64,000 nucleotides of DNA from Xestospongia muta (Eukaryota; Porifera; Demospongiae; Haplosclerida; Petrosiidae), in NCBI GenBank assembly GCA_963693285.1, contig OY848921.1, positions 5,779,229-5,843,228 on the forward strand, given 5' to 3'. Below the pieces are notes generated by a model. It worked only from the letters and a program-made list of their open reading frames with translations. It did not search any database and was not told the DNA's origin. Below are positions 1 through 64,000 of this stretch, in pieces (positions within the stretch are counted from its first letter, which is position 1; the number at the start of each line of letters is the position of its first letter). The position numbers were made by a program, and so were the translations under genes.

Positions 1-66
1 GTACATTTTTATTGTGTGGGCTTAGAAGAAGCTATTGATTTCTTTCTATGTGCAGCATGCACATAA
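1..66 (+). pseudogene. PHD-type zinc finger, C-terminal exon (partial, left window edge), block A
   Basis: The first 22 codons read VHFYCVGLEEAIDFF then LCAAC and a stop at 64-66. This is the second half of a PHD finger (W-x-H-x2-C ... C-x2-C). The complete exon is visible in the second block (22814-22971), where the upstream Cys pairs and the W-I-x-C-x2-W segment are present. PHD fingers usually read histone tails. The exon lies outside the left inverted repeat of the transposon (250-285), so it may belong to a neighbouring gene or to an older, larger element. The start is cut by the window edge. Confidence 0.6.
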
Positions 67-235
67 TTCACATATATCTAAAAATAATGATTTTTTAATC
101 ATTCTGTACTTGCTGTTCTCTAATTATGTAGCTTACAGTTAATGATTTTTCTTATTGAAAAATGAATAAATTACGACTCAGTTTTGTTTCTTTAAAAAAA
201 AACATAGAATAACTGATAATAGTGGGAGGTGTGTC

Positions 236-285
236 TGAATAAACAGGACTGCTCCTAGTCGGAGGAACAAACACTTAATATTCAT
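236..285 (+). repeat. Left end of element A: 14-bp direct repeat plus terminal inverted repeat
   Basis: The direct repeat TGAATAAACAGGAC is at 236-249, followed by the inverted repeat at 250-285. The inner 16 bases (AACACTTAATATTCAT) match the right end perfectly in inverted orientation; the outer part matches with several mismatches and one gap. A 14-bp direct repeat is longer than the 8-11 bp usual for Mutator-like elements. Confidence 0.55.
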
Positions 286-360
286 GATGGGCGTGGCTTT
301 CTATTTATTATTATTTGACATTTTCAATGAATAATAAACAAGTAATAAAACATAATACAC

Positions 361-1597
361 ATGATACTGTGCTCAGTTTGGATTACTGAGAGCTGTGATG
401 ACTCAAGTCTCCCCTCAGGATTAACAAATCTAGGAAATACTTGCTTTGCAAATGCAACTCTTCAGGCAATCCTTCATATTCCTTTCCTACAAGAATATAT
501 AAATAAACATAAAGAATGCGGTAAGAATTGTTATTGTCAATATCATAATGATATAAATGTACTCTTAGCTACGTTATGCTGTATATACTTGGTAAAAAGA
601 TTGAAGAATCTCTGCATGCAGGAAGGGGCTAAGGTGATACAGCCAATAGAGATCACCTGAACAGTAATGGACAAAACTAATATAAAGCAAATTACATATT
701 TTATAGAATTCATTCCATACTGGTCTCCAGGTAATAATGAAGATGCCCATGAGTTTCTTACTAAGTTCTTCTTCAAATTGAAGAGAGGTATTTATAGTCA
801 ATATTAGTGTTTTTGATATATTAATTTATTTTAATCATAAGTGACACCAGTGTACACAAATTAACTGATACTACAATAACTATTACTAGTAAGGACACAT
901 GTGTACATAAAATGTAATAAAATGTAAATGTGGATTGTCCAGATCTTCTGAAAACAACCAAACAAATCTACAAGTGCAGGTATGACATAAACAGTTACTA
1001 TTAAAATATTGACAATACAGTGGACATATCATCCAGGGAGCTAACATAGAAGAAGCAATCGCAATCAAAAATTCATTCCAAAAAGTGATGTTATCTGAAA
1101 AAGAGGATGTAATATGTCTGAGGTGATGAATGCATTTTCAACTAGCCCAATATATTAGTTCTATTACCAACAATAGATGTGACAAACAAACTCAAACAAA
1201 AGTAAACAAGATCTGCATTCGCTGCCATTAATTTTGATACTTCAATTACAAAGGTATACTCTTGTCATTGTTTGACAATAAATATATGAAGAACAAATTT
1301 CAAATACAGATTCTTTTGGAAGAGTGGCCAAGCACAAAATGTACATCACTAGTACAATTTTCTGAAGAAATACATCTTTGTGATGCACAGGTGCTTAAAG
1401 CAAAATTACAAGTTATCATAACATGTACAATTTAGGGAGCTACAGTTATGTTTGACCTGGTGGCAATGATAGAGCACATTGGACCATCTTGTACACAAGG
1501 TCATTATGTTTCCTACATTTTTAAAAACAAAAGGTGGTACAAAATGGATGACTTCTTGCAATTGGTAGGCTATACAAGTGATGATAATAAAATATAA
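361..1597 (+). pseudogene. Ubiquitin-specific protease (USP/C19) relic, copy A
   Basis: USP enzymes remove ubiquitin using a Cys-His-Asp triad. The Cys box GLTNLGNTCFANATLQ is clear at about 418-465, the QQD-like box as NNEDAHEFL at about 733-760, a degraded C-x2-C zinc ribbon near 910-935, GANIEEAIAIK and SEKEDVICLR near 1040-1125, the LPLILILQLQRYT strand near 1222-1260, and the His box GHYVSYIF with KRWYKMDDF at about 1500-1555. The ATG at 361 is the first in-frame start before the Cys box. An in-frame TGA at 658-660 and later frame changes break it, though some may be unrecognised introns. Both copies share most breaks, so decay began before duplication. USP family assignment is firm; current function is unlikely. 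Confidence 0.75.
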
Positions 1598-1801
1598 TTA
1601 CCTCAAGTCTCATGTATACCACATGGATCTTGATGTTATCTTACAAAAGCAGGCTTATATGCTGATATATCAAAAGTAAAGTGTTAAGGTAGCCTGAATA
1701 GATGGTGAAACCATCTTCCAACCCAATCACTTAAATGCCACATAATTTCAACCACATTAACCTAGTTTATTATACACACTATTAGTTCTTCTGGTTTTTA
1801 G

Positions 1802-1984
1802 AGTTCACTAAGACAGTCTCCTGAAATTATTAATGTTCAAAAACAGTTATTTGACAAACTTCTAAGAGAATTATTAACCACAGATGAAACACTTATCAAA
1901 GAGAGAAGCATGCTTGCCACATTACTACGTGCACAAGAGCTAAAGCAAGAAAATAAAATCAAACAAGGGCTCTGTCATCAATGA
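1802..1984 (+). CDS. Short helical ORF after a splice acceptor, copy A
   Basis: An exon-like open frame follows a TTTTTAG acceptor and ends with TGA at 1982-1984. The 60 residues are rich in Leu, Lys, Glu and Gln (for example QLFDKLLRELL, and RAQELKQENKIKQG) and would form an amphipathic helix or short coiled coil. It lies between the USP and Ulp1 regions and may be the C-terminal exon of the USP protein or the start of the Ulp1 protein. The frame is open in both copies. I do not recognise a family. Confidence 0.35.
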   Translation, partial: SSLRQSPEIINVQKQLFDKLLRELLTTDETLIKERSMLATLLRAQELKQENKIKQGLCHQ

Positions 1985-2389
1985 GTACATATATGTGGCA
2001 CATTAACAAAACTATCAACAATGGATGGTATATGAATGTCAGTTACAATGCATTAAATAAATAATCTTGTCCTATATAGATCTCAAACAATACTACAATG
2101 AAATTCAATCAAACAACATAATGTGTATAGTCAATTGAGGATGTCCTACCCAGCCATTTCACATAACACTATCAATCACTGATAAACAGTTACAGTGTCT
2201 GAAACAAGTTCATGAAGAAACACACATGGTTTATCTTCCTGGCTCAATGATAAGATGTAATATTCACAGTCAGAACAAAATCACATGATAATATGATTAG
2301 GTCATTAACAGTTATGTCATTCTCAGTGCAAATGAAGTGCAGCAGATGAAGGTAAACATGTGCTCACAAGAAGAAATTGATATATGTTA

Positions 2390-3002
2390 TTGTAGGGTTG
2401 TCATGTTTTGCCTCTGACATTATATTTCTTTCAACTAATTTCACAACATGGCATTGATCATGTTGTTCAAAACAATTACAAGAAGGTACAATCATATTTG
2501 ACTTGCTTTCTGTCAGACTTAGTATACATGTGCTCATAGTTACGAATGCTTGAAGACTACCATTACTGAGTAGTACCTCTTATAATTGCTCATTGGACAA
2601 TGATGGTAAGTATTGTTATGTAAAGTTATTATTGTTATTGATAATAATTATTATTACAATTATCCAAACAAAATGTCAGTCAAGGTGTTTCAAATCCCTT
2701 ACATTCTAGGATGTTGATTTTCAATCTAAGACACTCCACTATACTGATTCATTAAATCTATTATCTGTGTTTTCCTATCTTAAGAAAATCATGTTAGTGT
2801 GGCACAAAGTAACCCATAACAAACCATTATTCCTAAATATCGTACATATAGCTAATTCATAAGTCAACGATTTCAATGGACTAATTGAAAGGTAGATTTA
2901 CACTGGGTAAGACAGTCATTAATAATAATCAAATAATGGTAAATGTATAGAATGCTCCAGTTCAAAGGAATGGTTCTGACTGTGGAGTCTTTGCTATAAA
3001 GG
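2390..3002 (+). pseudogene. Ulp1/C48 SUMO-type protease relic, copy A
   Basis: C48 proteases cleave SUMO or NEDD8 through a His-Asp-Cys triad. Visible pieces in order are a GCHVLPLTLYFF segment from about 2395, the His motif VPLIIAHWTMM (about 2574-2606, ending at a GT donor), the Asp segment HYTDSLNLLSVFSYLKK (about 2735-2790, after an AG acceptor), and the Cys box APVQRNGSDCGVFAIK (about 2953-3000, Cys codon 2981-2983) followed by a GTGAAT donor. Spacing between the boxes fits introns. At least two stops (near 2538 and 2565) interrupt the frame before the His box, so this is probably a pseudogene. Ulp1-type proteases are frequent passengers of Mutator-like transposons. Confidence 0.7.
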
Positions 3003-3283
3003 TGAATATAGTGAATCATTTTATAGTTATTTCAAACACTTAACTAGATGGCGCTATATATTTTAAGTGAAGTAAAGCCTTTCTTTTAAGCAGGTATTAA
3101 AAAGTAAAGGTGTTTATTACTATGACAACACAATAGCAAAACATATCTAGATTTAGATACAAAATTTTACATGAACTACATACAGCATACAATATAATAC
3201 AGCTGATAATTTACCCAATACCACACTATTATACCATTAGGTGTGATATTGATGAGCAACTGAACTCCAATAGGAATGCAGCA

Positions 3284-3802
3284 ATGGAAGAGTCAAAATT
3301 TCTAGCACCAATATCATCATCAATGTCATCTCAATCATCAAACTTAAAAGGAAAGAAATCAAACTTTCAAACATCAAAACAACAATCACAAGCACATCCA
3401 GCTCATGGTTCACTACTTCAATCTTTATCTAATGAGCAGTCACAACTTCCTAATGCTTTAACAAATAGAAGTAACAAAAAAATTACACTGTCTTCTCTTA
3501 AATCAAGTTCTACCAATAAATCAGGAAAAGAGAATAAATCTTCTCTTCCTAAATCATCACAGCCTCATGTTCACATTTGCCCTAAATGCAAGAAAGAATA
3601 CCAACACAAACAAAGCCTTCAAAGCATATTAAAAAAAACCACAAAACCAAGATAGTAACGAAATGAATACCACTAAGTGCAAGGAAAAGGAATGTCACTT
3701 CAGCTGCTGTTACATCAAACTAACGCAACATCTAAACGAGCATCACAACTTCAATATCAAAACAGAAACATTACATTTCACAATGATGCAAGGTTTGTTA
3801 TG
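3284..3802 (+). pseudogene. Zinc-finger / Ser-Lys-rich ORF, copy A (frameshifted)
   Basis: The frame starts at ATG 3284 with a Ser/Gln/Lys-rich low-complexity stretch, then a finger-like motif (HICPKCKKEYQHKQSL). A one-base insertion in the A run at about 3631-3640 shifts it to a stop at 3655. In the shifted frame the same DNA continues with a C-x4-C ... H-x4-H finger (CKEKEC, LTQHLNEHH), as in the intact second copy at 26187-26705. It probably encodes the DNA-binding N-terminus of the transposase or an accessory protein. Confidence 0.5.
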
Positions 3803-3983
3803 AATAATTATACAAGTTTTATACATGTAATGCAGTATTGGTAATACACATCACTATTGGTAAATAAGATTAATTACTTGCAATAAATCTTTAACAGTTG
3901 CATGATAAAGGATACTTCACTCTGTGTTTAATACAATACAACTATAACATTTCTTTCATTACACTAAACCTTACCTTCTACAG

Positions 3984-4322
3984 AGTTTTCACGGTGGAAA
4001 GAGGAACTGGAAGAAGCAACAGACTCATGGTATGTAAGAGCTACATAGAAAAAGGAGACAATGGATAAGGAGACAATTTACTTCTATTGTAGCAGGAGTG
4101 GGTTTTTTGTTAGTGAAACAACTGGTGCGAGAAGCCTGAAGTCACAAGGAACAAACAAGATAAATGCTCATTGCACAGCAACTTAAACTGTTACAAGTGA
4201 CAAGCACAATGAATTAATTAGAGTAGAACTATGTGACACACACTATGATCATGACAGACAACTTGAACACTTACAAATATCACAATCAAAACGTGCTGAA
4301 ATTGCTGGTCAATTATCTAAAG
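3984..4322 (+). pseudogene. MULE-like transposase, N-terminal domain exon, copy A
   Basis: After a CTACAG acceptor the frame reads FSRWKEELEEATDSWYV, then (past an in-frame TAG) FYCSRSGFF, RSLKSQGTNKINAHC, (past a TAA) HYDHDRQLEHLQISQ, and ends LSK before a GTATTC donor. This order (WKEE, YxCxRSG, KxQGxxKI, HxGH-like, LxLS) resembles the N-terminal domain of metazoan MULE/SWIM transposases. Two in-frame stops mark it as broken. The DDE catalytic region that should follow is absent: only about 90 bases separate this exon from the post-catalytic part. Confidence 0.5.
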
Positions 4323-4416
4323 GTATTCCTATTGAATAATATTATATAAACACAATGCTCAAAATCAGTTATGAAAATAAACCATCAGTTGGTACCTAAA
4401 AATAGCTGGTATCAAC

Positions 4417-4872
4417 ATGTATGTTGAAGCATTCCACCACACACTAAAGTATTTGTATATGAAAGGTAAAATCAATCGACGTGTTGATAAATGTATTCAT
4501 CTGCTCATGAAGATAGCAAAAGATAAAGCTTTTAAAAGACTAATAAAATTAGGGAAGGGGAAGACATCTTATCGAATAGGTATTATTAACAGCAGACATG
4601 TACATAGTATGAAGCTTTCAATACAAGTTGTAACAGAAACTCACTGTAATGAATGGACTTCTACATCAAAACCTGAAAACCACTACACTATCAAAAAACA
4701 ACAAACAATTTGTCAAAATTACCATATACGATGCAAGGAATGCAACGTTTGTATACATGAGTATACATGCACATGTCCTGACTCTCTTCTCAATGTAACA
4801 ATGTGTAACCATATTTACTTTGTTATTAGGTATATCAACTCTCACTTGAATCATATTCCAACTCTCACTTGA
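4417..4872 (+). pseudogene. MULE-like transposase C-terminal part with SWIM zinc finger, copy A
   Basis: It opens YVEAFHHTLKYLYMKGK followed by NRRVDK, the signature that follows the catalytic core in Mutator-like transposases, and ends with a SWIM finger (YTCTCPDSLLNVTMCNHIYF, i.e. C-x-C-x(n)-C-x-H). SWIM fingers bind DNA or protein. The preceding bases encode WYQH in another frame, so a one-base slip precedes the ATG at 4417. A tandem duplication of about 23 bases (AACTCTCACTTGAATCATATTCC twice, about 4836-4883) creates the terminal TGA. No DDE motif is visible. The frame is identical in the second copy. Confidence 0.65.
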
Positions 4873-5006
4873 ATCATATTCCAGCAGAACCACCAAATGT
4901 CCCTATGAAGTCACTCAATGTTGGGAAGAAGGAAATATTTCATGAAATAAAAGTCTTAGGGGAATACACCACAACTGCTGACATGTAAGAAGACATACAG
5001 AGAGAT

Positions 5007-5324
5007 ATGTATCATCTATATGCCTTGTTAGATCAATGTACAGATGAAGATATCCTGCAACATGTAAGAAAGAATATAAGAGCAGCATTAAATCTTGTTG
5101 AAGTCAATATAATAGAACCATCATCTAGATTTAACAGGTTATCAAATGAACCAGCAAACAAAGCACTATTGTTACAAAAACCATTCTTCTCAACTCGAAA
5201 ACATCGTAAAACTCCATCAACAAAAATAGCTAAACCAACCAACAAACAAAAACATGAGCTAAAACAGTCACTTCTATCAAAACTCCAATCACTCAATTTA
5301 CCTAACTCAGTTATAGATAAGTAG
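5007..5324 (+). CDS. Basic C-terminal tail of the transposase, copy A
   Basis: This 105-residue frame (MYHLYALLDQCTDEDILQHV at the start) has a helical first half and a Lys/Pro/Asn-rich second half (KHRKTPSTKIAKPTNKQKHE). It follows the SWIM region after about 130 bases that are still coding-like in the same direction (AEPPNVPMKSLNVGKKEIFH near 4884-4945) but interrupted by a stop. SWIM-MULE proteins commonly carry such a basic, disordered tail, so I read it as the C-terminus of the broken transposase and not as a separate gene. Confidence 0.4.
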   Translation: MYHLYALLDQCTDEDILQHVRKNIRAALNLVEVNIIEPSSRFNRLSNEPANKALLLQKPFFSTRKHRKTPSTKIAKPTNKQKHELKQSLLSKLQSLNLPNSVIDK

Positions 5325-5509
5325 CAACTTACATAGTTGATTATTTTCAATAAACACTGTATAGACATAATTTTTTAGATGTAATAATGAGATTAAAACT
5401 GTAAATAATGAAAAGCTGTTGCATGAGGATAACAGTTGATACTATGAACAATGAACAATGAATTTGTTACTACACTATATATAGTTCTTGTGCCATAGAA
5501 ATTCTAGCC

Positions 5510-6018
5510 ATGACTGTCAATCAGAGAAGTATCGAAACCTTGTCACAACATGGACAACTAATAACAACAAATGGTCTTTTAACGTCATTACCAGATGAAA
5601 TTGTTGACAACTCCATTAATGATGTGAAGCATTATTTCATTGATCATGCCTGGTATGAATTATTACAAAGAGGTATATCAAAATATCCAATGTAAATAAT
5701 TCTTTTACGTGTTTTTTTATATAGTAAACAAAAAGAAATGTGAATGGGCCTGTAAATTATGCGACAATGTTTCTACAACAATGAATATGATACAATGTGA
5801 TGTGTGTGAAGAGTGGTATCACTGGTACGTATATCAACCAAAAGAACTTTTAGAGTAAACATATTTTGTCTTTCAGTAGTCTTTGTTTCAAACGTACAAT
5901 TATAATACTTTCACTTACATTCAGTAGGACCTGTGTTAACATCAAACATCCTCCCAGCTCTGAATTTTATTGTAACACATGTTCAACATCTAAGAAGACA
6001 AGACAAAACACATCATAA
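5510..6018 (+). CDS. Small PHD-finger protein, three exons, copy A (intact)
   Basis: Exons 5510-5672, 5725-5824 and 5928-6018 join in frame (phases 1 and 2) into 117 residues. The N-terminal half (residues 1-54) includes SLPDEIVDNSINDVKHYFID and has no domain I recognise. The C-terminal half is a complete PHD finger: CKLC, then QCDVC, EEWYHWTC and FYCNTC, giving C-x2-C ... C-x2-C-x4-H-x2-C ... C-x2-C. The donor GTACGT lies inside the finger, and the acceptor TTCAGTAG gives the exact H-x2-C spacing. PHD fingers usually bind methylated or unmodified histone H3 tails. It is the last gene before the right inverted repeat and the only element gene with no break, identical in protein in both copies. 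Possible roles are targeting of the element to chromatin, or a retained host function (inference). Confidence 0.65.
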
Positions 6019-6182
6019 GTCTAACATAATCTATACTCAACCAACAATAACTTCATTAACAGACTATCTTACCTTGAATACTATTTCATTACTCCATTAT
6101 TATAATGTAAAGCAACACATGCAGATGACGTTCATGTGACGAGTAGTGTTCACGTGATCGACCAATATAATCAATGAACCTT

Positions 6183-6234
6183 ATGAATATTAAGTGTTTC
6201 GTTCCTGTGACTAGCGGCTTTGAATAAACAGGAC
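6183..6234 (+). repeat. Right end of element A: terminal inverted repeat plus 14-bp direct repeat
   Basis: Inverted repeat at 6183-6220 (starts ATGAATATTAAGTGTTT), direct repeat TGAATAAACAGGAC at 6221-6234. It pairs with 236-285. Confidence 0.55.
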
Positions 6235-6590
6235 GTGACAGTGATTGTTGTTGTACTTACATACATGAATATAAGATTTCTGTTTCTTACAGCTGTCTAC
6301 ATAGTTATAGCCCACTACCTAGTGTCCACACAGGGTACTGTTATAAACTTGTCTGTCAGGCTTGCGAGGAGAAATAGATAGTGTACGAAAATGCATAATT
6401 TTCAACGATTTTTCGAAATTTCGGTCAAATGCATTTACCGTATTGTAACTCCGTATCGAGTGAATCTAAGCGTACTAGAGTCGATTATTATAAAGAACTG
6501 TAATAGCACTACATTACTGTAATGCTACTCTGAAAGGTCTTCAGTCGTAGAGCTACATTTAGTGTCCGAATACACGTGGTGTCCGATCAT
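6235..6590. other. Right flank of block A
   Basis: Non-coding sequence with a higher CpG content than its surroundings (TTCGAAATTTCGG, TCCGTATCGAGTG), ending where the array unit resumes with a TAAATGTAGTAAAAA motif. The same flank follows block B (29147-29515), and its last 180 bases recur alone at 14326-14510. I see no gene. Confidence 0.4.
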
Positions 6591-7029
6591 GTAAATGTAG
6601 TAAAAATGTTGTGGTAAATGGTTTCTGTACTTTCAATTATAGAATATAGCCAGACTAGGTACAATTGACGAACATGATTCTTTATAATTTAAGATTATAT
6701 GCTATACATTAACATAGGTGAATGCTGTACTTACTGATAAAATAAAATAGATATGTATTTCTTATGCTTTCTCTCTCACTCTCATTTCTTAATAGTTAAT
6801 AATGTAGCATTCACAATGTTGCTTTTGTGACAGTTCCACCTGTATATGGTTTTTGTGATGCCTTTTATAAATATTATTTCAAATGAGTTATGGTTTCCAT
6901 TTCAACAGTAACAATTGATGACCAGACAGTATTATTTGTTAAATATTATAGAACATTGGCACTAACTAATACAGTTATTATAATTATTACATCAATGCTA
7001 TATATGCAGACACTGGTACAATTCATTGA

Positions 7030-7122
7030 CTAGTACTTGGTCTAGCTGTGTTAGGTAATCCTGTTAAAGTTGTAAGAGGATTTGTAGAGGGACTGTTTGA
7101 TCTGTTCTATGAACCTCTTAAG
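7030..7122 (+). pseudogene. VPS13-like C-terminal exon relic, unit 1
   Basis: The frame reads LVLGLAVLGNPVKVV, then RGFVEGLFDLFYEPLK, ending at a GTACTA donor. It resembles the conserved segment LxxLGNPxxLxxG...FYEP near the C-terminus of VPS13 lipid-transfer proteins. A TGA lies directly upstream in frame in all units, and no neighbouring VPS13 exons are seen, so it is a gene fragment carried along by the array. Confidence 0.45.
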
Positions 7123-7286
7123 GTACTACATGTGTGAATGTAAAATATTTAATTATTGATTATAATTAAAGGAGTGTCCTTTATTTTAAGGAAATTGTAA
7201 AGATTTCAAACATTTCTTAAATTACAAATATGTATGCTTTAACTTCATAAGACAGATTACAATAATAGTGTCACAATAAAACTTAC

Positions 7287-7336
7287 CTATACACCAAAAC
7301 TGTATAACAAAACAAAACAATCAAGAGCCTCATCAT
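7287..7336 (-). pseudogene. Orphan signal-peptide exon, unit 1
   Basis: A second copy of receptor exon 1: MMRLLIVLFCYTVLVY plus a split codon and a GTAAGT donor. Homology with the true first exon (11036-11085) extends over about 130 bases upstream and into the intron, stopping at the former EMI-exon acceptor. No EMI exon follows. It is the 5' remnant of a deleted gene copy, or a distal alternative first exon. Confidence 0.5.
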
Positions 7337-7339
7337 TTT

Positions 7340-8157
7340 AGAGTTGGATCACTGACAGTAACTTTAAAAAATTTCACTGTAAAGCTAAATTGATTGATTT
7401 AATTGTCTGTAGCAAAATTACTTAATAACAAGTACAGCTTAATAGTTATCATTACAATGATTTCTGAATACTTAGAAACTAATGAACAATTACTGTTGCC
7501 ATTAAAATCATTCTATTGACTCATACACATTGTAAACCATCGTAAAAAGTTTAACTCAATTTAAGTTAGCCTTATTTCATTACCCTATAAATACACTATT
7601 TCAGCTGTCTCTGTGTATATAATATCCTATATACCTAGTGTAAATATATGTGCAAACATATCGTTATATCATGACATCACTAAAATGGCAAGAGTAGAGA
7701 CTTCAGCTCAAAAAACTATATTATGTATCAATTATGAAGAACAAAAATATCTTGACATTACATATTCAATAATTGAATGTTAATGTTACTACTATAGTTT
7801 ACTAACACTACTTCAATATTTAATATTAAAAGTCCAGTCTTAATGTATTTTGCCAAGACAATTATTTGACAACAGAATTTCCGCCTTTTTACTACACACT
7901 TCCTGGAGTTTATAATAAATTAGGAGTTAATTTTAGTCAGCTAACCTTCTTTTGAATAAACTGAAGGAGGTACTTCATTTTGTGCAGTCATTGCAAAATG
8001 TTCTACATCTGAGGTTCCATGTTTACTATAGTATATATGTACACTGTATATCATCATTGTATATGACTGGTTTACCTTGCTTTGTAAGAAGGGGGAATAG
8101 GAGAAATTGACTTTTTTTCAACATATTGATATGTACTAATTACATAATAACATTTAT
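7340..8157. other. 3' flank of receptor copy 1
   Basis: AT-rich, no gene seen. It contains AAATAAATG on the minus strand near 8150, a possible polyadenylation signal for copy 1. Confidence 0.3.
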
Positions 8158-8259
8158 TTATATATGATATGATATGTGTACAAACTTTTGTCCACTGGCT
8201 GAACTTTTAATCACTGTAATATCACCTTGGGTCTCATAATTGTCTTCAGAATCTACAAC
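8158..8259 (-). other. Open frame beyond the tail stop of copy 1 (NYET motif)
   Basis: Downstream of the tail stop at 8309 the minus strand encodes VVDSEDNYETQGDITVI and ends at TAA 8158. The same segment in copy 6 is extended into a YxxM-rich frame. It is either 3' UTR or an alternative last exon reached by splicing; no perfect donor was found. Confidence 0.3.
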
Positions 8260-8308
8260 TCTTCAAGAAATTTATATTAAATAACAATTTGTGATGAGTC
8301 ATGTTTGA

Positions 8309-10321
8309 TTACTTGTTAGGAGAAATATCAATTTTATCATGTACAATCAAATGATCATTGTTATGTTTTGTTTCAATTTTAAAATTATAATGATCACTTT
8401 CTTTTTCTTCCATTTCAAAACATCTGTATATATACATAATAATATCGTTATTATTTTAATTTCAAATAAGTTTGTATAATGTATGCAACAAACCTTGGTT
8501 TTAAATGATAATTCCTTTTTGATTCAATTTTTTTGAAAATACAAACTGATATAATTATGCAACAAACACAAAAAAACGATAATCCTCCACCAGCAGAACT
8601 AATTGTACTGACTAGTATGATGTTACTTTTTGTTTCAGTTCCATTGGTTGAGTTTTGTTGAGTCAATTGTTGAATAACACCTGGTTATAATTAATCATAG
8701 AAGATATTAATGACATGATATTTTAGAAAATTGATTTATTCATCTATGTTCACTTATAGTTGCTTACTCACCATCTTCTAATGTGGTAAAATTAATACAT
8801 TGACTTTTTCCTATTCCATTAGTTGTCCATTGAGGTGTGACACAGCAAATGTATGAAGTAAATGGTTTTAGAGATATTACAGAGATATTCAATTTCTGAG
8901 TGATGTCTGATGTTATTATAGTGTTAGTATTTGATATATTACACATCACTATGTAACCATCAAACCTCCCATATTGCATGTATTGAAGTGGAGGATTCCA
9001 TGTTATTATACAGTGTGTACTGGAAAGGTCTGAAATAGTCATATTTTGAATAGGTCCTGTGTAAAAAGATCATACATAGATTTACATATGTGCCATCAAG
9101 TCAACATACTTTTTACTGTAAAAATGAATATGTTAGATTATAATTAACAATTATTTGCAGCTTATATTAGTGGATTACAATGGAATTTAAATTACTTACT
9201 ATGCATAATTTGAAGTTTTATTTGTAGCAGTACAAATTATTAATGAATTATATAGTGAGTAATTTAGATGATTCTAGATCCCATAGTAAATACAGATTGA
9301 TTGTTAAGATACCAATTAATTTTTACAATGATACACACTTCAATATAATAGTAATGAAACTGGTGACTTCACTGCCTGACCCACTGTGTGTGTAGATGGT
9401 CCTATAATCATGTTGGATCATGTCATGGTTCATGTGTTATATTGGTATCTTTGTTTTTATAGCATTAATATATCATTGTATGTGACTTTTGAGAGCAATG
9501 AATGAAGCATTCTTAAATCCACAATACAAATAGCAACCAATGAACATCATTAACCCTAACTACTAGCAGTATTTGTCTTCAATGATATTGCTCCTAATTA
9601 TACAATCTTTGTAGCTCTAATGAGTGTTTTTCATTATGAAATCATCATTTTCGAAAGTATTATATGATGGCTTTTTTAATTACGGTCTTGTTAAGTTATC
9701 ATATGTGACAAGAAAATTAATGTTTATTAAATTCTATGTAGTATACCTAGGCAATGAATTCCATTTGTAGCAAGTACAGTTGATGTATCACAGGAACAGA
9801 AGTATGATCCATTAGTATTAGTACAGTGTTGATCACATATGTTTTGTGAACACTCATCAATGTCTAATGTAATTTAAACAATCAATATAATAATAAAATA
9901 CTAAACAAATATGATGTTACCTGATAAACAGTTATAACCTTCCCATCCACTAACACAAGTACAATAGTTTGGTGCAGTACATTCTTTGTTAATACAACAA
10001 ACAGGATTACAAATAGCTAATAAGATAAAAGTACAATAGTACTATGTGTAGATAATTCAATATACCAGTTAGACAATCACTACCAGTCCATCCAGTTACA
10101 CATGTATTGTGTGTACATAATAACAAGTATAACTTACGTAGACAGTTTGGTTTAGGACCATAACCTGAACAACATTGTAGTTGAAGATTATAAGTTCTTT
10201 CATATAGTGTTACAGATTCAGTTCTATAGTATAATACACACATACACTTTATATATTATTTGCATGTAATTTTTTTAAATAAATATTTTATTTGTTTCTA
10301 GCTAAATTGATATTAATAGTA

Positions 10322-10352
<31 letters not shown>

Positions 10353-11085
10353 ACAGTAACAATTGATTCAACTAATTAATGGTCACTTGAATTATACTCA
10401 TGTTCACTAGGTTACATGATGTCTATAAACACATTGACAACATATATGGTATTGACTATTAATTACTATGGAATTGATAGTTCTTATAGTTTATTAACAA
10501 CTTCTAATGACATATGTGAAGTTCACATTCTATATTGACTACCAACCCTATATGATTGTTATTTAACTACATGAATTGTCAATTTCAGAGCATATTATTA
10601 GTAATAATCAATGACACAGTTAACTGTGTCATTGATTATTACTAATGTCTATGAATTGGTTCTTTTAACCCATTAATTTTACAGTGATATAGATAGTATT
10701 AGTGTTAAGCAATTAGCAATAAAGTGAAAAGTAAATACAAAACATTAGAACTTTAATCTGTTAATTTAGAACATGGACTTCATTTAATTATAAGCAGTAC
10801 CATATTAAATAATACTATGTAATCAAACCAAATACACCAAGGTATTAGATAACTTACTAACCTAAGTGGACAACGAACAAATCTCCACCAGCTAGCACAT
10901 CTTCTGTAAAAAGTATAATATCCAACATATGATGTTACAGAAGACACAGATACATTGTGTGAGCAAGATGATACAGCATTACAACTGTATATGATAAGAC
11001 AGATTACAATAATACAGTGTCAAAATAAAGCTTACCTATTCATCAAAACTGTATAACAAAACAAGACAATCAAGAGCCTCACCAT
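8309..11085 (-). CDS. EMI-EGF-FN3 type I membrane protein, copy 1
   Basis: Predicted exons (minus): 11036-11085, 10862-10984, 10066-10223, 9921-10016, 9747-9863, 8772-9056, 8494-8680, 8309-8423. All junctions are GT-AG and keep phase, giving about 376 aa. Residues 1-17 are a signal peptide (MVRLLIVLFCYTVLMN). Residues 17-86 are an EMI domain (YRRCASWW ... QCCSGYGPKPNC). Residues 110-142 are an EGF-like repeat (CTCVSG-type), 142-181 a Ca-binding EGF (DIDECSQNICDQHC), 181-276 one FN3 domain (ITWNPPLQYMQYG), about 296-324 the transmembrane helix (GGGLSFFCVCCIIISVCIF), then a charged 40-residue tail. EMI plus EGF occurs in MEGF/multimerin-type adhesion receptors. The third exon fuses EMI to half an EGF by reading through former intron sequence. 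Ligand unknown. Confidence 0.75.
10321..10350. repeat. (AT)n microsatellite, intron of copy 1
   Basis: Perfect TA dinucleotide run in the EMI intron; its length varies between units. Confidence 0.9.
10597..10646. repeat. 50-bp perfect palindrome, intron of copy 1
   Basis: Both arms of 25 bases are exactly complementary about the centre GTT|AAC, with no loop. Inner part: GACACAGTTAACTGTGTC. It lies in the intron between the two EMI exons and recurs at the same place in copies 2-5. Confidence 0.95.
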
Positions 11086-11743
11086 TTTAGAGTTTGAACA
11101 CTGACTGTAGCTTGAACGTAATTCACTGTAAAACTTATTAGTTGATTTAATTAATGCATATAGCAAGATTATCTGAAACAATTATGTAATAAGCATAAAA
11201 CTTTTGATTATAAATGTAACATAAGATTGTCTGTTTATGTAACTAACAATAGAACTTATATAATGATTTGATTTTCAATGTTAGTTGAAATAAGGTGTTA
11301 GTTAGCTCTGTAGTGTTACTATAGATTAATGTAATTAGTTGTCTTAGATTTTACATAGTCACTTTAGTTACATGTATCCTATGGAATTACACATGATATT
11401 TAGCTCAAAAGCAATTTTCTAAAAAGGACATGAAAATGATCTAGAGTTATCATAAATTATTTTGTATTAACATCACAAGTACCATCCATTGAACTATCAA
11501 TTTCTATATATTTGAAATAGTAGCAATGTGTCCTTTATTTATTTAGCAAATTATATCATAATTTAATCAACCTAATTGTTCATCCATTGATTAGTTAGAA
11601 TGTATTGACACTATTGTTCTCAGCTATAATAAACAAAATATTGTGGAAATTATTTAGGCTTGTAGAAATTATTGTTGGAACAATAATGGATAATAGGTAA
11701 TATGAACATTACTGTAATAATAGAAGAACTATTAACTAGATAC

Positions 11744-11830
11744 TAACCTTTTAGATATTTCCTAATTCTTTGTCACAATCCTCTCCTCTCTACGTATTTG
11801 TATATGTCAAGTAAGACTATATAACGTCAT
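11744..11830 (-). promoter_or_regulatory. Predicted promoter and 5' UTR exon of copy 1
   Basis: On the minus strand TGACGTTATATAG (11816-11830) combines a CRE-like element with a TATA box. About 65-75 bases downstream, AAAAG|GTTAGT near 11749 makes a good 5' UTR splice donor, joining to an acceptor just upstream of the ATG at 11085. The whole segment is nearly identical in all six units. Confidence 0.45.
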
Positions 11831-13944
11831 TTACTACTAGTATCAAGACAACAGGTACTATATATATATACGAATTGACTTTCAACGTAAGAGGGAATGA
11901 CGACAAAATGATCAGCTTTACTCAAATTATTCTGTGAACGTAGGCGGTATACCTGACGAATAAGAGGTGTGGTCATACTCACGAGCATCTATATATCATA
12001 AATGTTACTATCTTACTAATTCTCTGTTAACTTCTGTTTATATTAATAGCTTGCACAGTCTAATGCCTTTACTTTATATTAGTAGCTGACTACTAATGAT
12101 GACATAAATTGTTAGTAGCTATAAACAGACAGTAAACCAGTTTAATTTAGACAATATACATATAACATATTTCTATGCACACATTACATGATACATGTGA
12201 TTAATCAATAATTATATCAAAAATAAATATACAAATCATACTCAGAATGTATTATTATATCACTGATAATATTCAAACGATTTGACAGTTGATGAATATT
12301 CTTAATTGATTGTACAATTATGTAGTAATAATACAATTGACAACAATACTATCTTGTTTGCATCCTTTGTGATTGGAATGATAGTAGACATCCCTATATT
12401 TACTCCATTTTTTTTAAGAAAATATTTTTATTTACTTGTTTGTTTAATTTTTAATGTGAGTTTTAATACCTAATAAAGGGCTATAGCATGGTGGATAGAA
12501 ATAAAACAGTCCACATATGCATGCACGAAATGTGTGCATATAAAGTAACCAATTAAAATTAAATTATTGATGACAACTCAACGAAATCTTTTCTTTATTT
12601 GGTTGCCAAAAAATTAAATTTTAACTTGCTTTGGGAGTTAAACTTATACAATAAATTGTCTAATACAATATACAATACTGTAAGTAACTCAGCAATTATT
12701 GCTGTGTTTATAGTCCTAGCAGAAAATGTAATCTTTTATTATAAATTTGTATTACCCCATCTTAACTTATATAATGAAATATATATGCATGTTTAAAACC
12801 TTCATGATTGAATAGTATTGAGTTGTCTGGCCTGACAATTCTTTAGCCTTATATTTCACTAAAGGGAAGGGGAGTCTAACAAGACTATAGACCTGTGGAG
12901 GCAATCTTTGATGTTTGACACACTTCTTTTAAAGTAATTGTGATATTTTGTCATGTCATATATTTTAATTGGATGCTAGTGATGGCCAGTGTTCTTGTTG
13001 TGAGGCATAACTGTACTCTATAATAATTTGTTAACTGTGTGCTCTCTTAACAATCTATATACTTTCCTTATTTGAGTTATATATCTATAAGTGGTATTAC
13101 AGTAATTATGTGTTTGAATTAGTTGCTAGAATGAATCAATAAATCCCAATGATCATTGTATGTTTACCAAAACAAAACATCAATAAACATAGTATGATAT
13201 GGTCATTATACAATGATTATTATCATTGTTATGTTGTTTGTATCTAAATTATTTGGCTTGCATTATATTAACGTAAGTGGGATGTTTTTTTGCTACTAAG
13301 ACAAAGTATTAATATCAGTTTCAACAAGATTATAATTGAATAAAAATCATCCTATAGTGTTTTGGAATATCTGACTACACACTGAAACACTGACTAGAGT
13401 TACAAGATTTTATAATTTGCATCAGTGTTGAACATTGTTAGTCCATCATATCCATTGCAGTATTACTGGAGGTTAGGGTCATTGAAAGTGTTTAATTTCA
13501 TTTGTTGCTTACACAAAATCATAATGTATTGAAGCTATAAAAACAAATGTATTGTATATAAAGTTAACAGATGATCTATAAGTTAATTATAGGACTGCCT
13601 GGCACATCAGCAGAAAATTGATAAAAAAACTCATGGAGGAGGGGGAGGTTGATGTGTGAGGAAAGTGAAAATATCTATATATGTGCTTACATCCTTAACT
13701 AAAGTTATTCATTAATGCTAATTAAAACATACATATAATATTTACATTCAGTCAGTCAGCAGTTTTCTTCACATGTGGGTATTACTGGTATTTATAATTA
13801 ATCATGTACTAACTTGTAGAGATAATAAACAAATTGTGAGACAAAACTGTGTAAAGCTTCTTTACTTCTAAGTCAAGTCATTTTTTAGACACATTTTGGT
13901 TAACTTCAAATAGCTCAGTGATGACCTAAATTTACTATTTTCAG
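11831..13944. other. AT-rich spacer of unit 1
   Basis: Short plus-strand frames here (for example 12599-12796) recur in other units but are broken by indels, and I do not accept them as genes. A 570-base segment from about 13230 is present in some units (also near 42760 and 62540) and absent in others. Confidence 0.35.
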
Positions 13945-14072
13945 TATTGAAATTACTGACAGATATGACTCATTCACAAATTAATTTAGCCATGAAACGT
14001 CTAGTGACATACTCGCCAATGCTTAAACGAAGACAGGGCTCTAATTACAGGCTTATGAAAGAACTTACTTAG
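13945..14072 (+). CDS. Conserved exon-like ORF between units, first copy
   Basis: After a TATTTTCAG acceptor the frame reads LKLLTDMTHSQINLAMKRL, then VTYSPMLKRRQGSNYRLMK, and stops at 14070-14072. The same 128 bases, with no indel, occur at 35450, 43510, 51988 and 63269. I do not recognise the family. It may be a terminal exon of a plus-strand gene partly lost from the array. Confidence 0.35.
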
Positions 14073-14325
14073 CTTGTCTTGAAGATCAAGACTAAATTCT
14101 GAAATTCTAAAAACTGTCTGTTCTTTGAATTAATGTTAATAACTATTATAACTTCTATCCCACACCTCTCAGTTTTGAATTTCAGCTATCTAAAATTATT
14201 AAAGTAAATGTAGTGAAAAGGTTGTGGTAAATGTTTTCTGTATTTTCAATTATAGAATATAACCAGACTAGGTACAATTGATGAACATGATTCCTTATAA
14301 TTTAAGATTTAATGTATAGCATATA

Positions 14326-14510
14326 ATTTCGGTCAAATGCATTTACCGTATTGTAACTCCGTATCGAGTGAATCTAAGCGTACTAGAGTCGATTATTATA
14401 AAGAACTGTAATAGCACTACATTACTGTAATGCTACTCTGAAAGGTCTTCAGTCGTAGAGCTACATTTAGTGTCCGAATACACGTGGTGTCCGATCATGT
14501 AAATGTAGTA
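14326..14510. repeat. Isolated right-flank remnant of the transposon block
   Basis: The sequence matches 6410-6594 almost base for base but sits here without the transposon. Just before it (14200-14325) the normal unit sequence already runs past this point, so the TAAATGTAGT segment appears twice. This is a recombination junction between a unit with the block and one without it. Confidence 0.7.
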
Positions 14511-15050
14511 AAAATGTTGTGGTAAATGGTTTCTGTACTTTCAATTATAGAATATAGCCAGACTAGGTACAATTGACGAACATGATTCTTTATAATTTAA
14601 GATTATATGCTATACATTAACATAGGTGAATGCTGTACTTACTGATAAAATAAAATGGATATGTATTTCTTATGCTTTCTTTCTCACTCTCATTTCTTAA
14701 CAGTTACAGTGACAGTGAACAGTGACAGTTCCACTTGTATGTAGTTTTTGTGATGAATTTTATAAATATTATTTCAAATGAGTTATAGTTACCATATCAA
14801 CAGTGACAATTTATGATCAGACAATATTACAACGTTGTTTTGTCACATGCATCTTCATTAGATGTCATGTGACCAGCTATAATAGTCATATTAACTCATA
14901 GATTTAATTCGTTTTATTTGATATATATAGCGGTTATTATAAACTTATTGATCTCTTTGTTAAATATTACAAAACATTGGCACTAACTAATACAGTTATT
15001 ATAATTATTACATCAATGCTATATATGCAGACACTGGTACAATTCATTGA

Positions 15051-15143
15051 CTAGTACTTGGTCTAGCTGTGTTAGGTAATCCTGTTAAAGTTGTAAGAGG
15101 ATTTGTAGAGGGACTGTTTGATCTGTTCTATGAACATATTAAG
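15051..15143 (+). pseudogene. VPS13-like exon relic, unit 2
   Basis: Same frame as the unit 1 relic, with GNPVKVVRGFVEGLFDLFYE followed by HIK in place of PLK. Confidence 0.45.
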
Positions 15144-15314
15144 GTACTACATGTGTGAATGTAAAATATTTAATTATTGATTATGATTAAAGGAGTGTCC
15201 TTTATTTGAGGAAATTGTAAAGATTTCAAGCATCTCTTAAATTACAAAGATGTATGCTTTAACTTCTGTATATGATAAGACAGATTACAGTAATAGTGTC
15301 ACAATAAAACTTAC

Positions 15315-15364
15315 CTATACACCAAAACTGTATAACAAAACAAAACAATCAAGAGCCTCATCAT
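15315..15364 (-). pseudogene. Orphan signal-peptide exon, unit 2
   Basis: MMRLLIVLFCYTVLVY with an intact donor and no downstream EMI exon in the unit. The nearest downstream gene on this strand is copy 1, about 4.2 kb away. Confidence 0.5.
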
Positions 15365-15369
15365 TTTAG

Positions 15370-16516
15370 AGTTGGATCACTGACAGTAACTTAAAGAATT
15401 TCACTGTAAAGCTAAATTGATTGATTTAATTGTCTGTAGCAAAATTACTTAATAAAATGTACAGCTTAATAGTTATCATTACAATGATTTCTGAATACTT
15501 AAAAAAATAATGAACAATTACTGTTGCCATTGAAATCATTCTATTGACTCATACACATTGTAAGTTTAACTCAATTTAAGTTAGCCTCATTTCATTACCC
15601 TATAAATACACTATTTCAGCTGTCTCTGTGTATATAATATCCTATATACCTAGTGTAAATATATGTGCAAACATATCGTTATATCATGACATCACTAAAA
15701 TGGCAAGAGTAGAGACTTCAGCTCAAAAAACTATATTATGTATCAATTATGAAGAACAAAAATATTTTGACATTACATATTCAATAATTGAATGTTAATG
15801 TTACTACTATAGTTTACTAACACTACTTCAATATTTAATATTAAAAGTCCAGCCTTAATGTCTTTTGCCAAGACAATTATTTGACAACAGAATTTGCGGC
15901 TTTTCTCTACACACTTCCTGGAGTTTATAATAAATTAGGAGTTAATTTTAGTCAGCTAACCTTCTTTTGAATGAACTGAAGGAGGTACTTCATTTTGTGC
16001 AGTCATTGCAAAACGTTCTACATCTGAGGTTCCATGTTTACTATAGTATATATGTACAGTGTATATCATTATTGTATATGACTGGTTTACCTTGCTTTCT
16101 TAGGAGGGGGAACAGTAAGAATTAGTTTCTTTTGTGCAGGCATTCCTTTACCATAATTGTTTGACATTTCAAAATGTTTTACATCTGAGGTTCCATGTTT
16201 ACTATAGTATATATGGACAGTGTATATCATCATTGTATATGACTGGTTTACCTTGCTTTGTAAGAAGGGGGAATAGGAGAAATTGACTTTTTATCAACAT
16301 ATTGATATGTACTAATTTGTAGTAACATTTATTTATATATGATATGATATATGTACAAACTTTTGTCCACTGGCTGAACTTTTAATCACTGTAATATCAC
16401 TTTGGGTTTCATAATTGTATTTAAAGGTACAACACTTCAAAAAATTTATATTAAATAACAATTTGTGATGAGTCATGTTTGATTACTTGTTAAGAGAAAT
16501 ATCTTATCACGTACAA
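15370..16516. other. 3' flank of receptor copy 2
   Basis: AT-rich, no gene seen. It has an internal duplication of about 100 bases: the segment ending in TTACTATAGTATATATG and GTACAGTG occurs near 16020-16090 and again near 16180-16260. Confidence 0.35.
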
Positions 16517-19338
16517 TCAAATGGTCATTGTTAAGTTTTGTTTTAATTTTAAAATTATAATGATCATTTCATAACATCTGTATATGTACATAATAATAAC
16601 ATCATTATTATTTGAATTTCAAATAAGTTTGTATTATATATGCAACAAACCTTGGTTTTAAATGATAATTCCTTTTTGATTCAATTTTTTTGAAAATACA
16701 AACTGATATAATTATGCAACAAACACAAAGAAACGATAATCCTCCACCAGCAGAACTAATTGTACTGACTAGTATGATGTTACTTTTTGTTTCAGTTCCA
16801 TTGCTTGAGTTTTGTTGAGTCAATTGTTGAATAACACCTGGTTATAATTAATCATAGAAGATATTAATGACATGATATTTTAGAAAATTGGTTTATTCAT
16901 CTATGTTCACTTATAGTTGCTTACTCACCATCTTCTAATGTGGTAAAATTAATACATTGACTTTGCCTATTCCATTAGTTGTCCATTGAAGTGTGACACA
17001 GCAAATGTATGAAGTAAATGGTTTTAGAAATATTGCAGAGATATTCAATTTCTGAGTGATGTCTGATGTTATTATAGTGTTAGTATTTGATATATTACAC
17101 ATCACTGTGTAACCATCAAACCTCCCATATTGCATGTATTGAAGTGGAGGATTCCATGTTATTTATACAGTGTGTACTGGAAAGGTCTGAAATAGTCATA
17201 TTTTGAATAGGTCCTGTGTAAAAAGATCATACATAGATTTACATATGTGCCATCAAGCCAACATACTTTTCACTGTAACAATTAATATGTTAGATTATAA
17301 TTAACAACCATTTGCAGCTTATATTAGTGGATTACAGTGGAATATAAATACTTACTATGCATAATTTGAAGTTTTATTTGTAGCAGTACAACATACTGAT
17401 GAATTATATAGTGAGTAATTCAGATGACTCTAGATCCCATAGTAAATACTAATTGATTGTTAAGATATCAATTAATTTTTACAATGATACACACTTCAAT
17501 ATAATAGTAATGAAACTGGTGACTTCACTGCCTGACCCACTGTGTGTGCAGATGGCCCTATGATCATGTTGAATCATGTCATGGTTCATGTGTTATATTG
17601 GTATCTTTGTTTTTATAGCATTAATATATCATTGTATGTGACTTTTGAGAACAATGAATGAAGCATTCTTAAATCCACAATACAAATAGCAACCAATGAA
17701 CATCATTAACCCTAACTACTAGCAGTATTTGTCTTCACTGACACTGCTCCTGATTATACAATCTTTGTAGCTCTAATCAGTGTTTTTCATTATGAAATCA
17801 ACATTTTTAAAAATATTATATGATGGCTTTTTCAATTACAGTTTTGTTAAGTTATCATATGTGACAAGAAAATTAATGTTTATTAAATTCTATGTAGTAT
17901 ACCTAGGCAATGAATTCAATTTGTAGCAACCACAGTTGATGTATCACAGGAACAGAAGTATGATCCATTAGTATTATACAGTGTTGATGACATACGTTTT
18001 GTGAACACTCATCAATGTTTAATGTAATTTAAACAATCAATATAATTATAAAATACTAAACAAATATGTTGTTACCTGATAAACAGTTATAACCTTCCCA
18101 TCCACTAACACAAGTACAATAGTTTGGTGCAGTACATTCTTTGTTAATACCACAAACAGGATTACAAATAGCTAATAAGATAAAAGTACAATAGTACTAT
18201 GTGTAGATAATTCAATATACCAGTTAGACAATCACTACCAGTCCATCCAGTTACACATGTATTGTGTGTACATAATAACAAGTATAACTTACGTAGACAG
18301 TTTGGTTTAGGACCATAACCTGAACAACATTGTAGTTGAAGATTATAAGTTCTTTCATATAGTGTTCTAGTTCTATAGTATAATACACACATGCACTTTT
18401 TTTATTATTTGCATGTAATTTTTTTAAATAAATATTTTATTTGTTTCTAGCTAAATTGATATAAATAGTAATATATATATAAATATATATATATATATGT
18501 TACAATAACAATTGATTCAAGTAATTAATGGTCACTTGAATTATACTCATGTTCACTAGATTACATGATGTCTATAAACACATTGACAACATATATGGTA
18601 TTGACTATTAATTACTATGGAATTGATAGTTCATATAGTTTAATAACAACTTCTAATGACATATGTGAAGTTCACATTCTATAGTGACTACCAACCTTAT
18701 ATGAATGCTTATTTTGTCAATGGGTAAACATAATTTTCACTCTTGTAACAATTAACTACATGAATTGTCAATTTCAGAGTAAATTATTAGTAATAATCAA
18801 TGACACAGTTAACTGTGTCATTGATTATTACTAATGTCTATGAATTGGTTCTTTTAACCCATTAATTTTACAGTGATATAGATAGTATTAGTGTTAAGCA
18901 ATTAGCAATAAAGTGAAAAGTAAATACAAAACATTAAAACTTTAATGTATTAATTTAGAATATAGACTTCATTTGATGTATGAATAGATACTACATAAAT
19001 AATATGTGGTGGCCATTTTTTTCTGACCCACCTTACAGAGTTAATTATAAGCAGTACCATGTTAAATAATACTACGTAATCAAACCAAATACAGGTATTA
19101 TATAACTTACTAACCCAGCTGGACAACGAATATGTCCCCACCAGCTAACACATATGGTGTAAATAGTATAATATCCAACATATGATGTTACAGAAGACAC
19201 AGATACATAGTGTGAGCAAGATGATACAGCATTACATCTGTATATGATAAGACAGATTACAATAATACAGTGTCACAATAAAGCTTACCTATTCATCAAA
19301 ACTGTATAACAAAACAAGACAATCAAGAGCCTCATCAT
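16517..19338 (-). pseudogene. EMI-EGF-FN3 membrane protein, copy 2 (pseudogene)
   Basis: Exon positions match copy 1: 19289-19338, 19115-19237, 18221-18372 (6-bp in-frame deletion), 18076-18171, 17903-18018, 16929-17213, 16651-16837, tail from 16577. Several lesions are visible. The Ca-EGF exon acceptor reads AA where other copies have AG (about 18019-18020), and the same exon lacks one base near 17972. The FN3 exon has a one-base insertion near 17161 and a one-base deletion near 16965. A deletion in the tail exon brings an early stop at 16517-16519. The Ca-EGF exon is phase-symmetric and could be skipped, but the FN3 shifts still destroy the frame before the membrane helix. The TM exon itself remains open. 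A truncated secreted EMI-EGF product is possible. Confidence 0.75.
18786..18835. repeat. 50-bp perfect palindrome, intron of copy 2
   Basis: Identical to the palindrome in copy 1 although the gene around it is broken. Confidence 0.95.
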
Positions 19339-19984
19339 TTTAGAGTTTGAACACTGACTGTAGCTTGAATGTAATTCACTGTAAAACTTATCAGTTGATT
19401 TAATTAATGCATATAGCAACATTATTTGAAACAATTATGTTATAAACATAAAACTTTTGATTATAAATGTACTATAAGATTGTCTGTTTATGTAACTAAC
19501 AATAGAACTTATATAATGATTTGATTTTCAATGTTAGTTGAAATAAGGTGTTAGTCAGCTCTGTAGTGTTACCATAGATTAAAGTAATTAGTTGTCTTAG
19601 ATTTTACATAGTCACTTTAGTTACATGTATCCTATGGAATTACACATGATATTTAGCTCAAAAGCAATTTTCTAAAAACGCCATTAAAATGATCTAGAGT
19701 TATCATAAATTATTTTGTATTAACATCACAAGTACCATCCATTGAACTATCAATTTCTATATATTTGAAATAGTAGCAATGTGTCCTTTATTGTTTTAGC
19801 AAATTATATCATAATTTAATCAACCTAATTGTTCATCCATTGATTAGTTAGCAAGTATTGAAACTATTGTTCTCAGTTATAATAAGCAAAATATTGTGAA
19901 AATTATTTAGGCTTGTAGAAATTATTATTGGAACAATAATGGATAATAGGTAACATGACCATTACTGGAATAATAGGAGAACTA

Positions 19985-20083
19985 TTAACTAGATACTAAC
20001 CTTTTAGATATTTCCTAATTCTTTGTCACGATCCTCTCCTATCTACGTATTTGTATATGTCAAGTAAGACTATATAACGTCAT
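19985..20083 (-). promoter_or_regulatory. Predicted promoter and 5' UTR exon of copy 2
   Basis: The conserved TGACGTTATATAG element is at 20069-20083, with the AAAAG|GTTAGT donor at its left end. Preserved despite gene decay. Confidence 0.4.
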
Positions 20084-22572
20084 CTACTACTAGTATCAAG
20101 ACAACAGGTACTGTATATATAAGAATTGACTTTCAACGTAAGAGGGAATGACGACAAAATGATCAGCTTTACTCAAATTATTCTGTGAACGTAGGCGGTA
20201 TACCTGACGAATAAGAGGTGTGGTCATACTCATAAGCATCTATATATCATAAATGTTACTATCTTTCTGAGTCTGTTAACTTCTCTTTATATGAATAGCT
20301 TGCACAATTTAATGCCTTTGCTTTATATTAGTAGCTGACTACTAATGATGACATAATTATATTGTTAGTAGCTATAAACAGACAGTAGGATATATGGTTA
20401 GATTTAGGAATAGAAAAATGCCAATTATGACGTTTTTGCAACATGCTGTATATATTTATATATATGTGTGTGTGTGTGTTTTTCTCGAGTTGCCAGATGT
20501 AAGAAAACTGAGACTGGCTTAATTAAGGAATCTAATTATTGTAAATGTCAAATAAATGGAGGCGTGTTATTAATTTCCATATTGGAGCTAACAAAGAATA
20601 AAGCTTGTATCATCAGTGTATTACCTCAGCTTCATGACAATATAACTAGAAATAGACCTTATGTTCATTATCGTATGTTTTAGTAACTGCTTAAAAATAT
20701 CTGCTATTCTAGAACACAATGCAGACATGCCAACCCCTGACTTAGAAATTGAGTGAGAGGCTCCAAAAAAATGAGTGAGACAGGATGAAATTGAGTGAGA
20801 TGTGGAAAAAATGTTTCAACAATAATTGCAAAAAAATATTACAAAAACTAGAAAAAATGAACACATGCACATGTCTTACAAAAAAATGGAAAACACGATG
20901 AGTGGCCTTGTATACAGGTCAATTTATTTATTTTAGATGAGTATAGTTTGTTGTATTCCTTAGTTGCCTTCTTGGCAGTTTCAAGAATAAAACTAAGTTT
21001 CGGCCTAATTTACAACTCAATGGTACACTATTAAGCATTATTTGTGTGAAATTTGCAAATACAGAGCCCTGTAGCAGTTATAATCCTCCAAAAGATGTTC
21101 TTGGAAACCATACTGAAAACCCTCTCTTCTAGTGCATTTGAGTGAGGAAGTATGAATAATATTGGTACTTTACGTAGCTTTTCGAATCTTTTCAAAATAG
21201 CATGTGGCCACTAAATTTGTTGACACTGGGTTAAAAATAAGAACACACCTCCTTTGCTTTGAAATGCGTGAGACGTCTTCATGTTTGCGTGTGAGCGTGA
21301 GAGATTGCCCAAAAGCGTGTGTCTCACGCAAAATGCGTGTGAGTTGGCATGTTTGCACAATGTAATTATATTCATAAATGTAATTGTAAACTGGTTACGT
21401 TAGACAGTATACATATAACATATTCGTATGCACACATTACATGATACATGTGATTAATCAATAATTATATCAGAAATAAATATACAAATCATACTCAGAA
21501 TGTATTATTATATCACTGATAATATTCAAACAATTTGACAGTTGATGAATATTCTTAATATTGATCGTACAATTATGTAGTAATAATACAATTGACAACA
21601 ATACTATCTTGTTTACATCCTTTGTGATTGGAATGATAGTAGACATCCCAACATTTACTCCATTTTTTTAAGAAAATATTTTTATTTACTTGTTTGTTTA
21701 ATTTTTAAATGTGAGTTTTGATACCTAATAAAAAGCTATAGCATGGTGGATAGCAATAAAACAGTCCACATATGCATGCACGAAATGTGTGCATATAAAG
21801 TAACCAATTAAAATTAAATTATTGATGACAACTCAATGAAATCTCTTATTTGGTTGGCTAAAAATAAAATTTCACTTGCTTTGGGAGTTAAACTTACACA
21901 ATAAATTGTCTAATGCAATATACAATACTGTAAGTAACTCAGCAATTATTGCTGTGTCTATAGTCCCAGCAGAAAATGTAATCTTTTATTGTAAATTTGT
22001 AATATACCCTATCTTAACTTATATAATAAAAAGTATATGCATGTTTAAAACCTTCATGATTAAATAGTATTGAGTTGTCTGGCCTGACAAATCTTTAGCC
22101 TTATATATCACTAAAGGAAAGGGGAGTCTAACAAGACTATAGACCTGTGGAGGCATTCTTTGATGTTTGAACACACTTCTTTTAAAGTAATTGTGGTATT
22201 TTGTCATGTCATATATTTTAATTGGATGCTAGTAATGGCCAGTGGTCTTGTTGTGAGGCATAAATGTACTCTGTAATAATTTGTTTATTGTGTGCTCTCT
22301 TAACAATGTATCTATATACTTTCCTTATTTGAGTTATATATCTATAACTGGTATTACAGTAATTATGTGTTTGAATTAGTTGTTAGAATGAATCTATAAA
22401 TCCCAATGATCATTGTATGTTTACCAAAACAAAACATCAATAAACATATCAAGAAAGTATGATATGGTCAATATACAATGTTTATTATTATTTTTGTTAC
22501 AGATAAGAAACAAATTATTAGACAAAACTGTGTAAAGCTTCTTTACTTCTAAGTCCAGTAATTTTTAGACAC
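20084..22572. other. AT-rich spacer of unit 2 (contains a MITE)
   Basis: Apart from the insertion at 20721-21356 it matches the other spacers. Short plus-strand frames (20468-20683, 21876-22067) have no recognisable product. The spacer stops abruptly at about 22572, where block B begins. Confidence 0.35.
20721..21356. mobile_element. MITE-like non-autonomous DNA transposon
   Basis: The left end GCAGACATGCCAAC and right end GTTGGCATGTTTGC are 14-bp inverted repeats with one mismatch. They are flanked by ACAAT on both sides (20716-20720, 21357-21361), a 5-bp target duplication. The empty site is seen in other units (near 41616), where GAACACAATGTAATTATATT is continuous. The inside has repeated GAGTGAGA/TCTCACGC motifs and a minus-strand frame (21170-21358) that I do not recognise and consider fortuitous. 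Superfamily not assigned. Confidence 0.8.
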
Positions 22573-22583
22573 ATAATTTACAG

Positions 22584-22971
22584 AACCAGAAGGATCCTCA
22601 AAGACTGGACAAGGTTCAACTCGTACTAAGACTGGGATGGCTGATAAGCAGCAACAGTCACTCTCTCAATTAGTCACTTTGTTAATAATTGTTTAATTAA
22701 AATAATTTACAGCTGAAAGAACTACTTTTACTGTGACACCAAATCAGGAAGTGTCAATGATTGATGGTTAGTGTTATATTAGCAATTTATTTTGTTTCAA
22801 GCATAATTAACAGAACTTGAAGAAGATAAGGACTGTGCTGCATCTGTTTGTATTATTGATGAATCAAATAAAGTTAATCCAGTGTGGATTGAATGTGAAT
22901 ATTGGGTACATTTTTATTGTGTGGGCTTAGAAGAAGCTATTGATTTCTTTCTATGTGCAGCATGCACATAA
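22584..22971 (+). CDS. PHD-finger protein exons, block B (C-terminal part)
   Basis: Three in-phase exons: from about 22584 (GSSKTGQGSTRTKTG, a basic Ser/Thr-rich stretch), 22713-22766 (TTFTVTPNQEVSMID) and 22814-22971. The last encodes a complete PHD-like finger: DCAASVC, then VWIECEYWVHFYC and LCAAC, fitting C-x4-C ... C-x2-W-x-H-x2-C ... C-x2-C, with a TAA stop. A donor for the first exon is not obvious. The start lies beyond the junction at about 22573, so the gene is probably truncated at its 5' end. It lies outside the left inverted repeat and is matched at positions 1-66. Confidence 0.5.
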
Positions 22972-23138
22972 TCACATATATTTAAAAACAATGATTTTTT
23001 AATCATTCCGTACTTGCTGTTCTCTAATTATGTAGCTTACAGTTAATGATTTTTCTTATTGAAAAATGAATAAATTACGACTCAGTTTTGTTTCTTTAAA
23101 AAAAACATAGAATAACTGATAATAGTGGGAGGTGTGTC

Positions 23139-23188
23139 TGAATAAACAGGACTGCTCCTAGTCGGAGGAACAAACACTTAATATTCAT
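23139..23188 (+). repeat. Left end of element B: direct repeat plus inverted repeat
   Basis: Direct repeat 23139-23152 and inverted repeat 23153-23188, the same sequences as copy A. Confidence 0.55.
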
Positions 23189-23263
23189 GATGGGCGTGGC
23201 TTTCTATTTATTATTATTTGACATTTTCAATGAATAATAAACAAGTAATAAAACATAATACAC

Positions 23264-24500
23264 ATGATACTGTGCTCAGTTTGGATTACTGAGAGCTGTG
23301 ATGACTCAAGTCTCCCCTCAGGATTAACAAATCTAGGAAATACTTGCTTTGCAAATGCAACTCTTCAGGCAATCCTTCATATTCCTTTCCTACAAGAATA
23401 TATAAATAAACATAAAGAATGCAGTAAGAATTGTTATTGTCAATATCATAATGATATAAATGTACTCTTAGCTACGTTATGCTGTATATACTTGGTAAAA
23501 AGATTGAAGAATCTCTGCATGCAGGAAGGGGCTAAGGTGATATAGCCAATAGAGATCACCTGAACAGTAATGGACAAAACTAATATAAAGCAAATTACAT
23601 ATTTTATAGAATTCATTCCATACTGGTCTCCAGGTAATAATGAAGATGCCCATGAGTTTTTTACTAAGTTCTTCTTCAAATTGAAGAGAGGTATTTATAG
23701 TCAATATTAGTGTTTTTGATATATTAATTTATTTTAATCATAAGTGACACCAGTGTACACAAATTAACTGATACTACAATAACTATTACTAGTAAGGACA
23801 CATGTGTACATAAAATGTAATAAAATGTAAATGTGGATTGTCCAGATCTTCTGAAAACAACCAAACAAATCTACAAGTGTAGGTATGACATAAACAGTTA
23901 CTATTAAAATATTGACAATACAGTGGACATATCATCCAGGGAGCTAACATAGAAGAAGCAATCGCAATCAAAAATTCATTCCAAAAAGTGATGTTATCTG
24001 AAAAAAAGGATGTAATATGTCTGAGGTGATGAATGCATTTTCAACTAGCCCAATATATTAGTTCTATTACCAACAATAGATGTGACAAACAAACTCAAAC
24101 AAAAGTAAACAAGATCTGCATTCGCTGCCATTAATTTTGATACTTCAATTACAAAGGTATACTCTTGTCACTGTTTGACAATAAATATATGAAGAACAAA
24201 TTTCAAATACAGATTCTTTTGGAAGAGTGGCCAAGCACAAAATGTACATCACTAGTACAATTTTCTGAAGAAATACATCTTTGTGATGCACAGGTGCTTA
24301 AAGCAAAATTACAAGTTATCATAACATGTACAATTTAGGGAGCTACAGTTATGTTTGACCTGGTGGCAATGATAGAGCACATTGGACCATCTTGTACACA
24401 AGGTCATTATGTTTCCTACATTTTTAAAAACAAAAGGTGGTACAAAATGAATGACTCCTTGCAATTGATAGGCTATACAAGTGATGATAATAAAATATAA
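23264..24500 (+). pseudogene. Ubiquitin-specific protease (USP/C19) relic, copy B
   Basis: Same boxes as copy A: GLTNLGNTCFANATLQ, NNEDAHEFF (Leu to Phe), LPLILILQLQRYT and GHYVSYIF with KRWYKMNDS. The His-box region has lost the Asp of the MDD segment (now MND) and gained D-F to D-S. A TAG at 23543-23545 truncates the first frame four codons earlier than an older TGA shared with copy A. The extra lesions show relaxed constraint since duplication. Confidence 0.75.
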
Positions 24501-24704
24501 TTACCTCAAGTCTCATGTATACCACATGGATCTTGATGTTATCTTACAAAAGCAGGCTTATATGCTGATATATCAAAAGTAAAGTGTTAAGGTAGCCTGA
24601 ATAGATGGTGAAACTATCTTCCAACCCAATCACTTAAATGCCACATAATTTCAACCACATTAACCTAGTTTATTATACACACTATTAGTTCTTCTGGTTT
24701 TTAG

Positions 24705-24887
24705 AGTTTACTAAGACAGTCTCCTGAAATTATTAATGTTCAAAAACAGTTATTTGACAAACTTCTAAGAGAATTATCAACCACAGATGAAACACTTATC
24801 AAAGAGAGAAGCATGCTTGCCACATTACTACGTGCACAAGAGCTAAAGCAAGAAAATAAAATCAAACAAGGGCTCTGTCATCAATGA
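24705..24887 (+). CDS. Short helical ORF after a splice acceptor, copy B
   Basis: Open frame of 60 codons plus stop, with a Ser-to-Leu change at its second residue and Leu-to-Ser in RELLTT relative to copy A. Function unknown. Confidence 0.35.
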   Translation, partial: SLLRQSPEIINVQKQLFDKLLRELSTTDETLIKERSMLATLLRAQELKQENKIKQGLCHQ

Positions 24888-25292
24888 GTACATGTATGTG
24901 GCACATTAACAAAACTATCAACAATGAATGGTATATGAATGTCAGTTACAATGCATTAAATAAATAATCTTGTCCTATATAGATCTCAAACAATACTACA
25001 ATGAAATTCAATCAAACAACATAATGTGTATAGTCAATTGAGGATGTCCTACCCAGCCATTTCACATAACACTATCAATCACTGATAAACAGTTACAGTG
25101 TCTGAAACAAGTTCATGAAGAAACACACATGGTTTATCTTCCTGGCTCAATGATAAGATGTAATATTCACAGTCAGAACAAAATCACATGATAATATGAT
25201 TAGGTCATTAACAGTTATGTCATTCTCAGTGCAAATGAAGTGCAGCAGATGAAGGTAAACATGTGCTCACAAGAAGAAATTGATATATGTTA

Positions 25293-25905
25293 TTGTAGGG
25301 TTGTCATGTTTTGCCTCTGACATTATATTTCTTTCAACTAATTTCACAACATGGCATTGATCATGTTGTTCAAAACAATTACAAGAAGGTACAATCATAT
25401 TTGACTTGCTTTCTGTCAGACTTAGTATACATGTGCTCATAGTTACGAATGCTTGAAGACTAACATTACTGAGTAGTACCTCTTATAATTGCTCATTGGA
25501 CAATGATGGTAAGTATTGTTATGTAAAGTTATTATTGTTATTGATAATAATTATTATTACAATTATCCAAACAAAATGTCAGTCAAGGTGTTTCAAATCC
25601 CTTACATTCTAGGATGTTGATTTTCAATCTAAGACACTCCACTATACTGATTCATTAAATCTATTATCTGTGTTTTCCTATCTTAAGAAAATCATGTTAG
25701 TGTGGCACAAAGTAACCCATAACAAACCATTATTCCTAAATATCGTACATATAGCTAATTCATAAGTCAACGATTTCAATGGACTAATTGAAAGGTAGAT
25801 TTACACTGGGTAAGACAGTCATTAATAATAATCAAATAATGGTAAATGTATAGAATGCTCCAGTTCAAAGGAATGGTTCTGACTGTGGAGTCTTTGCTAT
25901 AAAGG
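25293..25905 (+). pseudogene. Ulp1/C48 SUMO-type protease relic, copy B
   Basis: The His (AHWTMM), Asp (HYTDSLN) and Cys (QRNGSDCGVF, Cys codon 25884-25886) boxes are all preserved as in copy A, and so are the stops before the His box. Catalytic residues survive although the reading frame does not. Confidence 0.7.
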
Positions 25906-26186
25906 TGAATATAGTGAATCATTTTATAGTTATTTCAAACACTTAACTAGATGGCGCTATATATTTTAAGTGAAGTAAAGCCTTTCTTTTAAGCAGGTAT
26001 TAAAAAGTAAAGGTGTTTATTACTATGACAACACAATAGCAAAACATATCTAGATTTAGATACAAAATTTTACATGAACTACATACAGCATACAATATAA
26101 TACAGCTGATAATTTGCCCAATACCACACTATTATACCATTAGGTGTGATATTGATGAGCAACTGAACTCCAATAGGAATGCAGCA

Positions 26187-26705
26187 ATGGAAGAGTCAAA
26201 ATTTCTAGCACCAATATCATCATCAATGTCATCTCAATCATCAAACTTGAAAGGAAAGAAATCAAACTTTCAAACATCAAAACAACAATCACAAGCACAT
26301 CCAGCTCATGGTTCACTACTTCAATCTTTATCTAATGAGCAGTCACAACTTCCTAATGCTTTAACAAATAGAAGTAACAAAAAAATTACACTGTCTTCTC
26401 TTAAATCAAGTTCTACCAATAAATCAGGAAAAGAGAATAAATCTTCTCTTCCTAAATCATCACAGCCTCATGTTCACATTTGCCCTAAATGCAAGAAAGA
26501 ATACCAACACAAACAAAGCCTTCAAAGCATATTAAAAAACCCACAAAACCAAGATAGTAACGAAATGAATACCACTAAGTGCAAGGAAAAGGAATGTCCC
26601 TTCAGCTGCTGTTACATCAAACTAACGCAACATCTAAACGAGCATCACAACTTCAATATCAAAACAGAAACATTACATTTCACAATGATGCAAGGTTTGT
26701 TATGA
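26187..26705 (+). CDS. Zinc-finger / Ser-Lys-rich protein, copy B (open frame)
   Basis: 172 residues. Residues 1-95 are low-complexity, rich in Ser, Gln, Lys and Asn. Residues about 97-112 hold CPKC ... H (HICPKCKKEYQHK). Residues 131-153 hold C-x4-C ... C ... H-x4-H (CKEKECPFSCC, LTQHLNEHHNF). Two Cys/His groups suggest zinc fingers of the kind found at the N-terminus of transposases. It ends at a TGA immediately after a GTTTGT donor-like site, so in life it may have spliced on to the transposase exon at 26886. Copy A has lost the frame by one inserted A. Confidence 0.5.
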   Translation: MEESKFLAPISSSMSSQSSNLKGKKSNFQTSKQQSQAHPAHGSLLQSLSNEQSQLPNALTNRSNKKITLSSLKSSSTNKSGKENKSSLPKSSQPHVHICPKCKKEYQHKQSLQSILKNPQNQDSNEMNTTKCKEKECPFSCCYIKLTQHLNEHHNFNIKTETLHFTMMQGLL

Positions 26706-26885
26706 ATAATTATACAAGTTTTATACATGTAATGCAGTATTGGTAATACACATCACTATTGGTAAATAAGATTAATTACTTGCAATAAATCTTTAACAGT
26801 TGCATGATAAAGGATACTTCACTCTGTGTTTAATACAATACAACTATAACATTTCTTTCATTACACTAAACCTTACCTTCTACAG

Positions 26886-27224
26886 AGTTTTCACGGTGGA
26901 AAGAGGAACTGGAAGTAGCAACAGACTCATGGTATGTAAGAGCTACATAGAAAAAGGAGACAATGGATAAGGAGACAATTTACTTCTATTGTAGCAGGAG
27001 TGGGTTTTTTGTTAGTGAAACAACTGGTGCGAGAAGCCTGAAGTCACAAGGAACAAACAAGATAAATGCTCATTGCACAGCAACTTAAACTGTTGCAAGT
27101 GACAAGCACAATGAATTAATTAGAGTAGAACTATGTGACACACACTATGATCATGACAGACAACTTGAACACTTACAAATATCACAATCAAAATGTGCTG
27201 AAATTGCTGGTCAATTATCTAAAG
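26886..27224 (+). pseudogene. MULE-like transposase, N-terminal domain exon, copy B
   Basis: Same motif order as copy A (FSRWKEELE, FYCSRSGFF, RSLKSQGTNKINAHC, HYDHDRQLEHL) with the same two in-frame stops, ending at a GTATTC donor. The catalytic core is missing downstream, as in copy A. Confidence 0.5.
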
Positions 27225-27324
27225 GTATTCCTATTGAATAATATTATATAAACACAATGCTCAAAATCAGTTATGAAAATAAACCATCAGTTGGTACCTA
27301 AAAATAGCTGGTATCAACACCAAT

Positions 27325-27780
27325 ATGTATGTTGAAGCATTCCACCACACACTAAAGTATTTGTATATGAAAGGTAAAATCAATCGACGTGTTGATAAAT
27401 GTATTCATCTGCTCATGAAGATAGCAAAAGATAAAGCTTTTAAAAGACTAATAAAATTAGGGAAGGGGAAGACATCTTATCGAATAGGTATTATTAACAG
27501 CAGACATGTACATAGTATGAAGCTTTCAATACAAGTTGTAACAGAAACTCACTGTAATGAATGGACTTCTACATCAAAACCTGAAAACCACTACACTATC
27601 AAAAAACAACAAACAATTTGTCAAAATTACCATATACGATGCAAGGAATGCAACGTTTGTATACATGAGTATACATGCACATGTCCTGACTCTCTTCTCA
27701 ATGTAACAATGTGTAACCATATTTACTTTGTTATTAGGTATATCAACTCTCACTTGAATCATATTCCAACTCTCACTTGA
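27325..27780 (+). pseudogene. MULE-like transposase C-terminal part with SWIM finger, copy B
   Basis: The 151-residue frame is the same as in copy A, including the SWIM finger (TCTCPDSLLNVTMCNH) and the 23-base tandem duplication that creates the stop. Just upstream this copy keeps six more bases (ACCAAT), giving WYQHQY, the expected sequence before VEAFHH, in a frame one base off. Confidence 0.65.
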
Positions 27781-27914
27781 ATCATATTCCAGCAGAACCA
27801 CCAAATGTCCCTATGAAGTCACTCAATGTTGGGAAGAAGGAAATATTTCATGAAATAAAAGTCTTAGGGGAATACACCACAACTGCTGACATGTAAGAAG
27901 ACATACAGAGAGAT

Positions 27915-28232
27915 ATGTATCATCTATATGCCTTGTTAGATCAATGTACAGATGAAGATATCCTGCAACATGTAAGAAAGAATATAAGAGCAGCATTAAA
28001 TCTTGTTGAAGTCAATATAATAGAACCATCATCTAGATTTAACAGGTTATCAAATGAACCAGCAAACAAAGCACTATTGTTACAAAAACCATTCTTCTCA
28101 ACTCGAAAACATCGTAAAACTCCATCAACAAAAATAGCTAAACCAACCAACAAACAAAAACATGAGCTAAAACAGTCACTTCTATCAAAACTCCAATCAC
28201 TCAATTTACCTAACTCAGTTATAGATAAGTAG
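27915..28232 (+). CDS. Basic C-terminal tail of the transposase, copy B
   Basis: 105-residue open frame with the same protein as copy A: helical start, then a Lys/Pro/Asn-rich end. Probably the distal part of the broken transposase. Confidence 0.4.
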   Translation: MYHLYALLDQCTDEDILQHVRKNIRAALNLVEVNIIEPSSRFNRLSNEPANKALLLQKPFFSTRKHRKTPSTKIAKPTNKQKHELKQSLLSKLQSLNLPNSVIDK

Positions 28233-28421
28233 CAACTTACATAGTTGATAGTTTATTTTCAATAAACACTGTATAGACATAATTTTTTAGATGTAATAAT
28301 GAGATTAAAACTGTAAATAATGAAAAGCTGTTGCATGAGGATAACAGTTGATACTATGAACAATGAACAATGAATTTGTTACTACACTATATATAATTTT
28401 TGTGCCATAGAAATTCTAGCC

Positions 28422-28930
28422 ATGACTGTCAATCAGAGAAGTATCGAAACCTTGTCACAACATGGACAACTAATAACAACAAATGGTCTTTTAACGTCAT
28501 TACCAGATGAAATTGTTGACAACTCCATTAATGATGTGAAGCATTATTTCATTGATCATGCCTGGTATGAATTATTACAAAGAGGTATATCAAAATATCC
28601 AATGTAAATAATTCTTTTACGTGTTTTTTTATATAGTAAACAAAAAGAAATGTGAATGGGCCTGTAAATTATGCGACAATGTTTCTACAACAATGAATAT
28701 GATACAATGTGATGTGTGTGAAGAGTGGTATCACTGGTACGTATATCAACCAAAAGAACTTTTAGAGTAAACATATTTTGTCTTTCAGTAGTCTTTGTTT
28801 CAAACGTACAATTATAATACTTTCACTTACATTCAGTAGGACCTGTGTTAACATCAAACATCCTCCCAGCTCTGAATTTTATTGTAACACATGTTCAACA
28901 TCTAAGAAGACAAGACAAAACACATCATAA
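28422..28930 (+). CDS. Small PHD-finger protein, three exons, copy B (intact)
   Basis: Exons 28422-28584, 28637-28736 and 28840-28930 join in frame to the same 117-residue protein as copy A. All PHD zinc ligands and all four splice sites are kept. It is the only gene of the element with no lesion in either copy. Confidence 0.65.
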
Positions 28931-29094
28931 GTCTAACATAATCTATACTCAACCAACAATAACTTCATTAACAGACTATCTTACCTTGAATACTATTTCA
29001 TTACTCCATTATTATAATGTAAAGCAACACATGCAGATGACGTTCATGTGACGAGTAGTGTTCACGTGATCGACCAATATAATCAATGAACCTT

Positions 29095-29146
29095 ATGAAT
29101 ATTAAGTGTTTCGTTCCTGTGACTAGCGTCTTTGAATAAACAGGAC
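29095..29146 (+). repeat. Right end of element B: inverted repeat plus direct repeat
   Basis: Inverted repeat 29095-29132 and direct repeat 29133-29146. One base differs from copy A (GCGTC for GCGGC). Confidence 0.55.
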
Positions 29147-29515
29147 GTGACAGTGATTGTTGTTGTACTTACATACATGAATATAAGATTTCTGTTTCTT
29201 ACAGCTGTCTACATAGTTATAGCCCACTACCTAGTGTCCACATAGGGTACTGTTATAAACTTGTCTGTCAGGTTTGCGAGGAGAAATAGATAGTGTACGA
29301 AAATGCATGATTTTCAACGATTTTTCGAAATTTCGGTCAAATGCATTTACCGTATTGTAACTCCGTATCAAGCGAATCTAAGCGTACTAGAGTCAATTAT
29401 TATAAAGAACTGTAATACCACTACATTACTGTAATGCTACTCTGAAAAGTCTTCAGTCGTAGAGCTACATTTAATGTCCGAATATACGTGGTGTCCGATC
29501 ATTGATAACTTACTC
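29147..29515. other. Right flank of block B
   Basis: The same CpG-richer non-coding flank as 6235-6590, with several substitutions and a short extra segment (TTGATAACTTACTC) at the junction with the array unit. Confidence 0.4.
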
Positions 29516-29953
29516 TAAATGTAGTAAAAAGATTGTGGTAACTGTTTTCTGTACTTTCAATTATAGAATATAACCAGACTATGTACAATAGACGAACATG
29601 ATTCTTTATAATTTAAGATTATATGCTATACATTAACATAGGTGAATGCTGTACTTACTGATAAAATAAAATAGATATGTATTTCTTATGCTTTCTCTCT
29701 CACTCTCATTTCTTAATAGTTAATAATGTAGCATTCACAATGTTGCTTTTGTGACAGTTCCACCTGTATATGGTTTTTGTGATGCCTTTTATAAATATTA
29801 TTACAAATGAGTTATGGTTTCCATATCAACAGTGACAATTGATGACCAGACAGTATTATTTGTTAAACATTACAGAACACTGGCACTAACTAATACAATT
29901 ATTATAATTATTACATCAATGCTATATATGCAGACACTAGTACAATTCATTGA

Positions 29954-30046
29954 CTAGTACTTAGTCTAGCTGTGTTAGGTAATCCTGTAAAAGTTGTAAG
30001 AGGATTTGTAGAGGGAATGTTTGATCTGTTCTATGAACCTATTAAG
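29954..30046 (+). pseudogene. VPS13-like exon relic, unit 3
   Basis: Same frame as unit 1, with substitutions (LSLAVLGNPVKVV, EGMFDLFYEPIK). The donor is kept. Confidence 0.4.
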
Positions 30047-30233
30047 GTACTACATTTGTGAATGTAAAATATTTAATTATTGATTATAATTAAAGGAGTG
30101 TCCTTTATTTTAAGGAAATTGTAAAGATTTCAAACATTTCTTAAATTATAAAGATGTAAAATAAAAAGATGTATGCTTTAACTTCTGTATATGATAAGAC
30201 AGATTACAGTAATAGTGTGACAATAAAACTTAC

Positions 30234-30283
30234 CTATACACCAAAACTGTATAACAAAACAAAACAATCAAGAGCTTCATCAT
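30234..30283 (-). pseudogene. Orphan signal-peptide exon, unit 3
   Basis: MMKLLIVLFCYTVLVY with an intact GTAAGT donor and no EMI exon following. Confidence 0.5.
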
Positions 30284-31008
30284 TTTAGAGTTGGATCACT
30301 GACAGTAACTTTAAAAAATTTCACTGTAAAGCTAAATTGATTGATTTAATTGTCTGTAGCAAAATTACTTAATAACATGTACAGCTTAATAGTTATCATT
30401 ACAATGAATTCTGAATACTTAGAAACTAATGAACAATTACTGTTGCCATTGAAATCATTCTATTGACTCATACACATTGTAAACCATCGTAAAAAAGTTA
30501 ACTCAATTTAAGTTAGCCTCACTTCATTACCCTATAAATACACTATTTCAGCTGTTTCTGTGTATATAATATCCTATATACCTAGTGTATATATATATGT
30601 GCAAACATATCGTTATATCATGACATCACTAAAATGGCAAGAGTAGAGACTTCAGCTCGAAAAACTATATTATGTATCAATTATGAAGAACAAAAATATC
30701 TTGAGATTACATATTCAATAATTGAATGTTAATGTTACTACTATAGTTTACTAACACTACTTCAATATTTAATATTAAAAGTCCAGCCTTAATGTTTTTT
30801 GCCAAAACAATTATTTGACAAGATAATTTGCGGGCTTTTCTCTACACACTTCCTGGAGTTTATAATAAATTAGGAGTTAATTTTAGTCAGCTAACCTTCT
30901 TTTGAATGAACTGAAGGAGGTACTTCATTTTGTGCGGTCATTGCAAAACGTTCTACACATGAGGTTTCATGTTTACTATAGTATATATACATATTAATAA
31001 CATCATTA

Positions 31009-32487
31009 TTATTTGAATTTCAAATTACTTTGTATTATGTATGCAACAAACCTTGGTTTTAAATGATAATTCCTTTTTGATTCATTTTTTTTGAAAATAC
31101 AAACTGATATAATTATGCAACAAACACAAAGAAACGATAATCCTCCACCAGCAGAACTAATTGTACTGAATAGTATGACATTACTTTTTGTTTCAGTTCC
31201 ATTGGTTGAGTTTTGTTCAGACAATTGTTGAATAACACCTGGTTAAAATTAATCATAGAAGATATTAATGACATGATCTTTTAGAAAATTGGTTTATTCA
31301 TCTATGTTTACTTATAGTTGCTTACTCACTATCTACTAATGTGGTAAAATTAATACATTGACTTTTTCCTATTCCATTAGTTGTCCATTGAGGTGTGACA
31401 CAGCAAACATATGAAGTAAATGGTTTTAGAGATATTGCAGAGATATTCAATTTCTGAGTGATGTCTGATGTTATTATAGCGTTAGTATTTGATATATTAC
31501 ACATCACTATGTAACCATCAAACCTCCCATATTGCATGTATTGAAGTGGAGGATTCCATGTTATTATACAGTGTGTACTGGAAAGGTCTGAAATAGTCAT
31601 ATTTTGAATAGGTCCTGTGTAAAAAGATCATGCATAGATTTACATATGTGCTATCAAGTCAACATACTTTTTACTGTAAAATTAATATGTTAGATTATAA
31701 TTAACAATTATTTGCAGCTTATATTAGTGGATTACTATGGAATTTAAATTACTTACTATGCATAATTTGAAGTTTTATTTGTAGCAGTACAACATACTAA
31801 TGAATTATATAGTGAGTAATTCAGATGATTCTAGATCCCATCGTAAAGTACAAATTGATTGTTAAGATACCAATTAATTTTTACAATGATACACACTTTA
31901 ACGTGATAGTATACCTAGGCAATGAATTCCATTTGTAGCAAGCACAGTTGATGTATCACAGGAACAGAAATATGATCCATTAGTATTAGTACAGTGTTGA
32001 TCACATATGTTTTGTGAACACTCATCAATGTCTAATGTAATTTAAACAATCAATATAATTTTAAAATACTAAACAAATATGTTGTTACCTGATAAACAGT
32101 CATAACCATCCCATCCACTAACACAAGTACAATAGTTTGGTGCAGTACATTCTTTGTTAATACAACAAACAGGATTACAAATAGCTAATAAGATAAAAGT
32201 ACAATAGTACTATATGTAGATAATTCAATTTACCAGTTAGACAATCATTACCAGTCCATCCAGTTACACATGTATTGTGTGTACATAATAACAAGTATAA
32301 CTTACGTAGACAGTTTGGTTTAGGACCATGACCTGAACAACATTGTAGTTGAATTTTATAAGTTCTTTCATATAGTGTTACAGTTTCAGTTCTATAGTAT
32401 AATACACATATACACTTTATATATTATTTGCATGTAATTTTTTTAAATAAATATTTTATTTGTTTCTATCTAAATTGATATAAATAG

Positions 32488-32537
<50 letters not shown>

Positions 32538-33296
32538 TAACAATTGATTCAATTAATTAATGGTCACTTGAATTATACTCATGTTCACTAGGTTACATGA
32601 TGTCTATAAACACATATATGGTATTGACTATTAATTACTATGGAATTGATAGTTCATATAGTTTATTAACAACCTCTAATGACATATGTGAAGTTCACAT
32701 TCTATAGTGACTACCAACCCTATATTAATCCTTATTTTGTCAATGGGTAAACATAATCTTCACTCTTGTAACAACTAGCTACATGAATTGTCAATTTCAG
32801 AGTATATTATTAGTAATAATCAATGACACAGTTAACTGTGTCATTGATTATTACTAATATCTATGAATTGGTTCTTTTAACCCATTAATTTACGGTGATA
32901 TAGATAGTATTAGTGTTAAGCAATTAGCAATAAAGTGAAAAGAAAATACAAAACATTAGAACTTTAATGTATTAATTCAGAATATGGACTTCCTTTAATT
33001 ATAAGCAGTACCATATTAAATAATACTATGTAATCAAACCAAATACACCAAGGTATTAGATAACTTACTAACCTAACTGTACAACGAGAAAATCCCCACC
33101 AGGTAGCACATCTTCTGTAAACAGTATAATATCCAACGTATGATGTTACAGAAGACACAGATACATTGTGTGAGCAAGATGATACAGCATTACAACTGTA
33201 TATGATAAGACTGATTACAATAATACAGTGTCACAATAGAGCTTACCTATTCATCAAAACTGTATAACAAAACAAGACAATCAAGAGCCTCACCAT
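31009..33296 (-). CDS. EMI-EGF-FN3 membrane protein, copy 3 (tail exon deleted)
   Basis: Exons 33247-33296, 33073-33195, 32234-32391, 32089-32184, 31915-32031, 31330-31614 and 31009-31238 join in frame to about 352 aa: signal peptide, EMI (CATWWGFSRC ... QCCSGHGPKPNC), fused half EGF, one EGF, Ca-EGF, one FN3 and the TM helix. The segment holding the tail exon in other copies has been deleted between two TATATATA tracts near 30985, so the TM exon has no splice partner. I end the CDS at the stop reached by reading into the old intron, which adds FVAYIIQSNLKFK. The intron between Ca-EGF and FN3 is also shortened, by several hundred bases. The extracellular part is intact. Confidence 0.65.
32490..32534. 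repeat. (AT)n microsatellite, intron of copy 3
   Basis: Perfect TA run of about 45 bases at the place where copy 1 has 30. Confidence 0.9.
32809..32858. repeat. 50-bp perfect palindrome, intron of copy 3
   Basis: Same perfect 25 + 25 palindrome as in copies 1, 2 and 5. Confidence 0.95.
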
Positions 33297-33859
33297 TTTA
33301 GAGTTTTAACACTGACTGTAGCTTGAACGTAATTCACTGTAAAACTTATTAGTTGATTTAATTAATGCATATAGCAACATTATTTGAAACAATTATGTAA
33401 TAAGCATAAAACTTTTGATTATAAATGTACTATAAGATTGTCTGTTTATGTAACTAACAATAGAACTTATATAATGATTTGATTTTTAATGTTAGTTGAA
33501 ATAAGGTGTTAATTAGCTCAGTAGTGTTACTATAGATTAATGTAATTAGTTGTCTTAGATTTTACATAATCACTTTATTTACAGGTATCCTATGCAATTA
33601 CACATGATATTTAGCTCAAAAGAATTTTTCTAAAAAGGACATGAAAATGATCTAGAGTTATCTTAAATTATTTTGTAGTAACAACACAAGTACCATCCAT
33701 TGGACTATCAATTTCTATATATTTGAAATAGTAGGAATGTGTCCTTTATTGTTTTAGCAAATTAAATCATCATTTAATCAACCTAATTAATATTGGAACA
33801 ATAATGGATAATAGGTAACATGACCATTACTGGAATAATAGGAGAACTATTAACTAGAT

Positions 33860-33948
33860 ACTAACCTTTTAGATATTTCCTAATTCTTTGTCACGATCCT
33901 CTCCTCTCTACGTATTTGTATATGTCAAGTAAGACTATATAACGTCAT
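33860..33948 (-). promoter_or_regulatory. Predicted promoter and 5' UTR exon of copy 3
   Basis: TGACGTTATATAG at 33934-33948 and the AAAAG|GTTAGT donor at the left end. Same layout as copy 1. Confidence 0.4.
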
Positions 33949-35449
33949 CTACTACTAGTATCGAGACAACACGTACTATATATATAAGAATTGACTTTCA
34001 CCGTAAGAGGGAATGACGACAAAATGATCGCTTTATGACGAATAAGAGGTGTGGTCATACTCACAAGCATCTATATATCATAAATGTTACTATCTTACTA
34101 ATTCTCTGTTAACTTCTGTTTATATGAATAGCTTTCACAATTTAATACCTTTACTTTATATTAGTAGCTGGCTACTAATGATGACATATATTGTTAGTAG
34201 CTATAAACAGACAGTAAACCAGTTACGTTAGACAATATACATATAACATATTTGTATTCACACATTACATGATACATGTGATTAATCAATAATTATATAA
34301 GAAATAAATATACAAATCACACTCAGAATGTATTATTATATCACTGATATTATTCAAACAATTTGACAGTTGATGAATATTCTTAATTGATCGTACAATT
34401 ATGTAGTAATAATACAATTGACAACAATACTATCTTGTTTGCATCCTTTGTAATTGGAATGATAGTGGATATCCCAACATTTATTTCATTTTTTAAAGAA
34501 AATATTTTTATTTACTTGTTTGCTTAATTCTTAAATGTGAGTTTTGATACCTAATAAAAAGCTATAGCATTGTGGATAGAAATAAAACAGTCCACATATG
34601 CATGCACGAAATGTGTGCATATAAAGTAACCATTTATAATTAAATTATTGATGACAACTCAACGAAATCTTTTCTTTATTTGGTTGGCAAAAAATTAAAT
34701 GTTAACTTGCTTTGGGAGTTAAACTTATACAATAAATTGTCTAATACAATATACAATACTGTAAGTAACTCAGCAATTATTGCTGTGTTTATAGTCCCAG
34801 CAGAAAATGCAATATTTTATTGTAAATTTGTATTACCCCATCTTAACTTATATAATATAATGTATATGCATGTTTAAAACCTTCATGATTAAATAGTATT
34901 GAGTTGTCTGGCCTGACAATTCTTTAGCCTTATATTTCACTAAAGGGAAGGGGAGTCTAACAAGACTATAGACCTGTGGAGGCATTCGTTGATGTTTGAC
35001 ACACTTCTTTTAAAGTAATTGTGATATTTTGTCATGTCATATATTTTAATTGGATGCTAGTGATGGCCAGTGTTCTTGTTGTGAGGCATAACTGTACTCT
35101 GTAATAATTTGTTAACTGTGTGCTCTCTTAACAATGTATCTATATACTTTCCTTATTTGAGTTATATATCTATAACTGGTATTACAGTAATTATGTGGTT
35201 GAATTAGTTGCTAGAATGAATCTATAAATCCCAATGATCATTGTATGTTTACCAAAACAAAACATCAATGAACATATCAAGAAAGTATGATATGGTCAAT
35301 ATACAATGTTTATTATCATTGTTAGAGATAAGAAATAAATTGTGAGACAAAACTGTGTAAAGCTTCTTTACTTCTAAGTCCAGTCATTTTTAGACACATT
35401 TTGGTTAACTTCAAATAGCTCAGTGATGACCTAAATTTACTATTTTCAG
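33949..35449. other. AT-rich spacer of unit 3
   Basis: Matches the other spacers, without the optional 570-base segment. No accepted gene. Confidence 0.35.
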
Positions 35450-35577
35450 TATTGAAATTACTGACAGATATGACTTATCCACAAATTAATTTAGCCATGA
35501 AACGTCTAGTGACATACTCGCCAATGCTTAAACGAAGACAGGGCTCTAATTACAGGCTTATGAAAGAACTTACTTAG
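35450..35577 (+). CDS. Conserved exon-like ORF, second copy
   Basis: Same acceptor, same frame and same stop as 13945-14072, no indels. Family unknown. Confidence 0.35.
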
Positions 35578-36153
35578 CTTGTCTTGAAGATCGAGACTAA
35601 ATTCTAAAATTCTAAAAACCCTGTCTGTTCTTTGAATTAATGTAATAACTATTATAACTTCTATCCCACACCTCTCAGTTTTGAATTTCAGCTATCTAAA
35701 ATTATTAAAGTAAATTTAGTAAAAAGGTTGTGGTAAATGTTTTCTGTACTTTCAATTATAGAATATAACCAGACTAGGTACAATTGACGAACGTGATTCT
35801 TTATAATTTAAGGTTATATGCTATACATTAACATAGGTGAATGCTGTACGTACTGATAAAATAAAATGGATATGTATTTCTTATGCTTTCTTTCTCACTC
35901 TCATTTCTTAATAGTTAATAATGTGGCATTCACAATGTCGTTTTTGTGACAGTGACAGTTCCACATGTATATGGTTTTGTGATGAATTTTATAAATATTA
36001 TTTCAAATGAGTTATGGTTTCCATATCAACAGTGACAATTGTTGACCAGAGAGTATTATTTGTTAAACATTACAGAACAATGCCTCTAACTAATACAGGT
36101 ATTATAATTATTACATCAATGCTATATATGCAGACACTAGTACAATTCATTGA

Positions 36154-36246
36154 CTAGTACTTGATCTAGCTGTGTTAGGTAATCCTGTTAAAGTTGTAAG
36201 AAGATTTGTAGAGGGAATGTTTGATCTGTTCTATGAACCTATTAAG
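36154..36246 (+). pseudogene. VPS13-like exon relic, unit 4
   Basis: LVLDLAVLGNPVKVV, then RRFVEGMFDLFYEPIK, ending at a GTACTA donor. Confidence 0.4.
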
Positions 36247-36417
36247 GTACTACATGTGTGAATGTAAAATATTTAATTATTGATTATGATTAAAGGAGAG
36301 TCCTTTATTTGAGGAAATTGTAAAGATTTCAAACATCTCTTAAATTAAAAAGATCTATGCTTTAACTTCTGTATATGATAAGACAGATTACAATAATAGT
36401 GTCACAATAAAACTTAC

Positions 36418-36467
36418 CTATACACCAAAACTGTATAACAAAACAAAACAATCAAGAGCTTCATCAT
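36418..36467 (-). pseudogene. Orphan signal-peptide exon, unit 4
   Basis: MMKLLIVLFCYTVLVY with an intact donor. Confidence 0.5.
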
Positions 36468-37449
36468 TTTAGAGTTGGATCACTGACAGTAACTTTAAAA
36501 AATTTCACTGTAAAGCTAAATTGATTGATTTAATTGTCTGTAGCAAAATTACTTGATAACAAGTACAGCTTAATAGTTATCATTACAATGATTTCTGAAT
36601 ACTTAGAAACTAATGAACAATTACTGTTGCCATTGAAATCATTCTATTGACTCATACACATTGTAAACCATTGTAAAAAGTTTAACTCAAAATACTTAGA
36701 AACTAATGAACAATTACTGTTGCCATGCCCTATAAATACACTATTTCAGCTGTCTCTGTGTATATAATATCCTATATACCTAGTGTATATATATATGTGC
36801 AAACATATTGTTATATCATGACATCACTAAAATGGCAAAAGTAGAGACTTCAGCTCGAAAAACTATATTATGTATCAATTATGAATAACAAAAATATCTT
36901 GAGATTACATATTCAATAATTGAATGTTAATGTTACTACTATAGTTTACTAACACTACTTCAATATTTAATATTGAAAGTCCAGCCTTAATGTCTTTTGC
37001 CAAAACAATTATTTGACAACAGAATTTACGGCTTTTCTCTACACACTTCCTGGAGTTTATAATAAATTAGGAATTCATTTTAGTCAGCTAACCTTCTTTT
37101 AAATGAACTGAAGGAATAGTTATTACAGTCATTGCAAAACGTTCTACATCTGAGGTTCCATGTTTACTATAGTATATATGTACAGTATATATCATTATTG
37201 TATATGACTAGTTTACCTTGCTTTGTTAGGAGGGGGAACAGGAGGAATTGTTTTTTTTTCAACATATTGATATGTACTAATTACATAATAACATTTATTT
37301 ATATATGATATGATATATGTACAAACTTTTGTCCATTGGCTGAACTTTTAATCACTGTAATATCACTTATGGTCTCATAATTGTCTTCAGAATCTACAAC
37401 TCTTATTATTATTTATATTAAATAATAATTTGTAATGAGTTGTGTTTGA

Positions 37450-40266
37450 TTACTTGTTAGGAGAAATATCAATCTTATCACGTACAATCAAATGCTCATT
37501 GTTAAGTTTTGTTTCAATTTTAAAATTATAATGATCACTTTCTTTTTCTTGCATTTCATAACATCTGTATATATACATAATAATAACATCATTATTATTT
37601 GAATTTCAAATAAGTTTGTATTATGTATGGAACAAACCTTGGTTTTAAATGATAATTCCTATTTGATTCATTTTTTTTGAAAATACAAACTGATATAATT
37701 ATGCAACAAACACAAAAAAACGATAATCCTCCACCAGCAGAACTAATTGTACTGAATAGTATGACATTTCTTTTTGTTTCAGTTCCATTGGTTGAGTTTT
37801 GTTCAGACAATTGTTGAATAACACCTGGTTAAAATTAATCATAGAAGATATTAATGACATGATATTTTAGAAAATTGGTTTTTTTGATCTATGTTTACTT
37901 ATAGTTGCTTACTCACCATCTTCTAATGTGGTAAAATTAATACATTGACTTTTTCCTATTCCATTAGTTGTCCATTGAGGTGTGACACAGCAAACATATG
38001 AAGTAAATGGTTTTAGAGATATTACAGAGATGTTTAATTTCTGAGTGATGTCTGATGTTATTATAGTGTTAGTATTTGATATATTACACATCACTGTGTA
38101 ACCATCAAACCTCCCATATTGCATGTATTGAAGTGGAGGATTCCATGTTATTATACAGTGTGTACTGGAAAGGTCTGAAATAGTCATATTTTGAATAGGT
38201 CCTGTGTATAAAGATCATGCATAGATTTACATATGTGCTATCAAGCCAACATACTTTACACTGTAACAATTAATATGTTAGATTATAATTAACAACTATT
38301 TGCAGCTTAATTAGTGGATTACAATGGAATTTAAAATACTTACTATGCATAATTTGAAGTTTTATTTGTAGCAGTACAACATACTAATGAATTATATAGT
38401 GAGTAATTTAGATGACTCTAGATCCCATAGTAAATACAAATTGATTGTTAAGATACCAATTAATTTTTACAATGATACGCACTTCAATATAATAGTAATA
38501 AAACTGGTGACTTCACTGCCTGACCCACTGTGTGTGTAGATGGTCCTATAATCATGTTGAATCATGTCATGGTTCATGTGTTATATTGGTATCTTTGTTT
38601 TTATAGCGTTAATATATCATTTTATGTGACTTTTGAGAGCAATGAATGAAGCATTCTTTAATCCACAATACAAATAGCAACCAATGAACATCATTAACCC
38701 TAACTACTAGCAGTATTTGTCTTCACTGACATTCCTCCTGATTATACAATCTTTGTAGCTCTAATCAATGTTTTTCATTATGAAATCAACATTTTTAAAA
38801 GTATTATATGATGGCTTTTTCAATTACGGTCTTGTTAAATTATCATATGTGACAAGAAAATTAATGTTTATTAAATAATATGTAGTATACCTAGGCAATG
38901 AATTCCATTTGTAGCAAGTACAGTTGATGTATCACAGGAACAGAAGTATGATCCATTAGTATTAGTACAGTGTTGATCACATATGTTTTGCGAACACTCA
39001 TCAATGTCTAATGTAATTTAAACAATCAATATAATTATAAAATATTAAACAAATATGTTGTTACCTGATAAACAGTTATAACCTTCCCATCCACTAACAC
39101 AAGTACAATAGTTTGGTGCAGTACATTCTTTGTTAATACAACAAACAGGATTACAAATAGCTAATAAGATAAAAGTACAATAGTACTATGTGTAGATAAT
39201 TCAATATACCATTTAGACAATCACTACCAGTCCATCCAGTTACACATGTATTGTGTGTACATTAATTGCAAGTATAACTTACGTAGACAGTTTGGTTTAG
39301 GACCATAACCTGAACAACATTGTAGTTGAAGATTATAAGTTCTTTCATATTGTGTTAGAGTTCTAGATCTATAGTATAATACACACATGCACTTTTTATA
39401 TTATTTGCATGTAATTTTTTTAATAAATATTTTATTTGTTTCTAGCTAAATTGATATAAATAGTGATATATATATATATATATATATATATGTTACAGTA
39501 ACAATTGATTCAACTAATTAATGGTCACTTGTATTATACTCATGTTCACTAGGTTACATGATGTCTATAAACACATTGACAACATATATGGTATTGACTA
39601 TTAATTACTATGGAATTGATAGTTCTTATAGTTTATTAACAACTTCTAATGGTGTATGTGAAGTTCACATTCTATAGTGACTACCAACCCTATATGATTG
39701 TTATTTTGTCAATGGGTAAACATAATTTTCACTCTTGTAACAATTATCTACATGAATTGTCAATTTCAGAGTTTATTATTAGTAATAATCAATGACACAG
39801 TTAACTGTGTCGTTGATTATTACTAATGTCTATGAATTGGTTCTTTTAACCCATTAATTTTACAGTGATATAGATAGTATTAGTGTTAAGCAATTAGCAA
39901 TAAAGTGAAAAGAAAATACAAAACATTAGAATTTTAATGTGTTAATTTAGAATATGGACTTCATTTAATTATAAGCAGTACCATATTAAATAATACTATG
40001 TAATCAAACCAAATACACCAAGGTATTAGATAACTTACTAACCCAGCTGGACAACGAATATATCCCCACCAGCTAATACATACTCTGTAAAAAGTATAAT
40101 ATCTAACATATGATGATACAGAAGACACAGATACATTGTGTGAGCAAGATGATACAGCATTACAACTGCATATGATAAGACAGATTACAATAATAGAGTG
40201 TCACAATAAAGCTTACTTATTCATCAAAACTGTATAACAAAACAAGACAATCAAGAGCCTCACCAT
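37450..40266 (-). CDS. EMI-EGF-FN3 membrane protein, copy 4
   Basis: Exons 40217-40266, 40043-40165, 39283-39368, 39065-39160, 38891-39007, 37917-38201, 37638-37824 and 37450-37564 give about 352 aa: signal peptide, EMI, one EGF, Ca-EGF, FN3, TM helix and a 38-residue tail. The exonised half EGF seen in copies 1, 3 and 5 has an extra base here (TTGCAATTAATG against TTGTTATTATG) and would hit a stop, so I use the ancestral donor CTAC|GTAAGT, which keeps phase. The first exon's donor has changed from AG|GT to AA|GT. The tail reads CYEMQEKESDHYNFKIETK, then a short acidic end. Confidence 0.7.
39466..39491. repeat. (AT)n microsatellite, intron of copy 4
   Basis: TA run in the same intron position as in the other copies. 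Confidence 0.85.
39778..39827. repeat. 50-bp near-perfect palindrome, intron of copy 4
   Basis: Same palindrome with a single mismatch (GTCGTTGATT for GTCATTGATT in the right arm). Confidence 0.95.
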
Positions 40267-40919
40267 TTTAGAGTTTGAGCACTGACTGTAGCTTGAATGT
40301 AATTCACTGTAAAACTTATCAGTTGATTTAATTAATGCATATAGCAACATTATTTGAAACAATTATGTAATAAACATAAAACTTTTGATTATAAATGTAC
40401 TATAAGATTGTCTGTTTATGTAACTAACAATAGAACTTATATAATGATTTGATTTTCAATGTTAGTTGAAATAAGGTGTTAGTTAGCTCAGTAGTGTTAC
40501 TATAGATTAATGTAATTACTTGTCTTAGATTTTACATAGTCACTTTAGTTACAGGTATCCCATGGAATTACACATGATATTTAGCTCAAAAACAATTTTC
40601 TAAAAAGGACATGAAAATGATCTAGAGTTATCATAAATTATTTTGTAGTAACAACACAAGTACCATCAATTGAACTATCAATTTGTATGTATTTGAAATA
40701 GAAGCAATGTGTCCTTTATTGTTTTAGCAAATTATATCATAATTTAATTAACCTAATTGTTCATCAATTAATTAGTTAGCATGTATTGAAACTATTGTTC
40801 TCAGCTATAATGAACAAAATATTGTGAAAATTATTTAGGATGTAGAAATTGTTATTGGAACAATAATGGATAATAGGTAACATGAACATTACTGGAATAA
40901 TAGAAGAACTATTAACTAG

Positions 40920-41010
40920 ATACTAACCTTTTAGATATTTCCTAATTCTTTGTGACGATCCTCTCCTCTCTACGTATTTGTGTGTGTCAAGTAAGACTAT
41001 ATAACGTCAT
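40920..41010 (-). promoter_or_regulatory. Predicted promoter and 5' UTR exon of copy 4
   Basis: TGACGTTATATAG at 40996-41010 with the AAAAG|GTTAGT donor at the left end. Confidence 0.4.
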
Positions 41011-43509
41011 ATACTACTAGTATCAAGACAACAGGTACTATATATATAAGAATTGACTTTCACCGTAAGAGCGATTGACGACAAAATGATCAAATTATTC
41101 TGAGAACGTAGGCGGTATACCTGACGGTTAAGAGGTGCGGTCATACTCACAAGCATCTATATATCATAAATCTTACTATCTTTCAGAGTCTGTTAACTTC
41201 TCTTTATATGAAGAGCTTGCACAATTTAATGCATTTACTTTATATTAGTAGCTGAGTACTAATGATGACATATATTGTTAGTAGCTATAAACAGACAGTA
41301 GGATATATGGTTAGATTCAGGAATAGAAAAATGCCAATTATGACGTTTTTGCAACATGCTGTATATATGTGTGTGTGTTTGCTTGTCTCGAATTGCCAGA
41401 CGTAAAAAAACTAAGACGGGCTTAATTAAGAAATCCAATTATTGTAAATGTCGAATGTATGGAGGCGTGTTATTAATTTTCATATCGGAGCTAACAAAAA
41501 TAAAGCTTGTATCATCAGTGTATTACCTCAGCTTCATGACAATATAACTAGAAATGGACCTTATGTTCATTATCGTATGTTTTTATTAACTGCTTTGAAA
41601 ATATCTGCTATTCTAGAACACAATGTAATTATATTCATGAATGTAATTGTAAACCAGTTACGTTAGACAATATACATATAACATATTTGTATGCACACAT
41701 TACATGATACATATGATTAATCAATAATTATATAAGAAATAAATATACAAATCATACTCAGAATGTGTTATTATATCACTGATAATATTCAAATGATTTG
41801 ACAGTTGATGAATATTCTTAATTGATTGTACAATTATGTAGTAATAATACAATTGACAACAATACTATCTTGTTTACATCCTTTGTGATTGGAATGATAG
41901 TAGACATCCCTATATTTACTCCATTTTTTTAAGAAAATATTTTTATTTACTTGTTTGCTTAATTTTTAAATGTGAGTTTTGATACCTAATAAAAAGCTAT
42001 AGAATAGTGGATAGCAATAAAACAGTCCACATATGCGTGCACGAAATGTGTGCATATAAAGTAACCATTTAAAATTAAATTATTGATGACAACTTAACGA
42101 AATTTATTCTTAATTTGGTTGGCAAAAAATAAAATTTCACTTGCTTTGGGAGTTAAAATTATACAATAAATTGTCTAATACAATATACAATACTGTTAGT
42201 AACTCAGCAATTATATATTGCTGTGTCTATAATCCAAGCGGAAAATGTAATATTTTATTGTAAATTTGAAATATACCCTATCTTAACTTATATAATAAAA
42301 GTATATGCATGTTTAAAACCTTCATGATTAAATAATATTGAGTTGTCTGGCCTGACAATTGTTTAGCCTTATATTGCACTTAAGAGAAGGGGAGTCTAAC
42401 AAGACTATAGACCTGTGGAGGCATTCTTTGATGTTTGAACACGTTTCTTTTAAATTAATTGTGGTATTTTGTGATTTCATATATTTTAAATTGATGCTAG
42501 TGATGGCCAGTGGTCTTGTTGTGAGGCATAACTGTACTCTGTAATAATTCGTTAACTGTGAGCTCTCTCAACAATCTATATACTTTCCTTGTTTGAGTTA
42601 TATATCTATAACTGGTATTACAGTAATATGTGGTTGAATTAGTTGCTAGAATGAATCTATAAATCCCAATGATCATTGTATGTTTACCAAAACAAGACAT
42701 CAATAAACATATCAAGAAAGTATGATATGGTCAATATACAATGTTTATTATCATTGTTATGTTGTTTGTACCTAAATTATTTGGCTTGCATTATATTAAC
42801 GTAAGTGGGATAAATGTTTTTTTTTTGTGACTAAGACAAAGTATTAATATCAGTTTCAACAAGATTATAAATGAAAAAAATCATCCTGTAGTTGTTTTGG
42901 AATATACTGACTACACACTGAAACGCTGACTAGAGTTACAAGATGTTATAATTTGCAGCAGTGTTGAACATTGTTGGTCCATCATATCTATTGCAGTATT
43001 CCTGGAGGTTAGGGTTAATGAAAGTGTTTAATTTCATCTGTTGCTTACACAAAATCATAATGTATTGAAGCTATAAAAACAAATATATTGTATATAAAGT
43101 TAACAGATGATCTAAGTTAATTATAGGACTGCCTGGCACATCGGCAGAAAATAGATAAAAAACTTATGGAGGAGGGGGAGGTTGATGTGTGAGGAAAGTG
43201 AAAATATCTATATATGTGCTTACATACTTAACTAAAGTTATTCATTAATGATAATTATAACATACATACATTTATAATACTAAGTGATAAATGAGTGTTA
43301 TAATATTTACCTTCAGTCAGTCAGCAGTTTTCTTCACATGTGGGTATTACTGGTATTTATAATCAATCATGTACTAACTTGTAGGGATAAGACACAAATT
43401 GTTAGACAAAACTGTGTAAAGCTTCTTTACTTCTAAGCCCAGTCATTTTTTAGACACATTTCGGTTAATTTCAAATAGCTCAGTGATGACCTAAATTTAC
43501 TATTTTCAG
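41011..43509. other. AT-rich spacer of unit 4
   Basis: It contains the empty site of the MITE (near 41616) and the optional 570-base segment from about 42760. Short plus-strand frames (41356-41666, 42359-42544) are not supported as genes. Confidence 0.35.
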
Positions 43510-43637
43510 TACTGAAATTACTGACAGATATGACTCATCCACAAATTAATTTAGCCATGAAACGGTTAGTGATCTACTCGCCAATGCTAAAACGAAGACA
43601 GGGTTCTAATTACAGGCTTATGAATAAATTTACTTAG
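43510..43637 (+). CDS. Conserved exon-like ORF, third copy
   Basis: Same frame as 13945-14072 with a few replacements (MNKFT near the end) and no indel. Confidence 0.35.
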
Positions 43638-44340
43638 CTTGTCTTAAAGATCAAGACTAAATTGTGAAATTCTAAAAACTGTCTGTTCTTTAAATTAATG
43701 TTAATAACTATTATAACTTCTATCCCACACCTCTCAGTTTTGAATTTCAGCTATCTAAAATTATTAAAGTAAATGTAGTAAAAAGGTTGTGGTAAATGTT
43801 TTCTGTACTTTCAATTATAGAATATAACCAGACTAGGTACAATTAATGAACATGATTCTTTATAATTTAAGATTATATGCTATACATTAACATAGGTGAA
43901 TGCTGTACTTACTGATAAAATAAAATAGATATGTATTTCTTAAGCTTTCTCTCTCACTCTCATTTCTTAATAGTTAATAATAGTTAATAATGTAACATTC
44001 ACAATGTCGTTTTTGTGACAGTTCCACCTGTATATGGTTTTTGTGATGCCTTTTATAAATATTATTTCAAATGAGTTATAGTTAACATATTAACAGTGAC
44101 AATTTATGATCAGACAGTATTACGTTGTTTTGTCACATGCATATTCGTTATATGTCATGTGACCAGCTATAATAGTCATATTAACTCATAGATTTAATTC
44201 GTTTTATTTGATATATATAGCGGTTATTATAAACTTATTGATCTCTTTGTTAAATATGACAGAACATTGGCACTAACTAATACAGTTATTATAATTATTA
44301 CATCAATGCTATATATGCAGACACTGGTACAATTCATTGA

Positions 44341-44433
44341 CTAGTACTTGGTCTAGCTGTGTTAGGTAATCCTGTTAAAGTTGTAAGAGGATTTGTAGAG
44401 GGAATGTTTGATCTGTTCTATGAACCTATTAAA
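44341..44433 (+). pseudogene. VPS13-like exon relic, unit 5
   Basis: LVLGLAVLGNPVKVV, then RGFVEGMFDLFYEPIK. The donor has changed to AAAGTAC. Confidence 0.4.
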
Positions 44434-44594
44434 GTACTACATGTGTGAATGTAAAATATTTAATTATTGATTATGATTAAAGGAGTGTCCTTTATATTAA
44501 GGAAATTGTAAAGATTTCAAACATTTCTTAAATTATAAAGATGTATGCTTTAACTTAAGACAGATTACAATAATAGTGTCACAATAAAACTTAC

Positions 44595-44644
44595 CTATGC
44601 ACCAAAACTGTATAACAAAACAAAACAATCAAGAGCTTCATCAT
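44595..44644 (-). pseudogene. Orphan signal-peptide exon, unit 5
   Basis: MMKLLIVLFCYTVLVH with an intact donor. Confidence 0.5.
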
Positions 44645-45610
44645 TTTAGAGTTGGGTCACTGACAGTAACTTTAAAAAATTTCACTGTAAAGCTAAATTG
44701 ATTGATTTAATTGTCTGTAGCAAAATTACTTAATAACATGTACAGCTTAATAGTTATCATTACAATGATTTCTGAATACTTAGAAACTAATGAACAATTA
44801 CTGTTGCCATTGAAATCATTCTATTGACTCATACACATTGTAAATCATCGTAAAAAGTTTAACTCAATTTAAGTTAGCCTCATTTCATTACCCTATAAAT
44901 ACACTATTTCAGCTGTCTCTGTGTATATAATATCCTATATACCTAGTGTAAATATAAGTGCAAACATATTGTTATATCATGACATCACTAAAATGGCAAG
45001 AGTAGAGACTTCAGCTCGAAAAACTATATTATGTATCAATTATGAAGAACAAAAATATCTTGACATATTTAATAATTGGATGTTAATGTTACTAGTATAG
45101 TTTACTAACATTACTTCAATATTTAATATTAAAAGTCCGCCTTGATGTTTTTTGCCAAAACAATTATTTGACAACAGAATTTACAGCTTTTCTCTACACA
45201 CTTCCTGGAGTTTATAATAAATTAGGAGTTAATTTTAGTCAGCTAACCTTCTTTTGAATGAACTGAAGGAGGTACTTCATTTTGTGCAGCCATTGCAAAA
45301 CATTTTACACCTGAGGTTCCATGTTTACTATAGTACATATCTACAGTATATATCATTATTGTATATGACTGGTTTACCTTGCTTTGTAAGAAGGGGGAAC
45401 AGGAGAAATTGACTTTTTTTCAACATATTGACATGTACTAATTACATAATAACATTTATTTATATATGATATGATATATGTACAAACTTTTGTCCACTGG
45501 CTGAACTTTTAATCACTGTAATATTACTTTGGGTCTCATAATTGTCTTCAGAATCTACAACTCTTCAAGAAATTTATATTAAATAACAATTTGTGATGAG
45601 TTATGTTTGA

Positions 45611-47946
45611 TTACTTGTTAGGAGAAATATGAGTCTTATCACGTACAATCAAATGGTCATTGTTAAGTTTTGTTTCAATTTTAAAATTATAATGATCACT
45701 TTCTTTTTCTTGCATTTCATAACATCTGTATATAAACAAAATAATAATGTCATTATTATTTGAATTTCAAATAGGTTTGTATTATGTATGCAACAAACCT
45801 TGGTTTTAAATGATAATTCCTTTTTGATTCATTTTTTTTGAAAATACAAACTGATGTAATTATGCAACAAACACAAAAAAACGATAATCCTCCACCAGCA
45901 GAACTAATTGTACTGAATAGTATGACATTACTTTTTGTTTCAGTTCCATTGCTTGAGTTTTGTTCAGACAATTGCTGAATAACACCTGGTTATAATTGAT
46001 CATAGAAGATATTAATGACATGATATTTTAGAAAATTGGTTTATTCATCTATGTTTGTTACATCTATCAATCTAACCTGTCTGTTCAGTTGTGTTATAGA
46101 AATAGTCTGACTGAGGTCCTTCTCCTCCACCAGTTGTAGCTGAGATACTTACTCCCACTTCTTGATAAGGTGACAATCCCTCCAGCAGATATATTGTGAA
46201 CTGTCTATCTACAGTTCTATTGAATATCTGACTACCATTAGTATAGTTGATGTACAGAGTATAGTGAGTAATGATACCATTATGTATCAATGGAGGCTCC
46301 CATTGAATTAGAACAGAGAAAGGATCATTAATAATGACTGAAATATTAAATGGAGAGTCATTAGGAGCTAAAATATAAGATAATGTATTAAATGATTTTA
46401 TAAATACTAATAGTTGCTTACTCACCATCTTCTAATGTAGTAAAATTAATACATTGACTATTTCCTATTCCATTAGTTGTCCATTGAGGTGTGATACAGC
46501 AAATGTAAGAAGTAAATGGTTTTAGAGATATTGCAGAGATATTCAATTTCTGAGTGATGTCTGATGTTATTATAGTGTTAGTATTTGATATATTACACAA
46601 CACTATGTAACCATCAAACCTCCCATATTGCATGTATTGAAGTGGAGGATTCCATGTTATTATACAGTGTGTACTGGAAAGGTCTGAAATAGTCATATTT
46701 TGAATAGGTCCTGTGTAAAAAGATCATGCATAGATTTACATATGTGCTATCAAGTCAACATACTTTTCACTGTAAAAATTTATATGTTAGATTATAATTA
46801 ACAATTATTTGCAGTACAAATAAGTTTTATTTGTAGCAGTACAACATACTAATGAATTATATAGTGAGTAATTCAGATGATTCTAGATCCCATAGTAAAG
46901 TACAAATTGGTTGTTAATATACCAATTAATTTTTACAATGATACACACTTCAATGTGATAGTAATGAAACTGGTGAATTCACTGCCTGACCCACTGTGTG
47001 TGTAGATGGTCCTAAAATCATGTTGGATCATGTCATGGTTCATGTGTTATATTGGTATCTTTGTTTTTATAGCATTAATATATCATTGTATGTGACTTTT
47101 GAGAGCAATGAATAAAGCTTTCTTTAATCCACAATACAAATAGCAACCAATGAACATTATTAACCTTAACTACTAGCAGTATTTGTCTTCACTGATATTG
47201 CTCCTGATTATTCAATCTTTGTAGCTCTAATCAATGTTTTTCATTATGAAATCAACATTTTCGAAAGTATTATATAAGATAGCTTTTTCAATTACAATCT
47301 TGTTAAGTTATCATATGTGACAAGAAAATTAATGTTTATTAAATTCTATGTAGTATACCTAGGCAATGAATTCCATTTGTAGCAAGTACAGTTGATGTAT
47401 CACAGGAACAGAAGTATGATCCATTAGTATTAGTACAGTGTTGATCACATATGTTTTGCGAACAGTCATCAATGTCTAATGTAATTTAAACAATCAATAT
47501 AATTATAAAATACTAAACAATATGTTGTTACCTGATAAACAGTTATAACCATCCCATCCACTAACACAAGTACAATTGTTTGGTGCAGTACATTCTTTGT
47601 TAATACCACAAACAGGATTACAAATAGCTAATAAGATAAAAGTAACAATAGTACTATGTGTAGATAATTTAATATACCAGTTAGACAATCACTACCAGTC
47701 CATCCAGTTACACATGTATTGTGTGTACATAATAACAAGTATAACTTACGTAGACAGTTTGGTTTAGGACCATAACCTGAACAACACTGTAGTTGAAGAT
47801 TATAACTTCTTTTATATAGTGTTTTACTTCCAGTTCTATAGTATAACACACACACATGCACTTTTTGTATTATTTGCATGTAATTTTTAAAAAAATATTT
47901 TATTTGTTTCTAGCTAAATTGATATAAATGGTAATATATATATATA

Positions 47947-47998
<52 letters not shown>

Positions 47999-48782
47999 AC
48001 AGTAACAATTGATTCTACTAATTAATATATATATATATGGTATTGACTATTAATTACTATGGAATTGATAGTTCATATAGTTTATTAACAACTTCTAATG
48101 ACGTATGTGAAGTTTATATTCTATAGTGACTACCAACCCTATATGAATGCTTATTTTGTCAATGGGTAAACATAATCTTCACTCTTATAACAATTAACTA
48201 AATGAATTGTCAATTTCAGAGTATATTATTAGTAATAATCAATGACACAGTTAACTGTGTCATTGATTATTACTAATGTCTATGAATTGGTTCTTTTAAC
48301 CCATTAATTTTACAGTGATATAGATAGTATTAGTGTTAAGGAATTAGCAATAAAGTGAAAAGAAAATACAAAACATTAGAACTTTTAATGTATTAATTTA
48401 GAATATGGACTTCATTTGATGTATGAATAGATACTACATAAATAATATGTGGTGGTCATTTTTTTTCTGACCCACCTTACAGAGTTAATTATTAGCAGTA
48501 CCATGTTAAATAATACTACGTAATCAAACCAAATACAGGTATTAGATAACTTACTAACCCAGCTGGACAACGAATATGTCCCCACCAGCTAATACATATG
48601 GTGTAAATAGTATAATATCCAACATATGATCTTACAGAAGACACAGATACATAGTGTGAGCAAGATGATACAGCATTACAACTGTATATGATAAGACAGA
48701 TTACAATAATACAGTGTCACAATAAAGCTTACTTATTCATCAAAACTGTATAACAAAACAAGACAAACAAGAGCCTCATCAT
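45611..48782 (-). CDS. EMI-EGF-FN3(x2) membrane protein, copy 5
   Basis: Exons 48733-48782, 48559-48681, 47678-47835, 47532-47627, 47359-47475, 46426-46710, 46077-46367, 45799-45985 and 45611-45725 join in frame to about 473 aa. It differs from copies 1-4 by keeping a second FN3 exon (residues about 276-373; VLIQWEPPLIHNGIITHYTL), otherwise seen only in copy 6. Residues 1-17 are the signal peptide, then EMI, the fused half EGF, one EGF, a Ca-EGF (DIDDCSQN), two FN3 domains, a stalk (SEQNSSNGTETKSN), the TM helix and a 38-residue tail. It is an intermediate between the long copy 6 and the short copies. Probable cell-surface adhesion or recognition role; ligand unknown. Confidence 0.75.
47934..47995. 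repeat. (AT)n/(GT)n microsatellite, intron of copy 5
   Basis: TA run with a short GT interruption, the longest among the units. Confidence 0.9.
48238..48287. repeat. 50-bp perfect palindrome, intron of copy 5
   Basis: Same perfect palindrome as in copies 1-3. Confidence 0.95.
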
Positions 48783-49438
48783 TTTAGAGTTTAAACACTG
48801 ACTGTAGCTTGAACGTAATTCACTGTAAAACTTATTAGTTGATTTAATTAATGCATATAGCAACATCATTTAAAACAATTATGTAATAAACATAAAACTT
48901 TTGATTATAAATGTACTATAAGATTGTCTGTTTATGTAACTAACAATAGAACTTATATAATGATTTGATTTTCAATGTTAGTTGAAATAAGGTGTTAGTT
49001 AGCTCAGTAGTATTACTATAGATTAATGTAATTAGTTGTCTTAGATTTTACATAGTCACTTTAGTTACAGGTATCCTATGGAATTACACATGATATTTAG
49101 CTCAAAAACAATTTTCTAAATACGACATGAAAAAGATCTAGAGTTATCATAAATTACTTTGTATTATCAACACAAGTACCATCCATTGGACTATCAATTT
49201 GTATGTATTCAAAATTGAAGCAATGTGTCCTTTATTATTTTAGAAAATTATATCATAATTTAATCAACCTAATTGTTCATCCATTGATTAGTTAGCATGT
49301 ATTGAAACTATTGTTCTCAGTTATAATGAACAAAATATTGTGGAAATTATTTAGGCTTGTAGAAATTATTATTGGAACAATAATGGATAATAGGTAACAT
49401 GACCATTACTGGAATAATAGAAGAACTATTAACTAGAT

Positions 49439-49527
49439 ACTAACCTTTTAGATATTTCCTAATTCTTTGTCACGATCCTCTCCTCTCTACGTATTTGTAT
49501 ATGTCAAGTAAGACTATATAACGTCAT
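49439..49527 (-). promoter_or_regulatory. Predicted promoter and 5' UTR exon of copy 5
   Basis: TGACGTTATATAG at 49513-49527 with the AAAAG|GTTAGT donor at the left end. Confidence 0.4.
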
Positions 49528-51987
49528 CTACTACTAGTATCCAGACAACAGGTACTATATATATACGAATTGACTTTCAACGTAAGAGCGAATGACGACA
49601 AAATGATCAACTTTACTCAAATTATCTGTGAACGTAGGCGGTATACCTGACGAATAAGAGGTGTGGTCATACTCACAAGCATCATAAATCTTACTGTCTT
49701 TCTGAGTCTGTTAACTTCTCTTTATATGAATAGCTTGCACAATTTAATGCCTTTGCTTTATATTAGTAGCTGACTACTAATGACGACATAATTATATTGT
49801 TAGTAGCTATAAACAGACAGTAGGATATATGGTTAGATTTAGGAATAGAAAAATGCCAATTATGACGTTTTTGCAACATGCTGTATATATATGTGTGTGT
49901 GTTTTTCTCGAGTTGCCAGACGTAAGAAAACTGAGACTGGCTTAATTAAGAAATCCAATTATTGTAAATGTCAAATATGGAGGCGTGTTATTAATTTCCA
50001 TATTGGAGCTAACAAAGAATAAAGCTTGTATCATCAGTGTATTACCTCAGCTTCATGAAAATATAACTAGAAATGGACCTTATGTTCATTATCGTGTGTT
50101 TTACTAACTGCTTGAAAATATCTGCTATTCTAGAACACCATGTAATTATATTCATGAATGTAATTGTAAACCGGTTACGTTAGGCAATATACATATAACA
50201 TATTTGTTTGCACACATTACATGATACATGTGATTAATCAATAATTATATAAGAAATAAATATACAAATCATACTCAGAATGTATTATTATATCACTGAT
50301 AATATTCAAAAGATTTGACAGTTGATGAATATTCTTAATTGATCGTACAATTATGTAGTAATAATACAATTGACAACAATACTATCTTGTTTGCATCCTT
50401 TGTGATTGGCATGATAGCAGACACCATAACATTTACTCCATTTTTTAAAAAAATATTTTTATTTACTTGTTTGCTTAATTTTTAAATGTGAGTTTTGATA
50501 CCTAATAAAAAGCTTTAGCATGGTGGATAGCAATAAAACAGTCCACATATGCATGCACGAAATGTGTGCATATAATGTAACCATTTATAATTAAATTATT
50601 GATGACAACTCAACAAAATCTTTTCTTTATTTGGTTGGCAAAAATAAAATTTAACTTGCTTTGGGAGTTAAACTTATTCAATAAATTGTCTAATACAATA
50701 TACAATATGGTAAGTAACTCAGCAATTATTGCTGTGTCTACAGTCCCAGCAGAAAATGTAATATTTTATTGTAAATTTGTATTATACCCTAACTTAACTT
50801 ATATAATAAAAAGTATATGCATGTTTAAAACCTTCATGATTTTATTTTTTTATTTATTTTATTTATAATTATATTTTATTTATATTCTTTAACTGCTATA
50901 AGGTAATGCATTAAAAAACTAATAGAAAAAGTCTACTGATATAGAAACTCAACCACAAACTAAAAATAGATATAACCAAATAAGGAATATACTAGTAATA
51001 GTAAACAGGAACAATAGTAAACAGAAGCAATACATGATAGAAGCTCTAATCTTGAAACACTTTTACGTCATGTTTAGGACAGAGTTCACTTAGGCTAAAC
51101 TTTCCCATGCGAGACACAAGTATGGGCTTTAGGATGACGACATGGCTCGACAACATCATAAACTGGGGTGGGAGGCTTGATGTCTTGATCTATCATAACC
51201 TGAGTTGCAACTAAGAGAGGGAAACTGTGCCACTTAATTCGGGTGACGTTTATTATCTTTAGATTTAGATAAGCCTTCCTCCGAGAAGTGCCAACAAAGA
51301 CCTGTTGCTTGTCCTTGATCGACCGAATCAAGGATGTAAGAATGCTGACTGTTTTTATTTATACTCTTTAACTGCTATAAGGTAATACACTAAAGAAACT
51401 AACAGAAAAAGTCTACTTATATAGAGATTAAATAGTATTGAGTTGTCTGGCCTGACAATTCTTTAGCCTTATATTGCACTTAAGAGAAAGGGAGTCTAAC
51501 AAGACTATAGACCTGTGGAGGCATTCTTTGATGTTTGAACACGTTTCTTTTAAAGTAATCGTGGTATTTTGTGATGTCATATATTTTAATTGGATGCTAG
51601 TGATGGCCAGTGTTCTTGTTGTGAGGCATAACTGTACTCTGTAATAATTTGTTAACTGTGCTCTCTTAATAATGTATCTATATACTTTCCTTATTTGAGT
51701 TATATATCTATAACTGGTATTACAGTAATTATGTGGTTGAATTAGTTGTTAGAATGAATCTATAAATCCCAATGTTCATTGTATGTTTACCAAAACAAAA
51801 TATCAATAAACATATCAAGAAAGTATGATATGGTCAATATACAATTTTTATTATCATTGTTAGAGATAAGAAATAAACTGTGAGACAAAACTGTGTAAAG
51901 CTTCTTTACTTCTAAGTCCAGTCATTTTTAGACACATTTCGGTTAACTTCAAATAGCTCAGTGATGACCTAAATTTACTATTTTCAG
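49528..51987. other. AT-rich spacer of unit 5 (contains an insertion)
   Basis: Matches the other spacers except for the insertion at 50842-51425. No accepted gene. Confidence 0.35.
50842..51425 (-). mobile_element. A/T-tailed insertion with 74-bp internal direct repeats
   Basis: Other units read CCTTCATGATTAAATAG without a break. Here 584 bases are inserted between two GATT copies (50838-50841, 51426-51429). Read on the minus strand, the insert ends in an A/T-rich tail (TAAATAAAATAAATAAAA type), as after LINE-driven retroposition. A segment of about 74 bases at 51352-51425 recurs at 50872-50945. Between them the minus strand has an open frame (51095-51331) of 78 residues containing DIKPPTPVYDVV and CRHPKAHTCVSHG, family unknown. 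Alternatively this is a tiny LTR-like element. Confidence 0.55.
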
Positions 51988-52115
51988 TACTGAAATTATT
52001 GACAGATATGACTTATCCACAAATTAATTTAGCCATGAAACGGCTAGTGATCTACTCGCCAATGCTAAAACGAAGACAGGGCTCTAATTACAGGCTTATG
52101 AAAGAACTTACTTAG
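51988..52115 (+). CDS. Conserved exon-like ORF, fourth copy
   Basis: Same acceptor and stop, no indels. Family unknown. Confidence 0.35.
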
Positions 52116-52838
52116 CTTGTTTTGAAGATCAAGACTAAATTCTGAAATTCTAAAAACTGTCTGTTCTTTGAATTAATGTTAATAACTATTATAACTTCTT
52201 TCCCACATCTCTCAGTTTTGAATTTCAGCTATATATCTAAATTTATTAAAGTAAATGTAGTGAAAAGGTTGTGGTAAATGTTTTCTGTACTTTCAATTAT
52301 AGAATATAACCAGACTAGGTACAATTGACGAACATATAATTTAAGATTTAATGTATAGCATATAATTTAAGATTATATGCTATACATTAACATAGGTGAA
52401 TGCTGTACTTACTGATGAAATAAAATAGATATGTATTTTTAAGCTTTCTTTCTCACTCTCATTTCTTAATAGTTAACAATGTAGCATTCACAATGTTGTT
52501 TTTGTGACAGTGAAAGTTCCATTTGTATATGGTTTTTGTGATGCCTTTTATAAATAATTATTTCAAATGGTTATGGTTACCATATCAACAGTAACAATTG
52601 ATGACCAGACAGTATTACAACGTTGTTTTGTCACATGCGTCTTTGTTATATGTCATGTGACCAGCTGTAATAATCATTTTAACTTTTAGATTTAGTCTGT
52701 TTTATTTGATATATATAGCGGTTATTATAAACTCATTGATCTCTTTGTTAAATATTATAGAACACTGGCACTAACTAATACAATTATTATAATTATTACA
52801 TCAATGCTATATATGCAGACACTGGTACAATTTATTGA

Positions 52839-52931
52839 CTAGTACTTGGTCTAGCTGTGTTAGGTAATCCTGTTAAAGTTGTAAGAGGATTTGTAGAGGG
52901 ACTGTTTGATCTGTTCTATGAACCTATTAAG
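52839..52931 (+). pseudogene. VPS13-like exon relic, unit 6
   Basis: LVLGLAVLGNPVKVV, then RGFVEGLFDLFYEPIK. The GT donor is lost (AAGTTACT). Confidence 0.4.
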
Positions 52932-53095
52932 TTACTACATGTGTGAATGTAAAATATTTAATTATTGACTATGATTAAAGGAGTGTCCTTTATTTTAAGG
53001 ATTGTAAAGATTACAAGCATCTCTTAAATTATTTATGTTTTAAATTCTGTATTTGATAAGACAGATTACAATAATAGTGTCACAATAGAACTTAC

Positions 53096-53150
53096 TTATA
53101 CATCAAAGTTGTATAACAAAATTAAACAAAATAATCAAGAGCCTCATCAT
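53096..53150 (-). pseudogene. Orphan signal-peptide exon, unit 6 (broken)
   Basis: A five-base insertion (55 bases instead of 50) breaks the frame after MMRLLIILFN and brings a stop. Confidence 0.45.
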
Positions 53151-54125
53151 TTTAGAGTTGGATCACTGACAGTAACTTAAAAATATTTCACTGTAAAGCT
53201 AAATTGATTGATTTAATTGTCTGTAGCAAAATTGCTTAATAACATGTACAGCTTAATAGTTATCATTACAATGATTTCTGAATACTTGAAAACTAATGAA
53301 CAATTACTATTGCCATTGAAATCATTCTATTGACTCATACACATTGTAAACTATCATAAAAAGTATTACTCAGTTTAAGTTAGCCTCATTTCATTACCCT
53401 ATAAATACACCTTTTCAGCTGTCTCTGTGTAAATAATATCCTATATACCTAGTATAGATGCAAACATATCGTTATATCATGACATCACCAAAATGGCAAG
53501 AGTAGAGACTTCAGCTTGAAAAACTATATTATGTATCAATTATGAAGAACACAAATATCTTGACATTACATATTCAATAATTGGATGTTAATGTTACTAC
53601 TAAAGTTTACTAACACTACTTCAATATTTAATATTAAAAGTCCAGCCTTAATGTCTTTTGTCAAAACAATTATTTGACAATAGAATTTGTAGCTTTTCTC
53701 TACACACTTCCTGGAGTTTATAATAAATTAGGAATAACTTTTAGTCAGCTAACCTTCTTTTGAATGAACTAAAGGAGATCCTTGATTTTGTGCAGTCTTT
53801 TCAAAATGATTTATGTCTGAGGTTTTATGTTTACTATAGTATATATAGTATATATCATTATTGTATATGACTGGTTTACATTGCTTTGTTAGGTTGGGGA
53901 ACAGGAGGAATTGACTTTTTTTCAACATTCTGAAGTGAACTATTTATATAATAACATTTATAAGGACAACATGAGAATTTTTACTTGCCTTGTTTTTGTA
54001 GTAGTATGAAAAACATTATCATAAACAAGACTAGTTGTACTTTCCTTCACTTTCCCTGAACTGGTGTTTATGAATACTGGTATCCTAGCATTAAAAGGAC
54101 AATATAGAACTTCTTGTAAATAATA

Positions 54126-54296
54126 TTACTGATAATATTGATCAACATCCATCTCTTCATATATCATATCATCCATCTCATCATATATGACATCATCAGT
54201 CTCATCATTGATCACATCTTGTAGATCATATGCAGAATTTGTAATTACTGTAATATCATTTAAGGTCTCATAATTGTCTTCAGAATCTACAACACT
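54126..54296 (-). other. Tyrosine-rich acidic ORF beyond the tail stop of copy 6 (possible alternative last exon)
   Basis: 56 codons: SVVDSEDNYETLNDI, then ITNSAYDLQDVI, then DDVIYDEMDDMIYEEMDVDQ and YYQ before TAA. Two YxxM motifs (YDEM, YEEM) are repeated seven residues apart in a strongly acidic context, preceded by YETL and YDLQ. pYxxM is the known docking motif of the PI3-kinase p85 SH2 domain. The segment lies about 50 bases past the regular tail stop (54343-54345). An acceptor GTTGTAG|AT near 54285 and a donor AAAAC|GTAACA in the tail exon would join in frame, replacing the stop; this splice is inferred. Confidence 0.45.
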
Positions 54297-54342
54297 TCAA
54301 GAAATTTATATTAAATAACAATTTGTGATGAATCATGCTTCA

Positions 54343-57300
54343 TTACTTGTTAGGAGAATTATCAATCTTATCATGTACAATCAAATGCTCATTGTTACGT
54401 TTTGTTTCAGTTTGTGGATTGCAATAACAATCAATATCACCTTCTCCTTTCATTTCATAACAGCTGTATATATACATAATAATAACATCATTATTATTTA
54501 AAATAATTTTACATTGTGTACACAACAAACCTTGACTTTAAATTTTCATTTCTTTTTGATTTATTTTTTTTTAAAATGCAAACTGATATAGTTATGCAAC
54601 AAATACAAAGAAATAATGACCCACAACTAGCAGAACCAATTGTACTGAATAGTATGACATTACTTTTTGTTTTAGTTCCATTGCTTGAATTTTGGTTTGC
54701 AATAGGACTAGTTAATACTGGAGTTGTGTCATTTGACAGAAAATAAACTGATGTCAAAGTTAGCATTTGTTCATCAACAAAAATGTCCGGAGTATCTGCA
54801 GTCCAATTTTGTAATATAGTCAATAGTTGTGATGTTGTGAAATTAGATATAGCAGATAGTTTTGCTCTCATTTGTATTGTATGCTCACTGTCACAATGTA
54901 AAGTGTTATCTGATATATAGTCTGAAGTTATTGAACAATAACAGACTTTATTCAACACTCTAATTATGAATTGAGTAATCTCAGCAACTTTACTTTCAGT
55001 TTTATTTAGCTATTATAACAAGAAATTGTATTATAATATTTGTCATTGTTATATAACTTACTATCCACAGATAACAGTTATCCAATCCATTCATATACAT
55101 AACAATCAGTTTGTTGTCATATACTTTAAAGAAATAATCTAAAATTTGTTATCATAGATAAAACTAAACTAACCAGGAATTAGTATATTTTGAGATTCCA
55201 AACCATGTCCTTCTTTAGTTTGTGCTGACACTGACAAACAATATTTTGAGAGTGGATCCAGATTTCCTACTTTAATTGAAGTATTAAGAGTATGTATTAA
55301 TAATTTGTTCATGTCAACCACAACACAATGATCTATTGATTTGGTCAGATTAAAGGAATATCCTGTCACAATTCCTCTCCCTTCTTCTAGTGTTAGTGGC
55401 TTTATTTTTACAACAACTTCAGTTGGAGAAATTCTCAGTGCTAGCTCAATGTTTGGAGCCACTCTGAGAACTATATAGACAAAACAAACTCTGAATATTG
55501 CAGTAATGTTTTACCTGTCTCTTGAGTAAAAAATACTTCACTTAAAGTTTTACCTGCACCAGCAATAGTAACTGCATAAATATTAATTTCATACGGAATA
55601 TAAGGACCTATAAAGTGTATGTAAAACTGCTAATGAGTTCAACTCAAGATGTAACTAACTTAGATTTTGTACTAATTGATGTAAATGTTCTGTAGGTTCT
55701 ATTGAGTCAGAATGATTAAATGCTTCAATAATTGTTAATTCCAAACTCCTAATATTGATGTCATAGTATAAAATAATTCCATTTGTTAGTAATGGTGGCT
55801 CCCATGTAATGTTGACTGATGTATTTGAAAGTACAGTGACAGTCAATTGTTGTATAGTGCCTGGTTCTAATTGATCATAGAAGATTGTAATGGCATGATA
55901 TTTTAAAAAATCAATTTAGTTCAATGTATATTTGCACATATATCCACAATCTAACCTGTCTGTTCAGTTGTATTATAGACATAGTCTGACTGAGGTCCTT
56001 CTCCCACACCAGTTGTAGCTGAGATACTTACTTCTACTTCTTGATAAGGTGACAATCCCTCCAGAAGATATAGTGTGAACTGACTATCTACAGTTCTAGT
56101 AGATATCTCACTACCATTAGTATAGTTGATGTACAGAGTATAGTGAGTAATGATACCATTAGGTATCAATGGAGGGTCCCATTGAATTAGAAGAGATGAA
56201 GAATTAACAACACTAACTCTAACATTAACTGGAGAGGCATTAGGAGCTAAATTATAAGATTATGGATTTAAATGACTTTATAAATATTTATAGATGTTTA
56301 CTCACAATCTTCTAATGTGGTAAAGTTAATACATTGACTTTTTCCTATTCCAATATTTTTCCATTGAGGAGTGACACAGCAAATGTATGAAGTAAATGGT
56401 TTTAGAAATATCACAGGGACTTTCAATTTTTGTGTGGTTTCTGATGTTATTATATTGCTAGTATTTGATATATTACACATCACTATGTAACCATCAAAAC
56501 GTCCATATTGCATGTATTGAAATGGAGGATTCCATGTTATTATGCAAAATGTGCTAGAAAGACCTGCAATAGCCATATTTTGAATAGGTCCTGTGTAAAA
56601 AGATCATATATAGATTTAGATATGTGCTACAATGTTTTTAGTCAACATAGTTTATCACTGTAAAACCTAATCTGTTATTTGATAATTAGCAACTGATTTA
56701 TAGCTTATATCTGTGCATTACAATGGAATTTAAATTATTCAATATGTGTATAATTTGATGCCTTATATGTAGTAGTACAACAAACAATGAATAATGTAGT
56801 GAGTAATTTCACTAGATTCCATAGTAATCCACTAATGCAAAATACAAATGAGTTGTTAAGATACTGATTAACAGTGATACATACTAAAATGTGAATTTAC
56901 TGCCTGGCTCACTAGATGTGCAGATGGTCTGAAGCATTCTTTTAACCCCCAATACAAATAGAAACCAATATACTAAATTGAATTTCATAAACATTAATTT
57001 TCATGTCACGTATGATTACATATCAAAACTATATTTGAAAAAGCCATCATTTAATTGTTTGGAGATGCTGAATTCATTGTGAAGTACTGACTAGAGCAAC
57101 AAAGATTGTATAATTGGCACCAATGTCAGTAGAAAACTAATAGGACTGTTGGTAGCTGAAGTTCATACCTAAGCAATGAATTCCATTTGTAGCAAGTACA
57201 GTTGATGTATCACAGGAACAGAAGTATGATCCATTAGTATTAGTACAGTGTTGATGACAAATGTTTTGTGAACACTCATCAATGTCTAATGTAATTTAAA

Positions 57301-60037
57301 CAATCATTATAATAATAAAACACTAATCTAATATGTTATTACCTGATAAACAGTCATAACCATCCCATCCACTAACACAAGTACAATTGTTTGGTGCAGT
57401 ACATTCTTTGTTAATACTACAAACAGGATTACAAATAGCTAATAAGATAAAAGTAACAATAGTACTATGTGTAGATAATTCAATATACCAGTTAGACAAT
57501 CACTACCAGTCCATCCAGTCATACAAGTACAAGTGTTTGGAGCTGTACATTCCATATTAGTGTCACATTGAGTATTACAAATTGCTGTGTTGAGATAAAA
57601 CAGAATCAATTATCCAACCAAATATAATCACATATTCATACCAGTTAAACAGTCATTGGCTGTCCATCCACTAACACAAGTACAATTGTTTGGTGCAGTA
57701 CATTCTTTGTTAATACTACAAACAGGATTACAAATAGCTAATAAGATAAAAATAACAATAGTACTATGTGTAGATAATTCAATATACCAGTTAGACAATC
57801 ACTACCAGTCCATCCAGTCATACAAGTACAAGTGTTTGGAGCTGTACATTCCATATTAGTGTCACATTGAGTATTACAAATTGCTGTGTTGAGATAAAAC
57901 AGAATCAATTATCCAACCAAATATAATCACATATTCATACCAGTTAAACAGTCATTGGCTGTCCATCCACTAACACAAGTACAATTGTTTGGTGCAGTAC
58001 ATTCTTTGTTAATACTACAAACAGGATTACAAATAGCTAATAAGATAAAAGTAACAATAGTACTATGTGTAGATAATTCAATATACCAGTTAGACAATCA
58101 CTACCAGTCCATCCAGTCATACAAGTACAAGTGTTTGGAGCTGTACATTCCATATTAGTGTCACATTGAGTATTACAAATTGCTGTATTGAGATAAAAAG
58201 AGAATCAATTATCCAACTAAATATAATCACATATTCATACCAGTTAAACAGTCCCTGCCTGTCCATCCACTAACACAAGTACAATTGTTTGGTGCAGTAC
58301 ATTCTTTGTTAATACCACAAACAGGATTACAAATAGCTAATAAGATGAAAGTAACAATAGTACTATGTGTAGATAATTCAATATACCAGTTAGACAATCA
58401 CCACCAGTCCATCCAGTCATACAAGTACAAGTGTTTGGAGCTGTACATTCCATATTAGTGTCACATTGAGTATTACAAATTGCTGTGTTGAGATAAAACT
58501 GTATTATAGGTTCAAATAAATATATTCATACGTGTTGTGCAGTTACTGCCTGTCCATCCATTGACACATATACAAGTGTCAGGAGCTGCACAATTTTTGT
58601 TAGTATCACATGGTGAACTGCAATTTGCTGTTTTGTTATAGAATTTTATATTGAGTTCAATTGGATAATGGCCATACGTGTTAAACAGTCACTGCCAGTC
58701 CATCCACTGACACATGTACAATTGTTGGGATATGTACATTGTTTATTAGTACCACAAGGTGAACTGCAAATAGCTATGTTGTTATAGGACCACATAATGA
58801 ATTTAATATTATATACAAACTTACGTGTTAAACAGTCACTGCCTGTCCATCCACTGACACATGTACAATTATTAGGAGCTGAGCATTCCATGTTAGTGCC
58901 ACATTGAGGATTGCAAATCGCTACATATATGTTGTGAAAATCATAATGTTCTGAGTACATTAATAACAAGTATAACTTACGTAGACAGTTTGGTTTGGGA
59001 CCATAACCTGAACAGCATTCTAGTTGTTGATTATAAGTTGTTGTATATAGTGTCACATTTCTAAATCTATTTCATAATATAAACATGTACATGTTGCTGT
59101 ATTCTTTGCATGTACTTTTTAAAAATAAATATTTTTGTTTCTACTTAAACTGATATAATTAATAATAATAGCAATACTGCCATACATATATCACTGTAAC
59201 AATTGATTCAACAAATTAATGGTCACTTGTATTATACTCATGTTCACTAGATTACATGATGTCTATAAACACATTGACAACATATATGGTATTGACTATT
59301 AATTACTATGGAATTGATAGTTCATATAGTTTATTAACAACTTCTAATGACGTATGTGAAGTTTACATTCTATAGTGACTACCAGCTCTATATGAATGCT
59401 TATTTTGTCAATGGGTAAACATAACCTTCCTTCCTGTAACAGTTAGCTACATGACTTGTCAATTTCAGAGTATATTAATAGCAATAACCAATGATAATAT
59501 GACATCCATTACTTTACAGAGTTAACTTTGTTATCATGTAATTTGAATGAGTATAAATTGGTTGTTTTAACCCTTTAATTTTACATTAACATAGATAAAA
59601 AAATAGTGTCAAGCAATAACGTGAAAACTAAATACTAAACATTAGAACTTAAATGTATTAATTTGGAATATGCACTTATTTGATGCATAAATAAGAATAC
59701 ATAAATAATATATGGTGGTCATTTTTTTCTGGCCCACCTTACAGAATAATTATAAGCAGTACTGTGTTAAATAATATTATATAGGCAAATCAAATATACA
59801 AAGGTATTAGTTATCTACTAACCCAACTTGACAACGATACCAAATAGGACATGGGACAAAAATAGGATGATATACAACATGGGATGTTACAGAAGACACA
59901 GATACATTGTGTGAGCAAGATGATACAGCATGACAACTGTATATGATAAGACAGATTACAATAATACAGTGTCAAAATAAAGCTTACCTATCCATTAAAA
60001 CTGTATAACAAAACAAAATAATCAAGAACCTCATCAT
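54343..60037 (-). CDS. Long EMI-EGF(x12)-FN3(x4) type I receptor, copy 6
   Basis: Twenty-three in-phase exons give about 1083 aa. First 59988-60037 (signal MMRFLIILFCYTVLMD), 59823-59936 and 58981-59066 (EMI, residues 17-83, ending LECCSGYGPKPNC). Then eleven 96-bp EGF exons: 58825-58920, 58678-58773, 58532-58627, 58387-58482, 58241-58336, 58087-58182, 57941-58036, 57788-57883, 57642-57737, 57489-57584, 57343-57438. Ca-EGF 57169-57285; FN3-1 56306-56590; FN3-2 55956-56246; FN3-3 split over 55660-55860 and 55515-55607; FN3-4 55174-55470. A short exon 55062-55123, a 479-bp stalk plus TM exon 54531-55009, and tail 54343-54463. All junctions are GT-AG and no break is seen. The 130-residue membrane-proximal stalk has four Cys and no family I recognise. 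EMI-EGF-FN3 architecture suggests adhesion or recognition; no kinase domain follows. Confidence 0.75.
57343..58482 (-). repeat. Four tandem 299-300-bp two-exon EGF cassettes
   Basis: Each cassette holds two 96-bp EGF exons and their introns. The type A exon contains TNMECTAPNTCTCMTGWTG, the type B exon INKECTAPNNCTCVSGW. Type A exon starts at 58482, 58182, 57883 and 57584 give periods of 300, 299 and 299. Cassettes are nearly identical, introns included, so amplification is recent. All exons are phase 1-1, so copy number can change without breaking the frame. Confidence 0.9.
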
Positions 60038-60659
60038 TTTAGAGTTTGAACACTGACTGTAACTTAAATATAATTCACTGTAAAACATATCAGTTGATTT
60101 AATTAATGCATATAGCAACATTATTTGAAACAATTATGTAATAAACATAAGACTTTTGATTATAAATGTACTATAAGATTGTCTGTTTATGTAACTAACA
60201 ATAGAACTTATATAATGATTTGATTTTCAATGTTAGTTGAAATAAGGTGTTAGTTAGCTCAGTAGTGTTACTATAGATTAATGTAATTAGTTGTCTTAGA
60301 TTTTACATAGTCACTTTAGTTACAGGTATCCTATGGAATTACACATGATATTTAGCTCAAAATACCATTTTCTAAAAGGACATGAAAATGATGTAGAGAT
60401 ATTATAAATTATTTTGTAGTAACAACATAAATACCATCCATTGGACTATCAATTTGTATATACATTAGAAATAGAAGCAAATGTCTCCTTTATAATTTTA
60501 TCAAATTATATCAATATATCATCATTTAATCAACCTAATTTATTATGCATTAGCATGTATTATAACTATTGTTCTCAGCTATAATGAACAAAATATTGTA
60601 GAAATTATTATTGGAACAATAATGGATAATGGGTAACCTGACCATTATTGGAATAATAG

Positions 60660-60766
60660 AAGAACTATTAACTAGATACTAACCTTTTAGATATTTCCTA
60701 ATTCTTTGTCACGATCCTCTCCTCTCTACGTATTTGTATATGTCAAGTAAGACTATATAACGTCAT
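60660..60766 (-). promoter_or_regulatory. Predicted promoter and 5' UTR exon of copy 6
   Basis: TGACGTTATATAG at 60752-60766 with the AAAAG|GTTAGT donor near 60685. Confidence 0.4.
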
Positions 60767-63268
60767 CTACTACTAGTATCGAGACAACAGGTACTGTATA
60801 TATAAGAATTGGCAAGAGGGAATGACGATAATATTACTCAAATTATTTGCTCTATGAACGTAGGCGGGATACCTGACGAAGAAGAAAGAGGTGCGGTCAG
60901 GCTCACAAGCATCTATATATCATAAACTATCTTTCAGAGTCTGTTAACTTTTCTTCCTACTTTAGATATGTGATAACTTGCTCAATTTAATGTCTTCACA
61001 TTATGTTAGTAGCTGACTAATAATGATAACATATATTGTTAGTAGCTATAAACAGACAGTAGGATATATGGTTAGATTTAGGAATAGAACAATGGTACGA
61101 CGTTTTTGCAACATGCTGTATATATATATGTGTGTGTGTGTGTGTGCGTCTTTGTCTTGAGTTGCCAGATGTAAGAAAACTGAGACTGATTTAATTAAGG
61201 AATCCAATTATTGTAAATGTCAAATGAATGGAAGGGGGTTATTAATTTTCATATCAGAGCTAACAAAGAATAAAGCTTGTATCATCAGTGTATTACCTCA
61301 GATTCATGACAATATAACTAGAAATGGACCTTGTGTTCATTATCGTATGTTTTACTAACTGCTTTCAAAAATCTGCTATTCTAGAACACCATGTAATTAT
61401 ATTCATGAATGTAAGTGTAAACCAGTTATGTTAGACAATATACATATAACATATTTGTTTGCACACATTACATGATACATATGATTAATCAAAAATTATA
61501 TAAGAAATAAATATACAAATCATACTCAGAATGTGTCATTATATCACTGATAATATTTAAAAGTTTTGACAGTTGATGAATATTCTTAATTGATCGTACA
61601 ATTATGTAGTAATAATACAATTGACAACAATACTATCTTGTTTACATCCTTTGTGATTGGAATGATAGTGGACATCCCTACATTTACTTCATTTTTTTAA
61701 GAAAATATTTTTATTTACTTGTTTGCTTAATTTTTAAATGTGAGTTTTGATACCTAATAAAAAGCTATAGCATGGTGGATAGTAATAAAACAGTCCACAT
61801 ATGCATGCACGAAATGTGTGCATATAATGTAACCATTTATAATTAAATTATTGATGACAACTCAACGAAATCTGTTCTTAATTTGGTTGGCCCAAAATAA
61901 AATTTCACTTGCTTTGGGAGTTAAAATTTTACAATAAATTGTCTAAAGCAATATACAGTACTATAAATAACTCAGCAATTATTGCTGTGTCTACAGTCCC
62001 AGCAGATTATGTAATGTTTTAGTGTAAATTGTATTATTATGCATGTTTATCACCTTCATGATTAAATAGTATTGAGTTGCCTGGCCTGACAATTCTTTAG
62101 CCTTATATATCACTAAAGGGAAGGGAATCTAACAAGACTACAGACCTGTGGAGGTATTTTTTGATGTTTGAATATGCTTCTTTTAAGGTAATTGTGATAT
62201 TTTGTGATGTCATATAGTTTAATTGGATGTACATGATGGTTTGTGATTTTGTTGTGAGGCATAAAAGTGTTTGTATTTCTTGTATAGTTCACATTTTGGA
62301 ACTGTATTCTGTAATAATTTGTTAACTGTGCTCTCTTAACAATGTATCTATATACTTTCCTTATTTGAATTATATATCTATAACTGGTATTACAGTAATT
62401 ATGTGTTTGAATTAGTTGCTAGAATGAATCTATAAATCCCAATGATCATTGTATGTTTACCAAAACAAAACATCAATAAACATATCAAGAAAGTATGATA
62501 TGGTCAATATACAATGTTTATTATCATTGTTATGTTGTTTGTACCTAAATTATTTGGCTTGCATTATATTAACGTAAGCGGGATAAATGTTTTTTTTGTG
62601 ACTAAGACAAAGTAATAATATCAGTTTCAACAGGATTATAATAGAAAAAAAAATTATCCTGTAGTTGTTTTGGAATATACTGACTACACAGTGAAACACT
62701 GACTAGAGTTACAAGATTTTATAATTTGCAGCAGTGTTGAACATTGTTAGTCCATCATATCCATTGCAGTATTACTGGAGGTTAGGGTCAATGAAAGTGT
62801 TTAATTTCATCTGTTGCTTACACAAAATCATAATGTATTGAAGCTATAAAAACAAATATACTTGTATATAAAGTTAACAGATGATCTATAAGTTAATTAT
62901 AGGACTGCCTGGCAAAAAATAGATTTATGCCAGAGGGGTAGTTGATGTGTGAGGAAAGTGAAAATGTCTATATATGTGCTTACATACTTAACTAAAGTTA
63001 TTTATTAATGCTAATTAAAACATACATACATTTATAATACTAAGTGATAAACGAGTGTTATAATATTTACCTTCAGTCAGTCAGCAGTTTTCTTCACATG
63101 TGGGTATTACTGGTATTTATAATCAATCATGTACTAACTTGTAGAGATAAGAAATAAATTGTGAGACAAAACTTTGTAAAGCTTCTTTACTTCTAAATCC
63201 AGTCGTTTTTATACACATTTCGGTTAACTTCAAATAGCTCAGTGATGACCTAAATTTACTATTTTCAG
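60767..63268. other. AT-rich spacer of unit 6
   Basis: Matches the other spacers and includes the optional 570-base segment from about 62540. No gene seen. Confidence 0.35.
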
Positions 63269-63396
63269 TATTGAAATTACTGACAGATATGACTTATCCA
63301 CAAATTAATTTAGCCATGAAACGGCTAGTGACGTACTCGCCAATGCTTAAACGAAGACAGGGCTCTAATTACAGGCTTATGAAAGAACTTACTTAG
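63269..63396 (+). CDS. Conserved exon-like ORF, fifth copy
   Basis: Same acceptor, frame and stop as the other four copies; LKLLTDMTYPQINLAMKRL at its start. Confidence 0.35.
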
Positions 63397-63689
63397 CATG
63401 TCTTGAAGATCAAGACTGAATTCTGAAATTCTAAAAACTGCCTGTTTTTTGAGTTATTGTTATAACTTCTTTACCACACCTCTCAGTTTTGTATCTCAGC
63501 TATCAATTATTATTATTAAAGTAAATGTAGTAAAAAGGTTGTGGTAAATGTTTTCTGTACTTTCAATTATAGAATATAACAAGACTAGGTACAATTGATG
63601 AACATGATTCTTTATAATTTAAGGTTATATGCTATACATTAACATAGGTGAATGCTGTACTTACTGATAAAATAAAATGGATATCTATG

Positions 63690-64000
63690 TCTTATACTCA
63701 TCACGACAGGTGGGTAATGAAATATGAAATAAATGACTTTATTTTATTTTTTAATGACTTTATCTTCATATATATACATGTGTGTGTATACATAATGATT
63801 ATATAATATAATTATATAATTTTGTGTAGCTCTCTGTTTCTAAATATAAGGATATTGTAAGTAAAACTGAAGTTTATAAATTTCAAGCTTCTCTTACATT
63901 ACAAAGACGTATGCTTTGACTGCTTGGAATGTTAGTTTTGGGAACCAGATTCATCATAGATACAGTGAGAGACTAAGTACATATAGCAGCTAATTCGTAA
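63690..64000. other. Array edge or internally deleted next unit
   Basis: Unit homology stops after about 63690 with unfamiliar AT-rich sequence. A short stretch at 63845-63920 again resembles the region just after the VPS13-like relic of other units (GATATTGTAAGTAAAACTG, ACAAAGACGTATGCTTTGAC). No gene seen. Confidence 0.35.

Follow-up and report, generated by a model that had tools for sequence, protein, structure and literature searches.

The element in the window and its duplicate

The window, that is, the whole stretch of 64,000 nucleotides of Xestospongia muta DNA that was analysed (contig OY848921.1, positions 5,779,229 to 5,843,228), carries at positions 246-6222 one insertion with inverted repeats of about 40 nt and an 8-bp target duplication. 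The left terminal inverted repeat (246..285, + strand) pairs with the right one (6183..6222, − strand), the inner side of the arms being perfect over 17 nt, and other genomic copies have the same ends. The target-site duplication (TSD) AATAAACA at 238..245 is identical to the 8 bp at 6223..6230, where AATAAACA recurs. An earlier note on this DNA had placed a USP, an Ulp1, zinc fingers, a transposase and a PHD protein on one strand between inverted repeats, and this was borne out: the USP, the Ulp1, the C2H2-like fingers, the MULE/SWIM transposase and the PHD ORF all lie on the + strand inside the repeats of exactly this element.

Projection from L031, the best-preserved genomic copy, in which most of the transposase is open, located the decayed USP exons E1-E8b at 398..1688 on the + strand (398-663, 707-787, 842-888, 918-979, 1037-1122, 1159-1253, 1310-1390, 1436-1564 and 1614-1688 in the window copy). 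They are followed on the same strand by a linker exon, E9 (1802..2027), a coiled coil by appearance, and by the decayed exons E10-E17 of an Ulp1/SENP-type protease at 2080..3179 (2080-2254, 2301-2351, 2396-2485, 2540-2605, 2710-2808, 2870-2906, 2951-3001 and 3137-3179), recognised through Pfam Peptidase_C48 and SENP1 matches on L031. Exon E18 (3241..3792, + strand) has two C2H2-like fingers, and exon E19 (3984..5318, + strand) is the remnant of a MULE transposase (Pfam MULE on L031) with a SWIM motif and a core that is short of about 750 bp. The last feature is a PHD-finger ORF of three exons (5510..6018, + strand; 5510-5672, 5725-5824 and 5928-6018), identified by Pfam PHD and intact in the window copy. 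E18 also contains an ATG, so that separate starts are possible.

The window copy is a dead DNA transposon, a pseudogene that codes for no working protease or transposase. Frame-breaking indels are present in E1, E2, E6, E7, E10, E15, E17 and E18, and about 750 bp of the transposase are missing, corresponding to L031 4670-5103 and 5148-5462, where two of the three acids presumed to be catalytic are located; D232 and D294 are gone from the window copy. A second copy at 23149..29134 (+ strand) is 99.6% identical to the first over 5975 compared positions and is a segmental duplicate of the 246-6222 insertion. Two independent insertions were ruled out by this identity and the identical TSD. The right flank of the window copies is in common with that of a further locus, L039 at C5:5757000.

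Copies elsewhere in the genome

The 158-Mb genome contains other copies of the element that are full length. Four copies at other sites (L029, L030, L031 and L033) carry the USP, and Ulp1 or at least its start, between the same inverted repeats, which places the proteases inside the element, as the earlier note had it. A TSD of 8 bp, within the 8-10 bp of MULEs, flanks the window copy, L030 and L033; it is imperfect in L029, and L031 has no clean TSD. Among the copies fetched, none had every exon intact. In L031, five residues are missing directly before the USP Cys box, the E17-E18 junction is broken and a stop follows the SWIM motif, while L029 lacks the start ATG and has a frameshift in E1. 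L042, which belongs to a second family (family B, the family of the window copy being family A), has a stop inside Ulp1.

Domains of the predicted proteins

The exon-joined protein of L031, taken without E8b, matched Pfam UCH (PF00443, 4.4e-37), and the best PDB sequence match of its USP was USP36 (2.1e-22). The Cys and His boxes that had been claimed from the outset are present in L031 and L042, together with an Asp box and a Cys ribbon; the aspartate box reads MDVSL in L031 and MDDS in other copies. By domain and boxes the USP falls within peptidase C19 and is a putative hydrolase. The family A USP matches that of family B at 35% over 293 aa (1e-60) and is far more distant from the USPs at eight other fetched loci: three of these gave matches, which were pieces no longer than about 120 aa (~26% identical) or, at 53%, 28 aa, host introns limiting such matches. 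The second protease of L031 matched Peptidase_C48 (PF02902, 2.9e-11, exon-joined protein) and SENP1 in the PDB (9e-16), and the expected His, Asp and Cys boxes were found within a catalytic set His-Asp-Gln-Cys that reads HW, YTDS and Q..SDCG. This protease is of the Ulp1/SENP (peptidase C48) type, with predicted SUMO specificity.

The MULE model (PF10551) matched the open 588-codon stretch of L031 (6.4e-12) as well as L042 (7.6e-10) and L045 (8.1e-12). In an alignment of 15 proteins D232, D294, E408, C316, W318 and H319 are invariant, and we take the D/D/E among these residues to be the catalytic triad, accompanied by a C/H motif. When a model of the core (pLDDT 74) was compared by Foldseek, ISCth4 transposase took each of ranks 1-5 with E between 1.2e-7 and 5.1e-6, but at a TM (query) of 0.26-0.31 and an rmsd of 10-17 over long alignments; ISCth4 is an IS256-family, Mutator-related transposase. 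The Pfam matches, the invariant D/D/E and the fold matches to ISCth4 support classification of the element as a MULE.

The SWIM-type transposase of the earlier note was borne out: Pfam identifies the MULE, and the motif CxCx(n)CxH is invariant in the 15 proteins (C524, C526, C536 and H538), although SWIM itself had no Pfam match. Similarly, two C2H2-like zinc fingers can be recognised in the sequence, but the Pfam zf-C2H2 match on L031 (0.033, 15.1 bits) is below the cut-off of 25.2 bits. The PHD protein was confirmed by the match of the window copy's own three-exon ORF to the C4HC3 PHD profile PF00628 (1.4e-8); histone binding is its predicted function. Ginger1, with its Gypsy-integrase-like (rve) core, was rejected as the class of the element, the L031 core scoring MULE with no rve match by Pfam; traces of rve were seen as a sub-threshold match in L042 (0.0048), and P0008 and P0065 carry rve alongside MULE. 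KDZ/Zisupton was also rejected: Pfam includes a KDZ model, and among the matches listed there was none to it, the best being MULE or a related ZSWIM1-3 model.

Relatives and previously described systems

Relatives of the transposase core include spider and beetle proteins. There were 425 core relatives, and in the listed annotations of the top 120 UCH and C48 did not occur and PHD occurred once; exon-wise gene calling would hide domains in such proteins. A full-length query against proteins returned 7 of 3051 candidates, none of them with UCH plus MULE, and an exon-joined USP-Ulp1 query returned 0 of 4476, a weak negative since ordinary USPs were also missed. Alignment-based scans gave 24 pattern matches in viral contigs and 118 in genome contigs, of which none was confirmed as a relative. 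Two metagenome/ENA proteins, P0067 and P0122, have the transposase lineage in common with the element. P0067 ends in a PHD (Pfam 4.4e-6), and in P0122 a PHD-like finger and an Ulp1-like protease can be made out by eye (with only weak Pfam matches, RickCE 0.0057 and YopJ-type 0.049); unlike in the element, the protease is C-terminal and a USP is absent from the ORF.

According to the accessible portions of the literature, Ulp1, Ulp1 with PHD, and OTU are already in print on transposons, as is a USP on another transposase. Ulp1 in MULEs, as the earlier note stated, is known from Kaonashi, from melon and rice, and from Mutator elements of hydra and lancelet (PMC2528002, PMC2836005), and a figure legend in PMC2836005 aligns Ginger1 and Mutator transposases over their Ulp1 and PHD domains; however, the accessible portions of these papers describe no USP in a MULE, and the Ulp1 of KI-MULE is in reverse orientation. 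Spectre and Ghost (PMC6446971) resemble the element in their MULE core and SWIM, and Spectre also in its 8-bp TSD and C2H2, but the TIRs of Spectre, compared by description only, are 74-76 bp rather than about 40, and the words ubiquitin, peptidase and protease are absent from the main text of that paper. MuDR-6_HM, listed with an 'Ovarian Tumour Gene' in Table 1 of PMC6446971, likewise combines a MULE with a deubiquitinase-class domain, which is however OTU instead of USP, with no Ulp1 listed there. A USP-type (C19) hydrolase is joined to a DNA transposase in Trichomonas XP_001314237.1 (Transposase_11 plus Peptidase C19; PMC2836005), but that transposase is of another superfamily, and Ulp1 and PHD go unmentioned in the accessible text. 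Helitrons with VTD and OTU deubiquitinases (PMC9741609) also have two deconjugating proteases, OTU occurring on 121 VTD Helitrons, but they are rolling-circle elements, both enzymes are of DUB classes, and the accessible text describes no USP or Ulp1.

What appears new here is the set of USP, Ulp1 and PHD on a MULE. The combination, which the earlier note thought might be undescribed, was not found in the open-licence literature searched by titles and abstract beginnings, and no USP in any MULE was reported there. The main text of PMC13359780 does not contain the terms ubiquitin, peptidase, protease, PHD or SWIM.

Proposed role of the proteases

We consider it likely that the insertion is a dead copy of a MULE whose relatives have a USP-Ulp1-PHD module that aids transposition. 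In such relatives the zinc-finger parts would bind the element ends, the DDE core would cut and then insert with an 8-bp duplication, and tethering of the complex to chromatin would fall to the PHD finger. The two proteases, USP and Ulp1, would remove ubiquitin and SUMO from the transposase, from silencing or repair proteins of the host at the target, or from both, and transposition would thereby escape degradation and SUMO/ubiquitin-dependent silencing. Editing of ubiquitin and SUMO marks at chromatin, as suggested in the earlier note, would be part of this scheme, judging from domain content. The anti-silencing role is a tentative proposal, and one that may well prove wrong. A real, if minority, probability also attaches to the proteases acting in cis only, the USP stabilising the transposase and Ulp1 maturing or de-SUMOylating it, with host silencing unaffected; this would suit two proteases that are probably covalently fused to the transposase, but it leaves the kept PHD finger unexplained.

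The recurrence of deconjugating proteases in unrelated transposons suggests that transposition must contend with ubiquitin and SUMO, and the co-occurrence of both proteases on a MULE makes this old idea testable. Here a MULE combines both kinds of protease with a chromatin-reader-type finger, and this set was retained through a divergence that left the transposases about half identical. Monoubiquitination of SETDB1 has reportedly been implicated in transposon silencing.

One large protein or separate genes

In L031 the exons from USP to Ulp1 form a single stop-free frame across 17 GT-AG introns, and canonical splice dinucleotides were found at 38 of 38 sites in L029 and at 354 of 390 over 11 copies. 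Read from the splice phases, better-preserved relatives probably encode one large protein from one spliced frame. Its order would be USP, linker, Ulp1, two C2H2-like fingers, a Cys/His-rich DNA-binding-like region, the DDE (MULE) core and SWIM, followed downstream by a PHD protein that in some relatives is fused to the C-terminus of the transposase. Two or three separate genes, for a USP-Ulp1 protein, a transposase and a PHD protein, would agree with the internal ATG within E18, with the own ATG at which the family A PHD ORF starts, and with the stop that closes the transposase frame ahead of PHD in family A and, within family B, in L041 and L042. We find this arrangement less likely, because the E17-E18-E19 junctions are in frame in L029 and L030, with E17-E18 joined by GT-AG, and because transposase and PHD share one frame in P0067 (Pfam 4.4e-6), in L045 (Pfam 0.01, below the cut-off) and, judged by eye, in P0122; in L044 the transposase frame continues into the first PHD exon.

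Maintenance of the module in other families

Family B (L041, L042 and L044) has a core about 48% identical to that of family A and an unchanged gene order; relatives with this order and a DDE core, which the earlier note had proposed looking for, were thus found both as full-length genomic copies and as a second family. No left repeat was recognised in L042, and no TSD was found in L042 and L044. The introns of the L042 USP agree with those of family A in phase in 8 of 8 cases, six of them at the exact aligned column and the other two, which lie next to gaps, no more than 3 and 6 columns away. A third family (C: L043 and L045) has a diverged USP whose boxes keep their order; its Ulp1 boxes were recognised by motif, with no Pfam match to C48 in the stretches tested; in L045 a PHD-like finger is fused to the transposase.

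A USP was located upstream, on the transposase strand, at 22 of 62 transposase loci (expected 0.19), and on the opposite strand or downstream within 7 kb at none. No upstream USP was detected by Pfam at the other 40 loci, some of which are fragments or diverged (L045, which has USP boxes, is among them). The USP linkage and the copies with TIRs and TSDs ruled out adjacent but independent host genes. Amino-acid changes were relatively rarer among inherited than among private variants in all six parts (pooled one-sided p = 2.1e-4), although only one part reached p < 0.05 alone (USP, 0.048). In several pairwise comparisons dN/dS is close to 1 or exceeds it, as is expected for dead copies. Conserved order, linkage and constraint therefore mark this as a lineage of MULEs in which the USP-Ulp1-PHD module is stable.

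MULEs acquire host gene fragments (PMC6446971) and plant MULEs contain gene fragments (PMC2528002), as stated in the accessible portions of these papers, so that the USP, and perhaps Ulp1, could be a host gene fragment with no role in transposition, a view with which the 40 loci lacking a USP match would agree. Such capture is nevertheless improbable, given USP intron phases in common to two families with such divergent cores, USP boxes in a third family, catalytic boxes that are kept, inherited variation about as constrained as the transposase's own, and a USP in no other position or strand at the 62 loci. A domesticated host gene cluster merely resembling a transposon would account for the conserved gene order, but the TIRs, the many dispersed decayed copies and above all the TSDs of independent copies, which refute it, leave it next to no probability.

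Beyond a stable module in this lineage, it is conceivable, though rather speculative, that the USP-Ulp1-PHD module was already present in the ancestor of a broad lineage of animal MULEs and would act as a built-in counter-silencing unit, on one transposase polypeptide, reversing silencing of both the ubiquitin- and the SUMO-based kind at the sites where the element resides or inserts. In the tree, named sea-urchin and spider proteins branch, in a weakly supported order, between families A/B and family C, which form separate clades.

Structure and gene content of the element

The window (C5:5779229-5843228, within a 158-Mb genome of 28 contigs) contains an insertion at 246-6222 that is flanked on both sides by AATAAACA and bounded by inverted repeats of about 40 nt, 17 nt of which are perfect. 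To define its genes, exons E1-E19 and E8b were derived by hand and script from L031, the best-preserved copy of the same family (family A), and nearly all are bounded by AG..GT. They specify a USP (E1-E8b), a linker (E9), an Ulp1 protease (E10-E17), C2H2-like fingers (E18) and a MULE transposase with a SWIM finger (E19), followed by a PHD ORF. Canonical splice dinucleotides were found at 38/38 positions in copy L029, 37/38 in L031 and 33/38 in the window copy, and at 354/390 across 11 copies, a tally that includes three near-duplicates of others (L030, L034 and the second window copy, W2). In L031, translation is stop-free from E1 to E17 through USP, linker and Ulp1, with E8b in frame (phase 0) and giving the terminal QAYILIYQ of the USP, and the transposase core is open throughout a 588-codon stretch. 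This copy lacks five residues before the Cys box, has a broken E17-E18 junction and carries a stop after SWIM; E17-E18-E19 are in frame in L029 and L030. The USP-to-transposase region was probably made as one fused polypeptide.

Pfam matches to UCH (4.4e-37), Peptidase_C48 (2.9e-11), MULE (6.4e-12) and PHD (1.4e-8), together with the inverted repeats, bear out the earlier proposal of one element with USP, Ulp1, MULE transposase and PHD. The top solved-structure matches by sequence were USP36 (2.1e-22) and SENP1 (9e-16). Deubiquitination of histone H2B is reported for the Drosophila USP36 orthologue (PMC7316882), and this likeness may serve as a lead on substrate, no more. The AlphaFold model of the core had a mean pLDDT of 74, with 18 of 21 ten-residue blocks at ≥85 in residues 181-390, and ISCth4 transposase was found in all top five Foldseek matches, at low TM-scores.

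The earlier note had suggested that this combination may be undescribed. Our searches of the open-licence literature found no report of a USP within a MULE, or of USP and Ulp1 in the same transposon, but related arrangements have been published. Ulp1 is known from Mutators of plants and of animals, Ginger1 has it together with PHD (aligned with Mutator transposases), and a Trichomonas Transposase_11 protein carries a C19 hydrolase (all PMC2836005). OTU is described in MuDR-6_HM (PMC6446971, Table 1), and VTD and OTU in Helitrons (PMC9741609).

Copies, linkage and selection

A genome DNA search gave at least 69 matches (identity 78-100%), a lower bound because 40 of 231 candidates were scored; 12 regions were retrieved for comparison. 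Both element ends (..ACTGCTCC... and ...CCGCTTTG) are present in L029, L030, L031 and L033. Clean 8-bp target duplications flank the window copy, L030 (ATGCTTCT) and L033 (CTCTCTCT); that of L029 is imperfect, and none was found at the ends of L031. By eye, a Death-domain-like ORF flanks L031 and a kelch-like ORF flanks L033; animal-type genes thereby adjoin insertions. The flanks of L029 (C1:11255500-11263200) and L030 (C1:11203500-11211300) are direct duplicates of ~95% identity, between which the element is inverted and 99.8% identical, with differing target duplications; either one site was used repeatedly or conversion occurred between inverted copies. L036 (C4:3640000-3644900) and L037 (C4:3847000-3851900) have almost no USP or Ulp1 sequence within the fetched stretch and an E19 region more than 500 bp longer than that of L031, their core apparently being interrupted by other inserted DNA.

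Linkage, two further families and selection together point to a stable module. When 82 core matches were grouped into 62 transposase loci, 22 were preceded at no more than 7 kb by a UCH match in the same orientation, versus 0.19 expected by chance (simple Poisson, duplicated loci not discounted); at that range, none had one on the other strand or downstream. Among the 46 loci with ≤70% identity, 16 had an upstream UCH match.

Of 14 aligned family-A copies, eight were used for selection analysis, after omission of duplicates (L030, L034, W2, L039) and copies without a USP part (L036, L037). The coding parts show signs of constraint: N/S was lower for inherited than for private variants in a pooled one-sided Fisher test (p=2.1e-4; 1.0e-3 without MULE). 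The normalised N/S values (inherited/private, single-part p) were 0.46/0.99 (0.048) for USP, 0.70/0.94 (0.49) for the linker, 0.44/0.77 (0.18) for Ulp1, 0.31/0.96 (0.056) for C2H2, 0.53/1.05 (0.079) for MULE and 0.26/0.75 (0.065) for PHD. Pairwise dN/dS ranged from 0.12 to >2 (one pair undefined), a spread expected because dead copies are among those compared. Judged from sequence, the ancestral proteins were quite probably active enzymes. Tentatively, the proteases would counter silencing; an equally tentative alternative is that they would give cis-protection instead.

Related families and age of the module

The family B core is 48% identical to that of L031 in L041 and L042, and 40-53% by stretch in L044. 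All three have the order USP, Ulp1, C2H2-like, MULE and three-exon PHD; the first USP exon was not found in L041. Ten USP exons of L042 read stop-free, and its Ulp1 has one stop. The family A and B USPs share 35% identity over 293 aa (1e-60). All eight family-A USP introns recur in family B with the same phase, six at the exact aligned column and two off by 3 and 6 columns, beside gaps; family B has one further intron. In family C (L043, L045; core identity 40-46%), the USP boxes Cys, DAHE, CxxC, HY and MLFY occur in order when pieced together from both copies. The first exons match Pfam UCH at 2.3e-6 (over the cut-off) and 2e-4 (under it), and the USP gives weak matches to a three-sequence HMM. 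The Ulp1 boxes YLTDEV, GHYWY and DCGVF were seen by motif only, and a PHD-like finger ends the 760-aa transposase frame of L045 (Pfam 0.01, below cut-off).

There were 425 core homologues, with sea urchin, spider and beetles named among the matches listed. In a FastTree analysis of 37 cores (679 columns), family C formed a clade (support 1.00) separate from A and B, and the sea-urchin, spider and beetle proteins branched between or beside the three families with support of just 0.50-0.93. Since family C stands apart with these proteins in between or beside, the module would either predate those host splits, or have moved, or have arisen repeatedly by gain. In P0122, a metagenome protein of the same transposase lineage (1030 aa), an Ulp1-like protease and PHD-like finger are seen by eye C-terminally in one ORF with the transposase; proteases therefore occur at either end of these transposases.

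Decay of the window copy

The window copy is dead. Frame-breaking indels lie in E1, E2, E6, E7, E10, E15, E17 and E18, deletions have removed D232 and D294, two of the three presumed catalytic acids of the core, and the PHD ORF is the only coding part seen intact. W2 (23149-29134) is a segmental duplicate, with a target duplication common to both window copies, which ride on the duplication of an array of repeated segments at 6591-63698. Many of these segments are 1-6 kb long and 84-96% identical; an ORF in one of them has an fn3 domain, and another ORF is EGF-like by eye. Within the array, a perfect palindrome occupies 10597-10646, its two 25-bp arms directly abutting.
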